Shown here one piece after another: positions 1 to 64,000 of a stretch of 64,000 nt of DNA. The position numbers and the translations under genes were made by a program. The stretch comes from Trueperaceae bacterium. Lineage in GTDB: Bacteria > Deinococcota > Deinococci > Deinococcales > Trueperaceae. The notes beneath the pieces were generated by a model. It was not told where the DNA came from. It saw nothing but the letters and a program-made list of their open reading frames with translations, and did not search any database. Position 1 is the stretch's first letter. Every line of letters starts with the position of its first letter. Location: assembly GCA_011389865.1 (NCBI GenBank), contig JAABTL010000002.1:186001-250000 (forward strand), read 5' to 3'.

Positions 1-186
1 ACCGCACACCAGCACGCGCCCCGCGGTCGGTCGCAGGAGCCCGGTGATGGCGCGGATCGTCGTCGACTTCCCCGCGCCGTTCGGGCCCAGGAGCGCGACC
101 ACCTCGCCCGGGCGGACCCGGAGGTCGACGCCGGCGACGGCGAGCTGCGCGCCGTAACGCTTGACGAGACCATCGACCTCGATCAC
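1..186 (-). CDS. ABC transporter ATP-binding protein, N-terminal part (cut by window edge)
   Basis: Only the first ~62 codons are present; the gene continues beyond base 1. The reading frame begins with a GTG at 186, preceded by GGAG nine bases upstream, and reads VIEVDGLVKRYG, followed by a Walker A motif GPNGAGKST at about residues 33-41. This is the nucleotide-binding domain of an ABC ATPase that would energise transport at the inner face of the membrane. It starts 43 nt after the S41 protease stop codon on the same strand, so the two may be cotranscribed. The substrate cannot be told from this fragment; the VDGLVKRYG start is common in multidrug/ABC-2 type exporters. Confidence 0.85.
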   Translation of the reverse strand, partial: MIEVDGLVKRYGAQLAVAGVDLRVRPGEVVALLGPNGAGKSTTIRAITGLLRPTAGRVLVCG

Positions 187-229
187 GTTCGCCGGCTCCG
201 CGGCGTGCCCCGGCCCCCGCGCGACGTGC

Positions 230-1582
230 TCAGCGTTCGCCTGCGGCCGCTGCCCTGCCGTCGCGCAGAGCGGCCACTGCCTCCAGCAGGATGTCGTCAC
301 CCTCCAGGTCGACCAGCGCCTCGCCCTGGACCTCGGAGAGCTGCGGCCGCCTGCCGAGCGCGACGAACTCGAAGGTGCGATCCTCGCCCACCTCGGTGCT
401 CCCGACCTCCACCCCGTCGACCAGGATCGTGATCGTCTGGCCGGCGTCGCCGCCTCGTCCCTCGACCGAGATCGTCTGCGCCAGTCGCGAGTCGGTCACG
501 ACCACGTCCGGCACGATCCCCTCGGCGCTGATCGAACGTCGCTCCGGCGTCAGCCACTCGAAGGAGGTGTAGGCGAACTGGCCGCCGTCGGCGAGCGACA
601 CGACGCTCTGGGCGACGCCCTTGCCGAAGGTCCGCTCGCCGATGATGAGCGCGCGGGGGTTCTCCTGCAGGGCGCCGGCGACGATCTCGGAGGCCGAGGC
701 CGAGTTGCGGTTGACGAGCACGACCATGGGCGCGTCCACCAAGCCGCCCGGGTCGGCCGACGCCAGCCGCTGGGTCACGCCGCGCGCGCGCTGGAAGACG
801 ATGTCGCCGCGCTCCAGGAACTCGTCCGCCACCAGGATGCCCTGCGTCAGCAGGCCACCCGGGTTGTCGCGGAGATCGAGCACGAACGACTTCGCCCCGT
901 CGAGCTGCAGACGCGTGATCGTCTCGAGCAACTGCTCGTAGACGAGCTGGTTGCCGAAAGAGCTGATGTGCAGGTACCCCACGTCGCCGTCGACGATCGC
1001 ACCCGAGACGTTGACGATCTCGATCGTGGCGCGCACGATCTCGAACTCGACCGGCTCGTCCTCGCCGGGCCGGAGGAAGCTGATGCGGACGGTGGTGCCC
1101 CCGGGGCCACGAACCAGCTCGACCACTTCCGTGGTGGTGGCATCCGCCACGTCGACACCGTCCACCTCGAGGAAGATGTCGCCGCGCTGGACGCCGGCCT
1201 CGTACGCGGGACCGTCGCGGTAGACGTTGAGGATCTCGACGCCGCGACCGGTCTGGCGGTTGTACGGCGTGAGCACCGCGCCGATGCCCTCGAACGAACC
1301 GCTGCGGTCCTGCAGCTCCCGTGCCGCGTCGCGCGGCTCGAGGTAGTAGGTATAGGGGTCGCCGACCGCCTCGATCATCCCGTTGATCGCGCCGCGGATG
1401 ACGGTCTCGTCGTCGATGTCCTCGAGGTACCCGGTCTTGAGGGCACCGTAGGCCTGCACCAGGGCGCGGCCGCCGGGGGTACCGAGGAACTCACCGGCGA
1501 AGTCACGCGACAGCTGCGCTTGGACGACGACCGTCGTCAGCAGGCCGGTCACCAGCAGTACGAAGAAGACGGGCCGCTTCAC
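230..1582 (-). CDS. S41 family C-terminal processing peptidase (CtpA/Prc-like)
   Basis: Predicted 450-residue secreted or membrane-anchored serine protease that trims C-termini of envelope proteins. The GTG start at 1582 gives VKRPVFFVLLVTGLL, an N-terminal hydrophobic signal/anchor segment; a GGTGAT ribosome site precedes it. A PDZ domain follows (about residues 90-180, with RGDIFLEVDG), then the S41 catalytic core: NRNSASASEIVAG holds the nucleophilic Ser and GERTFGKGVAQ the catalytic Lys, the usual Ser-Lys dyad. Length is normal for the family. Extending the frame upstream would only add low-complexity, Arg-rich sequence covering the promoter, so the shorter start is preferred. Divergent from glgA. 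Confidence 0.93.
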   Translation of the reverse strand: MKRPVFFVLLVTGLLTTVVVQAQLSRDFAGEFLGTPGGRALVQAYGALKTGYLEDIDDETVIRGAINGMIEAVGDPYTYYLEPRDAARELQDRSGSFEGIGAVLTPYNRQTGRGVEILNVYRDGPAYEAGVQRGDIFLEVDGVDVADATTTEVVELVRGPGGTTVRISFLRPGEDEPVEFEIVRATIEIVNVSGAIVDGDVGYLHISSFGNQLVYEQLLETITRLQLDGAKSFVLDLRDNPGGLLTQGILVADEFLERGDIVFQRARGVTQRLASADPGGLVDAPMVVLVNRNSASASEIVAGALQENPRALIIGERTFGKGVAQSVVSLADGGQFAYTSFEWLTPERRSISAEGIVPDVVVTDSRLAQTISVEGRGGDAGQTITILVDGVEVGSTEVGEDRTFEFVALGRRPQLSEVQGEALVDLEGDDILLEAVAALRDGRAAAAGER

Positions 1583-1637
1583 GAGATCACCAGGCGGCGG
1601 GGGTCGGTGGGCACCGTGGGGCAGGAGTTCATGCGGC

Positions 1638-1643
1638 AGTATA
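1638..1643 (-). promoter_or_regulatory. -10 box (TATACT) for the S41 protease gene
   Basis: On the minus strand TATACT lies about 55 nt upstream of the GTG at 1582, so a leadered transcript with an untranslated region of about 50 nt is predicted. The best -35 candidates (CGGTTC or GGTTCT at 16-17 bp spacing) are weak. The near-consensus -10 in a GC-rich intergenic region is the main support. Confidence 0.5.
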
Positions 1644-1754
1644 GGTGTCCTCAGGCATGAGAACCGTGTCCTGGTGCGCATCTGCGAGCGCTGGTCCGCG
1701 CACCGGGTCCCACGGCCCCGACGTCGCCGGCGGAGCGCTCGAGCGGGCTCGCGG

Positions 1755-1760
1755 TAGACT
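1755..1760 (+). promoter_or_regulatory. -10 box (TAGACT) giving a leaderless glgA transcript
   Basis: TAGACT ends seven bases before the GTG start of glgA, so transcription would begin at or next to the start codon and no Shine-Dalgarno sequence would be transcribed. None is visible. The same TANNNT-6/7 nt-start arrangement recurs at six other genes in this window and matches leaderless promoters described in Deinococcus. Confidence 0.6.
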
Positions 1761-1767
1761 GGCGGGC

Positions 1768-3231
1768 GTGCAGCTCCTCCATGCGACCGCCGAGGCGGTC
1801 CCCTTCGCGAAGACCGGCGGCCTCGCCGACGTGCTCGGCGCCCTGCCCGCGGCCCAGGCCGCGCTCGGCCACGACGTTCTGGTCGTCCATCCGTGGTACG
1901 CGCGCCTCGCGGCCGTGCCGCCGCCACTGTGGATCGGGGACGTCCCCGTCCCTTTCGACGGCGGCCACGTCACCGTCGGCGTCGGCACGCTGGAGGCCGG
2001 CGGCGTGCGGTTCGCGTTCGTGGGTCACCCGTCCTTCCAGCGCGACGCGCTGTACGGCTACCCGGACGACGCCCGGCGCTTCGCGCTGTTCGCGCGCGCC
2101 GTGCCCGCGGTCGCCGCCCGGCTCGCCTTCGTACCCGACGTCGTCCACGCGCACGACTGGCACGCCGCCTCGATCCCCGCGCTGCTGCGGCACGCGGCGC
2201 TGCTGCCGCCCGGCTTCTCGGGTCTGCCCTCCGTCCTCACGGTGCACAACGCCCAGTACCAGGGCTGGGCGGACGCCGCGGACGTGGTCGCCTGGGGCCG
2301 GCTGCCGGGCAAGTTGGCCGGGCCGCTGGCACTGCACGGCAAGGGCAACCTGCTGCACGCCGGCCTGCGCACGGCCGACCGCGTGACGACCGTCTCGCCG
2401 ACCTACGCCCGCGAGCTGTTGCAGCCGGCCGTCGCCTACGGGCTCGAGCACGCCTTCGCCGACCTCGGGCCGCGTCTCGTCGGGATCCTCAACGGGCTGG
2501 ATCTCGCGGCCTTCGATCCGGCCGCCGACGCGGCGCTGGCGGCGACGTTCGACGCGGGCGACCTCACCGGCAAGCTCGTCTGCCACGCCGCACTGTCCCG
2601 CGAGCTGGGGCTGGATCCGAACCGGCCGCTCCTCGGCGTCGTCTCCCGCCTAGCCGACCAGAAGGGCATCGACCTGCTGATCGACGCGCTGCCGGCCGTG
2701 CTCGAGCAGGGCTGGAACCTCGCGCTCCTCGGCGCCGGCGATCCCGCCCTCGAGGCCGCGCTCGCCGTGGCCTTCGCGGCACACCCCGACCGGCTCGGCG
2801 GGCGGATCGGCTACGACGAAGGGCTGGCGCGCCGCATCTACGGTGGGGCGGACGCGCTCGTCGTGCCCTCCCGCTTCGAGCCCTGCGGCCTGGCGCAGCT
2901 GATCGCCATGCGCTACGGCACCCTGCCGGTCGCACGCGCCACCGGCGGGCTCCTCGACACGATCGACGACGGTCGCACGGGCTTCCTGTTCGCCACCGCC
3001 GAGGCCCCGGCACTGGCCGCGGCGCTCGCTCGGGCGCGCCTCGTCCGCGACGACCACGACCGCTGGCGCGGCATGCAGGTGGCCGCGATGGCGGCGCGCT
3101 TCGACTGGGCGCGCGCGGCCCACGCGTACGACGACCTCTACCGCGACCTCGTCGCCGGCCCCCGGTCGACGCCAACCGCATCCGGCACCGCGGTCGGCGG
3201 ACCCGCGCTCGACCAGGATCCCGCGTCGTGA
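1768..3231 (+). CDS. glgA: glycogen synthase (ADP-glucose type, GT5)
   Basis: 487-residue cytoplasmic glycosyltransferase that transfers glucose from ADP-glucose to the non-reducing end of a growing alpha-1,4-glucan. The N-terminus has the ADP-glucose-binding motif KTGGLADV (about residues 14-21), HDWHA lies in the first Rossmann domain, and SRFEPCGLAQLIAMRYG plus the following TGGLLDT mark the C-terminal Rossmann domain characteristic of GlgA. Length fits bacterial GlgA (about 480). The GTG at 1768 is chosen because the protein then starts VQLLHATAEAVPF like family members and because of the -10 box immediately upstream. No other glycogen gene is in the window. Its stop overlaps the next start by 4 nt. 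Confidence 0.95.
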   Translation: MQLLHATAEAVPFAKTGGLADVLGALPAAQAALGHDVLVVHPWYARLAAVPPPLWIGDVPVPFDGGHVTVGVGTLEAGGVRFAFVGHPSFQRDALYGYPDDARRFALFARAVPAVAARLAFVPDVVHAHDWHAASIPALLRHAALLPPGFSGLPSVLTVHNAQYQGWADAADVVAWGRLPGKLAGPLALHGKGNLLHAGLRTADRVTTVSPTYARELLQPAVAYGLEHAFADLGPRLVGILNGLDLAAFDPAADAALAATFDAGDLTGKLVCHAALSRELGLDPNRPLLGVVSRLADQKGIDLLIDALPAVLEQGWNLALLGAGDPALEAALAVAFAAHPDRLGGRIGYDEGLARRIYGGADALVVPSRFEPCGLAQLIAMRYGTLPVARATGGLLDTIDDGRTGFLFATAEAPALAAALARARLVRDDHDRWRGMQVAAMAARFDWARAAHAYDDLYRDLVAGPRSTPTASGTAVGGPALDQDPAS

Positions 3232-4076
3232 GCGCACCGGACGCTACCGCTCCCGACGCCGCGCCGCAGGACCCGCTGCTCTCCCTCGCCAAGGCCGGTG
3301 ACTGGCGGACGCTCGCGCGACTCGGGCGGTTCGGCCTCGCGGGCCGCACCCTCCGATTGGCAGGCGGGTCCGAGAGCGACGACGACACGGCCGACACCCT
3401 CGAGGCGCTCGCCGAGATCGAGGTCGCGGTCCGCACGAAAGCGGTCGCCCGCGCGCGCCGACGGTTCGCCGGCCTGGAGCGCCGGCCGTCCGACTGGATC
3501 GACTGGGACGCGGTCGAGTCCGACCTCGAACAGCTGGCCATCGCGGTCCCTGCGGTCGACCGACGGGAGCCCGAGGCCGCGCGCGCTGCACTCGCGGAGA
3601 TGCGTAGCGACGTGTTCACCGCCGAGCGAGAGATCCTGCTCGGCACGCTCGCCGTCATCGACGGCGACGAGACGACCGGCCTCGTGCACTTCGAGGCGGG
3701 CCTGGCGCGCGATCCGAACCACGTTCGGGGACTCACCAACCGCGGCAACGTGAAGCTCGAGGCCGGCGACGTCGACGGCGCCATCGAGGACTACGAGCGC
3801 GCCATCCGCGTCGACGAGGGGTTCGCCAACGCCCACCACAACCTCGGCGTCGCGTACCGCCGCAAGGGCCAGATCGGCAAGAGCGTCGCGGCGCTTCGGC
3901 GCGCGCAGCGGCACGCTGCCCGCCGCGACGCCGAGGACGCGCGCGCGAGCCTCGGCGGGGGGACGCGGGGCGCACGTTCGGGACCCGCGAGCGGCGGTCG
4001 CCTGCGGCGCTGGCTGCTGATCGGCGCGCTCGGGCTGCTGGCGTACTGGTTGCTGCAGCAACGTGGCCTGATCTGA
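3228..4076 (+). CDS. TPR-repeat protein with C-terminal membrane anchor
   Basis: 282 residues, starting at a GTG that overlaps the glgA stop (GTGA), so translation is probably coupled. The first ~140 residues are acidic and helical with no family I recognise. Residues ~150-230 contain two tetratricopeptide-like units (HVRGLTNRGNVKLEAGDVDGA and FANAHHNLGVAYRRKGQIGK are the clearest stretches). After a basic linker the protein ends in one transmembrane segment, WLLIGALGLLAYWLL, with three or four residues beyond it. That is a tail-anchor topology: TPR scaffold in the cytoplasm, tethered to the membrane. Coupling to glgA suggests a link to glycogen, but that is inference. Confidence 0.8.
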   Translation: MSAPDATAPDAAPQDPLLSLAKAGDWRTLARLGRFGLAGRTLRLAGGSESDDDTADTLEALAEIEVAVRTKAVARARRRFAGLERRPSDWIDWDAVESDLEQLAIAVPAVDRREPEAARAALAEMRSDVFTAEREILLGTLAVIDGDETTGLVHFEAGLARDPNHVRGLTNRGNVKLEAGDVDGAIEDYERAIRVDEGFANAHHNLGVAYRRKGQIGKSVAALRRAQRHAARRDAEDARASLGGGTRGARSGPASGGRLRRWLLIGALGLLAYWLLQQRGLI

Positions 4077-4175
4077 CGCGCCGCGACTCTGTAGCCTGGG
4101 TGCCATTCCCGGGCGCAAGCGAGCCGTACCATCACCTTGTACAAACCTTAGACACTCTCCTGGAGGTCGATTGAC

Positions 4176-5006
4176 ATGAAGCGTTTCCTCACCGCCCTGC
4201 TCGCCGCCGCGGTCCTCTCCTGGGGCGCCGCCCAGACGATCGTGGACGTCGCCGCCGGCAACGACGACTTCAGCACGCTCGTCACCGCCGTCACGGCCGC
4301 CGGCTTGGTCGACGTGCTCTCCGGCGAGGGCCCGTTCACGGTCTTCGCACCGACCAACGCCGCGTTCGAGGCCCTGCCAGCGGGCGCGCTCGATGCCGTC
4401 CTCGCCGACGCCGATCTGTTGACGGCCGTCCTGACCTACCACGTCGTGGCCGGCGACGTCCGCGCCGCCGACGTCGTCTCGCTGGACAAGGCCGCCACCG
4501 TCCAGGGCGAGTACCTGTCCATCTCCACGACGGATGGCGTCCAGGTCGACCAGGCGAACGTCGTGGCGACCGACATCGAGGCGTCGAACGGCGTCATCCA
4601 CGTGATCGACTCGGTGCTGCTGCCGAAGGCCGTCCTGGCCGCGCTGACCGGGCAGTCCCTGCCGTCGGGCTTCGTGTACTACGACCTCGATGCCGTCGCC
4701 GGCAGCGGCGTCTCGGGCAGCGTCCTGATCGTCGACATGGGCCGCGGATCGAGCCAGGTCCAGGTGAACCTCGAAGGCACGCCCGCCGGCGGCGACCACC
4801 CCATCCACTTCCACGACGGCCGCTGCGGTAGCGCCGGCGGGGTCGTCATCCCGCTGAACAACGTCGACGGCGACAGCGGCTGGTCGTCGACCACCGTCGA
4901 CGTCCCGTTCACCTGGATCGTCGGCAACGCCCACGCGCTGATGGTCCACCTCTCTCCTGACCAGATGAGCACGATCGTCGCCTGTGGCGACGTCGGCATC
5001 GACTGA
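4176..5006 (+). CDS. secreted fasciclin (FAS1) domain protein with a C-terminal beta-rich domain
   Basis: 276 residues with a Sec signal peptide (MKRFLTALLAAAVLSWGAAQ, likely cut after AAQ). A FAS1 domain fills residues ~20-150, with the hallmark GPFTVFAPTNAAFE, TYHVVAGDV and a closing VIHVIDSVLLP; such domains mediate adhesion or matrix contacts. Residues ~165-276 form a second domain with HPIHFHDGRCG, IPLNNVDG and a terminal ACGDVG, resembling the CHRD or Cu/Zn-SOD-like beta sandwich; two Cys could form a disulfide. The start has a good ribosome site (GGAGG nine bases upstream), unlike the leaderless genes nearby. A strong hairpin terminator follows, so the gene looks monocistronic. Confidence 0.88.
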   Translation: MKRFLTALLAAAVLSWGAAQTIVDVAAGNDDFSTLVTAVTAAGLVDVLSGEGPFTVFAPTNAAFEALPAGALDAVLADADLLTAVLTYHVVAGDVRAADVVSLDKAATVQGEYLSISTTDGVQVDQANVVATDIEASNGVIHVIDSVLLPKAVLAALTGQSLPSGFVYYDLDAVAGSGVSGSVLIVDMGRGSSQVQVNLEGTPAGGDHPIHFHDGRCGSAGGVVIPLNNVDGDSGWSSTTVDVPFTWIVGNAHALMVHLSPDQMSTIVACGDVGID

Positions 5007-5025
5007 ACGCGGGTTCCAGACGGGT

Positions 5026-5052
5026 CGGGCGGGGTGGTCACCACCCCGCCCG
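5026..5052 (+). terminator. intrinsic terminator after the fasciclin gene
   Basis: Perfect 12-bp GC stem (5026-5037 with 5041-5052) with a 3-nt loop, 19 nt after the stop codon and followed by a T-enriched stretch (TTCTGCGTTCT). It lies between convergent genes and could also work for the minus-strand CvpA-like gene. Confidence 0.8.
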
Positions 5053-5092
5053 TTCTGCGTTCTGGTGCGGACGAGCCGCCGCGGCGGACCGC

Positions 5093-5647
5093 CTAGGGCT
5101 CGGCGCGAACGGTCTGCTCGCGCCACGGTTCGCCGATGACCGTCCACGCGTGTAGCGCGGACATCACGGGCCGCTCGCCGGCGTCGATGCCGCCCTGAGG
5201 GTCGAGCAACGGGAAGAGCAGGACCGAGCGCCCGAAGGCGACCAGCGAGGACTCGGCCACGGCCCGTTGGAGCGGGGCGGGAAGGTCGCGCGGCGGGTAG
5301 TAGATCAGGCCGGGTTCTACCGGGTTGCGCTGGATCGGCAGCGACGTGACCAGGGTCACGACGATGGAGAAACCCAACAGGGCACCGCCGAGGCCGCCGA
5401 GTAGCCGTGGCCAGCGCGCGTAGCGCGGGGCGGCGGGAAGCAGCTGCCGGCCCACCAGGGCCAACGCCAGCCCCACGACCAGCGCGCCGACGATGCCCAG
5501 CCAGGGTTGGAGCTGCGCCAGCGCCAGCAGCGGCCGGAGCGCGAGCGCGCCGCCGACGCCGACCACCAGCCCGGCGATCCGTCGCTCGGACGCGACTGCC
5601 GTGGTGGCCGCCACGATCAGCAGGAGGACGGCGTCGAGCCAGCTCAT
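5093..5647 (-). CDS. CvpA-like inner-membrane protein
   Basis: 184 residues beginning MSWLDAVLLLIVAATTAV, with about four hydrophobic segments spread over the first ~115 residues and a hydrophilic C-terminal tail of ~70 residues. The N-terminal WLDAVLLL pattern and topology resemble CvpA/colicin V production family proteins, but I see no diagnostic motif, so this is a weak family call. The ATG at 5647 overlaps the pheT stop codon by 4 nt, making it the third gene of a pheS-pheT operon. Its role there is unknown. Confidence 0.6.
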   Translation of the reverse strand: MSWLDAVLLLIVAATTAVASERRIAGLVVGVGGALALRPLLALAQLQPWLGIVGALVVGLALALVGRQLLPAAPRYARWPRLLGGLGGALLGFSIVVTLVTSLPIQRNPVEPGLIYYPPRDLPAPLQRAVAESSLVAFGRSVLLFPLLDPQGGIDAGERPVMSALHAWTVIGEPWREQTVRAEP

Positions 5648-7988
5648 GTCCGCCAAGCATACCCGGCGTCGCGCAGCGCCGTCATGACGGCCGCCATGTC
5701 GGCGTCGACCTCGGTGTCGGTGAGCGCGCGATCCGGGTGACGGAAGCGGAAGCGCAGCGCGACGCTCTTGTGCCCCGCCTCCACCTGCGGGCCCTGGTAC
5801 ACGTCGAACGCGAACAGCTCGACCAGGCGCGGGCCCGCGGCGGCCGCACAGCGCGCCTGCAGTTCCGCGTACGCGACGTCGGCCGGGAGCACGACCGCGA
5901 GGTCGCGTTCGGCGAAGGGCTGGCGTGGCAGCTCGCGCAGCCGCGGGGGGCAAGCCTCGAGCGGGAGCCGCAGTTCCGCCACGATGACGTCGCCGCAACC
6001 CCAGGCCGCCGCGACCTCGGGGTGCAGCCGCCCGAAGCGGCCCACCGGCGTCCCCTCCCAGGCGACCTCCGCGCTGACGCCCGGGTGGAGGTCGTCGAAG
6101 CCCACGGGCCGCATCGTGAGGCGCGCGCCCAGGCCCTCGGCCAGCGCCTCCAGTTGGCCCTTGGCCGCATAGACGTCGTGACCCTGCGGCGGCCGCCAGC
6201 CGCTGGCCGCCCCATGACCGCGCCACAGCAGGCCGACGCGCTCCTCCTCGTGGTCGAGGAACACGTGACCGACCTCGAACAGCGCCAGGCGCGCGGCGTC
6301 GCGGTTGAGCCGGGCGGCGGCCAACAGGCCCGGGAGCAACGAGGTGCGCAGGACGGCGCGCTCGATGCCCTGCGGCTCGCTCAGGCGCACGCGGGGCTCC
6401 GGCACCCTGGCGCGGGCGAGGTCCTCGTCGCTGGTGAAGACGTAGCCGATGGCCTCGACCATCCCCGCACCGACCAGGCGCTCCCGCAGGCGCCGGTGCG
6501 TCGGGTCGGTCGGCGGGGGCACGAAGGCCAGATGCGGATGTGTGCTGCCGATGTGCTCGTAGCCGTGGAGTCGGGCGACCTCCTCGACCAGGTCGACCTC
6601 GAGCTCGAGGTCGGCGCGCCAGGTCGGTGGCGCGACCCGCCAGCGGTCGGGCGCCTCGACGACCACCTCACAGCCGATTCGCTCCAGGTGCCGACGCTGC
6701 TCGTCCGGCGGCACCTCGACGTCCACCAGGAACCCGACCTGCGACGGCCGGAAGGCGATCGCGGGCACGGCCGCCGCGGGCGCGGCCACCCAACGCACGC
6801 CCGGGTGCGGTCGACCGCCCGCGAGTTCCGCCAACAGCGCGGTGACCCGCGCGTTCGCCGTCAGCGGCAGCGCCGGGTCGACGCCCCGCTCGAAGCGGAT
6901 GCGGGCGTCGGTGACGAGCTTGTGGCGCTTGCCCGTGCGCCGCACGCCGATCGGCTCGAACGACGCCACCTCGACGGCGACGCTGGTGGTGGCGGCGCGC
7001 ACGGAGTCCTCGCGCCCGCCGATCACGCCGGCGAGGCCGATGGCGCGGCTGCCGCCCTCGGCAGCGGGCGTGGCGATGACCAGGTCCTCCGGGTCGAGCG
7101 TCAGCTCGTCCTCGTTGAGCGTGACCAGGCGCTCGCCCGGCGCCGCCCGGCGCACCTCGAGCACACCGCCCTCGAGCGCCTCGAGGTCGTACGCGTGCGA
7201 TGGCTGACCGAGCTCGAAGGTGACGAGGTTGGTGACGTCGACGACGACGTTGCGCGGCCGCAGCCCGAGCAGGGCGAGGCGTCGCTGCAGCCACACCGGC
7301 GAGGGCCCCACGCGGACGCCGTCGACGCGCCTCAGGCTGAAGCGGGGGCAGCGCTCGGGATCGGCGACGCGGACCTCCAAGCCGTCCGCGACCGACGGGT
7401 CGCCGGCCGCCGTCTCGAGCCCCGCCGCCGGGTGGCGCAGCGCGGTGCCCAGCTTGGCGGCGAGGTCGCGCGCCACCCCGAGCAGGCTGAAGGCGTCGGC
7501 CCGGTTGGGCGTCAGCTCGAGCTCGATGACGTCGTCGGCGGGCCACAGCTCGGCGAGCTCGGCCCCGACCGGGGCATCGTCAGCGAGCGCCAGGAGTCCG
7601 GCCGCGTGCTCGAAGATCCCCAGTTCGCGCGGGCTGCACAGCATGCCCTCCGAACGCACGCCGCCGACCTCGCGCACCTCGAGGACGGCGGCGAAGCCGG
7701 GGAGGCGGGTGCCGGGCGGGGCGTAGGCGGCGCGCATGCCTACCCGCACGTTGGGCGCGCCGCAGGCCACCGTGTGCCGCCGATCGCCGTCGTCGATCTC
7801 CACGCGCTGCAGCGCGCCCGAGACGGGCTCCGCCGCGAGCACCGACGCCACCCGCACGCCCGCCGGTGCGCCGGGCACGTGGTCGATGGTCTCGACGCCG
7901 AGCCCGAGGCCGGCGAGCAGGTCGGCGGTCTCCTGGAGCGGCGGCAGCCCTTCCACCAGCTCGGCCAGCCAGCCGTAGGGCACGCGCA

Positions 7989-7989
<1 letters not shown>
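5644..7989 (-). CDS. pheT: phenylalanine-tRNA ligase beta subunit
   Basis: 781 residues, close to the ~785 of Thermus PheT. With PheS it forms the (alpha-beta)2 enzyme charging tRNA-Phe in the cytoplasm. Visible domains in order: N-terminal B1 segment (MRVPYGWLAELVEG), an EMAP-type OB tRNA-binding domain (about residues 40-150, with TVACGAPNVRVGM), the B3/B4 editing domain that hydrolyses Tyr-tRNA-Phe, the B5 domain, a pseudo-catalytic core, and the C-terminal FDX-ACB anticodon-binding domain (ending ALRDAGYAWRT). Start ATG overlaps the pheS stop as TGATG, ensuring coupled expression. Operon pheS-pheT-cvpA-like. Confidence 0.97.
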
Positions 7990-9011
<1,022 letters not shown>

Positions 9012-9041
9012 TCAAGCGGTCGGGCGAACGCCCCGCCGCCC

Positions 9042-9080
9042 AAACGAAAGCACCGCCGTCGCGGGGTCGCGGGGCGGTGC
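9042..9080 (-). terminator. attenuator-like hairpin in the pheS leader
   Basis: On the minus strand an 8-bp stem GCACCGCC/GGCGGTGC (9080-9073 pairing with 9057-9050) with a 15-nt GC-rich loop is followed at once by TTTCGTTT. It lies about 75 nt after the predicted transcription start and about 67 nt before the pheS ATG, which is the position of a transcription attenuator. I do not find a T-box consensus (TGGNACCGCG) upstream of it. Confidence 0.6.
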
Positions 9081-9116
9081 GCAGGGGTCGGTCGCGGCTC
9101 GCGCGTCCGGGCGGTC

Positions 9117-9155
9117 CTACGCGAGCTGGGGAAAAGGCGAACGTGGCGTTCCCAT
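9117..9155 (-). CDS. possible leader peptide of the pheS operon (12 codons)
   Basis: ATG at 9155 lies eight bases after the -10 box, i.e. essentially at the transcription start, and opens a 12-residue frame MGTPRSPFPQLA closed by TAG. Position and size fit an attenuation leader peptide. It contains only one Phe, far fewer than the classical enteric pheST leader, so Phe sensing by ribosome stalling is not convincing. It may be fortuitous. Confidence 0.3.
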   Translation of the reverse strand: MGTPRSPFPQLA

Positions 9156-9163
9156 CGACCGGG

Positions 9164-9192
9164 AGCGTACGGCATCGCCCCGCGCGCGTCAA
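9164..9192 (-). promoter_or_regulatory. promoter of pheS-pheT (TTGACG / 17 bp / TACGCT)
   Basis: A -35 TTGACG (9192-9187) and -10 TACGCT (9169-9164) are separated by exactly 17 bp. The -35 overlaps the stop codon of the preceding CDF-like gene. Predicted start site near 9156. One of the best sigma-70-type promoters in the window. Confidence 0.75.
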
Positions 9193-9875
9193 CCTCCTCC
9201 GGGCGGGGCCGCGGGCCCGGGCGGCGCGACGGCGACGGTAGCGCCCGCCGTGCCGCGGCCCGAGACGGCCCGTCCCGCGCTCCACAGCAGGTAGAGAGCG
9301 ACGGCGAAGGACCCGGCCAGATCGATCCAGCGGGTCGCCGGCCGTCCGGGCGCGAGAGCCACGGATGTGAGCGCCGCGATCACGCAGGCGTCGACGGCGA
9401 CCTTCGCCCGGTACAGCGTGCGCTGACCCTCCATCAGCCGTCCGGGCCGCTCGCGGGCGAAGCTCGCGTAGCGCCGCCAGAACCAGCCATTGGTCAGCAG
9501 CCCGAGCACGGCGACGAGCAGTCCCAGCCTGACGTCCCCGCCGGGCGCGAAGTCGGTGACGCGGCGGAGCGCGAGGAGGAGCGTGACGCCGCCGGAGACG
9601 CCCAAGGCGGCGGCAACCGCCCAAGCCGCGATGCGCTCGAGCCGCGCCGCATCGGCGGGCGCCGGTTCGCGGCGCCGCAGGCGGCGGAAGACCGCCCAGC
9701 CGACCGCGACGGCCGTGAGCTCGACGCTGCGGCGCACGAAGTCGGCGACCTGGGTGGTCGATTGGCTGAGCACGACCGCCCACCCCGTCACGAAGGGGGC
9801 CCACGCGCTCAGCAGCAGCGCGACGAGCAGCGTACGCTCGCGGCGGGCATCCGGGTCGGGCGGCGGGCGGGCCAC
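9189..9875 (-). CDS. short cation diffusion facilitator-like membrane protein
   Basis: 228 residues, GTG start directly after the TAG stop of the upstream gene. About six hydrophobic segments. The segment YRAKVAVDACVIAALTS followed by RWIDLAGSFAVALYLLWSAGR resembles TM5-TM6 of the CDF family, where the Asp residues help form the divalent-metal site, and the N-terminal half (SQSTTQVADFVRRSVELTAV) resembles TM2. The usual cytoplasmic C-terminal metal-sensing domain is absent; the protein instead ends in a Pro/Gly/Ala tail, so it is about 70 residues shorter than a typical CDF exporter. Metal transport is plausible but unproven. Confidence 0.6.
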   Translation of the reverse strand: MARPPPDPDARRERTLLVALLLSAWAPFVTGWAVVLSQSTTQVADFVRRSVELTAVAVGWAVFRRLRRREPAPADAARLERIAAWAVAAALGVSGGVTLLLALRRVTDFAPGGDVRLGLLVAVLGLLTNGWFWRRYASFARERPGRLMEGQRTLYRAKVAVDACVIAALTSVALAPGRPATRWIDLAGSFAVALYLLWSAGRAVSGRGTAGATVAVAPPGPAAPPGGG

Positions 9876-10607
9876 CTAGGCCCTCGAGGCGACGACGAGC
9901 AGCCACCACGGGACGAGCCCGACGGCGGTCACCAGGGGCACCGTGAGCGTGTCGGACCCGCGGCGGGAGACCAACTCCACCGCCCCCGCGAGCGGCGCGA
10001 GCGACGCGGCGGCCAACAGGCTCAGCCACCACGACGCTCCGCCGTAGAGGAACAGGGTGACGAAGGCCGCGATGGCGGCAGCGACGACCATCGCCGCCGT
10101 GCCCTCCAGCGTCTTCGCCCCCTCCACGAGCCGATGCGCGAAGCGATGGCGCCCGAGGAAGCCGCCGACCAGGGCGGCCGCCGCATCGCCGAGACCCCAG
10201 ACCATGACCGCGACGGCGATCGCGGGCCGCCATCCCGGACCGAGCAGGCCCCAGAAGAGCGCGATCAACAGCGAGAACACCAGGACGGCCAGGAGCAGTT
10301 GTCGCCGCATCTCGCCGCCGCCCTCGCAGCGGTCCGCCAGGAGCCGTCGGTAGCTGGGGTGGCGCTCCCACAGCCACAGCGCGGGGAAGGCGAGCAGCGC
10401 GAGGCCGGCGGCCGCCGCCGCCGCTTGGGTCCAGCGCTCGAAGAGGCCCAGCAGGAGGAAGATCGAGCCCGCGTAGGCGAGGTGCTGGACCTTCCGCACC
10501 ACCTCGTCGGGGAGGGCGGTGAACGCCTTGAGCCCGACCGGCAGCGCGAGGAGCGCCGCGAGGTAGTAGGTCCACAGGATCGCCACACCGGGCCACATCT
10601 TGGCCAC
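9876..10607 (-). CDS. integral-membrane polyprenol/phytol/diacylglycerol kinase-like protein (SEC59/VTE5/CdsA-like)
   Basis: 243 residues with about seven transmembrane segments. Motifs RKVQHLAYAG near the N-terminus, then WGLGDAAAALVGGFLGRHRF, KTLEGTAAM and DTLTVPLVTA, are those of the CTP-dependent lipid kinase/cytidylyltransferase superfamily (dolichol kinase SEC59, phytol kinase VTE5). It would phosphorylate a lipid alcohol at the membrane; the substrate cannot be read from sequence. GTG at 10607 is the outer start, with an alternative ATG three codons in. Its promoter region carries a perfect palindrome next to a divergent TetR gene, so repression by that regulator is likely. Followed directly by the CDF-like gene. 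Confidence 0.75.
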   Translation of the reverse strand: MAKMWPGVAILWTYYLAALLALPVGLKAFTALPDEVVRKVQHLAYAGSIFLLLGLFERWTQAAAAAAGLALLAFPALWLWERHPSYRRLLADRCEGGGEMRRQLLLAVLVFSLLIALFWGLLGPGWRPAIAVAVMVWGLGDAAAALVGGFLGRHRFAHRLVEGAKTLEGTAAMVVAAAIAAFVTLFLYGGASWWLSLLAAASLAPLAGAVELVSRRGSDTLTVPLVTAVGLVPWWLLVVASRA

Positions 10608-10657
10608 GCCCTTCCGGTCCGCACGGGTGCGGTCGATGCGACCGCCGCACCGTTCTG

Positions 10658-10671
10658 AGCTACATGTAGCT
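10658..10671. promoter_or_regulatory. 14-bp perfect palindrome, probable TetR operator
   Basis: AGCTACATGTAGCT is perfectly self-complementary and sits between the divergent kinase-like gene and the TetR gene. It directly adjoins the minus-strand -10 box (TATGAT at 10678-10673), so a bound dimer would cover the start site of the kinase-like gene. It is AT-richer than the surroundings. Confidence 0.7.
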
Positions 10672-10672
10672 T

Positions 10673-10678
10673 ATCATA
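10673..10678 (-). promoter_or_regulatory. -10 box (TATGAT) for the lipid-kinase-like gene
   Basis: TATGAT on the minus strand with the predicted start site inside the neighbouring palindrome. No good -35 at 17 bp (CATCGG). Confidence 0.5.
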
Positions 10679-10704
10679 CGCCTGTCTCATAACTCCCGAT
10701 GCGG

Positions 10705-10710
10705 TAACGT
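10705..10710 (+). promoter_or_regulatory. -10 box (TAACGT), leaderless TetR transcript
   Basis: TAACGT ends six bases before the ATG of the TetR gene, matching the leaderless arrangement seen elsewhere in the window. Confidence 0.55.
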
Positions 10711-10716
10711 CACCCG

Positions 10717-11268
10717 ATGGCAGCCCTCGACCGGCGCGTGCGACGCACCCGCGAAGCCCTCGCGCGAGCCCTTCTACAGCTCGCGGCCGAGCGCCCCTTC
10801 GCCGACCTGACGATCCGCGAGCTGACCTCCGTCGCCGACGTCGGCTACGCCACCTTCTTCCGCCACTACCAGAACAAGGAAGAGCTGCTGCTCGACGTCC
10901 TCGGCGGCATCGTCGGCGAGCTCGCCGACCTCCTCCAACCCAGCGCGGAGGCGGGGCGCCTCGAGGACGCGGGCCGCGACCTCTTCGACTACGTCGCCAG
11001 CCACGCGACCTCGCTGCGGGTGCTGTTCGACGCCCAGCGCAGCGGGACCCTCGAACGCGATCTGCGGGCGGCCGTGTGTGCCCGGGTGCTCGCCAGCCCG
11101 AGCTTCGGGCCGCCACCGGGCTTGCCCGCCGATCTCGCCGCCCACCACCTGGCTGCGGCGTCGCTGGCGCTGGTGGGCTGGTGGCTCGACCGCGACATGC
11201 CCTACCCCCCGGCGGTCATGGCGACCGCCTACGCCCGGCTCGTCGTCGCCCCGACGCTCGCGCCCTGA
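10717..11268 (+). CDS. TetR/AcrR family transcriptional regulator
   Basis: 183 residues. The N-terminal ~50 residues form the TetR helix-turn-helix: RTREALARALLQLAAERPFADLTIRELTSVADVGYATFFRHYQNKEEL, with the recognition helix around VGYATFFRHY. The C-terminal ~130 residues are a helical ligand-binding/dimerisation domain with no recognisable ligand signature. It is divergent from the lipid-kinase-like gene across an interval containing a 14-bp perfect palindrome, so it probably represses that operon and perhaps itself. Start ATG is set by the -10 box six bases upstream and by the standard spacing to the HTH. Confidence 0.93.
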   Translation: MAALDRRVRRTREALARALLQLAAERPFADLTIRELTSVADVGYATFFRHYQNKEELLLDVLGGIVGELADLLQPSAEAGRLEDAGRDLFDYVASHATSLRVLFDAQRSGTLERDLRAAVCARVLASPSFGPPPGLPADLAAHHLAAASLALVGWWLDRDMPYPPAVMATAYARLVVAPTLAP

Positions 11269-11303
11269 CGGCGGTCGTACCGACGCGAGCGGCCCGAGGT
11301 GCG

Positions 11304-11783
11304 TCAGGCCTGGGGGTCGCCGAGGAAGACGTCCGCGTACCAGTCGTCAGCGTACCGATGTAGGTCGTGGACCCACGGTGGACGCAGCACGCGCCCTGCC
11401 CAGGCGTCCGCGGCGGCCTCGTCTGGGAACGGCCCGACGAGCCAGGCCCCGCCGCCGTAGGCGTCCGGAGACACCGGCAAGGCGAGCTCGTCGCGCCGGC
11501 CGGCTCGGTCGCGCACCTCGCGCAGGTACGCGCCGCCGGCGCGGGCGAAGGGCTGCCGCAACAGCTCGTCGAGCGCGGCCCGCCAGCGCTCAGCGGCCGC
11601 CGCGGGCCACGGCGCATCGGTGCTCAGCGCGACGCGGCCGTCGGCGTCGGGATCGGCGCGCCCCAGGCGCCGGTCCGGGAAGGTCGCCCAGAACAGTGAG
11701 GCCACCACGTCGAGCAGCCGCGGATCGACGCGCAGCACCTCGAGGGCAGGTAGCGCGTCCGGCGCGCCCGCCTCGCCGATCAT
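11304..11783 (-). CDS. hypothetical protein, translationally coupled to the aminotransferase
   Basis: 159 residues; ATG overlaps the stop of the upstream aminotransferase (ATGA), so it is the second gene of that operon. I do not recognise a family. Residues 10-45 resemble the start of a small alpha/beta domain ([23 protein letters not shown]), and the C-terminal half has a [19 protein letters not shown] segment, where -AADAWA- patterns recall SPOR-like or YcaO-accessory folds only superficially. No signal peptide, membrane segment or metal motif. Likely cytoplasmic. Confidence 0.7.
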
Positions 11784-13081
11784 CGGGCCGCCGCGGCGGC
11801 GACCTCCGCGTCACCGGACGCGGCGCCGGAGACCGCCGCGCCGCCGGTGGCCCCGGCGGCGGTCGGCGTCTGCGCCCCGGTCACGTCGTCGGCCCACGGC
11901 GCGGCGTCCGCCCAGGCGGCCTCGAAGGCCGCCGGCAGCTCGCTCGCTCCCGCCACGCCGAAGCGCGGCAGCACGGCCGCTAGCGCGGCCATGAGTCGGC
12001 GGTAGGGCTCCGGCCGGGCGGCCTCGCCCATCAGGCCCAGCCGCCATACCCGGCCCGCGGTCGAACCCAACCCGCCCGCCAGGCTGACCCGCTGCTCGGC
12101 ACGCAGGGCCGCGCGCACGGCGACGTCGTCCACGCCTGCCGGCAACGTCAGCGCGAGCACGGTCGGCAGGCGCACGTCCTCGGCGACGAGGTGCGCGAAG
12201 CCGACGGTGGCGAGCGCGGTGGCGACGCTCTCCCCCACCCGGCGGGCACGCTCGGCGCGGGCCGCCACGCCCTCTGCGAGGGCCGCGCGGATCGCCTCAC
12301 CGGTCGCCCAGTGAAGGTGGATCGGCACCGTGTGGTGGTACTGGCGTCCGCCGTCGCCCGCCGACCAGTACCCCCGCATGCCGACGAGGTCCGCGTACCA
12401 GGTGCTCACCGGCCGCCTGCGCGCCGCCACGTGCGCCATCGCCCGCGCGGAGACCGCCACCGGCGCCAGGCCGGGTGGCGCCGACAGGCACTTCTGCGAG
12501 CCGGTGTACGCGTAGTCGACGCCCCACGCCGCCATCTCGAAATCGAGCATGCCGACGGTGGTCACCGCGTCGACCGACCACAGCGCGCCGGCGTCGCGTA
12601 CGACGGGCGCGAGGTCGGCGACCGGGTTGAGCACGCCAGTGGAGGTCTCGCCGTGGACCAGCGCGACGACGGCGGGGCGCACCCGCTCGGCCGCTCGACG
12701 CAGGCCGTCGGGCTCGATCGCCTCGCCCGGCGCCACGAGGTGCACGTGCACCTCGGCCCCGAGCCGGCGGCCCATCTCGACCATGCGGTCGCCGAACACG
12801 CCGTTGGTGGCGACCAGCAGGCGCTCGCCCGGCTGAACGAGGTTCGCGAGGCCCGCCTCCATGCCGAGCGAGCCGGAGCCCGCGAGCAGGCTGGTGAAGG
12901 CGTCGGCCTCGGTGGCGTAGAGGCGCCGCAGGTCGGCGACGATCGCGTCGTTGTGGGCGAAGACGTCGGGGTCCATGTGGCCCCGCATCGGCCACCCGAG
13001 CGCCGCCTGCGCCCAGGGGTGGATCGGGGTGGGTCCCGGCGTCAAGAGCAGTACGTCGTCCATCCAGGGTCCGGCGTCCAT
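11780..13081 (-). CDS. class-V PLP aminotransferase (alanine/serine-glyoxylate or phosphoserine type)
   Basis: 433 residues. Starts [22 protein letters not shown], where LLTPGPT is the family's N-terminal signature. [13 protein letters not shown] holds the PLP-binding Lys, and VDAVTTVG supplies the Asp that contacts the PLP pyridine nitrogen. The enzyme transfers amino groups between small amino acids and glyoxylate or pyruvate. Related enzymes in Thermus and other thermophiles supply serine, but I cannot fix the substrate. ATG at 13081 is chosen for its ribosome site (GGAGAGGA). After ~385 residues of normal family length a ~45-residue Ala/Thr/Gly-rich tail follows. Its leader carries a promoter, a mini-ORF and an attenuator-like hairpin. 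Confidence 0.88.
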
Positions 13082-13183
13082 GTCGTCCTCTCCGTCTCTC
13101 CGTGCCGACTCGCGGCGGCTCGTCACGCGCCGCGTCGAGCCGCCGCGTTGCGTCGAGCCGCCGCGTTGCGGCGGGCCGCGGGC

Positions 13184-13216
13184 AAAACGAAAGGGACCCT
13201 CCTGACGGACGGTCCC
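13184..13216 (-). terminator. attenuator-like hairpin in the aminotransferase leader
   Basis: Minus strand stem GGGACC/GGTCCC (13216-13211 with 13198-13193) with a 12-nt loop, followed by TTTCGTTTT. It lies ~80 nt after the predicted transcription start and ~100 nt before the gene. The T-tract is nearly identical to that of the pheS leader hairpin. The following 13126-13175 holds an 18-bp direct repeat (GCGTCGAGCCGCCGCGTT twice on the plus strand). Confidence 0.6.
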
Positions 13217-13258
13217 GCAACGCGACGAGCATGCCTCCGCCGCAGGGGCGGACGCACG

Positions 13259-13294
13259 TCATCGCGGTCGTGAAGCTCGCGGCGCGCAGCGCAT
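13259..13294 (-). CDS. possible leader peptide of the aminotransferase operon (11 codons)
   Basis: ATG at 13294 is eight bases after the -10 box, the same spacing as in the pheS leader, and encodes MRCAPRASRPR before a TGA. A second ATG overlaps that stop (TGATG at 13262-13260) and starts a frame rich in Cys, Gly and Ser codons ([11 protein letters not shown]...). Both could be fortuitous in GC-rich DNA. Confidence 0.28.
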   Translation of the reverse strand: MRCAPRASRPR

Positions 13295-13302
13295 CGTCGG
13301 GG

Positions 13303-13331
13303 AGTGTACCCGCGACCGACCCGATGCGCAA
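13303..13331 (-). promoter_or_regulatory. promoter of the aminotransferase operon (TTGCGC / 17 bp / TACACT)
   Basis: -35 TTGCGC (13331-13326) and -10 TACACT (13308-13303) with exactly 17 bp between. Predicted leader ~215 nt long. Together with the next entries it accounts for the 580-nt gene-free interval 13082-13661. Confidence 0.65.
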
Positions 13332-13433
13332 CCGCGTGTATGGGTTCTCGCCGCGCGCGGCCCCCGCAGCGACCCGCGGCCGGGGCAGCGACGCCCGGCT
13401 CTCCCACGCACGACCTCCGCCGAGCGCGCGTGC

Positions 13434-13439
13434 TATCTT
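13434..13439 (+). promoter_or_regulatory. -10 box (TATCTT) for the rimP-nusA-infB operon
   Basis: TATCTT, a lone AT-rich hexamer in this GC-rich interval, ~220 nt upstream of rimP. No -35 consensus is visible at 16-18 bp. If used, the transcript has a ~215-nt structured leader. Confidence 0.45.
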
Positions 13440-13542
13440 GGTGGGCGGACAGCGTCCCGGCGGCCGTCGAGGGTGGGTTCCAGGACCCGCCCTCGCGTCG
13501 TGCGACACCCGCGCTTGCGCGGACCTGCGTGTGTGCGCCCTC

Positions 13543-13610
13543 GCGCGGGCCCCGCTCCCGCGAGGGCGCGGGCTCCGATCCCGAAAGGGCGCGGGCTCGC
13601 TCCCGAGAGG
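13543..13610 (+). repeat. three tandem ~23-nt repeats, each a GNRA-tetraloop hairpin, in the rimP-nusA leader
   Basis: Units at 13543-13565, 13566-13588 and 13589-13610 share GCGCGGGCYCC-like beginnings. Each contains CCC-loop-GGG where the loops are GCGA, GAAA and GAGA, all members of the GNRA class. The loop bases differ while staying within GNRA and the CCC/GGG stems are kept, which suggests selection for RNA structure. The first unit can alternatively pair CCCTCGCG (13538-13545) with CGCGAGGG (13559-13566). Confidence 0.65.
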
Positions 13611-13661
13611 GCCTCGTGCCCTCACGTGTCGCGCCCGCCGGGTCGCGACGACGGAGGCCGC

Positions 13662-14111
13662 ATGGACCTGACGCAAGCCGCCCGCGACGCCCTGACGCCC
13701 CTCGGCTACGAGGTGCTCGAGGTGTCGGTCGGCCCGCACGGGCGCTCTCGGCGCGTGCTCGTCCGCATCGACCGGCTCGACGAGCAGGTCGTCGGGGTCG
13801 ACGACGTGCGACGCGCGTCCGAGGCCTTCGGCCTCGAGCTCGACCGGCTGGACCCGATCGAGGGCGCGTACCAGCTCGAGGTGGAATCGCCCGGTGCGCA
13901 GCGACCGCTCTTCACCGCGCGTCACTTCGAGCGGTTCCGCGACCTGCTGGTCAAGCTCCGCGCGAGCGGGACCCAGCTCAGTGGCCGGGTCCGCGCCGTC
14001 GAGGGCGACGTCGTCGTGTTCGAGACCGCCGAGGGGGAGCTGCCACGGCGGCTGCACCTCGACGAGATCGAGCGGGCCCACCTCGCGGAGTGGCCCGACT
14101 CGCCGCGTTGA
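13662..14111 (+). CDS. rimP: ribosome maturation factor RimP
   Basis: 149 residues. RimP binds the 30S subunit during assembly. The N-terminal alpha/beta domain carries LTPLGYEVLEVSVGPHGRSRRVLVRID and the linker YQLEVESPGAQRPLFTARHFERF matches the family's most conserved segment (LEVSSPGxxRPL); an SH3-like C-terminal domain follows. ATG at 13662 has GGAGG seven bases upstream. First gene of the conserved rimP-nusA-ylxR-infB operon. Confidence 0.95.
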   Translation: MDLTQAARDALTPLGYEVLEVSVGPHGRSRRVLVRIDRLDEQVVGVDDVRRASEAFGLELDRLDPIEGAYQLEVESPGAQRPLFTARHFERFRDLLVKLRASGTQLSGRVRAVEGDVVVFETAEGELPRRLHLDEIERAHLAEWPDSPR

Positions 14112-14119
14112 GGCACCAC

Positions 14120-14154
14120 CCCCGCCCAGGCGGGGACCCCGCCGCCAGGCGGGG
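14120..14154 (+). terminator. two consecutive GC hairpins between rimP and nusA
   Basis: CCCCGCC/GGCGGGG pairs twice: 14120-14126 with 14129-14135 (2-nt loop as drawn) and 14137-14143 with 14148-14154 (loop GCCA), the second followed by ACCGTTTCGG. The T-run is short, so partial termination or an RNA-processing site is as likely as a full terminator. They lie in a 143-nt gap inside an otherwise tight operon. Confidence 0.45.
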
Positions 14155-14254
14155 ACCGTTTCGGCCGGGCGACCGGCGCGGGACACGCCGCCGCAGGGCG
14201 GCCACAATCAGGCGTGCTGCGATCACGCAGCCACGGACCGGACCGGAGTGAAGG

Positions 14255-15538
14255 ATGAACAAGGAATTCATCGATGCCCTCAACGTGCTCGCCGCCGAGC
14301 GCAACCTCGACAAGGAGGAACTCCTCACGTCGATCGAGGAGGCGCTGGAGCAGGCGTTCGAACGCAACGTCATGCCCGGCAAACAGATCGAGGTCGAGGT
14401 CGACTCGGAGACCGGCGAGATCGACGTGCTGGTGATCCGCCGCGTGGTCGAGGAGATCGAGGACGCCGACAAGGAGATCCTCCTGGCAGAGGCGCTCGAG
14501 CTCGACGAAGGCGTCGAGGTCGGCATGGAGATGGAGTTCCCGGTCGACCCGGAGAAGTTCACCCGCATCGCCGTGCAGACGACCAAGCAGGTCATCACCC
14601 AGAAGCTGCGTGAGAAGGAGCGCGAGCACGTCTTCGAGGAGTACAAGGACCGCGCCGGCGACATCATGACCGCCGTCGTGTCGCGCACCGACAACAAGCG
14701 CAACGTGTTCGTCGATCTCGGTCGCGGCGAGGCGATCATGCCACCGCGCGAGCAGATCCAGGGCGAGCGCTACATGGTCGGCATGCGCCTCAAGGTGTAC
14801 GTCGCCAAGGTCGAGCTGTCGACGCGCGGCCCGTCCATCCTGGTGTCCCGCGCCGCGCCGGAGCTGCTCGAGTACCTCATGCGCCAGGAGATCCCCGAGG
14901 TCGCCGACGGCACGGTCGAGCTCAAGGCGATCGCCCGCGAGGCCGGCCAGCGCGCGAAGGTGGCCGTGGCGAGCACCAACCCCAACGTCGACCCGATCGG
15001 CGCCTGCATCGGTCACCGTGGCAGCCGCATCCAGGCCGTGACCGCCGAGCTCCAGCGCGAGCGCGTCGACATCATCATGTGGGACCCCAGCCCGCGCGAG
15101 TTCATCCGCAACGCGCTCTCCCCCGCCAAGGTCGGCAACATCGAACTGGACGTCGACGCCGGCGAGGCGCGGGTCAACGTCGGCAGCGACCAGCTGTCGC
15201 TGGCGATCGGCAAGGGCGGGCAGAACGTCCGCCTCGCCGCCAAGCTGTCGGGCTTCAAGATCGACCTGATCGCGACCGAGTCGATCAGCGACCTGGACGC
15301 GGCCATGGCCGCCGCCGCCTCACGGCAGCAGGACCTCGGCGCCACGGCGCCGACCGACAGCCGGCGAGCGGCGTTCGACGCGCTCTTCGCGACGCGCAAG
15401 GAGTCGAACGCCGAGCCACCGTCCGAGGAGGCCGAGGACTCGGCGTCGGACGACGCCGAGCCCTCGGTCGACGCCGAGGGGTCCGACGCCACCTCCGGTG
15501 CGCCCGACGAATCCGAGGAGACGAAAGCGCCGCGATGA
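14255..15538 (+). CDS. nusA: transcription termination/antitermination factor NusA
   Basis: 427 residues. N-terminal RNA-polymerase-binding domain (residues 1-~125), S1 domain (~130-200), then two KH domains: KH1 around IGACIGHRGSRIQAV and KH2 around LAIGKGGQNVRLAAKL, both with the GxxG loop that contacts RNA. Residues ~370-427 are an acidic Glu/Asp/Ser/Ala tail in place of the AR repeats of E. coli NusA. It moderates pausing and termination at RNA polymerase. Start ATG has GAGTGAAGG upstream. Stop overlaps the ylxR start. Confidence 0.97.
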   Translation: MNKEFIDALNVLAAERNLDKEELLTSIEEALEQAFERNVMPGKQIEVEVDSETGEIDVLVIRRVVEEIEDADKEILLAEALELDEGVEVGMEMEFPVDPEKFTRIAVQTTKQVITQKLREKEREHVFEEYKDRAGDIMTAVVSRTDNKRNVFVDLGRGEAIMPPREQIQGERYMVGMRLKVYVAKVELSTRGPSILVSRAAPELLEYLMRQEIPEVADGTVELKAIAREAGQRAKVAVASTNPNVDPIGACIGHRGSRIQAVTAELQRERVDIIMWDPSPREFIRNALSPAKVGNIELDVDAGEARVNVGSDQLSLAIGKGGQNVRLAAKLSGFKIDLIATESISDLDAAMAAAASRQQDLGATAPTDSRRAAFDALFATRKESNAEPPSEEAEDSASDDAEPSVDAEGSDATSGAPDESEETKAPR

Positions 15539-15978
15539 AGCGTCCCCGCCACGTCCCCCTGCGCCGCTGCGTGGCGTGTCGCGAGAGCCGGCCCAAGCGC
15601 GAGCTCATCCGCCTCGTCCGCGCGGGCGCGCCGGGCGACACCGGCTGGGCCCTCGACCTGCGCCAGCGGGCCGGCGGCCGCGGCACCTCGCTCTGCCCCG
15701 CCTGCGCCCTGGCGGCCGTGCGCCGCGGCGACGCCGCCCGGCGTGACGACGCCGGCCGGCTCAAGGGCTTCCGCCGCGCCTTCAGGCAGGACGCCGACGC
15801 CGTCACGTCGCTGCTCGCCGACCTGGAGGCGACGCTGGCCGCCACGGCGGCGCCGACGCCACAACCCGCCGACGCACCCGCCACCGCCGACACCGCGACC
15901 CGCGCCGCAGCGTCTGACGCCACACCCGCAGCCGCGGCCGCCGAACCACCCCGACCGAACGGAGGGATGCATGGCTGA
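15535..15978 (+). CDS. YlxR-family RNA-binding protein (RnpM)
   Basis: 147 residues. The first ~90 are the DUF448/YlxR fold with LRRCVACRESRPKRELIRLVR, the conserved Arg/Cys-rich signature, and GRGTSLCPACALAAVRR. In some bacteria this protein binds RNase P RNA. Residues ~100-147 are an Ala/Pro/Thr-rich disordered tail. ATG overlaps the nusA stop (ATGA) and its own last codons overlap the infB start, so all three are tightly coupled. Confidence 0.88.
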   Translation: MKRPRHVPLRRCVACRESRPKRELIRLVRAGAPGDTGWALDLRQRAGGRGTSLCPACALAAVRRGDAARRDDAGRLKGFRRAFRQDADAVTSLLADLEATLAATAAPTPQPADAPATADTATRAAASDATPAAAAAEPPRPNGGMHG

Positions 15979-17758
15979 CAAGGTCCGCATCTACCAGCTC
16001 GCCCGCGACCTCGAGATCGACACCAAGCAGCTCCTGGCGATGCTCGACGACATAGGCGTCGGCTACAAGTCGCACGCGAGCACGCTCGAGGGCGACGTCG
16101 CCGACACGATCCGCCAGCTCGTCGCCGAGGAGAACGCAGCGGCCGCAGCCGCGCCTGCGGCGGCGGCCACCCCCGCGACCACGGACGACCGCCAGGTGCC
16201 CGAGCGACCGGCGGCCGCGACGACCCCCGCCGCCGAGGCACCGACCCTGCCGCCGCGCGCCCCCGTCGTCACCGTCATGGGTCACGTCGACCACGGCAAG
16301 ACCTCGCTGCTCGACCACATCCGCAAGACCAAGGTCGCCGAGCGCGAGGCCGGCGGCATCACCCAGCACATCGGCGCCTACCAGGCGCAGACGCCGAGCG
16401 GCCTCGTCACCTTCCTCGACACCCCGGGTCACGCCGCCTTCACCGCCATCCGGCAGCGCGGCGCCAACGCCACCGACATCGCCGTCATCGTGGTGGCCGC
16501 GGACGACAGCATCATGCCGCAGACGCGCGAGGCGATCGCCCACGCCAAGGCGGCCAAGGTGCCCATCGTGGTGGCGATCAACAAGGTCGACCTGCCGCAG
16601 GCCAACCCCGACAAGGTCATGCAGGACCTCATGCAGGTCGAGCTGATCCCCGAGGCCTTCGGCGGCGACACGATCGTCGTGCCGCTCAGCGCGATCACCG
16701 GCCAGGGCGTCGACGATCTGCTCGAGATGCTGTCCCTCGTGGCCGAGGTCGAGGACCTGCGCGCCGACCCGTCCGCGCCCGCGCGCGGCGTCGTCATCGA
16801 ATCGGTGCTCGACAAGCGTGCCGGGGTGCTGGCGACCGTGCTGGTGCAGGAGGGCACGCTCCATGTCGGGGACTACCTGGTGTGCGGTGAGGTGTGGGGC
16901 AAGGTGCGGCGCCTGACGGACCACACCGGTGCCACCATCACCGAGGCCGGCCCCAGCGTCCCGGTCCAGGTGCTCGGCTTCAGCCACCTGCCCCACGCGG
17001 GCGAGGAGGTCGTGCACGCGCCCGACGAGGCGAGCGCCAAGCAGCTGACCGCGCAGCGCGAGGCCGGCCGCGAGGAGGCCGAGCGCGAGGCGATCGGGCG
17101 CAAGGGACTCACGCTCGCCGACCTGTTCGGCAAGCCGAAGACCAAGACGATCCACCTGCTGCTGCGGGCCGATACCCAGGGCTCGCTCGAGGCGATCAAG
17201 GGCGTGCTCGCCCAGGCCGCCGAGGACGTCCCCGAGGTCGAGCTCGACCTCATGCTCGCCGAGGTCGGCAGCCCGACCGAGAGCGACCTGCTCCTGGCGT
17301 CCACCGCCGAAGCGTCCATCCTGTCGTTCGGGGTCACCGCGCCGGGCTCGGTCCTGAAGGCGGCGGAGCGGCAGAAGATCCCCATGAAGACGTATCGGAT
17401 CATCTACGACCTCATCGAGGAGGTCGAGCGGATGATCAAGGGGCAGATCGAACCGACCTTCGAGGAGCGCGTGCTCGGCCACGCCGAGGTGCGCATGGTC
17501 ATCAAGGTGCCGCGCTCGGGCAACATCGCTGGCTCCTACGTGACCGACGGCCTGATCCGCCGCGGCGCCAAGGCGCGTCTCAAGCGCGGTGGCCGCGAGG
17601 TCTACAAGGGCTCCATCGCCCAGCTGCGCCGCTTCAAGGACGACGTCCGCGAGGTCACCTCGGGCTTCGAGTGCGGCATCAACCTGCAGAACTACGACAA
17701 CGTGCAGGAGGGCGACATCATCGAGGCCTACGAGATGGTGGAGGTGGCGGCCGCCTGA
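15971..17758 (+). CDS. infB: translation initiation factor IF-2
   Basis: 595 residues, a short-type IF-2 as in Thermus. N-terminal domain [29 protein letters not shown], a brief Ala/Pro linker, then the GTPase domain (G1 GHVDHGKT, G2 [10 protein letters not shown]3 DTPGH, G4 NKVD) and domains II-IV ending with the fMet-tRNA-binding C2 domain ([18 protein letters not shown]). It brings initiator tRNA to the 30S subunit and promotes subunit joining. The ATG at 15971 has GGAGG five bases upstream; an ATG four bases earlier is out of frame. Confidence 0.97.
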
Positions 17759-17784
17759 GGGCGGCCGCCCGCCGAGCCCCAGCG

Positions 17785-18108
17785 ATGATCCGAGCCCTGC
17801 TCGCCGCCCTCGTGCTCACGCTGGCCGCCGTCCTCGCGACGGCGCCGGTGCGGGTGTCGGCGAGCGCCGCGGTCCCACCGCACGACGACGGCGCCGAGGG
17901 GTGGGCGCCGCGCGCGCCGGGCTGGCTCGATCCGGCGCCGCGCGGACGGGCCGGTGCCTCCGGCGACGGCCCGCGCGCACTGCCGCCCCGGACGCTGCGG
18001 GTGCTGCCCCGAAGGCGCGTGTCGCTGGCGCCGTCGCGACCGCGCGGACCCGCGCCGACCAAGGCCAGCCTCAGCCGCCTGGGCCGCCGGCAGACCGACG
18101 GCGGGTGA
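17785..18108 (+). CDS. small secreted basic protein of unknown function
   Basis: 107 residues. Residues 1-28 (MIRALLAALVLTLAAVLATAPVRVSASA) look like a Sec signal peptide. The mature part is rich in Pro, Arg, Gly and Ala with no Cys and no recognisable fold. It sits between infB (26 nt upstream) and secDF (101 nt downstream) on the same strand. Third-position GC is as high as in its neighbours, but composition alone could also produce such a frame, so its reality is moderately supported. Confidence 0.5.
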   Translation: MIRALLAALVLTLAAVLATAPVRVSASAAVPPHDDGAEGWAPRAPGWLDPAPRGRAGASGDGPRALPPRTLRVLPRRRVSLAPSRPRGPAPTKASLSRLGRRQTDGG

Positions 18109-18209
18109 TTCTCTGAGTTCCGAGCCACCGTACCGCGGCGCCGTGACGGCTCGCCCGCCCGGCCGCGCACCCTCCCCCCGATCCCGCCAACCCCTGGAGA
18201 ACCCCTGAC

Positions 18210-20390
18210 GTGACCCAACGATCCTTCGTCGGCATCTTGCTGCTGGGCGTCGTGCTCGCGGCCTTCGCCTACCTGTGGCAGCCTTGGAGCGACACCCCGG
18301 GCGACAACCTCAAGCTCGGCCTCGACCTGCAGGGTGGCCTCCGCGTCGTGCTGCGCTCGGATACCCCCGACCCCGCGCGTGAGGACATCGACACCGCCCG
18401 CAACATCATCGAGAACCGCGTCAACGAGTTCGGCGTCGCCGAGCCGCTGATCCAGACCAGCGGCGCCGACCGCATCATCGTCGAGCTCCCCGGCCTGACC
18501 GCGTCCGACCAGAGCCGCGCGCTCGACCTCATCGGCCAGCAGGCGGTCCTCGAGTTCCGCCTGGTGCGCAGCAGCGCGCAGTCGCTCGCCACCCAGGAAC
18601 TGACCCTCGCGGACCTGGAGGACATCGCCTTCACCGGCGAGATCATCCGCACGGCGCGCGCCGACTTCGAGCGCGTCGGGAGCGCCACCCTCGGGCCGGC
18701 CGTGCTGTTCGAGGTGCGCGCCGAGGACGCGCGCGCGTTCGGCGACTTCACCGGCAGCAACATCGGCCGGCGCATGGCGATCGTGCTCGACGGCGTCATC
18801 CAGACGGCGCCGACCCTGAACTCGCGCATCACCGACTCCGGGCAGATCACCGGCATCGCCGATCTCGACGAGGCGGCCGACACGGCGCTCGTGCTCCGTT
18901 CCGGCTCGCTGCCGATCGCGCTGACGGTCGAACAGATCAGCGCCATCGGCCCCACGCTGGGGCAGGACTCGATCGCGGCAGGCACCCGCGCCGCCATCAT
19001 CGGCGGCCTCGCGGTCGTGGCGTTCATCATCGCCTACTACGGACCCCTCTTCGGCGGCGCGCTCACGATCGGCCTGCTGCTGGTCATGCTCTTCATCTTC
19101 GGGGCGCTCGCGGCCCTCGGTGCCGCCCTGACGCTGCCCGGCCTGGCCGGCCTGGTGCTCACGATCGGCGCCGCGGTCGACGGCAACGTGATCAGCTTCG
19201 AGCGCATCCGCGAGGAACTGCGGGCAGGCAAGGGCCTGCGCGTCGCCATGCGCAACGGCTTCGGCAACTCGCTGTCCGCGATCATCGACGCCAACGTGAC
19301 GACGCTGCTGGCCACCGCCGCCCTCTACCAGTACACCAGCGGCCCCGTGCGCGGCTTCGCGATCACCCTGGCCATCGGCCTGATCGCCGCGATGTTCGTC
19401 AACATCGTCGTCGTGCCGTGGCTGCTCGACGTCGCGTCGATCCGCACCAAGCGCACCTTCATGCGCCCCGGGTACTACACCGAGAAGCTCAAGGTCGTGA
19501 AGCGCGCGCCGGTCGTCCTGGCGATCTCTGGCCTGCTGGCCGTGGCCTCGCTGGTCCTCGTCTCCGTCGTCGGCCTGCGTCTCTCGACCGACTTCACGGG
19601 CGGCACCAGCGTGCTGCTGCGCGTGCCCGACGGCACGACGGTCGGCGACGTGCGCGCCGTGCTCGACGGACCCGGCTTCGCCTCGGTCGCCGGCTCCAGC
19701 GCGACGATCGTCGAGGTCATCGACCCCACGGTCGAGGGCACGCTCGTCACCGTCCGCGTGGGTCTCACCGAGGGCGCCGAGGGCTTCTCGTTCGCGCTCG
19801 CCGAGGCCGCCGACGCCGAGGTGCTCTCCTCCGAGTTCGTCGGCCCGGCCGTGGGCGCCGACCTGCGGCGCGGCGCCGTCCTGGCCGTCCTGGTCGCGCT
19901 CGGGTTGATCCTCGTGTACGTCGGCTGGCGCTTCTGGCCGAACTGGGTCATCGCCCTGGCGACCGTGCTGGCCGCGGTCCACGACGTCGGCCTGGTGCTC
20001 GGCTTCCTCGACGCGATCCGCGCGGAGATCGGCGTGCCGGTGCTGGCGGCGCTGCTCTTCGTGGTCGGCTACTCGCTCAACGACTCGATCATCATCTCCG
20101 ACCGCATCCGCGAGAACCTGCGCAAGGTCCGTGACCGGTCGTACTCGGACGTCGTCGACCTGTCGGTCAGCCAGACGATCTCGCGCACGCTGGTCACCTC
20201 GGGCACGACGCTGCTGCCCGTGCTCGCGCTGCTGTTCTTCGGCGGCAGCGTGCTGCGCGACTTCTCCATCACGCTGCTGGTGGGCATCGGCATCGGCACC
20301 TACTCGTCCGTGTTCGTGCTGGCACCGATCATCGTCTGGTTCAAGACCTTGCAGCGCAAGCGCCGGCGGGCGCGACGCAGCTTCGCCTGA
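18210..20390 (+). CDS. secDF: SecDF fusion protein translocase subunit
   Basis: 726 residues joining SecD and SecF in one chain with twelve predicted transmembrane segments. SecD half: TM1 near the N-terminus, the GLDLQGGLRVVL motif, a shortened periplasmic P1 region, then five TMs from ~residue 265 (AAIIGGLAVVAFIIAYYG) to ~415. SecF half starts ~425 with a TM and STDFTGGTSVLLRV, and ends with the RND-like membrane bundle (VVGYSLNDSIIISDRIRENLR). It uses the proton gradient to help complete protein export. GTG start with GGAGA nine bases upstream. Fused SecDF is known in several phyla. Confidence 0.96.
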   Translation: MTQRSFVGILLLGVVLAAFAYLWQPWSDTPGDNLKLGLDLQGGLRVVLRSDTPDPAREDIDTARNIIENRVNEFGVAEPLIQTSGADRIIVELPGLTASDQSRALDLIGQQAVLEFRLVRSSAQSLATQELTLADLEDIAFTGEIIRTARADFERVGSATLGPAVLFEVRAEDARAFGDFTGSNIGRRMAIVLDGVIQTAPTLNSRITDSGQITGIADLDEAADTALVLRSGSLPIALTVEQISAIGPTLGQDSIAAGTRAAIIGGLAVVAFIIAYYGPLFGGALTIGLLLVMLFIFGALAALGAALTLPGLAGLVLTIGAAVDGNVISFERIREELRAGKGLRVAMRNGFGNSLSAIIDANVTTLLATAALYQYTSGPVRGFAITLAIGLIAAMFVNIVVVPWLLDVASIRTKRTFMRPGYYTEKLKVVKRAPVVLAISGLLAVASLVLVSVVGLRLSTDFTGGTSVLLRVPDGTTVGDVRAVLDGPGFASVAGSSATIVEVIDPTVEGTLVTVRVGLTEGAEGFSFALAEAADAEVLSSEFVGPAVGADLRRGAVLAVLVALGLILVYVGWRFWPNWVIALATVLAAVHDVGLVLGFLDAIRAEIGVPVLAALLFVVGYSLNDSIIISDRIRENLRKVRDRSYSDVVDLSVSQTISRTLVTSGTTLLPVLALLFFGGSVLRDFSITLLVGIGIGTYSSVFVLAPIIVWFKTLQRKRRRARRSFA

Positions 20391-20411
20391 CCCGCTCGCC
20401 GCACCACCTCG

Positions 20412-20449
20412 CCCCGCCCGGGACGGCGCCACCCGCCGCCCGGGCGGGG
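20412..20449. terminator. strong hairpin terminator between secDF and the convergent lipoprotein gene
   Basis: Perfect 11-bp stem CCCCGCCCGGG/CCCGGGCGGGG (20412-20422 with 20439-20449), 16-nt loop, followed on the plus strand by TTCTGCTTCCT. It lies in the 96-nt gap between convergent genes and may serve both. Confidence 0.75.
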
Positions 20450-20486
20450 TTCTGCTTCCTCATGGGCGGGACCCTCGCGCGCGGCG

Positions 20487-20948
20487 TCAGTCGGCGGGCA
20501 GCTCCACGTCGAACTGCCGCAGCAGCCGATCGCCGACGGAGAGCACCGCCCGCCACGTCCCCGGCTCGAGCACGAGGTCGTCCGGCGCGTCCCACGTCCA
20601 TGCGCGACCCGCATCGGCCGGCTCGACCCAGCGGGCGTCGGAGGCACGCTCGCGGCCGACGGGACCGAACCACTGCAGAGCGACCCAGGCCGACTCCGGG
20701 ACCTCGTCGAAGCGCAGGCTCAGGCGCAGCCCCACGACCGCGCCGTCGGCGGCCACCACGGGCGCCAGCGCGGCGTCCCCGGCCACCCGCCACGCGGGGG
20801 CCGACCGCAGCTGGTCCGTCGGGACCGGGGGAACGAACAGCGGCATGCACGCGCTGGGCCCGACGGCCAGCAGCGCGACGGCCAAGGCACGCGCGACCCA
20901 GCGGCGGCCTCCGGCCCACCGGCCGCGCGCGCCCCGCCGCACGCTCAC
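20487..20948 (-). CDS. putative lipoprotein of unknown function
   Basis: 153 residues from a GTG that overlaps the rsmE stop. An Arg-rich n-region (VRRGARGRWAGGRRW) and hydrophobic stretch ARALAVALLAVGPSAC end at a Cys (residue 32 region), which resembles a lipobox although position -3 is Pro instead of Leu. The rest (WVALQWFGPVGRE, EPGTWRAVLSVGDRLLRQFDVEL) looks like a small beta-sandwich. No function recognised. Last gene of the plsY-AAR/prmA/rsmE operon. Confidence 0.7.
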   Translation of the reverse strand: MSVRRGARGRWAGGRRWVARALAVALLAVGPSACMPLFVPPVPTDQLRSAPAWRVAGDAALAPVVAADGAVVGLRLSLRFDEVPESAWVALQWFGPVGRERASDARWVEPADAGRAWTWDAPDDLVLEPGTWRAVLSVGDRLLRQFDVELPAD

Positions 20949-21649
20949 GCCTCGCCCGCCAGCAGCCATGCGGCAGCCATCGCGACGGGTGCCGTCTCCG
21001 CCCGCAGCACGCGGGCGCCCAGCCGGACGCGGGCCGCCCCCCGCGCCTCGAGGGCGGTCGTCTCGTCCGGCGACCAGCCCCCCTCGGGCCCCGTGATGAC
21101 GGTCAGGCGGTCGCCGCCCAGGCCGGGCGCCGCGCGCCACGGCAGCGAGGCCGCGAGATCCGCCACGACCGCCGCCACCTCCCAGGCGAGGTCGCCGACG
21201 GCGACGGCTTCGTGCACCGTGGGCACCAGCGCCCGCCCGGACTGGCGGGCCGCCTCGCTCGCCACGCGCTGCAGCCGCGCGCGCTTCGCCGGGCTCAGCT
21301 CCCGGACGTCACAGCGCCTCGCCAACACCGGTCTGAACGCGACCACGCCCAGCTCGGTGCCCATGCGCACCACGTCCGCCAGCTTGTCGCCCTTCAGCAG
21401 CGCGGGGGCCAGTGTGAGCGAGCGCGCCGGCTCGGTCGCGACCGAGGTCGGCTCGTCGAGCTCGAGCCACACGCCGTCGCCATCGACCTCGGCGACGCGC
21501 CCGGGCGCCTCGCTCCCGCGGCCGTCGAAGGCGACGACCTCGGCCCCGGGCCGCACCCGCAGCACGCGGGCGAGGTGGTGTCCGCCGTCGCCCGCGAGGC
21601 GCAGCCGTCCCGCGGCAACGTGTTCGACCCGCACCCGATGGACGCGCAC
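20945..21649 (-). CDS. rsmE: 16S rRNA (uracil-1498-N3)-methyltransferase
   Basis: 234 residues. RsmE methylates U1498 of 16S rRNA using SAM. An N-terminal PUA-like domain (HHLARVLRVRPGAEVVAFDGRG) precedes a SPOUT (trefoil-knot) methyltransferase domain with KLADVVRMGTELGV, ITGPEGGWSPDE and the knot-forming LGARVLRAETAP. GTG start one base after the prmA stop. rsmE directly after prmA is a common bacterial gene pair. Confidence 0.94.
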   Translation of the reverse strand: MRVHRVRVEHVAAGRLRLAGDGGHHLARVLRVRPGAEVVAFDGRGSEAPGRVAEVDGDGVWLELDEPTSVATEPARSLTLAPALLKGDKLADVVRMGTELGVVAFRPVLARRCDVRELSPAKRARLQRVASEAARQSGRALVPTVHEAVAVGDLAWEVAAVVADLAASLPWRAAPGLGGDRLTVITGPEGGWSPDETTALEARGAARVRLGARVLRAETAPVAMAAAWLLAGEA

Positions 21650-21650
21650 C

Positions 21651-22472
21651 TCAGACCACCCGTCTCAGGTGCACGAGCCACCAGGCGCCGTCGCGGCGCG
21701 CGTCGACCCATGCCAGCCGCGGCCCGCCCACGCCGCCGGCGTCGTCCAGGAGGGCGAGTGCGTCCCGTAGCAGCTCGTGGCGGGGATCGAGGATGCCGCT
21801 GAGCAGGAGGTCGCCGCCGAGGACGGTGAGCGCGGCGTATGCCGCCAGCCACGCCGCGTGCAGCTCGGCGTAGAGGTTGGCGACGAGCACGTCGACGGGC
21901 TCCAGCGCCACGTCGCCGAAGCCGCCGACGAGGAAGCGCGCGCGCGAGCGGTTGCGCTCGCCGTTCGCTCGGGCCACCGGCACCGTGTCGGGATCGACGT
22001 CGATCCCCAGGGCATCGGCGGCCCCCAGCTTGTCGGCCGCGATCGCCAGAAGCCCCGAGCCGGCGCCGACGTCGAGCACCCGGCGCCCCGCCAGCGGCAG
22101 CATCCCGAGCGCCTCGAGCGCCAGCCGTGTGGACTCGTGGTGACCGGTGCCGAACGCGGTCCCCGGATCCAGCCACACGACCTGCTGGCCCGCGCGCAGC
22201 ACGGCCTCGCAGTGCGTGGGCGCCACGACGACGGCACCGGCGTCGACGGGGGTCAAACCGGCGAGGTAGGCGGCGACGTGGTCGACCTCGGGGACGTCCT
22301 CCCAGCGGCCGTCGCCGGGTGGCGTCGCGGGAGCGTCATCCGGGAAGTACGCCACGAGGTCGGGGCCGTCGATCCACACGGCGGTCGCCCCGGCCGCCCA
22401 CAGGGCGGCGGCCTCGGGCCCCTCCTCCGCCAGCGGCGCGGCGGCCGCCCCGCCGAGCCGCCAGGCCCTCAT
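21651..22472 (-). CDS. prmA: ribosomal protein L11 methyltransferase
   Basis: 273 residues. A small N-terminal substrate-binding region is followed by a class I SAM methyltransferase domain: DPGTAFGTGHHESTRLALEAL is the PrmA signature, VLDVGAGSGLLAIAADKLGA is motif I, and LVANLYAELH is motif IV. It trimethylates ribosomal protein L11. The ATG overlaps the stop of the upstream fusion gene (ATGA). Confidence 0.94.
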   Translation of the reverse strand: MRAWRLGGAAAAPLAEEGPEAAALWAAGATAVWIDGPDLVAYFPDDAPATPPGDGRWEDVPEVDHVAAYLAGLTPVDAGAVVVAPTHCEAVLRAGQQVVWLDPGTAFGTGHHESTRLALEALGMLPLAGRRVLDVGAGSGLLAIAADKLGAADALGIDVDPDTVPVARANGERNRSRARFLVGGFGDVALEPVDVLVANLYAELHAAWLAAYAALTVLGGDLLLSGILDPRHELLRDALALLDDAGGVGGPRLAWVDARRDGAWWLVHLRRVV

Positions 22473-24217
22473 GTGGGCACCCCGCCCGCCGTGACGCCCT
22501 CCTCGGCCCGCACGGGCGGATCGCCGTCGCGCAGGTCGCGGGTGATCACCTCGAAGCCGAGGCGCTCGCCCTCGGCCAGGTACCACTCGATGTCCGCGAT
22601 GCGCGTCTGCGGACCCAGCGACGCCCGGTCGAAGGCCTGCGTGGCGGTCATGATCATCGTCTCCGCGAGGCAGGCGGGCACGAGCCCGTCGCCGAAGTGC
22701 AGGTCGATCTGGCTGCGCAGCGCGCCCGGAGGTCGCACGACCCCGCCAGGGATCAGCTTGACGCCGGGCACCTCGTTCACCTCCGGGTGCACGTCCGCGG
22801 GGCGGCCGATGTCGAAGACCCATGCGCCGGGCTTGACGTGCGCAGCGCGCAGCACCGGCAGCGGGTCGGAGGTCGCGGTGAACACCAGGTCGGCGTTCGC
22901 CACCGCGGCCACCTCGGTCGAGGTCCGCACCTCGAGCTCGGGGTGCTTCCGCTGCAGGGTCTTCGCCGATCGATCGAGGCGCTCGAGGTCGCGGCCGACG
23001 AGCACCAGGCGGCCGACCTCGCCCGCGAGCACCCGCGCCACCCCGAAGGCGACGACGCCGTTGGCGCCGATCACGGCCGCCTCCGCGCCTCGCAGGTCGC
23101 CCCCCTCCTCCTCGAAACGCCGGAGCAGGCCGGGGACGGCCGCGCGCACGGTCGCGGCCGTGTAGGCGCCGCCGTTGGTGATCGCCAGGTCGGGCACCGC
23201 GGCCTTCACCAGCAGCCCCTTGTCGCCTACCGTCGACCAGAAGGCACCGAGACCGAACGCCTCGGCGCCGAGCTCGCGGGCGAGCCTGGCCCCCTGGATG
23301 GCCATCCGCTCGGCCTGCTCGGTCTGCGTGCGGATCTGGTCGGGGAGCATCGGTCCGCCGATCAGCGCCACGCGCAGCTCGCGGCCATCGGGCAACGCGA
23401 CGCCACGGATCTCACCCTGCACCTGCGGACGCAGGCGCGGCAGCATCCAGCGGAGCAGCCCCTCGGGCAGCCAGCCGCGCCGGGCCAGCGGCGCCAGCCA
23501 CCGCTGGCTCGGCGGCTGCCACAGGTCGTCGACCGTCATGGGATGAGCCATGAACGCCGCCAGCACCACGTTCGGGTCGAGGCCACGCACCGGCGGTGGA
23601 TCGCCCAGGCGGGGCTCGGTGCCGTCCTGCATCCGGGCGATCGCCGACTTCTGTCGCCAGGCGCCGAGCGCGAACATCGCGACCCCCGCGATCGACGCGA
23701 CCGGGCCCGCGCCGCCGAGGGCCAGCGCCAGCGGCAGCGCGAGCAGGCCGGCCAGCGTGCCCAATGCGACGAAGCGCGTCGCGGCCAGCACGGCCGCGTA
23801 GGCGATGACCGGCACCGCGAGCAGCACGGCCGGATCGGGCCCGAAGGCGGCCCACGCGGCCAGGGCGCCCAGCAGCACGCCGTTGCCGCGCCCGCGCGGC
23901 ATGTCGACACCCCACGCCCGCGGCCACGGTGCCACGTGCCCGACGTAGACGCCCGCCGCCGCGGCGGCCGCGGCACCCGGCGCCCACGGCGCCACCAGCG
24001 CGACCGGTAGCGCGCCCTTGACGATGTCGAGCGAGAAGCTGCCGAGCGCCACCGGCAGGCCGGCCAGGCGCAGGACGTTCTCGACGCCGAGCAGGTGCGG
24101 GTTGAGGTCGCGGGCCGCGTGGCCGGTGACGCGTCGCACCAGGCTCGCCCCCAGCGGGACGGTGCCGACCACGTACGCGAGCGCCGCCGACGACAGGACG
24201 AGGGCGAGGGTGATCAT
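22469..24217 (-). CDS. fusion: PlsY-like membrane domain + acyl-ACP reductase (AAR)-like domain
   Basis: 582 residues. Residues 1-~190 are a five- to seven-TM domain resembling the glycerol-3-phosphate acyltransferase PlsY: YVVGTVPLGASLVRR, then NPHLLGVENVLRLAG where PlsY has GSGNIGATN, a conserved DIVKGALPVALV, and MPRGRGNGVLLGAL where PlsY has KGGKGVAT. Two of three PlsY motifs are thus altered. Residues ~215-565 are soluble and match cyanobacterial long-chain acyl-ACP reductase in motif order: FGLGAF (321), TNGGAYTA (347), Rossmann VIGANG (382), PGGVV (490) and ACLAETMI with Cys516 at the position of AAR's acyl-enzyme Cys. Predicted product: a membrane-bound enzyme making fatty aldehyde. 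First gene of an operon with prmA and rsmE. Confidence 0.8.
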   Translation of the reverse strand: MITLALVLSSAALAYVVGTVPLGASLVRRVTGHAARDLNPHLLGVENVLRLAGLPVALGSFSLDIVKGALPVALVAPWAPGAAAAAAAGVYVGHVAPWPRAWGVDMPRGRGNGVLLGALAAWAAFGPDPAVLLAVPVIAYAAVLAATRFVALGTLAGLLALPLALALGGAGPVASIAGVAMFALGAWRQKSAIARMQDGTEPRLGDPPPVRGLDPNVVLAAFMAHPMTVDDLWQPPSQRWLAPLARRGWLPEGLLRWMLPRLRPQVQGEIRGVALPDGRELRVALIGGPMLPDQIRTQTEQAERMAIQGARLARELGAEAFGLGAFWSTVGDKGLLVKAAVPDLAITNGGAYTAATVRAAVPGLLRRFEEEGGDLRGAEAAVIGANGVVAFGVARVLAGEVGRLVLVGRDLERLDRSAKTLQRKHPELEVRTSTEVAAVANADLVFTATSDPLPVLRAAHVKPGAWVFDIGRPADVHPEVNEVPGVKLIPGGVVRPPGALRSQIDLHFGDGLVPACLAETMIMTATQAFDRASLGPQTRIADIEWYLAEGERLGFEVITRDLRDGDPPVRAEEGVTAGGVPT

Positions 24218-24224
24218 GCCCGCC

Positions 24225-24230
24225 ATCCTA
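24225..24230 (-). promoter_or_regulatory. -10 box (TAGGAT), leaderless transcript of the fusion gene
   Basis: TAGGAT on the minus strand ends seven bases before the ATG at 24217. An in-frame ATG three codons earlier overlaps this hexamer, which supports the downstream ATG as the true start. Confidence 0.5.
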
Positions 24231-24328
24231 CGCCGGGGCGCGTGGAGGACGGCCGTCCCGCCCCGTCGCCAGGTTGGGCCGAGCGCCGGCGGGCCGGTCG
24301 CCGCGGCGGCAGGCCGAGCGCCCCGTCG

Positions 24329-24334
24329 TAGCAT
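24329..24334 (+). promoter_or_regulatory. -10 box (TAGCAT), leaderless dnaB transcript
   Basis: TAGCAT ends six bases before the dnaB GTG. No Shine-Dalgarno sequence and no -35 consensus are visible. Confidence 0.55.
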
Positions 24335-24340
24335 GTTGCG

Positions 24341-25672
24341 GTGGAAAGCCGAACGCCACCGCACAACCTGGAGGCCGAGAAGAGCGTCCTCGGCAGCGTC
24401 CTTCTCGACAACGAGGTCTACGCGGCCCTCGAGGGCACGCTGACCGCGGAACTCTTCTACAAGGAGGGCCACCGCAAGATCTGGCGCGCCCTGGAGCATC
24501 TGTTCCGCCGCGGCGAGCCGATGGACCTCGTCACGCTCGCCGAGGAGCTGCGCCAGAGCGGCGACCTCGAGGCCGTCGGCAGCGTCCCCTACCTGATCGG
24601 GCTCGCCGAGGGCGTCCCCACGGCCGCGTACGCCGACAGCTACGCCAACATCGTGCGCGAGAAGGCGGTGCTTCGCGACCTGATCGCCGCCAGTGGCCGC
24701 ATCCTCCAAAGCGCCTACGAGCAGGCGGCCCCGCTCGAGCAGCTGCTCGACCAGGCGGAGTCGGCCGTGTTCGAGATCTCGTCGAGCAAGCGCCGCAGCT
24801 TCTTCGAGGGGATGCCGCAGCTGGTCGGCGAGACCTTCCACCAGATCAACGAGCACTTCAACAACCCCGACCCGGTGTCCGGACTGCGCATGGGGTTCAA
24901 GGAGCTGGACGCCCTGACGTCCGGCCTGCAGCCGTCGAGCCTCAACGTGCTGGCGGCGCGTCCGAGCATGGGCAAGACGGCCTTCGCCCTGACGATCGCG
25001 CAGAACATCGCGCTGCGGGAGAAGCGCACCGTCGGGATCTTCTCGCTCGAGATGTCCGGCGTGCAGCTCGTCACCCGCATGCTCTGCTCGGAGGCCAGGG
25101 TCGACATGAGCCGCGTGCGCAATGGCCAGCTCTCTGACCGCGACTTCCAGCGGCTGGCCGACACCGCGGGGCGCATGTCGGAGGCCAAGATCTACATCGA
25201 CGACCACGCCGATCTCACGGTGATGGAGTTGCGCTCGCGCGCCCGGCGGCTGATGGCCGAGCACGACCTGGGCCTGCTCGTCATCGACTACCTGCAGCTG
25301 ATGTCCGGTTCGCACGGCCGGCAGAGCGAGAACCGCCAGCAGGAGATCAGCACGATCTCGCGCGGCCTCAAGGCGCTCGCCCGCGAGCTCGACGTCCCCG
25401 TCCTGGTCCTCTCGCAGCTGTCCCGCGCCGTCGAGGCCAGGCCGAACAAGCGGCCGATGCTCAGCGACCTGCGCGAGTCCGGCGCGATCGAGCAGGACGC
25501 CGATCTCGTCATGTTCATCTACCGCGACGAGTACTACGACCCGCACTCCGAGAAGCAGGGCATCGCCGAGGTCATCCTCGGCAAGCAGCGCAACGGTCCC
25601 GTCGGTCAGGTCGACCTGCAGTTCCACAACGCCCACGTGCGCTTCAACGACCTGGCGCGTTCCGGTGGCTGA
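24341..25672 (+). CDS. dnaB: replicative DNA helicase DnaB
   Basis: 443 residues, typical DnaB length, no intein. The N-terminal primase-interacting domain starts VESRTPPHNLEAEKSVLGSVLLDNE. The RecA-like helicase domain has Walker A ARPSMGKTAFAL, Walker B LLVIDYLQLM, and the arginine-finger region SRAVEARPNKRPMLSDLRESGAIEQDAD. It unwinds the parental duplex at the replication fork as a hexamer. GTG start defined by the -10 box six bases upstream. Downstream 260 nt to pilM are non-coding. Confidence 0.97.
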   Translation: MESRTPPHNLEAEKSVLGSVLLDNEVYAALEGTLTAELFYKEGHRKIWRALEHLFRRGEPMDLVTLAEELRQSGDLEAVGSVPYLIGLAEGVPTAAYADSYANIVREKAVLRDLIAASGRILQSAYEQAAPLEQLLDQAESAVFEISSSKRRSFFEGMPQLVGETFHQINEHFNNPDPVSGLRMGFKELDALTSGLQPSSLNVLAARPSMGKTAFALTIAQNIALREKRTVGIFSLEMSGVQLVTRMLCSEARVDMSRVRNGQLSDRDFQRLADTAGRMSEAKIYIDDHADLTVMELRSRARRLMAEHDLGLLVIDYLQLMSGSHGRQSENRQQEISTISRGLKALARELDVPVLVLSQLSRAVEARPNKRPMLSDLRESGAIEQDADLVMFIYRDEYYDPHSEKQGIAEVILGKQRNGPVGQVDLQFHNAHVRFNDLARSGG

Positions 25673-25932
25673 GGGGTCGGGCGCCGTCGCGGGCGACTCG
25701 TTGCGTCGTTCGCATCGTATAACGATGTCCTTGGATGCAGCCCACGTGCCCAGGGCGACATCTCGGCGTCGAGTGGTGCCGGAACGCCGACGAACCTTTC
25801 ATCCCGTGGTGAATCGGCCCGCGCGCAAGGCGGCTCGACAGACGGCAGGAACCCCGCCCTGCGGCGAAAAATTCACCAGGGGGCATGAGAGTCGCGTGAT
25901 ACAGTCCCGATAGGCATTCGAGGAGGATTCCT
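25673..25932 (+). promoter_or_regulatory. dnaB-pilM intergenic region with extended -10 (TGATACAGT)
   Basis: 260 nt without a supported gene and visibly less GC-rich than its neighbours. It contains an extended -10 element (TG at 25897-25898, TACAGT at 25900-25905) ~28 nt before the pilM ATG, and a good ribosome site (GAGGAGG at 25920-25926 region). A second AT-rich hexamer, TATAAC near 25720, may be another promoter. No terminator with a T-run is obvious after dnaB. Confidence 0.5.
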
Positions 25933-27120
25933 ATGGCCTCAACGCGCGGACGCATGTCGCGCTTCCTACGACCCAGGATCGAAGCCGTCGGCCTCGAGAT
26001 CGGGACGTCGGCCCTGAAGGTGGTGGAGCTGCGGCAGGGCAACCCGCCCAGCCTGGCCGCCCTCGGGATCCGGCCGATGCCCCCCGGCCTCGTGCAGGAC
26101 GACCAGATCATCGACGCCCCCGGGCTTGCCGCGGAGGTCAGGGCCCTCTTCGACGAGGCGGGGATCCGCAAGCGTCACGTCGTCTCGGCGGTCTCCAACC
26201 GACAGGCGATCACCCGCAACATCATGGTCCCCAAGATGACCCTGCAGGAGCTCGAGGAGGCGATCAAGTGGGAGGCGGAGCGCTACATCCCCTTCCCGAT
26301 CGACGAGGTCGAGCTCGACTTCTACGTGCTGGACAACCCGGACGACGTGTCCGAGGGCGGCCAGCTCGAGGTCGTCATCGCGGCCGCCCGCCTCGACCTG
26401 CTCACGCAGCAGGTCGAAACGCTTCGCCTGGCCGGCCTCGAGCCGGTCGTGATCGACATCAAGCCGTTCAGCCTGCTGCGCTCGCTCAAGGGCGCGCTGC
26501 TCGGTGAGCATCTCACCAAGACGACCCTTTCGGGCAGCGGCTACACCGAGGCGAACGAGATCGGCGTCGTCCTCGAGATCGCCGCCTCGAACACCACGAT
26601 CACCCTGGTGCGCGGCGAGCGGGTGCTGATGAACCGCAACATCGGCGTCAGCGGCGACGACTTCACCGCGGCGGTGCAGCGCGCCTTCGGCCTCGACTTC
26701 GACAGCGCCGAGGACGTGAAGCTGCAGTTCGGGACGGCCGTCATCCCCTCCGAGGACGAGGAGGAGCTGCTCAACTTCGACGCCAAGCGCGAGCAGTACA
26801 GCCCCAGCCGGGTCTACGAGGCGCTGCGGCCGGTGCTGATCGAGCTGACCACCGAGATCCGCCGCAGCCTCGAGTTCTTCCGCGTGCAGACGGGCGACGC
26901 CAACATCAACCGCATGCTGATCACCGGTGGCGGCGCCAAACTCCGCGGCCTCGCCGAGGCCGTGGGCGACACGCTCGGCGTGCGCACCGAGGTCGGCGAC
27001 CCGTGGCTGACCGTCACCGCGGACGGTAACCGCTTCGATCGGGCCTACCTGCACGACGTCGGCCCTGGGCTCGCGGTGCCGCTCGGCCTGGCGCTCCGGG
27101 GGGTGAGCGGCCTTGATTAA
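25933..27120 (+). CDS. pilM: type IV pilus assembly protein PilM
   Basis: 395 residues. Actin-like/FtsA-fold cytoplasmic ATPase of the pilus inner-membrane alignment complex. N-terminal GLEIGTSALKVVEL is the phosphate-1 loop; ITGGGAKLRGLAEAV near the C-terminus is the adenosine-binding motif; IKWEAERYIPFPIDEVELDF is a strongly conserved PilM segment. It binds the N-terminus of PilN. First gene of pilMNO(P/W)Q, with a strong GAGGAGG ribosome site. Confidence 0.95.
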   Translation: MASTRGRMSRFLRPRIEAVGLEIGTSALKVVELRQGNPPSLAALGIRPMPPGLVQDDQIIDAPGLAAEVRALFDEAGIRKRHVVSAVSNRQAITRNIMVPKMTLQELEEAIKWEAERYIPFPIDEVELDFYVLDNPDDVSEGGQLEVVIAAARLDLLTQQVETLRLAGLEPVVIDIKPFSLLRSLKGALLGEHLTKTTLSGSGYTEANEIGVVLEIAASNTTITLVRGERVLMNRNIGVSGDDFTAAVQRAFGLDFDSAEDVKLQFGTAVIPSEDEEELLNFDAKREQYSPSRVYEALRPVLIELTTEIRRSLEFFRVQTGDANINRMLITGGGAKLRGLAEAVGDTLGVRTEVGDPWLTVTADGNRFDRAYLHDVGPGLAVPLGLALRGVSGLD

Positions 27121-27727
27121 CATCAACCTGCTGCCCAAGAGCCTCCAGCGCGTGCGCGAGCCCGGTTACTGGCGCGTCCTGGCGGTCGTGGTTCCGCTCG
27201 CGGTCGGCAGCGTGCTGTTCTCGATCTCGTATCTGACCAACCAGACGATCGCCAACCTCGAACGCGACGTGCAGCTGCGGCAGGACCAACTGGCGCTGCT
27301 GCAGCCGTTCCTGCAGGAGCAGCGCGACCTGCAGGCGCGGCAGCAGGCCCTGCGGGCCCTGATCGCCGTCGCCGAAGAGGTGCGGCTCGGCCAGGTCGTG
27401 TGGACCTCCGAGATCCCCGCGCTGCTCGAGTACGTTCCCGCCATGAGCGACGACGGCGTCACGCTGATCGACTTCAGGAGCCTCAACCTGCGCTCGGTCT
27501 ACCCGCCGTCGAGCGACGCGAACCGCTACGAGGGTGCGGCGATCGTCTCCGAGGCGTCGATCTCGGGCACCGTTCGTGGGCCCGAGGTGCTCGCGACCTT
27601 CGTCCGCAACCTGGAGAACGCGCCCGACTTCGGCGTGCTCTTCCAGAACGCCTCGCGCCAGTCCGAGGATGAGGAGCTGTTCACCTACAACCTCACCGTC
27701 GGCGGCTTCTCGGGGGCCGAGCGATGA
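27113..27727 (+). CDS. pilN: type IV pilus assembly protein PilN
   Basis: 204 residues from a TTG that overlaps the pilM stop by 8 nt; the protein then begins with the PilM-binding motif INLLPKSLQR, which fixes the start. One TM (VLAVVVPLAVGSVLFSI), a periplasmic coiled coil (~50-85, many Gln/Leu heptads) and a ferredoxin-like fold follow. It forms the inner-membrane complex with PilO. Confidence 0.92.
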   Translation: MININLLPKSLQRVREPGYWRVLAVVVPLAVGSVLFSISYLTNQTIANLERDVQLRQDQLALLQPFLQEQRDLQARQQALRALIAVAEEVRLGQVVWTSEIPALLEYVPAMSDDGVTLIDFRSLNLRSVYPPSSDANRYEGAAIVSEASISGTVRGPEVLATFVRNLENAPDFGVLFQNASRQSEDEELFTYNLTVGGFSGAER

Positions 27728-28302
27728 GGTTCTCCCTGCGCAACATCCGCCAGCGCGACATCGCGCTGATCCTCCTGGTCCTCACGATCGTCGGCGGCGT
27801 GCTCTGGTACTTCTACCTGTACACGCCATCGCAGGAGCGCATCGCCGACCTCGAGGCCGACATCCAGCGCCTCGACGTCGAGATCCGACGCGGCGAGGAC
27901 GCCCGCCGGAACCTCCCCGAGTTGCGGCTCGCCGTCGCGCTCCTCGAGGAGGAGCGGCGCGTGTTCCTCTCTCAGCTCCCGCAGGAGTCGCAGGTCGCAG
28001 ACGTGATCGACGACCTGCGGCGCTCCGCCGAGGACGCGGGCGTGACGATCGCCAGCTTCAGCCAGGGCGGCGCGTCGGGCAACATCGAAGACGTGCGGCC
28101 GATCGGCTTCACCGTCGCCTCGAGCGGCACCTTCGGGGAGGTCATGGGCTTCATCGGCGTGCTCGAGGGCCTACAGCGCTACACGAAGATCAACCAGGTG
28201 GGGCTGTCGCTCTCCAGCGACGACTCGACCGACCCCGACCTCTCGACCAACGTCGGATTCACCGTGTACGTCTTCACGGGCTCCGACCCCGGGGAGCGTT
28301 GA
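27724..28302 (+). CDS. pilO: type IV pilus assembly protein PilO
   Basis: 192 residues. Short cytoplasmic start, one TM (IALILLVLTIVGGVLWYFYLY), a periplasmic coiled coil (~40-80, RIADLEADIQRLDVEI) and a ferredoxin-like domain (VADVIDDLRRSAEDAGV). Partner of PilN. ATG overlaps the pilN stop (ATGA). Confidence 0.92.
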   Translation: MRFSLRNIRQRDIALILLVLTIVGGVLWYFYLYTPSQERIADLEADIQRLDVEIRRGEDARRNLPELRLAVALLEEERRVFLSQLPQESQVADVIDDLRRSAEDAGVTIASFSQGGASGNIEDVRPIGFTVASSGTFGEVMGFIGVLEGLQRYTKINQVGLSLSSDDSTDPDLSTNVGFTVYVFTGSDPGER

Positions 28303-28303
28303 C

Positions 28304-29548
28304 ATGGCGCTGTCCCGCACCGCCCGCATCCTGATCGCCATCCTGCTGCTCGCCGCCGCCGCCTTCTTCTGGGTGAACTTCTTCTACCAGAGCCGCTTGG
28401 CCGAGGCCCCCGCGCAGGACCCCGTCACCGCGACCCCCGCCGCGCCCAGCGCCGGAACGACCGCCGACGGCGAGGCGACCGAGGGCGAGGCCGCGCCGGC
28501 CGATGACGTCGCCGCCGAAGACGGCGACGCCGAAGACGGCGACGCCGCCCCGGCGTCCGCGGAGGTCGATCCCGACGTGGCCGCCGATCCCGACGCCATC
28601 GTGGTGGCCGAACCCGAGGTCGTCGCCATCGATCCGGCGATCGCGGTCACCCGCGACATCGTCATCGCCGACCTCCCCTTCCTGGTGACCGAGCCCCAGG
28701 CCGCCGTCGAGGAGGCCGAGCCCGAGCCCGAGGAGGAGGCGGCCGCCGGCGTCACGGTGCCGACCCGCGCGACCATCAACCCCTTCTCGCCCGTCGTCGT
28801 GCGCACCCCGCCGGCGCCCGCTCGCGACGTCCCCGCCGCCACCGCGCCCGCGGGCGACGTCGCGGTCGAGGTCCCGGTTCCCGCCGGCCCGCCGCCGGCA
28901 CCCGTCCGCCAGCCAGCACCCACGCCGCGTGCGGTCACGCCGGGCGCGCCGAGCGCGTCGCTCAGCCGCGACCTCCCCTCCGGCGCCGTGCTGTCCTCCG
29001 CCCCCGCCCTGCTGCGGCAGCCGCGCGTCGGCACCGTCGCCGACCGCGTCGACCTGCCGGCGATCACGGTGATCGCCGTCCCCGATCCGGAACCCGCGGT
29101 CATCGATGCGCCGTCCGCCCCGCGGCCGCCGGCGCCGTCGGTCGATCTCGAGCCGGTGGGGCCGATCGCGGAGCCGGCCGCGGTCACCGAACCCGGACCG
29201 GACGTCTCCGTGGCGACCGACGAACCCGCGGCCTCCGGTGAGCCCGCGGCCTCCGGTGAGCCCGCGGCCGAGGGCACCGGCGCGGTCGCCGCCGAGGCGC
29301 CGCTGGCGGCTGGCTCGACGGGCCTCGCGCGGTTCCTGCGGGACAACGACTACGCCTTCACGGGCTCCGTGTTGGGCCCCGTCAGCGTGGGCGTGTTCCG
29401 CTCCAACCTCGACGCGGCGCCGATCGTCGTCTCCCTCGGGCAGACGCTGCCCAACACCGAGATCGTCCTGACCGACCTCCGCGGCATGCAGGCGGAGTTG
29501 ACCCTCGGCCAGACCACGCAGATCCTCACCTTGGACCTCAGGCGGTGA
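28304..29548 (+). CDS. PilP/PilW-position pilus protein with long low-complexity spacer
   Basis: 414 residues. One N-terminal TM (RILIAILLLAAAAFFWVNFF), then ~300 residues dominated by Ala, Pro, Glu and Val, and a compact C-terminal domain (~335-414; ARFLRDNDYAFTGSVLGP to ILTLDLRR) like the PilP/GspC homology region that docks on the secretin. In Thermus this position is held by PilW; in proteobacteria by the lipoprotein PilP. The spacer contains in-frame tandem repeats (AEDGD twice; an 18-bp unit at 29225-29242 and 29243-29260, with a partial third). It probably spans the periplasm between the inner complex and PilQ. Confidence 0.75.
   Translation: MALSRTARILIAILLLAAAAFFWVNFFYQSRLAEAPAQDPVTATPAAPSAGTTADGEATEGEAAPADDVAAEDGDAEDGDAAPASAEVDPDVAADPDAIVVAEPEVVAIDPAIAVTRDIVIADLPFLVTEPQAAVEEAEPEPEEEAAAGVTVPTRATINPFSPVVVRTPPAPARDVPAATAPAGDVAVEVPVPAGPPPAPVRQPAPTPRAVTPGAPSASLSRDLPSGAVLSSAPALLRQPRVGTVADRVDLPAITVIAVPDPEPAVIDAPSAPRPPAPSVDLEPVGPIAEPAAVTEPGPDVSVATDEPAASGEPAASGEPAAEGTGAVAAEAPLAAGSTGLARFLRDNDYAFTGSVLGPVSVGVFRSNLDAAPIVVSLGQTLPNTEIVLTDLRGMQAELTLGQTTQILTLDLRR
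29225..29269 (+). repeat. 18-bp in-frame tandem repeat in the PilP/W-like gene
   Basis: CCCGCGGCCTCCGGTGAG occurs twice exactly (29225-29242, 29243-29260), followed by half a third copy (CCCGCGGCC). It encodes PAASGE units. A slippage-prone site likely to vary in number between strains. Confidence 0.85.
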
Positions 29549-29550
29549 AC

Positions 29551-31011
29551 ATGAAACGAGTGCTCTCCCTCCTCACGTGTGTGGCGTTGCTCGGCCTGGC
29601 GCCGGTGCTGGCCCAGCCGGCCGAGTTGCCGGCGGACGCCCGCTTCGACCAGCTGGTGTCGTTCTCGACCGGCCTCGCCGGCGAGGACCTGGGCACCATG
29701 CTCACCGCGCTGGCGCGCGCCGTCGACCTCACGCCCGTCATCGACGACGTGCCGCCCCGGACGATCGTCTACGACATCGGCGAACCGAAGCCGTTCCGGC
29801 AGGTCTGGGAGCTGGTCCTGACGCTCAACGACCTCGACTACCTGCTGCAGGAGAACGACATCGTCGTCATCGGCACCAGCGGCTCGCTGGCGCGGCTGCG
29901 CACGTCCGCCCCGGAGCCCGTCGTCGAGGGCGAGCCGCTCGAGCAGCGCTTCTACCGCGTGAACAACGACGTCGACACGGTCGTCCGGCTCCTCCGTCTC
30001 GCGGTGCCTGAGGCCACGGTCGAGGGGTTACCGGGGACGTCGGCCGTCGTGGTCAGCGCCACCGAGGAGCAGCACGAGGCCGTGGCGGAGACCCTCGCGG
30101 AGTTCGACCAGCCCGCCGAGGTCCTGCCGCTCGTCCAGCGCACGTACTTCCTGTCGAACTCCGACGCCGACAGCCTCGCCGAGACCCTGCGCGCCACCGG
30201 CGTCGTCGCCGGCAGCGAGGACGGCGAGGGGACCGGTACCCTCATCGACACCTTCACGGTCGTCGCGGACGCCCGCACCAACAGCCTGATCGTCACCGGC
30301 ACCGCCGCCGTCCAGTCGCGCCTCGGCGCGCTGATCGCCGAGCTCGACGAGCCGCAGCCGCAGGTCAACGTCCAGGTGCGCATCCAGGAGATCACGCGCC
30401 GCAGCGCGCTCGACCTCGGCATCGACTGGAGCACCGGCCTCGGCAACTTCACGGCCAACATCCTCTCGGGCGGCCTCAGCTTCATCTTCGACACCACGCA
30501 GGTGATCTCCAGCCTCAACGTGCGCGCCGTGCTCGACGCGCTCGAGACCCAGGGGCTCAGCCGCCGCGTGGACGACAGCAACATCACCGTCCTCAACAAC
30601 GGCCAGGGCACGATCCAGTCCGGCGGCCAGATCTTCATCACGCTGCCGGGCGCCCAGGAGAACATCGAGCGGACGATCCCCTATGGGGTCCAGGTCGACG
30701 TCACCCCGCGCATCACGGCCGACGGCCGCATCACCCTCGAGGTGTCGGCCAAGGTCGAGGACGTCCTGTCGACCACGAACGACCCCACCTTCCTCAACCT
30801 GTCGACCCGCAACCTCACCAGCACGGTCACCGTCGAGCAGGGCCAGACCCTGCTGCTCGGTGGGTTGCTGCAGAACTCGCTGGCGGTCACCCGTCAGCGC
30901 CTGCCGATCATCGGCAGCATCCCCGGGATCGGCGACCTGCTCGGCAGGACGGTGACCGAGGAGGACGACATCGACCTCCTGCTCATCATCACGGCGACCG
31001 TCATCGACTGA
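29551..31011 (+). CDS. pilQ: type IV pilus secretin PilQ
   Basis: 486 residues with signal peptide MKRVLSLLTCVALLGLAPVLAQ. Outer-membrane pore for the pilus and DNA uptake. N-domains: a STN/N0-like region (~20-110) and N1-type domains (FYRVNNDVDTVVRLL; RTYFLSNSDADSLAETLR). The secretin C-domain runs from VNVQVRIQEITRRSALDLGIDW to ENIERTIPYGVQVDVTPRIT and closes IDLLLIITATVID. It is much shorter than Thermus PilQ (~750), lacking extra N-terminal domains. An in-frame GTG two codons earlier overlaps the upstream stop; the ATG at 29551 gives the better signal peptide. Confidence 0.93.
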   Translation: MKRVLSLLTCVALLGLAPVLAQPAELPADARFDQLVSFSTGLAGEDLGTMLTALARAVDLTPVIDDVPPRTIVYDIGEPKPFRQVWELVLTLNDLDYLLQENDIVVIGTSGSLARLRTSAPEPVVEGEPLEQRFYRVNNDVDTVVRLLRLAVPEATVEGLPGTSAVVVSATEEQHEAVAETLAEFDQPAEVLPLVQRTYFLSNSDADSLAETLRATGVVAGSEDGEGTGTLIDTFTVVADARTNSLIVTGTAAVQSRLGALIAELDEPQPQVNVQVRIQEITRRSALDLGIDWSTGLGNFTANILSGGLSFIFDTTQVISSLNVRAVLDALETQGLSRRVDDSNITVLNNGQGTIQSGGQIFITLPGAQENIERTIPYGVQVDVTPRITADGRITLEVSAKVEDVLSTTNDPTFLNLSTRNLTSTVTVEQGQTLLLGGLLQNSLAVTRQRLPIIGSIPGIGDLLGRTVTEEDDIDLLLIITATVID

Positions 31012-31042
31012 CGCCCGACGCACGACCCGTCCTCCAAGGTGC

Positions 31043-31070
31043 GCGCGCCCCCGGGTCTCCGGGGGCGCGC
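31043..31070 (+). terminator. intrinsic terminator after pilQ
   Basis: Perfect 12-bp stem (31043-31054 with 31059-31070), 4-nt loop GTCT, followed by CTTCTCGTGG. Ends the pil operon 32 nt after pilQ. Confidence 0.75.
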
Positions 31071-31179
31071 CTTCTCGTGGCCGGGGTCCCGTCCCCGCGG
31101 GGTCCCGTCCCCGTCGGCCGCGGCCACGGGCGCCATCTCCCCCGTCCAGCACGGTGCCGGCGCGGGCGCGGGGCCGTGC

Positions 31180-31185
31180 TAGATT
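31180..31185 (+). promoter_or_regulatory. -10 box (TAGATT), leaderless aroC transcript
   Basis: TAGATT ends six bases before the aroC ATG; no ribosome site and no -35 consensus. It separates the shikimate operon from the pil operon transcriptionally. Confidence 0.6.
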
Positions 31186-31191
31186 GGCGCG

Positions 31192-32355
31192 ATGAAGACG
31201 CTGAGGTTCCTGTCCGCCGGGGAGAGCCACGGCCCGGCGCTGACGGTGCTGCTCGACGGGGTCCCCGCGGGGTTGCCGCTGGTGGCCGCCGAGCACGTCG
31301 ACCCGTGGCTCAGGCGCCGGCAGGGCGGCTACGGCCGCGGCCGCCGCCAGGTGATCGAGACCGACGCCGCCCGGGTCCTCGCCGGCGTCCGTGCCGGTCG
31401 CACGACCGGCGCGCCGCTCTCGCTGCAGATCGAGAACCGCGACTGGCGCAACTGGGAGACGATCATGTCGCCCGAGCCCGGCGGCGAGCCGCGCAAGCGC
31501 GCGCTGACCAAGGCCCGTCCCGGCCACGTCGACCTCGCCGGCGGCATCAAGTACGGCCACAAGGACCTGCGCGACGTCCTGGAGCGCGCCTCGGCGCGCG
31601 AGACGGCGTCCAGGGTCGCCGCCGGCGCCGTCGCCCTGCGGATCCTCGCCGAGGCCGGCGTCGAGGGCAGCGGCCGCGTGGTGCACATGGCCGGCGTCCC
31701 CTGCGACGGCGGCATGGACTGGGACCGCCTGGCCGCGCTCGACGACTCCCCCTTCCGCACCTTCGAGTCCGCCGCCGAGAACGCCATCCGTGCGCGCGTC
31801 GACCAGGCGAAGCGCGACGGCGACACCCTCGGTGGCGTCGTCGAGGCGCGCTTCCGGGGCGTCCCGGTCGGGCTCGGCAGCCACACGCAGTGGGACCGCA
31901 AGCTCGACGGCCGCCTGGCGCAGGCCGCCATGTCGATCCAGGCGATCAAGGGCGTCGAGATCGGCGACGGCTGGCACAACGCCACCGTCCCCGGCAGCGA
32001 GGTCCACGACGCCGTGTTCCACGACCATGGGCGCGGCTACCGCCGGCCCAGCAACCGAGCCGGCGGCCTCGAGGCCGGCATCACCAACGGCGAGGAGCTC
32101 GTGGTGCGCGCGGCGATGAAGCCGATCGCCACGCTGATGCGCCCGCTGCCCACCGTCGACGTCGTCACCCACGAGCCGGCCGACGCGGCCCGCGAGCGCT
32201 CCGACACCACCGCCGTGCCCGCCGCCTCGATCGTCGTCCTGGCGATGGCCGCGCTGGTGCTCGCCGACGCCCTGCTCGAGAAGTTCGGGGCCGACACCGT
32301 GCGCGAGGTGCGCGAGCGCGTCGCCGCCCACCGTGCCTACGCAGCCGCGTACTGA
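31192..32355 (+). CDS. aroC: chorismate synthase
   Basis: 387 residues. Converts 5-enolpyruvylshikimate-3-phosphate to chorismate with reduced FMN. Conserved blocks: FLSAGESHGPALTVLLDGVPAG at the start, the RRQGGYGRGRRQ loop, GGIKYGHKDLRDVLERASARETA in the middle and AMKPIATLMRPLPTVD near the end. Length is normal. First of aroC-aroK-aroB-aroQ; a leaderless promoter precedes it. Confidence 0.97.
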   Translation: MKTLRFLSAGESHGPALTVLLDGVPAGLPLVAAEHVDPWLRRRQGGYGRGRRQVIETDAARVLAGVRAGRTTGAPLSLQIENRDWRNWETIMSPEPGGEPRKRALTKARPGHVDLAGGIKYGHKDLRDVLERASARETASRVAAGAVALRILAEAGVEGSGRVVHMAGVPCDGGMDWDRLAALDDSPFRTFESAAENAIRARVDQAKRDGDTLGGVVEARFRGVPVGLGSHTQWDRKLDGRLAQAAMSIQAIKGVEIGDGWHNATVPGSEVHDAVFHDHGRGYRRPSNRAGGLEAGITNGEELVVRAAMKPIATLMRPLPTVDVVTHEPADAARERSDTTAVPAASIVVLAMAALVLADALLEKFGADTVREVRERVAAHRAYAAAY

Positions 32356-32359
32356 GCCG

Positions 32360-32908
32360 ATGCGCCGACACCTGACCGACCGGCCGGTCACCTGGGTGGC
32401 CATGGCCGGCTTCATGGGCACCGGCAAGAGCCGCATCGGCTGGGAGCTCTCGCGCCGGCTGCAGCTGACCTTCATCGACACCGACCGCGTGATCGAGCGC
32501 GTCGCCTGCATGCGCATCAGCGAGATCTTCGAGCTCTACGGCGAGTCGACCTTCCGCGACTACGAGACCGAGATCGTGCGCCGCGTCCTGCGGCTCGACG
32601 AGGTCGTCGTGTCGACGGGCGGGGGCACGGTCGTGCGCGAGGAGAACCGGCGCCTGCTGCGCTCGCGCGGACCGGTGGTGGTGTTGGAGGCCTCGCCCGA
32701 GACCGTGTACCGGCGGACGCGGCGGCACAAGCGGCCGCTGATCGAGACCGGCGACCCGCTGGGGCGCATCCGGGCCCTCATGGAGCAGCGCCGTCCTGCC
32801 TACGACGACGTCGCCAGCATCAAGGTGCAGTCCGACGGCCGCGAGTCGACCGAGGTCGTCGAGGAGATCGTCGAGCAGTTGCGCGAGTGGCACGAGGCGC
32901 ACGGGTGA
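32360..32908 (+). CDS. aroK: shikimate kinase
   Basis: 182 residues. Phosphorylates shikimate at O3 with ATP. P-loop GFMGTGKSRIGWELSRRL (about 16-33), substrate-binding DTDRVIE and FRDYE, and STGGGTVV are all present; the lid has RRTRRHKRPL. ATG at 32360 lies four bases after the aroC stop. A ~20-residue N-terminal stretch precedes the P-loop strand, slightly longer than in E. coli AroK. Confidence 0.95.
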   Translation: MRRHLTDRPVTWVAMAGFMGTGKSRIGWELSRRLQLTFIDTDRVIERVACMRISEIFELYGESTFRDYETEIVRRVLRLDEVVVSTGGGTVVREENRRLLRSRGPVVVLEASPETVYRRTRRHKRPLIETGDPLGRIRALMEQRRPAYDDVASIKVQSDGRESTEVVEEIVEQLREWHEAHG

Positions 32909-34026
32909 GCCGCGCGACGGCCCCCCTGCGCGTCCGCGTCGCCCTCACGCCGGCGTACGACGTCTGGGTGGGCACCGACGACGACCTCCTGCCCGCGGCC
33001 CTGGCCGACGCGGGTGCCGGCCGCGCCTCCCGCGTCGCGATCGTCAGCGACGAGCGCGTGGCCGCCGCCGGCCATGCGTCCCGGGCCGCCGCGGCGTGGG
33101 CGGCGCTCGGCGTCGAGGCCGTCATGCTCGTCGTGCCGGCCGGCGAGGGCTCGAAGTCCGTCGCCACCTGGGCCGACCTGCACGCCCGGCTCGCCGCCGC
33201 GGCGTGCGACCGCGATACCTGGGTGTGCGCCGTCGGCGGCGGCGTGGTCGGCGACCTCGCGGGCTTCGTGGCGGCGAGCTGGATGCGGGGCGTGCCGTTC
33301 GTCCAAGTCCCCACCACGCTGCTGGCGATGGTCGACGCCTCCGTCGGCGGCAAGACCGGCATCGACCTGCCGGAGGGCAAGAACCTCGTGGGCGCCTTCT
33401 GGCAACCCCGGCTCGTCGTTGCGGACGCGCGCGCCCTCGCCACCCTGCCCCCAGCCGTCCTGCGCGAGGGCGCGGTCGAGCTCTACAAGCACGCGCTGCT
33501 CGCCGACGCGCCGTGGCGGGCGGCCTTCGGCGCGCCCGACGCCTTCGGCTTGCCGGCCGACCTCGACGCGGCCGCCTGGGCGCGCCTCGTCGCCGACGGC
33601 ATCCGGGTGAAGGCCGAGGTCGTCGCCGCCGACCCGCACGAGGCCGGCGTCCGCGCCCACCTCAACCTGGGGCACACCCTCGCCCACGCCCTCGAGGCCG
33701 CCACCGGCCATGCCATGCGCCACGGCACCGCCGTCGCCTACGGCCTCGCGTTCGCCGCCGAGCTCGGCGCGGCTCGCGGCTGGGCGGATTGGCGCGCCGA
33801 CGCCGTGGCGCTGGTCGCCTGGGCCGCCGACGCGCCGCTGCCGGACGTGCCGCTCGACACGCTGCTGGGCTTCATGGCGCGCGACAAGAAGCGCCGCGTC
33901 GGCCGGTTGCGCTTCGTGCTGCTCGAGGCCGTCGGCCGACCGGTGGTCGTCGACGACGTCCAGCCCGCAGACCTCGCCCGCGCGTGGGACGCTCTGCGCG
34001 CACGCTTCCCCGGAGGCCCAACATGA
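32905..34026 (+). CDS. aroB: 3-dehydroquinate synthase
   Basis: 373 residues. NAD- and metal-dependent conversion of DAHP to 3-dehydroquinate. Motifs: GEGSKSVATWADLH, VGGGVVGDLAGFVAASWMRG, QVPTTLLAMVDASVGGKTGIDLPEGKNLVGAFW, and metal ligands in HLNLGHTLAHALE and HGTAVAYG. GTG at 32905 overlaps the aroK stop (GTGA). Confidence 0.96.
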   Translation: MSRATAPLRVRVALTPAYDVWVGTDDDLLPAALADAGAGRASRVAIVSDERVAAAGHASRAAAAWAALGVEAVMLVVPAGEGSKSVATWADLHARLAAAACDRDTWVCAVGGGVVGDLAGFVAASWMRGVPFVQVPTTLLAMVDASVGGKTGIDLPEGKNLVGAFWQPRLVVADARALATLPPAVLREGAVELYKHALLADAPWRAAFGAPDAFGLPADLDAAAWARLVADGIRVKAEVVAADPHEAGVRAHLNLGHTLAHALEAATGHAMRHGTAVAYGLAFAAELGAARGWADWRADAVALVAWAADAPLPDVPLDTLLGFMARDKKRRVGRLRFVLLEAVGRPVVVDDVQPADLARAWDALRARFPGGPT

Positions 34027-34472
34027 GCGACGCCCCTCGGACCCTGTGGGTGCTCCACGGCCCCAACCTCGACCGCCTCGGCCGCCGCGAGCCCGAGATC
34101 TACGGACGCCAGACGCTCGCCGACATCGACGCGGCCTGCGCCGACCTGGCCGCCTCGCTCGGCTTCGCGCTGCAGGCCCGCCAGAGCGCCCACGAGGGCG
34201 CGCTGATCGGCTGGCTCCACGAGGCCGCCGACGCCGGCGCCGCGGGCGTCGTCATCAACCCCGGCGGGTACACGCACACGTCCGTGGCACTGCGCGACGC
34301 GATCGCCAGCATCGACGTGGCCGTCGTCGAGGTCCACCTGTCCAACGTGCACGCGCGCGAGCCCTTCCGGCACGTCACCCTCACCGGCGCGGTCTGCGTG
34401 GGCACGATCTCGGGCCTGGGGGCCGAGGGGTACCTGGCGGCGCTGCGCTACCTCGCCGCGCCGCATGGCTGA
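34023..34472 (+). CDS. aroQ: type II 3-dehydroquinate dehydratase
   Basis: 149 residues, normal for the dodecameric type II enzyme. WVLHGPNLDRLGRREPEIYG carries the catalytic Arg/Tyr lid, NPGGYTHTSVALRDA the substrate-binding Asn and Thr/Ser, and EVHLSNVHAREPFRH the catalytic His. Removes water from 3-dehydroquinate. ATG overlaps the aroB stop (ATGA). Last gene of the operon; convergent with scpB. Confidence 0.96.
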   Translation: MSDAPRTLWVLHGPNLDRLGRREPEIYGRQTLADIDAACADLAASLGFALQARQSAHEGALIGWLHEAADAGAAGVVINPGGYTHTSVALRDAIASIDVAVVEVHLSNVHAREPFRHVTLTGAVCVGTISGLGAEGYLAALRYLAAPHG

Positions 34473-34502
34473 AGGGCCACCCACGCAGCGGGTGGCGGCG
34501 TG

Positions 34503-35030
34503 TCAGCCGCGCAGGAAGGCGTCCGGCTGGTCGGCGACCGCGGGCAGGTCGTCCAGGGAGCGGAGCCCGAACTCGATGAGGAAGCGTTCGGTGGTCGCGA
34601 GCAGCTCGGGCCGGCCGATGACCTCGCGCCGGCCCACCACCTTGATCAACTCGCGCTCCAGCAGCGTCTCCACGGTGGACCCGCAGTTCGCGCCGCGGGC
34701 GGCCTCGAGCTCGCCCCGCGTGACGGGCTGGTGGTACGCGACGAGCGCCAGGGTCTCGAGCGCGGCCGCGGAGAGGTTCGGCAGCGGCGGCGGCGCCAGC
34801 AGGCTCGCCAGCTGCGGCGCGATGGCGGGCGACACGACCAGCTGGTAACCGCCGGCGACCGCCTCGATCTCCACGCCCAACGACGCTGCCTCCAGCGTCT
34901 GCTGCAGGTCCTTCAGCGAGCGCTCCAGGCCCTCCGGCGACACCTCCAGCAGCCGCAGCAGGTCCTTCGCCGGCACCGGCCTGCCCGCCGCGAGCAGGGC
35001 CGCACAGAGGCGCGCGCGGAGCGTCGTCAT
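34503..35030 (-). CDS. scpB: segregation and condensation protein B
   Basis: 175 residues with two winged-helix domains: residues 1-~85 (LRARLCAALLAAGRPVPAKDLLRLLEVSP) and ~88-165 (LSAAALETLALVAYHQPVTRGELEAARG, the most conserved ScpB block). ScpB dimers bind the ScpA kleisin of the SMC condensin. scpA is not next to it. It lies 89 nt downstream of the pilin-like gene cluster on the same strand; that gap holds nothing I recognise. Confidence 0.92.
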   Translation of the reverse strand: MTTLRARLCAALLAAGRPVPAKDLLRLLEVSPEGLERSLKDLQQTLEAASLGVEIEAVAGGYQLVVSPAIAPQLASLLAPPPLPNLSAAALETLALVAYHQPVTRGELEAARGANCGSTVETLLERELIKVVGRREVIGRPELLATTERFLIEFGLRSLDDLPAVADQPDAFLRG

Positions 35031-35119
35031 CCCGAGGATGGTCGCACCCTGGGGCGAGGCGCGTCAAGGCGCGGTAATCGGCGTCGACCAGCTCCGGCCC
35101 GCAGTGCACGGCCCCGTGG

Positions 35120-35482
35120 TCACGGCGCCGCATGGACCGTTCCCTCGCGCCACGCGAGCGCGCCCTCGAAGGAGGCCTGCACCCGCACGCGGTACCAGTC
35201 GTCGGCCTGCGCGACCTCGACGAGCTCGAGGACGCAGGCGGCGGCGTCGGTCGGCGGGGCTGGCGTCGGCCACGTGCCGGCGGCCACTCGGGTCTCCTCC
35301 GCTGCGGCGAGGGCCTCGGCCACCGCCCGCTCCGCCGCCGCCCCGGCGACCGCGCCACGCTCGGCGCCGAGCGCGAGGCGGTAGTGCAGGAAGGCGGTCG
35401 TGAGCATGGCCGCCAGCAGCGCCCACGTCGCCAGCGTCAGGAACAGGACGCTGACGAGCAAGAAGCCGCGGCGGGACGTCAT
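35120..35482 (-). CDS. minor pilin-like/PilX-GspK-like protein
   Basis: 120 residues starting MTSRRGFLLVSVLFLTLATWALLAAML, a short basic leader plus hydrophobic helix resembling prepilins; the cleavage-site Gly is there but the +5 Glu of class III signal peptides is not, as in PilX/GspK-type proteins. A small soluble domain follows (AACVLELVEVAQADDWYRVRV). ATG overlaps the preceding gene's stop. Last of four consecutive pilin-like genes. Confidence 0.72.
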   Translation of the reverse strand: MTSRRGFLLVSVLFLTLATWALLAAMLTTAFLHYRLALGAERGAVAGAAAERAVAEALAAAEETRVAAGTWPTPAPPTDAAACVLELVEVAQADDWYRVRVQASFEGALAWREGTVHAAP

Positions 35483-36030
35483 GCGAGCGGCTCCGCGCAC
35501 GGCGTGTGGGGCAGCCGGAGCTCGTAGCTGCGGACGTCGCCGTCCGTCCAGGACAGTTCGACCCGCAGCGCCCGCCACCGCATGGCGGCGTCGTGCTCGA
35601 TCGGGCGCCAGGTGCCGTCTTCATCGCGCGCGGCGAGCACGCGGAAGCCGGTCACGTCCTCGAGCCAGGGCTGCCGGGCGTACGGGACGGTGCGGTGGTA
35701 CAGCGCCGGCCGCCCGCCGCCGTCGAGACCGGCGAAGACCTCCACGGTCTCCGGCTGCTCGTCGCCCAGGTCGACGCCGTGGACGCGGACCCGCACGCCA
35801 CCATCGGCCACCTGGAGACCGCAGCCGTCGAGCCCCCGCCCGGCCAGCGCCAACGCGCCGCCGACGAGGCGTGGCACGGCCGTCGCCCGCTGACCAGCGG
35901 TCGCCCGGGCGTCGATCGCCGCGCTCAGTCGGCGGCTCGACTGGCTCGTGGCCGCGGCCAGCGACAGGACCAACGAGCCGATCGCGAGCGCGACCAGCAC
36001 CTCGACCAGCGTCAGCCCGCGCCGGCTCAT
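35479..36030 (-). CDS. type IV minor prepilin (PilW-like)
   Basis: 183 residues. MSRRGLTLVEVLVALAIGSLVLSLAA is a class III prepilin signal (cleavage after RRG, Glu at +5). The mature domain contains two Cys that could form the pilin D-loop disulfide. An upstream in-frame ATG exists (four residues earlier); the MSRRG start is preferred since it matches the sister genes and overlaps the previous stop as TGATG. Confidence 0.82.
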   Translation of the reverse strand: MSRRGLTLVEVLVALAIGSLVLSLAAATSQSSRRLSAAIDARATAGQRATAVPRLVGGALALAGRGLDGCGLQVADGGVRVRVHGVDLGDEQPETVEVFAGLDGGGRPALYHRTVPYARQPWLEDVTGFRVLAARDEDGTWRPIEHDAAMRWRALRVELSWTDGDVRSYELRLPHTPCAEPLA

Positions 36031-36203
36031 CACCGGTGGCACCGATCGACGAGGTCGGGGACGTCGATGCTGGCGAGCACCGCCTCCGCGCGGCGCGTGA
36101 GCGCGGCGGCGGCGCTCACCGTGGCCACCACCGCGGGCACCTGGATCGCGACGAGCGTCAGCGCGACCAACACCTCGATCAGGGTGAACCCGCGGCGGCT
36201 CAT
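36030..36203 (-). CDS. very short prepilin-like protein (PilV/GspI-like)
   Basis: 57 residues: MSRRGFTLIEVLVALTLVAIQVPAVVATVSA is an ideal prepilin signal (G, F, +5 E), but only ~25 residues of globular part follow before the stop. Ends overlap both neighbours (ATGA upstream, TGATG downstream), so it is a genuine member of the operon. It could be a helix-only minor pilin. Confidence 0.75.
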   Translation of the reverse strand: MSRRGFTLIEVLVALTLVAIQVPAVVATVSAAAALTRRAEAVLASIDVPDLVDRCHR

Positions 36204-36601
36204 CGCATCTCCCAGCGGACGCGGCCGAGCGACGAGACGATGACGGCGGCCTGCTGGCCGCGGTGCTCGAGGAGGATCGTGGTGTTGCCGACGCCGCCCC
36301 CGTCGCAGGTGCGGGGGAGGCCGTCGGGGGTGAAGAGGAGGCCGCGGGCGGGCCCCGATACCTCGGCGCTCGTGAGCCCCTCCAAGGCCACGATCGGCCT
36401 TGGGCTGCAGGTCACGCCGAAGACCGTCGCGACGGTGCCGTCCACGGCGGCACGCGCACGAGCCTGAGCGACGGCTCTGCCGAGCGCTCGGGCATCGGCT
36501 GCCAGACTTCTCGACGGACGATGCGCGTGCCACAACCACGCCATCGAGATCACCGAGAGGACGACGAGCAGTTCGATCAGGACGAGACCTGCGCGCTTCA
36601 T
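36200..36601 (-). CDS. GspH/FimT-like minor prepilin
   Basis: 133 residues: MKRAGLVLIELLVVLSVISM, prepilin signal with +5 Glu, then a ~105-residue globular domain with one central AVAQARARAAVDGTVATVFGV helix-strand segment as in GspH/FimT. First of the four pilin-like genes. The 131-nt gap to the response regulator upstream has no promoter I trust. Confidence 0.8.
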   Translation of the reverse strand: MKRAGLVLIELLVVLSVISMAWLWHAHRPSRSLAADARALGRAVAQARARAAVDGTVATVFGVTCSPRPIVALEGLTSAEVSGPARGLLFTPDGLPRTCDGGGVGNTTILLEHRGQQAAVIVSSLGRVRWEMR

Positions 36602-36732
36602 CACGAACATCCTGCGGCACGCAGCGTTCAGGTCGACGGCACGGCCAACTCCTGCCCAGCCACGCCGGGTCGCAGCCAAACGAAGGCACCAGGCGCCGAG
36701 GCGCGTCCCAGCGACGGTCCTCGAAACACGGG

Positions 36733-37380
36733 CTAGCCGCCGACGTGGCCCTCCTGAAGGTACGGCAGCGCGAGATCATAGCCCAGGTCACGCGCGATGC
36801 GCACCGCCTCGAACCGATCCGACGCTCCGAGCCGCACGAAGAGCATCGCAGTGTGCGACTTGACCGTCTCGGTTCCCAACCCCAGGAGCTCGGCGATCTC
36901 ACGGTTGCCGAGCCCGGCCAACAGGCCACCGAGGACGTCCCGCTCGCGGGGCGTCAGCGCAGGCAACGGCGAGCGCGCGGGAAAACAGCGTTCGTTCGGA
37001 TCACACAGGATGCGGTCGATCTCGAGCAGGATGCGGTGCGGGTCCGTCTCCTTCGAGAAGAAGCCCGCGGCGCCGCTCCGGCGCACCGCCTCGACGATCG
37101 CGGACGCGTCCGCGGTCGAAAGGACGACGAAGGGAACGCCAAGGCGCACGGCGGTCGCGGCGAGGTCGAGCCCGAAGCCGTCGGGAAGCAGCAGGTCGAC
37201 GACCATCAACCGCGTTCGTGGCGTCAGCAGGCGGCGCGCGCCTTCGAGATCGCTCGCCTCGACGATCGGCTCACGGGGCCGCGCGAGCCGCCAGGCGGCG
37301 ACGAACCCAAGCCTGAAGAGCGGATGGTCGTCCACGACGAGCGCTGCTGCGCCGCGCGGATCCTCCTCGCGACGCACCAT
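36733..37380 (-). CDS. NarL/FixJ-family response regulator
   Basis: 215 residues. Receiver domain (~12-125) with VVDDH acidic pocket, phospho-acceptor Asp62 in VVDLLLPDG, a conserved Thr/Ser position in LSTADAS and the switch Lys in FFSKE. LuxR-type HTH at ~145-205 (LTPRERDVLGGLLAGLGNREIAELLGLGTETVKSHTAMLF). Its start overlaps the stop of the histidine kinase gene by one base. Regulon unknown; the pilin-like genes are immediately downstream. Confidence 0.93.
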   Translation of the reverse strand: MVRREEDPRGAAALVVDDHPLFRLGFVAAWRLARPREPIVEASDLEGARRLLTPRTRLMVVDLLLPDGFGLDLAATAVRLGVPFVVLSTADASAIVEAVRRSGAAGFFSKETDPHRILLEIDRILCDPNERCFPARSPLPALTPRERDVLGGLLAGLGNREIAELLGLGTETVKSHTAMLFVRLGASDRFEAVRIARDLGYDLALPYLQEGHVGG

Positions 37381-38342
37381 CAGACGTACACCAGTACGAC
37401 GGTACCCGAAGCGTCCGACCGCTCGATCGCCACGCGTCCTCCAACGAGTTCCGCCAGCCGCGAGGCGATCTGGAATCCGTAGCCATGAAGCCCGGATGCG
37501 AGTGCATCGCTCGAATCCCTCTTCATCCCGGGGCCATCGTCCGCCACGATGACCAGGCCGTCGTACACGCGGATCGTCACCGAGGTCCGCGCGTACCGGA
37601 CGGCGTTGTCGATGACGTTGCGCAGCGCCCGTTCGATGAGGGCGCGCGGCACGCGCCGCTCGAAACGCTTCTCGATCTCGACGGCCAACGCCACCGATGA
37701 TCGGGCCGCCGCGGCCGCCACCACGTCCTCGACCAGTCCGGCCACGTCCACCGGCGCTGGCCCGGGTACGGGAAGCGTCTCCGGGCTCCGCATGAGCACG
37801 ACGAGGTCACTCGTCATGCTCCGGGCCCGTTCGATCTCACGGTCCACGAGGTCCGCCGTGACGGCCGGAAGCACGACGTCGCCACCGGTGACCGTCCGCC
37901 CCTGGGTCAAGACCGTCGCGATCGCCCTCAGATCCGTGCGAACGTCGTGTGCGAGCGCGCCGATCGCCGTTGCGAGCCGCTGTTCGCGGCCGCGGGCCGT
38001 CTCGACGAGATGCCGCACGGCAGACAGCAGTCGATCGAGCTCGGCCACCGTATGCAGGGGCGCGTCCGGCAGATCGTTGCCGGTATCGGCGATGTGCTCG
38101 ATGCGGGCCGCGGCCGCGAAGATCGGTGCCGTCACCGCGTCGGCCAGGAGCCGCGCGATCACGAAGCAGAGGACGAAGAGGACGGCCGTTCCCACGAGGA
38201 AGCCCACCACGAACGCCGCAGAGGACCATGCGGCGGGCGCGAGGGACGAGATCCAGACGAGCGCCGGGGCCAGGATCGCCACGAACAGTGCCGTGCCGAC
38301 CGCGACGGTCAGGCGCCAGCGAAGCGAAGAGACCCCGTGCAG
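37380..38342 (-). CDS. membrane histidine kinase, probable CTG start
   Basis: About 320 residues. Two N-terminal hydrophobic segments with little periplasmic sequence between, a HAMP-like region (ADAVTAPIFAAAARIEHIA), a HisKA domain with the phospho-acceptor in ALAHDVRTDLRAI (His132 by this numbering), and a HATPase domain (N-box NVIDNAVRYA, G1 VADDGPGMK, G2 GLHGYGFQIA). The nearest GTG/ATG start (38282) would cut into the first TM. A CTG at 38342, six bases after GGAGGGG and just after the lepA stop, restores SLRWRLTVAVGTALF as a normal N-terminus. Partner of the downstream response regulator. Confidence 0.85.
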   Translation of the reverse strand: MHGVSSLRWRLTVAVGTALFVAILAPALVWISSLAPAAWSSAAFVVGFLVGTAVLFVLCFVIARLLADAVTAPIFAAAARIEHIADTGNDLPDAPLHTVAELDRLLSAVRHLVETARGREQRLATAIGALAHDVRTDLRAIATVLTQGRTVTGGDVVLPAVTADLVDREIERARSMTSDLVVLMRSPETLPVPGPAPVDVAGLVEDVVAAAAARSSVALAVEIEKRFERRVPRALIERALRNVIDNAVRYARTSVTIRVYDGLVIVADDGPGMKRDSSDALASGLHGYGFQIASRLAELVGGRVAIERSDASGTVVLVYV

Positions 38343-38345
38343 TAG

Positions 38346-40136
<1,791 letters not shown>

Positions 40137-40143
40137 CGCGCCC

Positions 40144-40149
40144 ATCGTA
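40144..40149 (-). promoter_or_regulatory. -10 box (TACGAT), leaderless lepA transcript
   Basis: TACGAT on the minus strand, seven bases before the lepA ATG. The rest of the 168-nt gap to the upstream tilS-tadA gene holds GC hairpins (7-bp CACGGCG/CGCCGTG at 40201-40225) without a T-run. Confidence 0.55.
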
Positions 40150-40304
40150 CATGGGGCCCCGTCGCGGCGCGGGTCGCCGTGGACGGAAGGCGCCGTCGGA
40201 CACGGCGCTATTGCCGCCCGCCGTGGCGCCGGCAACGCGGGACCGTGGCGGCCACCCGGCCGCACACCCGCCACCGGTCACACGGGCGAGCGACCCGCCC
40301 TCCC

Positions 40305-42146
40305 CTACCCCCGCCGTTCGCCGAAGAACGACGCCAGCAGCGCCGCCGACTCGCGCGCCCGCACGCCGCCGCGCACCTCCACGCGCCGCTTCCAACGCTC
40401 GCCGCCGAGGTCGGCCACGCCGCCGAGCGCGCCCTCGCGCAGGTTGGGTGCGCCGTAGACCACGCGTGCGACGTGCGCCGAGAGGATCGCGCCGAAGCAC
40501 ATCGGGCAGGGTTCCAGCGTCACCACCAGCGTCGCGCCGGTCAGGCGCCAGTCGCCCGTCGACGCCGCCGCGGCGCGCAGCGCGAGGACCTCGGCGTGGG
40601 CGGTCGGATCGTGGTCGGCACGGGTGCGGTTGGCACCGCGGCCCAGCACCTCGCCACCCAGCAGCACCAGCGCGCCGACGGGCAACTCGCCGGCCTCGCC
40701 GGCCGCACGCGCCAGCACGAGCGCCTCGCGCATCGCCCGCTCGTCGTCGTCCTCGACGAGCATGGCACCGCCGCCCGCGGGTCGCAGCAAGCCCTCGACC
40801 CATACCACCTCGTCGCCGCGGGCGAGGAGCCGCAGCCCGTCGCGCGCCTCGCGCGGGACGCGGGCGTCGATCAGCACGTCGGCGAGCGAGCGGTGGCCAC
40901 CGGGGAGGCGGACGACGTCGCCGGGACGGCGGGCGCGCAGCTCGAGCGGGCCGCGCTCCAGCGCCTCGGCACCGACCCCGTCGGGCAGTTCCTCGGCGCG
41001 CGTGACGCTCCTCTCGGCCGGGCGCGGCGCCGACCGCACCACCGCCACCCGGCCGTACGCGACCCGCCACCAGGCCCCCGCGCCCACGGACGCGCGCCAC
41101 GCGTCGGCGTCGTTCAGGTGGGCGCGGGCGGTCTCGATGCGGTGCAGGTCGACCTCGACACCCGCGCCGGCGAGGAGCGCGGCCAGCACCTCGCGTTGGA
41201 TCGCGACCGGCTGCCGGGCGAGCGCCTGCGCGTCGACGCCGTCGGCGGCGGCCGCGGCGACCGACACCGGGCCCGCGGCCGTGGCCACCGGGGCCGCGGT
41301 CCTGCTCACCTCGACCGCTGCCGCACCGCCCTTCGCGTCGACGACGACCCCGTCGTCCTCACCGAAGGAGCGCTCCGGGCCGAGCAGGGCGGCGGCACCC
41401 CGGACGCGACGCCGGGCCTCGTCGCGGACGAAGTCGGCCGCATCGCGCTGCACCGTCGCCAGGCGCGCGAGGCGGTGCGTCACCCCCGGCGCGTACGACT
41501 CGAGCCGCGGCAGCACGGCGTGCCGCACCCACGCCCGCGCGCGCTCCAGGTCGGCGTTCGTCGGGTCGTCGCGCCACGGCCGGCCGTGGCGATCGAGCCA
41601 CGCGCGCAGCTCGCCCCGCCCGATCGTCAACAGCGGGCGCACCAGGCGGCCGCGGCGCGCGGGCATGCCGCGCAGGTAGGCGGAGCCACGCAGCGCCTGG
41701 AGCACGACCGTCTCCGCCTGGTCGTCGACGGTGTGCGCGAGCAGCAGGACGTCGGCGCCCGCCGCGCGGGCCATCCGGTGGAGCGAGGACCGCCGCAGCC
41801 TGCGGGCGGCCTCCTCGAGGTTCCAGCCGCGGCGGTCGGCCGCGGCGCGCACCTCCACCCGCTCGGCGCGGAACGGCGCGTCGACGGCGGTGGCCAGGTC
41901 GCGCACGAAGGCGGCGTCGTCCTCGGCCTCGGGGCGCAGCGCGTGGTCCACGTGGAGCAGGACGAGGTCCACGCCACGCTCCGCCAGCATCCAAACCAGC
42001 GCGACGGAGTCGCCGCCGCCGGAGACGCCGATGGCGAAGCGCCGCGCCTCGGGCGCCAGCTCACGGAGCCGCCCGCCGACGACGCCGACGAGCTCGCCGC
42101 CGGCGGCCGGGATCGGCCGCCGTGCGTGGGGGTCGTGCTCGGGCAC
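40305..42146 (-). CDS. tilS-tadA: fusion: tRNA(Ile)-lysidine synthase + tRNA adenosine-34 deaminase (TilS-TadA)
   Basis: 613 residues. Residues 1-~240 are the TilS N-type ATP-pyrophosphatase domain: SGGGDS P-loop at 42-47, [37 protein letters not shown] and [15 protein letters not shown]. Residues ~380-455 are the TilS C-terminal tRNA-binding domain ([15 protein letters not shown]...). From ~468 a complete TadA deaminase follows: His517 and catalytic Glu519 in [10 protein letters not shown], zinc Cys547 and Cys550 in [10 protein letters not shown]. Both activities modify the wobble base (C34 to lysidine in tRNA-Ile2; A34 to inosine in tRNA-Arg). All key residues of both halves are present. 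GTG start at 42146. Confidence 0.92.
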
Positions 42147-42260
42147 GTTGCCATCATCCCACGCTCGGCCGGGGCGAGCGCCGTGGCGGGGCGACGGCGT
42201 GCCACCGGCACTGGAGGCGGCAGGGCGCGCGCGGGCGAGCGGCTCCGTCACGGCACCTGG

Positions 42261-42266
42261 TACGCT
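42261..42266 (+). promoter_or_regulatory. -10 box (TACGCT), leaderless deoB transcript
   Basis: TACGCT ends six bases before the deoB ATG. No ribosome site. Divergent from tilS-tadA in a 126-nt gap. Confidence 0.6.
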
Positions 42267-42272
42267 CGCAGC

Positions 42273-43547
<1,275 letters not shown>

Positions 43548-43629
43548 GCGCGAGGGCCGCCACCCACCCAGGCGACCGGCGCGAAGCGAGGCCCAGCCAC
43601 CCGAGCGACGAGCAAGCACCCTTCACGAA

Positions 43630-43705
43630 GCGGGGTCCGGGCCCGCGCACGAGGCCGTTGGCGGGGAACCCGACTCCAGGCCTCGTGCGCGGGGCCGGAC
43701 CCCGC
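43630..43705. repeat. 27-bp near-perfect inverted repeat between deoB and rplQ
   Basis: Left arm 43630-43656 and right arm 43679-43705 are complementary at 26 of 27 positions, with a 22-nt spacer. It lies between convergent genes, 82 nt after the deoB stop and 15 nt after the rplQ stop. It is followed on the plus strand by AACGAAAAGG, so on the minus strand CCTTTTCGTT precedes it; no canonical T-run follows on either side. Bidirectional termination or transcript protection is the likely role; the arms are longer than an ordinary terminator. Confidence 0.8.
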
Positions 43706-43720
43706 GTTCAACGAAAAGGG

Positions 43721-44080
43721 CTACTCGTCCGCGACGAGCTCGATGAAGGCTTCCTGCGTGGCGTCCCCACGCCGGGCGCCCAGCCGGTAGATGCGGGTGT
43801 AGCCCCCCGGCCGCTCCGCGTACCGCGGCGCGATCTCGTTCATGAGCTTGCGCTGCACCTCGACGTCGTGGATGTCGCGGGAGATGAGGCGGCGGGCGTG
43901 CAGGTCGCCGCCGCGGGCGGTGGTGATGAGTTTCTCGACGAAGGGCTGCAGGTTCTTGGCCTTCGTGAGGGTGGTCTTGATGCGGCCGTGGCGGAACAGC
44001 GCGGTCGCCTGCGAGCGCGCGAGCGCGACGCGGTGGCTGCTGTTCATGTTCAGCTTGCGGCCGGCGGACAGGTGGCGCAT
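43721..44080 (-). CDS. rplQ: 50S ribosomal protein L17
   Basis: 119 residues, close to the 118 of Thermus bL17. [37 protein letters not shown] is the conserved rRNA-binding N-terminus and [14 protein letters not shown] the C-terminus. Last gene of the S10-spc-alpha supercluster, three bases after rpoA. Confidence 0.97.
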
Positions 44081-44083
44081 CGG

Positions 44084-45025
44084 TTACTCCTTGAGCCTCA
44101 GGCCGCTGGCCGCGAGGCGCTCCTTGATCTCCTCGAGGCTCTTCTCGCCGACGCCGCCGACCTTCTTGAGGTCGCGTTCGCTGAGGGCGAGGAGGGCGTC
44201 GACCGAGTCGATCCCCTCTTCCTGCAGCGAGTGCAGCACGCGCGAGGAGAGCTGGAGGCTCTCGAGGCTCATGCGCACCGGCTCGGGGGCGGCCGCCACG
44301 GCCTCGGGGGCCTTCGTGGGGATGGTCATGACCGGCACCTGGTCGGGCTCGAGCTCCGCCATCTCGCCGTTGAACACGTTGAGCTGCGTGCGCAGCGTCT
44401 CGACGGCGTGGTCGAGCGCCGTGCGCGGGTCGACGCTGCCGTCGGTCCACACGCGCAGCACCAGCCGGTCGAGGTCGGTCTTCTGGCCGACGCGGGTGTC
44501 CTCGACCCGGTAGGCGACGCGGCGCACGGGGGTGAAGAGCGCGTCGACCGGGATCGAGTTGATGCGGTCCTTGGTGCCGTGGATGTCGGCGGGGACGTAG
44601 CCGACGCCGGGCTCGACGCGCACCTCCATCACCAGCTTGCCGCCCTTGCCGAGCGTGGCGATGTGCAGCTCGGGGTTGACGACCTCCGCGCCGACCGGCA
44701 CGTCGAAGTCGGCGGCGGTCACGGCGCCGGGGGTCTCCTTGCGCAACGTGAGCGTGACCGGGTCGTCGTCGTACAGCTTCACCACCAGCTCCTTGAGGTG
44801 GAGGATGATCTGCATGACGTCCTCGGTGACGCCTTCGATGGTCGAGAACTCGTGGAGCACGTCCTCGATGTACACGCTGGTGACGGCCGTGCCGGGCACC
44901 GACGAGAGGAGGATGCGCCGCAGCGGGTTGCCGAGGGTGACGCCGTAGCCGCGCGCCAGCGGTTCGACGACGAACTCGCCGTAGTCGTCCGTGGTCTTGG
45001 CCTTGAACTCCGGAATGATCTGCAC
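44084..45025 (-). CDS. rpoA: DNA-directed RNA polymerase alpha subunit
   Basis: 313 residues. N-terminal dimerisation domain (1-~225; GYGVTLGNPLRRILLSSVPG conserved) starts RNA polymerase assembly. After an Ala/Pro linker the C-terminal domain (~248-313; SLESLQLSSRVLHSLQEEGIDSVDALL, GEKSLEEIKERLA) contacts UP elements and activators. GTG start. Standard position between rpsD and rplQ. Confidence 0.97.
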   Translation of the reverse strand: MQIIPEFKAKTTDDYGEFVVEPLARGYGVTLGNPLRRILLSSVPGTAVTSVYIEDVLHEFSTIEGVTEDVMQIILHLKELVVKLYDDDPVTLTLRKETPGAVTAADFDVPVGAEVVNPELHIATLGKGGKLVMEVRVEPGVGYVPADIHGTKDRINSIPVDALFTPVRRVAYRVEDTRVGQKTDLDRLVLRVWTDGSVDPRTALDHAVETLRTQLNVFNGEMAELEPDQVPVMTIPTKAPEAVAAAPEPVRMSLESLQLSSRVLHSLQEEGIDSVDALLALSERDLKKVGGVGEKSLEEIKERLAASGLRLKE

Positions 45026-45042
45026 CGTGATCTCCGTCCCCC

Positions 45043-45660
45043 TCAGCGCGAGTAGTACTCGATGACCTGGAGTTCGTTGACCGGCACCACGATGTCCTCG
45101 CGCGAGGGCCGATGCTTGAACGTCCCCTTCATCGTCTCCGCGTCGAACTCGAGCCAGGGGAGCTGCTTGCCGCGGCGCCGCGCCTCGAGGTTCTCACGGA
45201 TGAAGTCGATCTTGCGGGCGCGGGCGTGGACCTCGATGGTGTCGCCGGGGTCGACGCGGTACGACGGCACGTCGACCCGCTGCCCGTTGACCATGATGTG
45301 GCCGTGGGCCACGAACTGGCGCGCTTGGCGGCGGGTGCTGGCGATGCCCATGCGGTACACGACGTTGTCGAGCCGCGACTCGAGCAGCTGCAGGAACACG
45401 GCCCCGGTGGCGCCGGTCTTCTTGGACGCCTCGTCGAACAGGTTCGCGAACTGCTTCTCGCTCATGTTGTAGTAGAAGCGCAGCTTCTGCTTCTCGCGCA
45501 GTCGGACGGCGTAGTCCGACGGCTTGCGGCGCCGCCGCTGGCCGTGTTGGCCGGGCGGGTAGGGGTGCCGTTCCATGTACTTCTGGACCTTCGGCGACTC
45601 GACCAGGTTCACGCCTTCGCGCCGGCTGATCTTGACGATCGGACCTCGGTATCGACCCAT
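45043..45660 (-). CDS. rpsD: 30S ribosomal protein S4
   Basis: 205 residues. Primary 16S rRNA binder and repressor of the alpha operon in many bacteria. S4 RNA-binding domain at ~95-160 ([32 protein letters not shown]). The N-terminus ([19 protein letters not shown]) lacks the four-Cys zinc site of Thermus S4, so it is the zinc-free form. Confidence 0.97.
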
Positions 45661-45679
45661 GCTGTCTCCTTCCGTCCGA

Positions 45680-46078
45680 TCAGCGCAGCTTGCGCTTGCG
45701 CGGGCGGCACCCGTTGTGCGGGGTGGGGGTGTCGTCGACGATGCTGCGAACGTTCACGCCGGTGCCCTGGATCGACCGGATCGCCTGTTCGCGGCCCGAA
45801 CCGGTGCCGCGGATGACGATGTCGAGCTGGCTGAGGCCCATGTTCTGGGCCTTGCGGGTGGCGTCGGCGGCGGCGAGCTGCGCGGCGTACGGGGTCCCCT
45901 TCTTGGAGCCCTTGTAGCCGATCGAGCCCGACGAGGACCAGGCGACGGTGTTGCCGTCGGTGTCGGTGATCGTGACGATGGTGTTGTTGTAGCTCGCGTG
46001 GATGAAGGCCTTGCCCTCCGCGATGCTGCGCTTGACGCGCTTCTTGGTGGTCTTGGCGGTCTTGGTGCTCTTGGCCAT
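45680..46078 (-). CDS. rpsK: 30S ribosomal protein S11
   Basis: 132 residues. Basic N-terminus ([15 protein letters not shown]), the core from [19 protein letters not shown], and the C-terminal [18 protein letters not shown] that binds 16S rRNA in the platform near the mRNA exit. Between rpsM and rpsD as usual. Confidence 0.97.
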
Positions 46079-46092
46079 GGGTCAGCGTCCCC

Positions 46093-46473
46093 TTACTTCT
46101 TCGGCGCCCGCTTCTTGCCGGCGACGGTGCGGCGCGGACCCTTGCGGGTGCGTGCGTTGGTCTTGGTGGACTGGCCGCGCACGGGCAGGCCGCGGCGGTG
46201 GCGCAGGCCGCGGTAGCAGCCGATGTCCATGAGGCGCTTGATGTTGAGCTGCACCTCGCGGCGCAGGTCGCCCTCGACCTTGAAGCTGCGGTCGATGACC
46301 TCGCGGATCTTGGCGACCTCGGTCTCGGCCAGGTCCTTGACGCGGACGTCGGGGTCGACGCCGGCCTCGGTGAGGATCTGGCGCGAGCGCGAGATGCCGA
46401 CCCCGTAGATGTACGGGAGCGCGTGTTCGATGCGCTTCTCGCGCGGGAGGTCGATGCCGGAGATTCGGGCCAT
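46093..46473 (-). CDS. rpsM: 30S ribosomal protein S13
   Basis: 126 residues. [24 protein letters not shown] opens the helical domain; the basic tail ([22 protein letters not shown]) reaches the P-site tRNA. It forms the head bridge to the 50S subunit. Confidence 0.97.
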
Positions 46474-46476
46474 GCG

Positions 46477-46593
46477 TTATCCCTGCCTCTGCTTGTGCTT
46501 CGGGTTGACCGAGCAGATCACGTAGACCCGCCCGTGGCGACGGATCACCTTGCACTTGTCGCACATGGGTTTGACGGACGCGCGGACCTTCAT
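46477..46593 (-). CDS. rpmJ: 50S ribosomal protein L36 (zinc form)
   Basis: 38 residues, [19 protein letters not shown]...: Cys11, Cys14, Cys27 and His33 region provide the zinc ribbon, the C+ paralogue. It follows infA by 10 nt and precedes rpsM by 3 nt. Confidence 0.96.
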
Positions 46594-46603
46594 GGTCGGT
46601 CTC

Positions 46604-46867
46604 CTACTTGCGGTAGACGATGCGACCCTTCTCGGGGTCGTACGTGCTGATCTCGATGACGACCCGGTCGCCCGGGAGGATGCGGATGTAGTGCCGGCGC
46701 ATCTTGCCGCCCACGTGGGCGAGGATCTCCGGCCCGGCGTCCAACTGGACCAAGAAGGTCGTGTTGGGTCGCGCCTCGAGGACGACACCCTCCGTGCGGA
46801 TGGTGTCCTGGGTGGTCTCCTCGTCGCGGCGCGGCTTGGGAGGGCCGGTGAACCTTCTTCGCGCCAT
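46604..46867 (-). CDS. infA: translation initiation factor IF-1 with N-terminal extension
   Basis: 87 residues against ~72 in most bacteria. The OB fold ([25 protein letters not shown] to [11 protein letters not shown]) is complete. The extra ~15 N-terminal residues ([16 protein letters not shown]) are basic and Pro-rich. The ATG lies two bases after the map stop and no internal start with a ribosome site is apparent, so the extension looks real. IF-1 occupies the A site of the 30S subunit during initiation. Confidence 0.94.
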
Positions 46868-46869
46868 GC

Positions 46870-47667
46870 CTACCTCCTGGGGGCCGCGGCCGACGCCGGG
46901 ACCCGATCTTTCGCGGTGAGCACCCAGGGGCCGTCTTCGGTGATGGCCACGGTGTGCTCGACGTGCGCGGCGAGCGATCCGTCCGCGGTGGGTGCCGTCC
47001 AGCCGTCGTCCAGTACGATCACCCGGGTGGAGCGGGTGGTCACCATCGGCTCGATGGCGAGGACGAGGCCGGGGCGTAGGACGGGGCCGGTGCCGGCGCG
47101 GCCGAGGTTGGGGACCTCGGGGTCCTCGTGGAACGCCCGACCGATGCCGTGCCCGACGAACTCGCGCACGACCCAGAAACCTTCCGCCTCGACGACGCCC
47201 TGGATGGCCGCGGAAACGTCGCCCAGACGGTTGCCTGCTTGCGCCGCCGCGATGCCGGCCTCGAGCGAGCGCTCGGTGGCGGCGATCAGGCGGCGCGCCT
47301 CCTCGGAGACGTCGCCGATGGCGAACGTGCGCGCCTGGTCGGCGGCGAAGCCCCGGAAGAAGGTCCCGATGTCGATGGACACGATGTCGCCGTCCGCCAA
47401 CGGTCGTTCGTCCGGTATGCCGTGGACGACCACCTCGTTGACCGACGTGCAGAGCGTGCCCGGGAACGGCGTGGCAGATGCGCCCTGGTAGCCCTTGAAG
47501 GCCGGGCGGCCGCCGCGCGAGAGGATAGCATCCTCGGCTATCCCGTTCAACTCGGCGGTCGTGACCCCGGGGGCCACGGCCGCGGCCACGGCGTCGAGTG
47601 CCTCGCGGTTGACCCGCGCGGCCTCCGCCATGACCTCGAGCTCGGCGCGACGCTTGAGCTGGATCAC
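46870..47667 (-). CDS. map: type I methionine aminopeptidase
   Basis: 265 residues. Removes N-terminal Met from new proteins, two-metal enzyme. Metal ligands: Asp in [10 protein letters not shown], Asp in [10 protein letters not shown], His in [17 protein letters not shown], Glu in LAIEPMVTT and Glu in [11 protein letters not shown]. The substrate-cap His is in [12 protein letters not shown] start. No N-terminal zinc-finger extension. Between adk and infA, the usual spc location. Confidence 0.96.
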
Positions 47668-47680
47668 CCTGGACCCCGCG

Positions 47681-48256
47681 TCACGGCAGCACCTGCCGGA
47701 TGCGCTCGGTGACCTCGTCCACGCTGCCGATGCCGTCGACGAGGCGCAGCTTGCCTTGGCCGCGGTAGTAGTCGAGCAGCGGCTTGGTCTGCCGGTGGTA
47801 GACGGCCATGCGGTTGCGGATCGTCTCCTCGTTGTCGTCGGAGCGACCCTCCTCCTGGGCGCGTTTCAACATGCGCCGCACCAGCTCGTCGTCGTCCGCC
47901 TGGATGGCGACGGCGGCGGTGACGGAGGTGCCGAGCTCGGCGAGCAGCGCGTCGAGCGACGCCGCCTGGGCCGAGGTCCGGGGGAAGCCGTCGAGCAGGA
48001 AACGGATGGCGTCGGCCGCCTCGAGCTCGGAGCGGACCATGCCGATGATGACGTCGTCGGGGACGAGCTCGCCGGCGTCCATGATGGCCTTCGCGCGGCG
48101 GCCGAGCTCGGTGCCGGCACCCACGTGGGCGCGCAGCATGTCGCCGGTCGAGAGCTTGGTCAGGTCACGGGCGACCGCCACGCGGGCGGCTTGGGTGCCC
48201 TTGCCGGCCCCGGGGGGGCCCATGAGGAGCACGACTTCGTTGCCCTTGGCGGCCAT
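47681..48256 (-). CDS. adk: adenylate kinase (short, zinc-free LID type)
   Basis: 191 residues. ATP + AMP = 2 ADP. P-loop GPPGAGKGTQA (~13-23), STGDMLRAHV and the LLDGFPRT AMP-binding block are clear. The LID region (KRAQEEGRSDDNEETIRNRM) is short and has no four-Cys zinc site. Start ATG overlaps the secY stop as TGATG. Confidence 0.96.
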   Translation of the reverse strand: MAAKGNEVVLLMGPPGAGKGTQAARVAVARDLTKLSTGDMLRAHVGAGTELGRRAKAIMDAGELVPDDVIIGMVRSELEAADAIRFLLDGFPRTSAQAASLDALLAELGTSVTAAVAIQADDDELVRRMLKRAQEEGRSDDNEETIRNRMAVYHRQTKPLLDYYRGQGKLRLVDGIGSVDEVTERIRQVLP

Positions 48257-49575
48257 CAGAACCTCCGTCCGCGGCCGCGGATGCGGCCCTTGGAGACGAA
48301 GCCCTCGTAGTGTCGCATCATCAGTTGCGACTCGAGCTGGCGGAGCGTGTCGAGCGCCACGCCGACCATGATCAGCAGGCCGATGCCGGAGAACACGAAG
48401 CTGAGCTGGCCGGTGCCGGTGATCCACGCCAGGGTCTGCGGCAGCGCGTTGACGGCGCCGAGGAACAGGGCGCCCCAGAGCGTGATGCGGCCGGTGATGC
48501 GGGCGAGGTGTTCGGTGGTGGGCTGGCCCGGGCGGACGCCGGGGACGAAGCCACCGTACTCGCGCAGGTTCTCGGAGATGCGCCGCGGGTCGAAGCTGAT
48601 CTGCGTGTAGAAGTAGGTGAAGGCGACGATGAGCGCGGTCGACACCAGCAGCCCCTGCCACTGGGCGGGGTTGAACCAGGCGCCGATCGCCTGCAGCCAC
48701 AGCACGTCGGGGAACGAGCCGATCAGCGTCTGCGGCAGGATCATGATCGAGACCGCGAAGATGATCGGGATGACGCCGGCGGCGTTGAGGCGCAGGGGGA
48801 TGTAGGTCGACTGGCCGCCCATCACCTTGCGCCCGACGACCTTGCGGGCGTACTGCACCGGGATGCGGCGCTCCGCCTGCTGCACGAGCACCATGCCGGA
48901 GATCGCCACGATGAGCAGCGCGAAGAAGATGATCAGGGCGAAGACGTTGGCCTCGCCACGACCGATCAGCAGGAACTGCTGGCTGAGCGCGCCGGGGAAG
49001 GCGGCGACGATGCCGGCATAGATCACCAGCGAGATGCCGTTGCCGATGCCGTGCTCGGTGATCTTCTCGCCCAGCCAGATGACCAGCGACACGCCGGCGA
49101 CCTGGGTGACGAGCACGATGAACCAGAAGAACGGCCCGTTCGTCCAGCCGATCTTGAGGGCACCCGAGGGGCCCAGCAGGGCGATCGCCAGGAAGACCGA
49201 CTGCACGGCGGCCAGCGCGATCGCGCCGTAGCGCGTGAACTGCGTGATCTTCTTGCGGCCCTCCTCACCCTCCTTCGCCAGCTTCTCGAGCGGCGGATAG
49301 GTGCTGGTGAGCAGCTGGATGATGATGCTCGCCGTGATGTAGGGGATGACCCCCAGCGCGGCGATCGAGAAGACCTCGAAGTTGCCACCGGAGATGAAGT
49401 TCAGCAGCGTGAACACGTCGCCCTGCCCGAACGCCCCGGCGCGCAGGCGCTCGATGTCGATGCCCGGCGTGGGGATGAACACCATCAGCCGGTAGATCGA
49501 CAGCAGGCCGATCGTCACGAGCAGCTTCGCCCGCAAGTCCGGAATGACCATGGCATTCCGAAAGGCTGCGAGCAT
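48256..49575 (-). CDS. secY: preprotein translocase subunit SecY
   Basis: 439 residues, ten TM segments, the Sec channel. TM1 region VTIGLLSIYRLMVFIPTPGID, plug and TM2 (FSIAALGVIPYITASIIIQLL), and the ribosome-binding cytoplasmic loop with RRIPVQYARKVVGRK. Ends in a basic tail (RIRGRGRRF). Start ATG overlaps the rplO stop. Works with SecDF encoded at 18-20 kb. Confidence 0.97.
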   Translation of the reverse strand: MLAAFRNAMVIPDLRAKLLVTIGLLSIYRLMVFIPTPGIDIERLRAGAFGQGDVFTLLNFISGGNFEVFSIAALGVIPYITASIIIQLLTSTYPPLEKLAKEGEEGRKKITQFTRYGAIALAAVQSVFLAIALLGPSGALKIGWTNGPFFWFIVLVTQVAGVSLVIWLGEKITEHGIGNGISLVIYAGIVAAFPGALSQQFLLIGRGEANVFALIIFFALLIVAISGMVLVQQAERRIPVQYARKVVGRKVMGGQSTYIPLRLNAAGVIPIIFAVSIMILPQTLIGSFPDVLWLQAIGAWFNPAQWQGLLVSTALIVAFTYFYTQISFDPRRISENLREYGGFVPGVRPGQPTTEHLARITGRITLWGALFLGAVNALPQTLAWITGTGQLSFVFSGIGLLIMVGVALDTLRQLESQLMMRHYEGFVSKGRIRGRGRRF

Positions 49576-50144
49576 CAGGCGGTCTCCGTGGTCCCTGGGG
49601 CGTCGCCCTCATCGGAGGATGCGGCCTCATCGGAGGACGCAACCTCGTCGGTGGACGCGGCCTCGACGGCGTCGGCGGCCCCGCCTTCGATCGACTCGGC
49701 CGCGCTCGGCACGGTCACGCTGCCGCCGAGGTCGGCGACGGCGCGGGCCGCGGCGACGCTGCAGGCGTCGACCTCGATCTGCAGGCCGCGCACCTCGAGG
49801 GCGCCGCCGGCGAGCAGCTTGACCGGACGCGTCAGGTGGCGCACCAGGCCGACGGCCACCAGCGTCTCGACGTCGATCGGGGTGCCCTCCTCGAAGCCGT
49901 TGAGGTCACCGACGTTGACGATCTGGAACTGCACCTGGACCCGGGTGAAGCCGCGCTTCGGCAGCCGCATGACCAGGCGCGAGCGGCCGCCTTCCCAGCC
50001 GGCGCCCTGGCTGAAGCCGGAGCGGCTGGACTGTCCCTTCTGGCCGCGGCCCGCGGTCTTGCCGCGCCCGCTGCCCAGGCCGCGGCCGACGCGGCGCCGC
50101 GTCTTCTTGCTGCCGGCGGCAGGCTTGAGCTCGTTGAGTTTCAC
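49575..50144 (-). CDS. rplO: 50S ribosomal protein L15 with acidic C-terminal extension
   Basis: 189 residues against ~145-150 normally. The first ~148 residues are a complete L15 ([31 protein letters not shown], the C-terminal fold to GSVTV). Then ~40 residues rich in Ala, Ser, Glu and Asp follow, partly repetitive ([16 protein letters not shown]). GTG start overlaps the rpmD stop; the gene end overlaps the secY start. An acidic, Ser-rich tail is unusual for this basic rRNA-binding protein. Confidence 0.95.
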
Positions 50145-50320
50145 GCTGGTCCCTGCCCTTCGATCTCGAGGAGGAATCCGACCTTGCGCACCATGCCGCG
50201 CACGTCGGGGCTGTCGGTGACCTCGCGGGTGTCGCCGATCTTGCGCAGGCCCAGCGCGAACACGGTCGCCCGCTGGTGCTTGTCGACGCCGATCAGCGAG
50301 CGCTTGAGGGTGATCCTCAT
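50141..50320 (-). CDS. rpmD: 50S ribosomal protein L30
   Basis: 59 residues: [30 protein letters not shown], the standard bacterial L30 ferredoxin-like fold with IGV.KHQR loop. Overlaps rpsE by 4 nt and rplO by 4 nt. Confidence 0.96.
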
Positions 50321-50790
50321 TCGGCCAGCTCCCGCTCGCGCTTGGACTCCTCGAAGGTCTTGAGCTGCTTGAGGCCATCGATGACGGCGTAGGCGACGTT
50401 GGTCTGGTTCCGCGAACCCAGCTCCTTGGTCAGCAGGTTGCGGTAGCCGGCGAGCTCGACGATCGCCCGCGGCACGGAGCCGGCGATGACGCCGGTACCG
50501 GCGCCCGCGGGCTTGAGCATCACCGAGCTGGTGCCGTGCTGTCCCCGCACCTCGTGCGGGATGGTGCCCGGCTCTTCGATCGGCACGTCGATCAGGTTGC
50601 GGCGCGCGACGTACTGGCCCTTCTGGACGGCGACCGGTACCTCCTTCGCCTTGCCGAGCCCGACGCCGACGCGGCCGTTGCGGTCGCCGATGACGACCAT
50701 GGCGCCGAAGCGGAACCGGCGACCGCCCTTGTAGGTCTTGGCGGTGCGGCGGATGAAGATGACCTTGTCTTCGAAATCGGTGTCTGCCAT
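50317..50790 (-). CDS. rpsE: 30S ribosomal protein S5
   Basis: 157 residues. N-terminal dsRBD-like domain ([27 protein letters not shown]) and C-terminal domain ([22 protein letters not shown]). Important for 30S accuracy and mRNA unwinding. Overlaps rpmD and rplR starts/stops. Confidence 0.97.
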
Positions 50791-51137
50791 CAGAACTCCA
50801 GGCCTCCCTCGCGGGCACCCTCGGCGAGCGCCTTCACGCGGCCGTGGTAACGGAACGGGCCACGGTCGAACACGACGCGGCGAACGCCGGCGGCCAGCGC
50901 GCGCTCGGCCAGCGCGGCGCCGACGGCCTTGGCTTGGGCGGTCTTGTCGCCGCTCGGGGCGAGCGACTTGCTGTTGGCCTCGGCCACGGTGACGCCACGA
51001 GCGTCGTCGATGACCTGAGCGTAGATGTGCCGCGCGCTGCGGAAGACCGTCAGGCGCAGGCGGTCGGTCGCGACCGGCCGGACGATCCGGCGGCGGGTGC
51101 GGTAGGTGCGGCGGTCTCTGGCGGTGAGCGTCTTCAT
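50790..51137 (-). CDS. rplR: 50S ribosomal protein L18
   Basis: 115 residues. Binds 5S rRNA. Basic N-terminus ([14 protein letters not shown]), [18 protein letters not shown], and C-terminal [21 protein letters not shown]. Confidence 0.97.
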
Positions 51138-51151
51138 CGCGTCCTAACCCC

Positions 51152-51691
51152 TCAACGCGCCGCGGCCTTGCCGGGCTTGAGCTTGACGTACTCGCCTTGG
51201 TAGCGGACGCCCTTGCCGTGGTAGCTGTCGGGCGCGCGCAGCGAGCGGATGTTGGCGGCCACCTGGCCGACCAGCTGCTTGTCGATGCCCGAGACGGTGA
51301 TCTTGGTCGGCTCCGGCGCGACGATCGTGATGCCGGCCGGCGGCTCGACCACGACCGGGTGCGAGAAGCCCAGCGAGAGCTCGAGGGTGCTGCCCTTCAT
51401 GGCGCAGCGGTAGCCGACCCCCTGGATCTCGAGGTTCTTGGAGAAGCCCTCGCTGACGCCGATGACGGCGTTGGCGATCAGCGAGCGCGCCAGCCCGTGC
51501 TGGGCGCGGTCGCTGCGGGCGTCGCCGGGGCGCTGCACCAGCACCTCGCCGTTCTCGATGGCGACGGTGAGGCGCGGGCTGAACTCGACCTCGAGCGTGC
51601 CCTTGGGGCCCTTGACGGTGACGTGCCCTCGGCGGACGTCGAGCTCGACGCCCTTGGGCAGTGGGATCGGCGAGCGGCCGATGCGGCTCAT
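51152..51691 (-). CDS. rplF: 50S ribosomal protein L6
   Basis: 179 residues, two L6 domains: [18 protein letters not shown] start and the C-terminal [19 protein letters not shown] / [18 protein letters not shown]. The ATG at 51691 overlaps the rpsH stop (TGATG); an earlier in-frame start two codons upstream is less likely. Confidence 0.97.
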
Positions 51692-52089
51692 CACCACACC
51701 TCGCAGACGACCTCGCCGCCGACGTTCTTGCGGCGGGCATCGCGGTCGACCAGCAGGCCCTGCGGGGTGGAGATCACGGCGATGCCGAGACCCCCGCGCA
51801 CCACGGGCACCTGCTTGGCCTTGGCGTAGGCGCGTCGGCCGGGCTTGGAGACGCGCTTGATCTCGTGGATGATCGAGGCGCGCTTGGGGCCGTACTTCAG
51901 CCCGATGCGCAGCACGGGGTGCCCGGCCTCGCTGGTGGCGCGCTCGACGGACTTGAGGTAGCCCTCGCGCACCAGCAGCTCGGCCAATGCATGCTTGAAG
52001 GTGCTGGCGGGCACGTCGACGGTCGCGTTGGCGATGGCCGCGGCGTTGCGGATGCGCGTCAGCATGTCGGCGATCGGATCAGTCTGCAT
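51691..52089 (-). CDS. rpsH: 30S ribosomal protein S8
   Basis: 132 residues. Starts MQTDPIADMLTRIRNAAAIAN, ends VVRGGLGIAVISTPQGLLVDRDARRKNVGGEVVCEVW, the conserved RNA-binding C-terminus. In E. coli S8 represses the spc operon. The 79-nt gap to rpsN is wider than its neighbours. Confidence 0.97.
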   Translation of the reverse strand: MQTDPIADMLTRIRNAAAIANATVDVPASTFKHALAELLVREGYLKSVERATSEAGHPVLRIGLKYGPKRASIIHEIKRVSKPGRRAYAKAKQVPVVRGGLGIAVISTPQGLLVDRDARRKNVGGEVVCEVW

Positions 52090-52168
52090 GCGGTTCCGTT
52101 CCGGGCGTGGTTTCGGGTCAAGCGACCCGACCTTCGGCCCATGAAAGCGATGTCTCGGTTATCCCTCG

Positions 52169-52354
52169 TTACCAGGACGCCTTGATGACGCCGGGCAGGT
52201 AGCCCTTGTGGGCCATCTCGCGAACACAGATGCGGCACAGGCCGAAGTCGCGCAGGTAACCCCGGGCGCGGCCGCAACGGCTGCATCGACGCACCGTGCG
52301 CACCGCGTACTTGGGCGTCCGGCTCGACTTGGCGATGTGGGCTTTGGTGGCCAT
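52169..52354 (-). CDS. rpsN: 30S ribosomal protein S14 type Z
   Basis: 61 residues, zinc-binding short S14: Cys24, Cys27 ([10 protein letters not shown]) and Cys40, Cys43 ([12 protein letters not shown]). C-terminus [11 protein letters not shown] is standard. Confidence 0.97.
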
Positions 52355-52364
52355 CCGTGCTCCT

Positions 52365-52913
52365 TTACTTGCGGAACGGCATGCCGAGCAGCTCGAGGAG
52401 GCTCTTCGCCTCTTCGTCCGTCTTGGCCGTCGTGACGATCGTGATGTCCATGCCGCGGGTGGCGTCGACCTGGTCGTAGCTGATCTCCGGGAACACCAGC
52501 TGCTCCTTGAGCCCGAGGCTGTAGTTGCCGCGCCCGTCGAAGGCGTTGGCGCTGATGCCGCGGAAGTCGCGGACGCGCGGGAGTGCGACGTTGACGAGCT
52601 TGTCGAGGAAGGCCCACATGCGCTCGCCGCGCAGGGTGACCTTGAGACCGATGCTCATGCCGGCGCGCAGCTTGAAGTTCGACACGGACTTCTTGGCCTT
52701 GGTGATCACGGGACGCTGCAGTGCGATGTTGGCGAGGTCGCGGCTGGCCTTCTCCAGCACCTTGCTGTCCTCGCGGGCCTCGCCGACCCCCATGTTCAGG
52801 ACGATCTTCTCGACCCTGGGGAGCGCCATGACGTTGGTGTAGCCGTGCCGCTCGGTGAGTTGCGGCATGACTTCGGCGTAGAGCCGCTTGATGGGGAGGT
52901 CGACCTTCTGCAT
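52365..52913 (-). CDS. rplE: 50S ribosomal protein L5
   Basis: 182 residues. 5S rRNA-binding; contains [43 protein letters not shown] and the C-terminal [23 protein letters not shown] at 52913 chosen since it starts MQKVDLP like relatives. Confidence 0.97.
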
Positions 52914-52920
52914 CACAGCC

Positions 52921-53289
52921 TCACTCGTCGAGCACGGTGCCCGACTTGACGGCCACGCGCACCTTCCGGCCATCCGGCAGCACCTGGCTGCGGATGCGCG
53001 TCGGCGTGTTCGTCTTCGGATCCAGCACGCTGACGTTGCTGGCGTGGACGGGCGCCTCTTGTTCCTTGAAACCGCCCCGGGGGTTGTCCTGGGTGGGCTT
53101 CTGCGCCTTCTTGATGACGTTGACGTTCTTGATCAGCACGCGACCCTTCTCGTGGTCGACGCGCAGGACCTCGCCCTCGGCGCCGCGGTGCTTGCCGGAC
53201 GTCACCCGCACCTGGTCGCCCTTCTTCAGGCGCAGCTTGACGCCGGTGGGCTTGCCGACGATCTTGGCGCCGATCGCGTTGCGTGCCAT
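52921..53289 (-). CDS. rplX: 50S ribosomal protein L24
   Basis: 122 residues. KOW motif [33 protein letters not shown], followed by [18 protein letters not shown]. An assembly initiator of the 50S subunit. Start overlaps the rplN stop (TGATG). Confidence 0.97.
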
Positions 53290-53657
53290 CACAGCACCTC
53301 CGGGGCCAGCGACACGATCCGCATGAACTTCTTGTCGCGCAGCTCGCGCGCGACCGGCCCGAACACGCGCGTGCCGCGGGGCTCGTTCTGGGCGTTGATG
53401 ATCACCGCGGCGTTGGTGTCGAAGCGAATCGACGAGCCGTCCGCGCGGTTGATCTCCTTCTTCGTCCGGACGATGACCGCCTTGACCACGTCGCCCTTCT
53501 TGACGGCGGCGTGCGGGATCGCGTCCTTGACGGCCGCGACGATGATGTCGCCGACGCCGCCGACCCACTGCTGGCCGGTGCCGAGCACGCGGATGCACTG
53601 GATGCGGCGGGCGCCGGAGTTGTCGGCCACGTCGAGGAATGTCTCCTGTTGGATCAT
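53289..53657 (-). CDS. rplN: 50S ribosomal protein L14
   Basis: 122 residues. [26 protein letters not shown] and [27 protein letters not shown] are invariant L14 blocks. Forms a bridge to 16S rRNA h14. Confidence 0.97.
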
Positions 53658-53661
53658 GGCG

Positions 53662-53907
53662 TCAGGCTCGCGCCTTCTCGACCAGGCGGGTGACCACGAA
53701 GCGCTTGCGCCGGCTGACCGGGCGCGCCGCCATGATCTCGACCAGGTCGCCCGTGCCGTACGCGTTGGTCTCGTCGTGGGCGAGGTACTTCTTGGAGACG
53801 GTGACCACCTTGCCGTAGAGCGGGTGCTTGAAGCGCCGCTCGACCAGCACGGTGACCGTCTTGTCGGCCTTGTCTGAGGTGACGCGGCCCTGCAGGACCT
53901 TCTTCAC
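53662..53907 (-). CDS. rpsQ: 30S ribosomal protein S17
   Basis: 81 residues. OB fold, [40 protein letters not shown] region overlaps the rpmC stop by 4 nt. Lacks the long C-terminal extension of Thermus S17. Confidence 0.96.
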
Positions 53908-54098
53908 TTCCGCTGCTCCTTCTCACGGGCCACCGTCAGCAGCCGCGCGATCTCGCGCTTGGCCGCACGGATCCGCCGGGGGTTGCTCGCCTGGCCCACC
54001 GCCGCCTGGAAGCGCAGGTCGAGCAGCTCCTCGCGCCGCTCGGCGACCGCCTCCTTGTTCTCTTCGGCGTTCAGGTTGCGCGCCTCATTGGGCTTCAT
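53904..54098 (-). CDS. rpmC: 50S ribosomal protein L29
   Basis: 64 residues, two helices: [36 protein letters not shown] and [23 protein letters not shown]. Near the peptide exit tunnel. Overlaps the end of rplP by 14 nt. Confidence 0.96.
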
Positions 54099-54510
54099 CG
54101 TAGACCTCGCGCTTGACCATCTTGACTTCGATGGGGAGCTTGTGGGAGGCGAGACGGAAGGCCTCGCGCGCCTGCTCCTCGGTGACGTTCGCCACCTCGA
54201 ACAGGACCCGGCCGGGCTTGACGACGGACACCCAGTACTCGACGGCGCCCTTGCCCTTCCCCATGCGGACCTCTTGCGGCTTCTTGGTGACCGGCTTGTC
54301 GGGGAAGATACGGATGTAGATCTTCCCGCCGCGGCGGAAGTAGCGGCTCATCGTGACGCGGCACGCCTCGATCTGGTTCGACTTGATCCAGGCGGGCTCC
54401 ATCGCCACCAGGGCGAAGTCCCCGAAGGCGACGTAGTCGCCGCCCTTGGTGTCGCCCGTCATCCGGCCGCGCATCTGCTTGCGGTACTTGACGCGTTTCG
54501 GCAGCAGCAT
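54085..54510 (-). CDS. rplP: 50S ribosomal protein L16
   Basis: 141 residues. [19 protein letters not shown] start, [35 protein letters not shown] core. Close to the peptidyl-transferase centre and A-site tRNA. Confidence 0.97.
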
Positions 54511-54513
54511 GGC

Positions 54514-55305
54514 TCAGCGGTCCTTCCTGACGCGCGCGCGGGCGCCGCCGGGACCCGGCTTGCCGCCGGGGCCGCCGGGCGCACCGTCGCGCCGCCGGGC
54601 CGCGGGGCGGCGGCGGCGGTTGCGCTTGTCGTCTTCCTGGCGCGGGCGCGGCAGCACGGCGCGGCCACGCGTGCGGTCGCCGACGATCTCGCCGTGGAAG
54701 ACCCAGGCCTTGACGCCGATGATGCCGTAGGTCGTCTTGGCCTCGGCGGTGCCGTAGTCGATGTCGGCGCGCAGGGTCTGCAGCGGCACGCGGCCGTCCG
54801 CGTACCACTCGGGCCGCGCCTGTTCGGTGCCGCCGAGGCGACCGGAGCAGCGGATCTTGACGCCGCGGGCACCGGACTCCATGGTGCGCTGCACGGCCTG
54901 CTTCATGGCGCGGCGGAACGCGAAGCGGCGCTCGAGCTGTTCGGCGATGCGCTGGGCCACCAGGGGCGCGACGATGTTGGGGTTGCCGACCTCCTGCACG
55001 TTGACCGACACGGTGCCGTCGACGACGCCGTCGAGCTTCACGCGCAGGGCCTTGATCGACTCGCCGCCGCGGCCGATGACGACCCCGGGCTTGGCGGTGG
55101 TGATGGTGACGTTGACGTTGTGGGCGGCCCGCTCGATGTCGATGCGCGAGATCCCCGCCCTGCCGACGTCGGAGACGATGGCGGCGCGGATGGCCTCATC
55201 CTCCTGCAGCAGCTTCGGGTACGTCTTGGTGCCGGCGTACCAACGCGCGGAGGAGGTCTTGTTGACGCCGAGGCGGAAGCCCAGCGGGTTGATCTTGTTA
55301 CCCAC
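54514..55305 (-). CDS. rpsC: 30S ribosomal protein S3 with basic C-terminal tail
   Basis: 263 residues. N-terminal MGNKINPLGFRLG, KH domain with VVIGRGGESIKALR, C-terminal S3 fold (SGRLGGTEQARPEWYADGRVPLQTLRADIDYG). A ~45-residue Arg/Gly/Pro-rich tail (RPRQEDDKRNRRRR...) extends past the usual ~220. Part of the mRNA entry helicase. Confidence 0.97.
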   Translation of the reverse strand: MGNKINPLGFRLGVNKTSSARWYAGTKTYPKLLQEDEAIRAAIVSDVGRAGISRIDIERAAHNVNVTITTAKPGVVIGRGGESIKALRVKLDGVVDGTVSVNVQEVGNPNIVAPLVAQRIAEQLERRFAFRRAMKQAVQRTMESGARGVKIRCSGRLGGTEQARPEWYADGRVPLQTLRADIDYGTAEAKTTYGIIGVKAWVFHGEIVGDRTRGRAVLPRPRQEDDKRNRRRRPAARRRDGAPGGPGGKPGPGGARARVRKDR

Positions 55306-55636
55306 GGCGCTCCTCCAGGGTGATCTCGATGTGGCTCGTGCGCTTGCGCAGCAGGTCGGCGCGGCCGCGGGCGCGCGGCAGGTAGCGCTTCAGGGTGGGC
55401 CCGTCGCCCACGGCGATGGCGGAGACGACGAGGGCGTCCTCGAACATGTCGTGGTTGTTGACCGCGTTCGCCTTGGCGCTCTGGAGCAGCTTCAGCAGCG
55501 GGCTGGCCACCCTGCGGTCGGTGAACTTGAGGATCGACTCGGCCTCGGACACGCCCTTGCCACGGATGAGGTCCGCGACGAGGCGGGTCTTGCGCGGGGT
55601 CGAACGGAGCATGCGGAGCTTGGCGGAAGCGGCCAT
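55298..55636 (-). CDS. rplV: 50S ribosomal protein L22
   Basis: 112 residues: AKLRMLRSTPRKTRLVADLIRGK, SAKANAVNNHDM, and the tunnel-lining beta hairpin LKRYLPRARGRADLLRKRTSHIEI. Overlaps the rpsC start by 8 nt. Confidence 0.97.
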   Translation of the reverse strand: MAASAKLRMLRSTPRKTRLVADLIRGKGVSEAESILKFTDRRVASPLLKLLQSAKANAVNNHDMFEDALVVSAIAVGDGPTLKRYLPRARGRADLLRKRTSHIEITLEERRG

Positions 55637-55638
55637 GC

Positions 55639-55902
55639 TCAGCCTCTCCCGCTGTGCCCGCGGAAGTTGCGGGTGGGCGAGAACTCGCCCAGCTTGTGAC
55701 CGACCATGTTCTCCTGCACGAACACGGGGACGTGCTGGCGACCGTTGTAGACGCCGAGCGTGTGCCCGACCATCTCCGGCACGATCGTGCTGCGGCGGCT
55801 CCACGTCTTGATGACGCGGCGATCACCACTGGCGTTGGCGGCGTCGACCTTCTTGAGCAGATGGCCGTCGACGAACGGACCCTTCTTCACGCTGCGGGCC
55901 AT
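55639..55902 (-). CDS. rpsS: 30S ribosomal protein S19
   Basis: 87 residues: [54 protein letters not shown]. Head of the 30S subunit. Confidence 0.97.
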
Positions 55903-55906
55903 CGAC

Positions 55907-56740
55907 TCACTTCTCCTTCCGACGGCGCACGATGAACCGGCTCGAGACCTTGCGCTTGTTGCGCGTCTTCAGGCCCTTGGCCTGCTGACCCCAGGGGCTG
56001 ACGGGGGGACGGCCGCCGGTAGAGCGACCCTCGCCACCGCCGTGGGGGTGGTCGACCGGGTTCATCGAACGGCCGCGGTTGTGCGGCTTGCGGCCCATCC
56101 AGCGCTTGCGGCCGGCCTTGCCGAGCACGATGTTCTTGTGGTCGGAGTTACCGACCACGCCCATGGTGGCGTAGCACTCGCCGTGGACCCGCCGGAGCTC
56201 GCCCGACGGCAACCGCAGCGTGACGTACTCGCCGTCGCGGCCCTGGATCTGGACCGAGGTGCCGGCGCTGCGCGCGAGCTGGGCGCCCTTGCCCGGGATC
56301 AGCTCGATCGCGTGGACGACCGCGCCGACCGGCACGAAGCGCAGCGGCATGGCGTTCCCCACCACCGGCTCGGCCTCGGGACCGGCGACGATGCGGCTGC
56401 CCACGACCAGCTTCTCGGGGGCGACGATGTAGCGCTTCTCGCCATCGAGGTAGTGCAGCAGCGCGATGTTGGCGCTACGGTTGGGGTCGTACTCGATCCC
56501 GGCGACCTTGGCCGGGATGCCGGCCTTGTCGCGCCGCACGAAGTCGATGATGCGGTAGCGGCGCTTGTGGCCGCCGCCGATGAAGCGGCTGGTGATGCGG
56601 CCGCGGTTGTTGCGGCCGCCGCTGCGGGGCCGGGGGGCGAGCAGCGACTTCTCCGGCGTCTTCTTCGTGACCTCGGCGAAATCCGAGGTGGTCATGAAGC
56701 GACGGGAGGGCGTGTAGGGGCGGTACTTCTTGGTGGCCAT
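55907..56740 (-). CDS. rplB: 50S ribosomal protein L2
   Basis: 277 residues. RNA-binding domain ([22 protein letters not shown]) and C-terminal domain with [25 protein letters not shown], where the conserved His near the peptidyl-transferase centre is retained. One of the earliest 50S proteins. Confidence 0.98.
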
Positions 56741-56750
56741 CGTCCCTCCC

Positions 56751-57038
56751 TTAGGTCAGGCCTTCGAGCTGCTGGATGCGTTGGCCCTCGGCGACCTTGA
56801 CGAGCGCCTTCTTGCGCTCCGCGGTGCGGCCCACGTAGCGCCCCATCCGCTTCTCCTTGCCTCGGACCTTCTGGATGTTGACCTTGACGACGTCGACCTT
56901 GAACACGCGCTCGACGGCGTCCTTGACCTGCGTGCGGCTGGCGTCGGGGTGCACGAAGAAGGCGTAGGTGCCGCGCTCCACGCCGCCGACGGCCTTCTCG
57001 GAGAGGACCGGTCGCTGCAAGACGTCGTAGGGGCTCAC
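56751..57038 (-). CDS. rplW: 50S ribosomal protein L23
   Basis: 95 residues: [54 protein letters not shown]. Docking site for trigger factor and SRP at the tunnel exit. Overlaps the rplD stop by 4 nt. Confidence 0.96.
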
Positions 57039-57631
57039 GCGTCCGCCTCCTCGCCGAAGATCGCCGCGTCGGCGATCAGGCGCTCGCTGCGCAGGATGTC
57101 GTAGACGTTGAGGCCGCGCGAGGGCATGACGTTGACCCAGGGAAGGTTGCGCGCGGCGCGCCGGACGAGCTCGTCGTCGGTGACCAGCAGCACCCGCTCG
57201 GTGCCGTCGAAGCCGTGGGCGCGAGCCCAGGTGACGAACTCCTTGGTCTTGCCCTCGCGGACGTCGAACGCCTCGACCAGCGTCAGCTTGCCGTCCTGCG
57301 CGCGGGCGGCGAGGGCCATCTCCAGGCCGAGCCGGCGCACGCGCTTGGGGAGGGTGTAGCCGTAGTCGCGCGGGTGGGGGCCGAAAGCGGTGCCCCCGCC
57401 GACGAAGATCGGCGCCTTGCGGCTGCCGTGCCGCGCGCGGCCGGTGCCCTTCTGCGGGTAGATCTTCGCGGTGCTGCCGGTGACGCGGGCGCGCGTCTGG
57501 GTGGCGGCAGTGCCGCGCCGACGCTTGCTGAGCTGCCAGGCGACGACCTCGTGCAGGACCGCCTCCTTGGGCTCGGGCAGGTCGAGCACGACCTTGCGCT
57601 CGCTCCCGATGACGTCGATGGTGACCGCCAT
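57035..57631 (-). CDS. rplD: 50S ribosomal protein L4
   Basis: 198 residues: [39 protein letters not shown] is the extended tunnel loop; globular domain with [39 protein letters not shown]. In E. coli L4 autoregulates the S10 operon; I see no equivalent leader here. One-base overlap with the rplC stop. Confidence 0.97.
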
Positions 57632-58251
57632 CAGCTCACCTTCCTCTTCGAGTCGCGGACGACCAGCAGGCCGCCGTTGGGACCGGGGAGGGCGCCCTTG
57701 ATCAGCAGGACGCCGTCGTCGGGCCGCACCTCGACGACCTCGAGGCCGACGGTGGTGACGCGCTCGGCGCCGTAGTGGCCGGCCATGCGCTTGCCCTTGT
57801 AGACGCGACCCGGGAACTTGCGCTGACCGATCGAGCCCGGGTGGCGGTGCTTCTTCTTGGTGCCGTGGGTCGCCGGCATGCCGGCGAAGCCCCAGCGCTT
57901 GATGACGCCGGCGGTGCCGCGCCCCTTGCTGGTGCCGGTCACGTCGACGACGTCGCCCGCGGCGAAGATGTCCACCGTCACCGCGTCGCCCTCCGGGGTG
58001 TAGTCGCGGAGCTCGACGAGGTGGCGCTGTGGCTTCACCCCGGCCTTCTTGGCGTGGCCGACCTCGGGCCGGATCGCCGCCTTCTCGCTCTTCTCGACCC
58101 AGCCGAGCTGCACGGCGACGTAGCCGTCACGCTCGGGGGTCTTGCGCTGCACGACGGGGCAGGGACCGGCGAGGACGACGGTCACGGGGACCAGCTTGTC
58201 GTCTCGCCAGACTTGGGTCATCCCCACCTTCGTGCCCAGGATGCCTTTCAC
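57631..58251 (-). CDS. rplC: 50S ribosomal protein L3
   Basis: 206 residues from a GTG at 58251, giving [15 protein letters not shown] as in relatives. [22 protein letters not shown] is the loop that reaches the peptidyl-transferase centre. Two bases separate it from the rpsJ stop. Confidence 0.97.
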
Positions 58252-58253
58252 CT

Positions 58254-58574
58254 TTACCGGCCTCCGACCGTCTTGATCTCGATGTCGACCCCCGTGGGGA
58301 GGTCGAGGTGCATGAGGCTGTCGATCGTCGACTTGGTGGGCGACTTGATGTCGATCAGCCGGTTGTGGGTGCGGATCTCGAAGTGCTCGCGGCTGTCCTT
58401 GTCGGTGAACGGCCCGCGGAGCACGCAGAATCGGCGGATGCGGGTCGGCAGCGGCACGGGGCCGGCGACCTTGGCGCCGGTGCGGCGCACGGTCTCGACG
58501 ATCTTCGTCGCCGAGCTGTCGAGGCTGCGGTGGTCGAACGCCTTGAGCTTGATGCGGATCTTCGGGGTCGCCAT
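58254..58574 (-). CDS. rpsJ: 30S ribosomal protein S10
   Basis: 106 residues: [53 protein letters not shown]. The ATG at 58574 is preferred to an in-frame GTG at 58583 that overlaps the tuf stop. Codon usage is the normal C-ending type, in sharp contrast to tuf five bases upstream. First ribosomal gene of the S10 cluster. Confidence 0.97.
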
Positions 58575-58579
58575 GGCCT

Positions 58580-59797
58580 TCACTCGGTGACCGCGGTGAC
58601 GACGCCCGCCCCCACCGTACGACCACCCTCACGAATCGCGAACCGCAACCCCTCCTCCATCGCAATCGGCTTGATCAACGACACCGACAACTCCACATTA
58701 TCCCCCGGCATCACCATCTCCACCCCATCCGGCAACGACACCACACCCGTCACATCCGTCGTCCGAAAATAAAACTGCGGACGATACCCCCCAAAAAACG
58801 CCGAATGCCGCCCCCCCTCCTCCTTACGCAAAATGTACACCGACCCCCGAAACCCCGTATGCGGCGTAATCGAACCCGGCTTCGCCAACACCTGCCCCCG
58901 CTCGATATCATCCCGCCCCACACCCCGCAACAACACACCCACGTTATCCCCAGCCATCCCCGAATCCAACGTCTTCCGATGCATCTCCACCCCCGTCACC
59001 ACCGACTTCAACGTATCCCGCAACCCCACCACCTGAACCTCATCCCCCGTCTTCACAATCCCCCGCTCCACACGACCCGTCGCCACCGTCCCCCGACCCG
59101 TAATCGTAAACACATCCTCCACCGGCATCAAAAACGCCTTATCCACATCCCGCTCCGGCGTCGGAATGTACGAATCCACCGCATCCAACAACTCCCACAC
59201 ACCATCCACCCACGCATCCTCACCCCGCTGCGTGTTCGGACTCCCCGTCAACACCTCCAACGCCTTCAACGCCGACCCCCGCACCACCGGCACATCATCC
59301 CCAGGAAACTCGTAACTCGACAGCAAATCACGAACCTCCATCTCCACCAACTCCAACAACTCCTCATCCTCCACCATGTCCACCTTGTTCATGAACACCA
59401 CCAGATAAGGAACCCCCACCTGCCGCGCCAACAAAATGTGCTCACGCGTCTGCGGCATCGGACCATCCGCCGCCGACACCACCAACACCGCACCATCCAT
59501 CTGCGCCGCACCCGTAATCATGTTCTTCACATAATCCGCATGCCCCGGACAATCCACATGCGAATAATGCCGCGCCACCGTCTGATACTCCACATGCGCC
59601 GTATTGATCGTAATCCCCCGCGCCTTCTCCTCCGGCGCCTTATCGATCTGATCATAAGACATCGTCGTCACCGACGGATCCGCCGCCGCCGCAGCAAACG
59701 TCATCGCCGCCGTCAACGTCGTCTTCCCATGATCCACATGCCCAATCGTCCCCACATTCACATGCGGCTTCGTACGCTCAAACGTCGCTTTCGCCAT
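58580..59797 (-). CDS. tuf: elongation factor Tu, with aberrant codon usage
   Basis: 405 residues; GTPase that delivers aminoacyl-tRNA to the ribosome. G1 GHVDHGKT, G2 [14 protein letters not shown]3 [10 protein letters not shown]4 NKVDM; domains II and III complete to the C-terminus [10 protein letters not shown]. Around residues 180-195 ([15 protein letters not shown]) it carries the ~10-residue insertion seen in Thermus EF-Tu and absent from E. coli. Codons are extraordinary: GAT, CAT, AAT, TTT, ATT, TTG, GTG, GCG, ACG and GGG dominate; only one of the first sixty codons ends in C, whereas six of the last eight sense codons do (GGC GTC GTC ACC .. GTC ACC). Preceded by four tRNA genes and followed by rpsJ. 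Ribosome site AAAGGA upstream. Confidence 0.97.
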
Positions 59798-59891
59798 GAT
59801 CGCGTCCTTTCGGCGCTCCCGCGCCCATCCAGACCGGCGCGTCAGACCCGCGTTGGGGCCCGACGTCCGGGACGTTCGTACGCGGTGCGTT

Positions 59892-59966
<75 letters not shown>

Positions 59967-60025
59967 CTAACCCCACCGCAGTGGTCGCCCCGAGGAGGGG
60001 CTCCGCGCGAACCCGGAGGCGAGCG

Positions 60026-60101
<76 letters not shown>

Positions 60102-60202
60102 ACGTCATCGCTTGCCCGTCCCCGCCTCACCTCGGACGGTGCTCCCGCGAGGGAGCGCGCCGCCTGCGCGGCATCGACGTCCCGGCGTCGCCGGAACGTG
60201 CG

Positions 60203-60288
60203 TGGTGGGCAGGGCTGGATTCGAACCAGCGTAGGCATACGCCAACGGATTTACAGTCCGTCCCCTTTAACCACTCGGGCACCTACCC
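60203..60288 (-). tRNA. tRNA-Tyr (GTA)
   Basis: 86 nt with encoded CCA and a long variable arm (class II), as expected for bacterial tRNA-Tyr. Acceptor GGGTAGG/CCTGCCC, anticodon arm ACGGA-CTGTAAA-TCCGT with anticodon GTA, T arm GCTGG-TTCGAAT-CCAGC, discriminator A. Confidence 0.96.
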
Positions 60289-60345
60289 ACGGTGCTTCGG
60301 ACGAACGCGATCGACCGCCTCGAAACGCGAACCGCGGCGCTGGTT

Positions 60346-60422
<77 letters not shown>

Positions 60423-60523
60423 TCCCGAGGGTGCTGCGCCTGGTTCCGATTGCGGCGGGCGAGTGCGCTCGGTCGCTTCCCACGGGGTCGCGTCCGCGCG
60501 CCTTCGCGCACGTCCAAGAAGTG

Positions 60524-60552
60524 AGGCTAGCACGCGTCCTGGGGGGTGTCAA
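60524..60552 (-). promoter_or_regulatory. promoter of the tRNA-tuf-ribosomal supercluster (TTGACA / 17 bp / TAGCCT)
   Basis: A perfect -35 TTGACA (60552-60547) and -10 TAGCCT (60529-60524) with a 17-bp spacer, ~100 nt upstream of tRNA-Thr(TGT). It is the strongest promoter I see in the window and the only clear one upstream of the 17-kb minus-strand supercluster. No hairpin terminator is evident between tuf and rpsJ. Confidence 0.8.
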
Positions 60553-60670
60553 CCGGGCCCGGCCGTGCGCGCACGGACGCACCCGGCGCCGGCGTCGAGC
60601 CGACGGTTCATCCGGGCGGGTGCGTCCCGACGGTCCTCTGCTACGATGCGCAGGCAGGAGGTCTGCGACC

Positions 60671-60970
60671 ATGCGCATCGGACCCTTCGGGATCTGGGAA
60701 ATCCTCATCATCCTGGTCATCGTGCTCCTCATCTTCGGGCCGCGCCGGCTCCCCGAGATGGCCAAGGGGCTCGGCCAGTCCGTGCGCGCGTTCCGCAAGG
60801 AACTGCGCGACATGAAGTCCGAGTTGGACTTCGACGACAAGCCCGAGACGCCCCAGGCGAGCGCCAGTCGCCCGCAGGCGGCGGCCGGGCCCGCGCCGGC
60901 GGCCGAGCCCGAGCCCGAGCCCGCCCCCGAGGCGGGTAAGCCGCGCGAGGGTGGCGACGCCGCAGCCTGA
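60671..60970 (+). CDS. tatA: twin-arginine translocase subunit TatA
   Basis: 99 residues. N-terminal TM (IWEILIILVIVLLIFGPRRLPEMAKGLGQSVRAFRKELRD) with the FGPRRLPE hinge and amphipathic helix typical of TatA, then an Ala/Pro/Glu-rich tail. Forms the variable-size export pore for folded proteins. Real ribosome site (AGGAGG 11 bases before ATG); -10 box TACGAT at 60642-60647. Confidence 0.94.
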   Translation: MRIGPFGIWEILIILVIVLLIFGPRRLPEMAKGLGQSVRAFRKELRDMKSELDFDDKPETPQASASRPQAAAGPAPAAEPEPEPAPEAGKPREGGDAAA

Positions 60971-61066
60971 GTCGCAGCCCGACGACGTCGGCCGATCGTG
61001 CGGTGGGGGCCCTGAACGCCGCACGCCTCGGACCGTGCCGTTGCAGGCGCGCCCGGAGCGTGACCC

Positions 61067-61798
61067 TTGACCCTCTTCGACCACCTCGACGAACTCCGGA
61101 ACCGCCTCTTCATCGCCGGAGCGGCGTGGGTCGTGGCGTCCGGCATCATGTTCGGGTTCCGCTTCGCGGTGCTGGACTGGCTGCAGGCGCCGCTGCCCGA
61201 GGGCATGCGCCTCACCTTCTTCTCGCTGCTGGAGCCGTTCACGACGTCGATGCAGATCGCGGCGTTCTTCGGCCTGGTCCTGGCCGGCCCGATCGTCGTC
61301 GGTCAGATCTGGGGCTTCCTGGCGCCCGGCCTCTACCCCGAGGAGCGGCGCTACGCGGTGCCGTTCATCCTGCTCACGGTGCTGGCCTTCGCCTCCGGCG
61401 TCGCGTTCTCCTACTACCTGGTCCTGCCGATCACCATCCCCGTGCTGCTCGCCTTCCTCGGCGACGCGGCCCTGGGCTTCCTGTCGATCGGGCGCTACAT
61501 CGGCAACGTGCTCATGCTGATGGCCGTCTTCGGCCTGATGTTCGAGCTGCCGGTGTTGGCGTTCCTCCTGGCCCGCATCGGGGTCGTCCGGGCGGAACCG
61601 CTGCGGCGCACCCGGCGCTACGCCCTGGTGGGGCTGCTGATCGCCGCCGCAGGACTGTCGCCGACCGGCGACCCGTTCAACTTCGCCCTGGTGGCCGTCC
61701 CACTGGTCGTGCTGTACGAGGCGTCGATCCTCGTCGTCGGCCTCGCCGAACGCAAGCCGCGCGACGACGCGGAATCGGCGACCGACGGCGCCACCTGA
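61067..61798 (+). CDS. tatC: twin-arginine translocase subunit TatC
   Basis: 243 residues from a TTG at 61067; an in-frame TGA two codons upstream leaves no earlier start, and LTLFDHLDELRNRLF matches the family N-terminus. Six TMs; conserved Glu/Pro regions in YPEERR-like LYPEERRYAVPF and FMFELPV-like LMFELPVLAFLLARIGVV. Receptor for RR signal peptides. 96 nt after tatA; no TatB is seen. Confidence 0.94.
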   Translation: MTLFDHLDELRNRLFIAGAAWVVASGIMFGFRFAVLDWLQAPLPEGMRLTFFSLLEPFTTSMQIAAFFGLVLAGPIVVGQIWGFLAPGLYPEERRYAVPFILLTVLAFASGVAFSYYLVLPITIPVLLAFLGDAALGFLSIGRYIGNVLMLMAVFGLMFELPVLAFLLARIGVVRAEPLRRTRRYALVGLLIAAAGLSPTGDPFNFALVAVPLVVLYEASILVVGLAERKPRDDAESATDGAT

Positions 61799-61859
61799 GA
61801 CACATCCCGTGCGGTGCGGCGGGCGCCGCGCCGCCCCACGCCCGCGCGCGGAGGAACCC

Positions 61860-62960
61860 GTGGACGAACGAATCGAAGCCCTGCGCCGACGCATCGACGA
61901 GCTGAACCTCGACCTCCTGCGGCTCCTCTCCGAGCGGGCCGCCGTCGCCGAAGCGATCGGCCGCCGCCAGACCGAGGTCGGCCTCTCGCACTACGATCCG
62001 ATGCGTGAACAAGCGATGCTCGACGCCCTGGTGAGCGCCAACCGCGGGCCCTTCTCCGACGCGACCGTGAAGAGCCTCTTCAAGCAGGTGTTCCAGGCAT
62101 CGATGCAGCTCGAGCAGGAGCAGGACAAGGTGCAGTACCTGACCTCGCGCCGTCATCGGAGCGAGGACACCGTCGTGTGGGTCGGTGACGTCGCCGTCGG
62201 CGGCGACCATCCGGCGGTGCTGATCGCGGGGCCCTGCGCCATCGAGTCGCGCGAGCAGGTGATGGCCACGGCCGCGCACGTCGCTCGCCGCGGCGTCAAG
62301 CTCTTCCGCGGCGGCGCCTTCAAGCCGAGGACCGACCCCTACAGCTTCCAGGGGCTCGGGGTCGAGGGCCTCGAGCTCGGGCGCGAGGCCTGCGACGCCC
62401 ACGGCCTGCGCTTCGTGGCGGAGATCATGGACGCGACCGACCTGCCCGCGTTCGAGCGGCACGTCGACATGCTCCAGATCGGCGCGCGCAACATGCAGAA
62501 CTTCCACCTGCTCAAGGCGGTCGGGCGCTCGCGCCTGCCGGTGCTGCTCAAGCGCGGCCTCGCCGCCACGATCGAGGAGTGGGTCATGGCGGCCGAGTAC
62601 CTCCTGCACGAGGGCAACCCCAACGTGGTGCTGTGCGAGCGCGGCATCCGCACCTACGAGCGCTTCACGCGCAACACGCTCGACGTGTCCGCCGTCGCCC
62701 TGGCCAAACTCGAGACCCACTTGCCGGTGCTGGTCGACGTCACCCACTCCGGCGGGCGCCGCGACCTGCTCGTCCCGCTGACCAAGGCCGCCCTGGCCGC
62801 CGGGGCCGACGGCATCATGGTCGAGGTCCACCCGAACCCGGCCGTCGCCCTCTCGGACCAGAAGCAGCAGGTGGACTTCGACGGCTTCGACGCCTACCTC
62901 GACGCCACGCTCTTCCCGCGGACGCTGACCGCCGGGCGCACCGAGCTCTACCGGGGCTGA
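61860..62960 (+). CDS. bifunctional chorismate mutase / 3-deoxy-7-phosphoheptulonate synthase
   Basis: 366 residues. Residues 1-~90 are an AroQ-type chorismate mutase (ERIEALRRRIDELNLDLLRLLSERAAVAEAIG). Residues ~100-366 are a type I-beta DAHP synthase: GPCAIESREQV, LFRGGAFKPRTDPYSFQG, IGARNMQNFHLLKAVG, LLKRGLAATIEEW, CERGIRTYE, DVTHSGGRR, IMVEVHPNP. It catalyses the first shikimate step from PEP and erythrose-4-phosphate; the mutase domain usually serves as a feedback sensor for chorismate/prephenate, as in Bacillus. GTG at 61860 has GGAGG six bases upstream. It complements aroCKBQ at 31-34 kb. Confidence 0.95.
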   Translation: MDERIEALRRRIDELNLDLLRLLSERAAVAEAIGRRQTEVGLSHYDPMREQAMLDALVSANRGPFSDATVKSLFKQVFQASMQLEQEQDKVQYLTSRRHRSEDTVVWVGDVAVGGDHPAVLIAGPCAIESREQVMATAAHVARRGVKLFRGGAFKPRTDPYSFQGLGVEGLELGREACDAHGLRFVAEIMDATDLPAFERHVDMLQIGARNMQNFHLLKAVGRSRLPVLLKRGLAATIEEWVMAAEYLLHEGNPNVVLCERGIRTYERFTRNTLDVSAVALAKLETHLPVLVDVTHSGGRRDLLVPLTKAALAAGADGIMVEVHPNPAVALSDQKQQVDFDGFDAYLDATLFPRTLTAGRTELYRG

Positions 62961-62967
62961 GGCCGGC

Positions 62968-64000
62968 GTGTTCCGCGACCTGATGAACTGGGCCTTCAAG
63001 CAGGCCGACGTCACGCCGACCTTCGCCAGCCAGCACTGCCTGGCGGTGCGTGGCGGCGGCTGCCGCGCGTGCGCCGAGGTCTGCCCACACGAGGCGATCA
63101 CGGTCACCCGCACGGTCAAGATCGAGCCGATCGACTGCACGGGCTGCGGCCTGTGCGTGGCGGTCTGCCCCAGCTTCGCCCTGGCGCCGCGCGAACGGGT
63201 CGTGACGGACCACGCCGTGCGCTGCTCGGCGGTGCAGGGCGAGACGACCTCGGTCGTCTGCCTGGCGCGCCTGCAGGCCAGCGATTTGGTCCGGATGGCG
63301 GCGCCGGGGCGCCCCCTGACGCTCGCGCGGTCGGACTGCGCGGACTGCGACATCGGGGGCGCGGCCGTGCCGGCGGCGGTCGACCGGGCCGCCGCGGAGG
63401 CGCGCGACCTGCTCGCCCTCCACGGCCGGACGCTGGAGCTCGAGGTGGTGGAGGTCGAGCGCTTCGACCTCCCGCGCGACCGCGTCGAGATCTCGCGCCG
63501 CGACCTGCTGCGCGGTGGCTGGAAGGAGGTCCGACGCTCCAGCAGCTTGCTGCTGGCGCCGCTCGAGGGCTTCGCCGAAGCCGACGAGGACGCGGTCGAC
63601 CGGCGCGCGTTGCCGGTCGAGCACCAGCGCCGCATCCGCGCCATCGCGCTGTCGAAGCCCGAGCCCGACGCGGTCGTGCCGCTCACGCTCCCCGAGGTGC
63701 TCGACGGCTGCATCCTCTGCCCGGCATGCACCCGCGCCTGCCCCACCAACGCCCTGCGACGCGTCTTCGACGGCGACGCCGCCGGCGGGGCGCGACTCGA
63801 GCTGGACAACGACCGCTGCATCGGCTGCGACGCCTGCGTCGACGCCTGCCCCGTGGACGTCGTGCGCATGCGCGACGACGTCACCTGGGGCGAGTACACG
63901 GGACCGCCGCGGATCGTCTACCGGGCGGACCGGCCGGCCGCACCCCTCGGCGCCGTCGTCCGGGCGGCGTCGGACCCGGCCCCTGGGGGCGAGCCCGGAG
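62968..64000 (+). CDS. four-cluster [4Fe-4S] ferredoxin-like protein (open at window end)
   Basis: At least 344 codons, no stop before the end. GTG start seven bases after the previous stop. Two ferredoxin modules: N-terminal (~32-70) with CRACAEVCP and CTGCGLCVAVCP, and C-terminal (~248-300) with CILCPACTRACP and CIGCDACVDACP, so four [4Fe-4S] clusters are expected. Between them are more Cys (VRCSAV, VVCLARL, DCADCDIGG), a pattern like Rossmann-type electron-transfer or MvhD-like linkers, and an internal SRRDLLRGG. No TM or N-terminal signal. Probably a cytoplasmic or membrane-associated electron carrier; partner unknown. Confidence 0.85.
   Translation, partial: MFRDLMNWAFKQADVTPTFASQHCLAVRGGGCRACAEVCPHEAITVTRTVKIEPIDCTGCGLCVAVCPSFALAPRERVVTDHAVRCSAVQGETTSVVCLARLQASDLVRMAAPGRPLTLARSDCADCDIGGAAVPAAVDRAAAEARDLLALHGRTLELEVVEVERFDLPRDRVEISRRDLLRGGWKEVRRSSSLLLAPLEGFAEADEDAVDRRALPVEHQRRIRAIALSKPEPDAVVPLTLPEVLDGCILCPACTRACPTNALRRVFDGDAAGGARLELDNDRCIGCDACVDACPVDVVRMRDDVTWGEYTGPPRIVYRADRPAAPLGAVVRAASDPAPGGEPG

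Follow-up and report, generated by a model that had tools for sequence, protein, structure and literature searches.

What does a protein do that joins a membrane domain resembling PlsY, the glycerol 3-phosphate (G3P) acyltransferase, to a domain resembling the acyl-ACP reductase (AAR) of cyanobacteria? We addressed this question for a gene in a 64,000-nucleotide stretch of a Trueperaceae bacterium genome (GCA_011389865.1, contig JAABTL010000002.1, positions 186,001 to 250,000), hereafter called the window. A preliminary description, made from the sequence alone, had placed the fusion at 22469–24217, and these coordinates are right. The frame lies on the minus strand, starts with an ATG at 24217, and comprises 582 codons plus a stop; Pfam, profile, and Foldseek searches all agree with the fusion. 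The protein combines known domains and has a remodelled PlsY site, and no earlier description of a PlsY/AAR fusion was found in the literature that we searched.

Residues 1–206 (23600–24217, minus strand) form the PlsY-like membrane domain. The Pfam model for PlsY, PF02660, matches residues 13–196 with 68.4 bits against a cut-off of 24.1, and the curated PlsY equivalog, TIGR00023, reaches 35 bits and does not pass its cut-off of 137.2. The AAR-like reductase domain covers residues 219–556 (22550–23563, minus strand), including the F-x-x-H-P start that is also found in the stand-alone homologues. The top NCBIfam model for the fusion is the PigE thioester-reductase region, NF053554 (81.6 bits, residues 289–537), and the curated AAR equivalog, TIGR04058, scores 32 bits, far under its cut-off of 449.7. 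Neither Pfam nor NCBIfam places an aminotransferase domain within the protein. Searched against the PDB, a profile of the fusion family found PlsY (5xj5) at E = 7e-27 and AAR (6jzq) at E = 2e-19, with AAR Cys294 aligned to Cys516 of the fusion in the second match. The AlphaFold (AF2) model, which was built from an input alignment of 45 natural sequences, had a mean pLDDT of 90.9 and a pTM of 0.89. With this model, Foldseek matched the membrane domain to 5xj7 (TM 0.83 by target, rmsd 2.8) and ranked AAR structures first, with 6jzu and 6jzz at TM 0.73–0.75 by target (0.75 for 6jzz).

The top whole-domain matches of the two halves are therefore PlsY and AAR and not another dehydrogenase, in line with the preliminary description. 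Pfam does label the Rossmann part of the C-terminal half as Shikimate_DH (residues 371–489) and as OCD_Mu_crystall, and such labels would suit a dehydrogenase of the COG5322 “predicted amino acid dehydrogenase,” shikimate, or mu-crystallin type that acts on a small polar metabolite. We consider this very unlikely, as the sequence matches to those families span the Rossmann part only, whereas both fold and sequence match AAR across the whole domain, the acyl-enzyme cysteine is invariant, and the domain is fused to an acyl-handling membrane domain.

The reductase half was also compared with AAR residue by residue. Cys516 (22670–22672, minus strand) corresponds to Cys294, the acyl-enzyme cysteine of Synechococcus elongatus AAR (SeAAR; PMC7089970). 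The active-site cysteine had been recognized in the preliminary description, and it proved invariant in three groups: all 60 Deinococcota fusions with a residue at this position, 6/6 fusions from a second phylum (described below), and 18/18 stand-alone homologues. The glutamate next to it is nearly invariant. The dinucleotide loop GANGVVA (residues 384–390; 23048–23068, minus strand) is equivalent to 162-GATGDIG-168 of SeAAR (PMC7089970), and its third glycine is an alanine in 59 of the 61 Deinococcota fusions. Arg189 and Arg193, which bind the 2'-phosphate of NADPH in AAR (PMC7089970), are kept in 55/61 and 61/61, respectively, and Arg314 and Tyr247 of SeAAR are not conserved in the fusions. 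In summary, the fusion shares with SeAAR (PDB 6JZQ/6JZU) the whole-domain fold, the cysteine, a dinucleotide loop (altered at the third glycine), and, in most copies, the two arginines, but it differs in its low identity (~21–22%), its score under the TIGR04058 cut-off, the attached membrane domain, and the loss of Tyr247 and Arg314. At this identity, a match to AAR “motif for motif” was an overstatement, although the fold and the cysteine stand.

An AAR-type thioester reductase domain is also found in PigE, TamH, and transaminase-AAR fusions (prodigiosin, tambjamine YP1, KecF/PP_2782), which are a known architecture (PMC10829540). The TamH reductase yields an aldehyde for the transaminase, giving a fatty amine (PMC9594044), and the PigE reductase domain likewise supplies an aldehyde for transamination to an amine (PMC8341465). 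The partner domain in these proteins is a class III aminotransferase, whereas here it is PlsY-like, and they belong to natural-product gene clusters, unlike the fusion, which is single-copy and phylum-wide. Based on the fold, the catalytic cysteine, the NADPH-site arginines, and these relatives, the aldehyde chemistry proposed in the preliminary description is well supported, and it is highly likely that the C-terminal domain makes a fatty aldehyde from an acyl thioester. The closest plasmid-borne relatives mostly carry a class III aminotransferase annotation; they comprise PigE-type clusters and a Haematobacter fusion. The Haematobacter protein, encoded on H. massiliensis plasmid pOT1-1 (L125:6438-9143, plus strand), joins a class III aminotransferase to an AAR-like domain outside any prodigiosin-type cluster and is a possible fatty-amine synthase.

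We then considered how widely the fusion is distributed. Strong matches (E <= 1e-62), with the frame kept, occur in 107 of 111 Deinococcota genomes, which is far beyond chance, and in 84 of the 85 good-quality genomes; this set contains no member of the genus Deinococcus. Of the other four genomes, two are incomplete and gave no match, and a third, 67% complete, yielded fragments; the fourth, G100, is 96% complete and is the sole good-quality genome without the fusion. Among named relatives, those closest to the window protein come from Trueperaceae MAGs, and the fusion is also carried by, among others, Thermus composti, T. scotoductus, Meiothermus granaticius, and Calidithermus roseus. When 33 Deinococcota genomes were re-checked with a reductase-only profile, none showed another full-length AAR-like copy. 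Deinobacterium chartae, a member of the Deinococcaceae used as a control, matches TIGR04058, which suggests that an AAR-like reductase is present there, fused or not. As a genome probe, TIGR04058 misses the window's own copy, so absence by that probe means little.

Gene neighborhoods were uninformative about functional linkage. In none of the families examined is the fusion flanked by an aminotransferase gene; its neighbors are dnaB/prmA/rsmE in Trueperaceae and, in Thermaceae, genes for a PF06695 protein and a nucleosidase-type protein (PNP_UDP_1). Elsewhere in the window, SecD and SecF share one 726-aa frame (18210–20390, plus strand), which is a known and ordinary variant, and an equally ordinary type IV pilus run, with PilM first and the secretin last, lies downstream of dnaB (25933–31011, plus strand).

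Outside Deinococcota, a match (L118) came from genome G111, a MAG that bears the title “Armatimonadetes bacterium,” and it is from this title only that the second phylum takes its name. Among 251 genomes of that phylum we found six full-length fusions. In ~225 of the 251, the best match spans the reductase half only, usually in an open frame of 355–440 aa (this count is based on E-values better than 1e-30, with explicit match ranges for about 150 of the matches listed). The stand-alone protein of ~360 aa has the same AAR-like domain end to end and the same cysteine, but it is unfused. Each of the six fusion-bearing genomes has the fused reductase as its sole reductase copy and a single PlsY, the fused one, so the fusion takes the place of the two separate genes there. 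One of these fusions (L173) passes TIGR00023 with 139.2 bits (cut-off 137.2).

The comparison with this phylum is most informative for the PlsY half. In PlsY of Aquifex aeolicus (aaPlsY), Ser35, Arg45, Lys104, and Asn180 clamp the phosphate of G3P, Ser142 and His177 are assigned to its 2-hydroxyl, and His92 and Thr41 are assigned to the acyl phosphate, with Thr41 at the carbonyl; mutants of S35, T41, and H177 are severely impaired (PMC5700162). All 14 canonical PlsYs from the two phyla have Ser35, Thr41, Arg45, Ser142, His177, and Asn180, and the second-phylum fusions keep S35, T41 (as T or S), R45, H92, K104, S142, H177, and N180 in 6/6. The alignment of Deinococcota fusions shows a different pattern: Ser35 is kept in 4/61, His177 in 9/61, and Asn180 in 34/61, while the Arg45 position is R or K in 56/61 and position 104 is R or K in 61/61 (Lys in Thermus). 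In the window protein, the Ser35, Arg45, Lys104, Asn180, and His177 positions are occupied by Pro, Arg, Arg, Ala, and Gln, respectively.

A change in the first PlsY motif had been noticed in the preliminary description, and it is real; the key residue is Glu46 (24080–24082, minus strand), at the position of Thr41, which is a glutamate in 60/61 Deinococcota fusions. The equivalent of His92 in the acyl-phosphate “phosphate hole,” His94 (23936–23938, minus strand), is present in 61/61. A second change, GNG for GKG, had been read off register. The segment RGRGNGVLLG aligns gap-free to GGKGVATALG, so Lys104 corresponds to Arg110, not to the asparagine, and the position is always basic. Arg110 is part of an RGRG loop (Arg108-Gly-Arg110, 23888–23896, minus strand) in which Arg108 is invariant across the Deinococcota fusions; aaPlsY has a glycine there. 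Compared with aaPlsY (PDB 5XJ5–5XJ9), the fusion retains the membrane fold, the DxxKG motif, His92, and the basic residue at Lys104, but the G3P clamp is lost (S35, H177, N180), Thr41 is replaced, Arg108 is new, and a reductase is attached.

Deinococcota carry two or three PlsY paralogues besides the fusion, one of them at full strength and thus available for normal acylation, and PlsX is present. The losses at Ser35, Thr41, and His177, taken with the separate full-strength PlsY, make it very probable that the PlsY half of the Deinococcota fusion has been freed from ordinary G3P acylation. It would be quite improbable, by comparison with the mutant data, for this half to be a G3P acyltransferase that still works, with the fusion merely co-locating two enzymes on one acyl pool. 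The six second-phylum fusions would fit that arrangement, as they keep all the PlsY residues and are the sole PlsY of their genomes, but the Deinococcota fusions have changed the very residues whose mutation severely impairs aaPlsY (PMC5700162), in genomes that contain another full-strength copy. As for the paralogues themselves, in the window's genome (G000) they lie at C44:132895-133422, C20:18915-19439, and C11:161117-161671, which together with the window copy illustrates the Deinococcota total of three or four. In some of the weaker copies in the phylum, Thr41 is replaced by Met or Leu, and such copies may use other acceptors.

Since Glu46 and Arg108 are conserved and not drifting, we read the PlsY half as remodelled and not decayed. 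Remodelling could mean that this half has its own new acyl-phosphate reaction in which G3P is replaced by another partner; it might, for instance, form an amide from a glyceroyl phosphate and the alkylamine that arises downstream of the reductase half. The combination of Thr41 to Glu in 60/61 with His92, a basic residue at 104, and the new Arg108 looks like a conserved replacement, and in the product lipid D-glyceric acid is linked as an amide (PMC3398001). We nevertheless regard a new reaction as unlikely, given that the H177 and N180 positions vary and that a role as an anchor or in acyl feeding needs fewer assumptions.

Trees of the two halves point to a common origin of the fusions. In the reductase-half tree, all fusions form one clade (100/100) amid the stand-alone sequences; SeAAR and the PigE-type domains sit on long branches, so we make no claim as to their exact placement. 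In the PlsY-half tree, the Deinococcota fusions group together (100/100), as do the canonical PlsYs (100/97), and the six second-phylum fusions fall between these two clades. With the root of these trees not established, the simplest history that they suggest is one in which a working PlsY was fused once, the fusion came to be in both phyla by transfer or common descent, and remodelling followed in Deinococcota. A PlsY joined to a reductase thus exists as the intact, sole PlsY in one lineage and with a remodelled active site in the other.

From these features we infer the reaction, its substrate, and the fate of the aldehyde. The C-terminal domain would take an acyl chain from acyl-ACP onto Cys516 and reduce it to a fatty aldehyde, most likely in an NADPH-dependent manner. 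In Deinococcota, the former PlsY domain, with its acyl-phosphate histidine kept and its G3P clamp lost, would position the reductase at the PlsX/PlsY acyl pool, acting as an anchor or itself handling an acyl chain. A separate aminotransferase would then most likely transaminate the aldehyde to the long-chain alkylamine of the N-glyceroyl-alkylamine phosphoglycolipids. We put this whole reading, a membrane-anchored fatty acyl-thioester reductase whose aldehyde feeds alkylamine lipids, at an even chance, and the alkylamine fate taken by itself at even or marginally better.

The alkylamine link had been proposed in the preliminary description, and part of it holds up. N-Glyceroyl alkylamine phosphoglycolipid has been described as an unambiguous marker of the whole Deinococcus-Thermus lineage, being known from Thermus, Meiothermus, and, in a related form, Deinococcus (PMC3035268), and Oceanithermus may have it too, based on chromatographic behavior (PMC3111992). 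As of 2022, the enzymes that form its third hydrophobic chain, the alkylamine, were stated as not identified (PMC9636437). Alkane biosynthesis is ruled out as an outlet for the aldehyde, as aldehyde-deformylating oxygenase (ADO; PF11266), the partner of cyanobacterial AAR, was found in 0/111 Deinococcota genomes while the S. elongatus control was positive. A 1992 study reportedly dealt with fatty acids as precursors of the alkylamine. With a marker lipid whose chain-forming enzymes are unnamed and no alkane outlet, the hypothesis fits within Deinococcota, and the fusion is the best candidate for the step that builds these fatty amines and one conserved gene through which the open question of the alkylamine chain becomes directly testable.

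Other observations weaken the link. No aminotransferase is linked to the fusion, no genome of the genus Deinococcus is in the set, and the stand-alone reductase is near-universal in a phylum from which, to our knowledge, no alkylamine lipid is known. We also count against our best explanation the alanine at the third glycine of the loop, the loss of Arg314 and Tyr247, and the absence of the gene from G100. The preliminary description had regarded occurrence in lineages lacking alkylamine lipids, together with a lack of aldehyde production, as evidence against the link, and the first of these is borne out insofar as the same reductase occurs unfused in nearly every second-phylum genome. This suggests either a broader role for fatty aldehydes or the presence of amine lipids yet to be looked for there.

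Such a broader role would be an ancient purpose common to both phyla, for example pools of fatty alcohols, 1,2-diols, ether lipids, or aldehydes; alkylamine would then be unrelated or, at most, a single outlet. Long-chain diols have been suggested to occur in small amounts in Meiothermus (PMC3035268). The ~225 genomes with a stand-alone reductase favor this reading, as do the six with the fused copy only, in which the fusion seems to have taken over the same core function. The closest characterized relatives of the reductase feed transaminases, however, and we know of no phylum-wide alcohol- or ether-based lipid of Deinococcota; on balance, we hold the broader role to be possible, if somewhat doubtful.

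A bolder form of the alkylamine proposal is that the fusion is the committed enzyme of alkylamine-lipid synthesis and that its PlsY half is a neofunctionalized acyl-phosphate enzyme, marked by the change of Thr41 to Glu and the lost G3P clamp. That half would hand acyl phosphate on to the cysteine of the reductase or else couple a glyceroyl phosphate with the alkylamine. This is speculative and, in our estimation, rather doubtful; if true, it would be new chemistry for the PlsY fold.

The analysis of the fusion also exposed a conserved family of ~303 aa, widespread in the two phyla, that travels with the reductase and is without a database model, as it had no match in Pfam, NCBIfam, or the PDB. 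In the second phylum, its gene is the co-directional upstream neighbor of the stand-alone reductase gene in 14/22 loci. The protein is also present in 9/9 Deinococcota tested, and in seven of these nine loci the gene is followed by what we take, from reading the sequences by eye, to be efp-, accB-, and accC-like genes. AccB and AccC are parts of the carboxylase that commits carbon to fatty acids, and these neighbors would tie the reductase/partner module to fatty-acid metabolism. Tight co-occurrence of partner and reductase was not supported, as the partner is also found in several genomes whose reductase match is weak or absent. Examples of the family are found at L163:7251-8162 (minus strand) and, in the window's own genome, at G000:C11:278680-279561, and its motifs include TPVVDGSGLKHTLE, DRFGMA, and TNVMEG.
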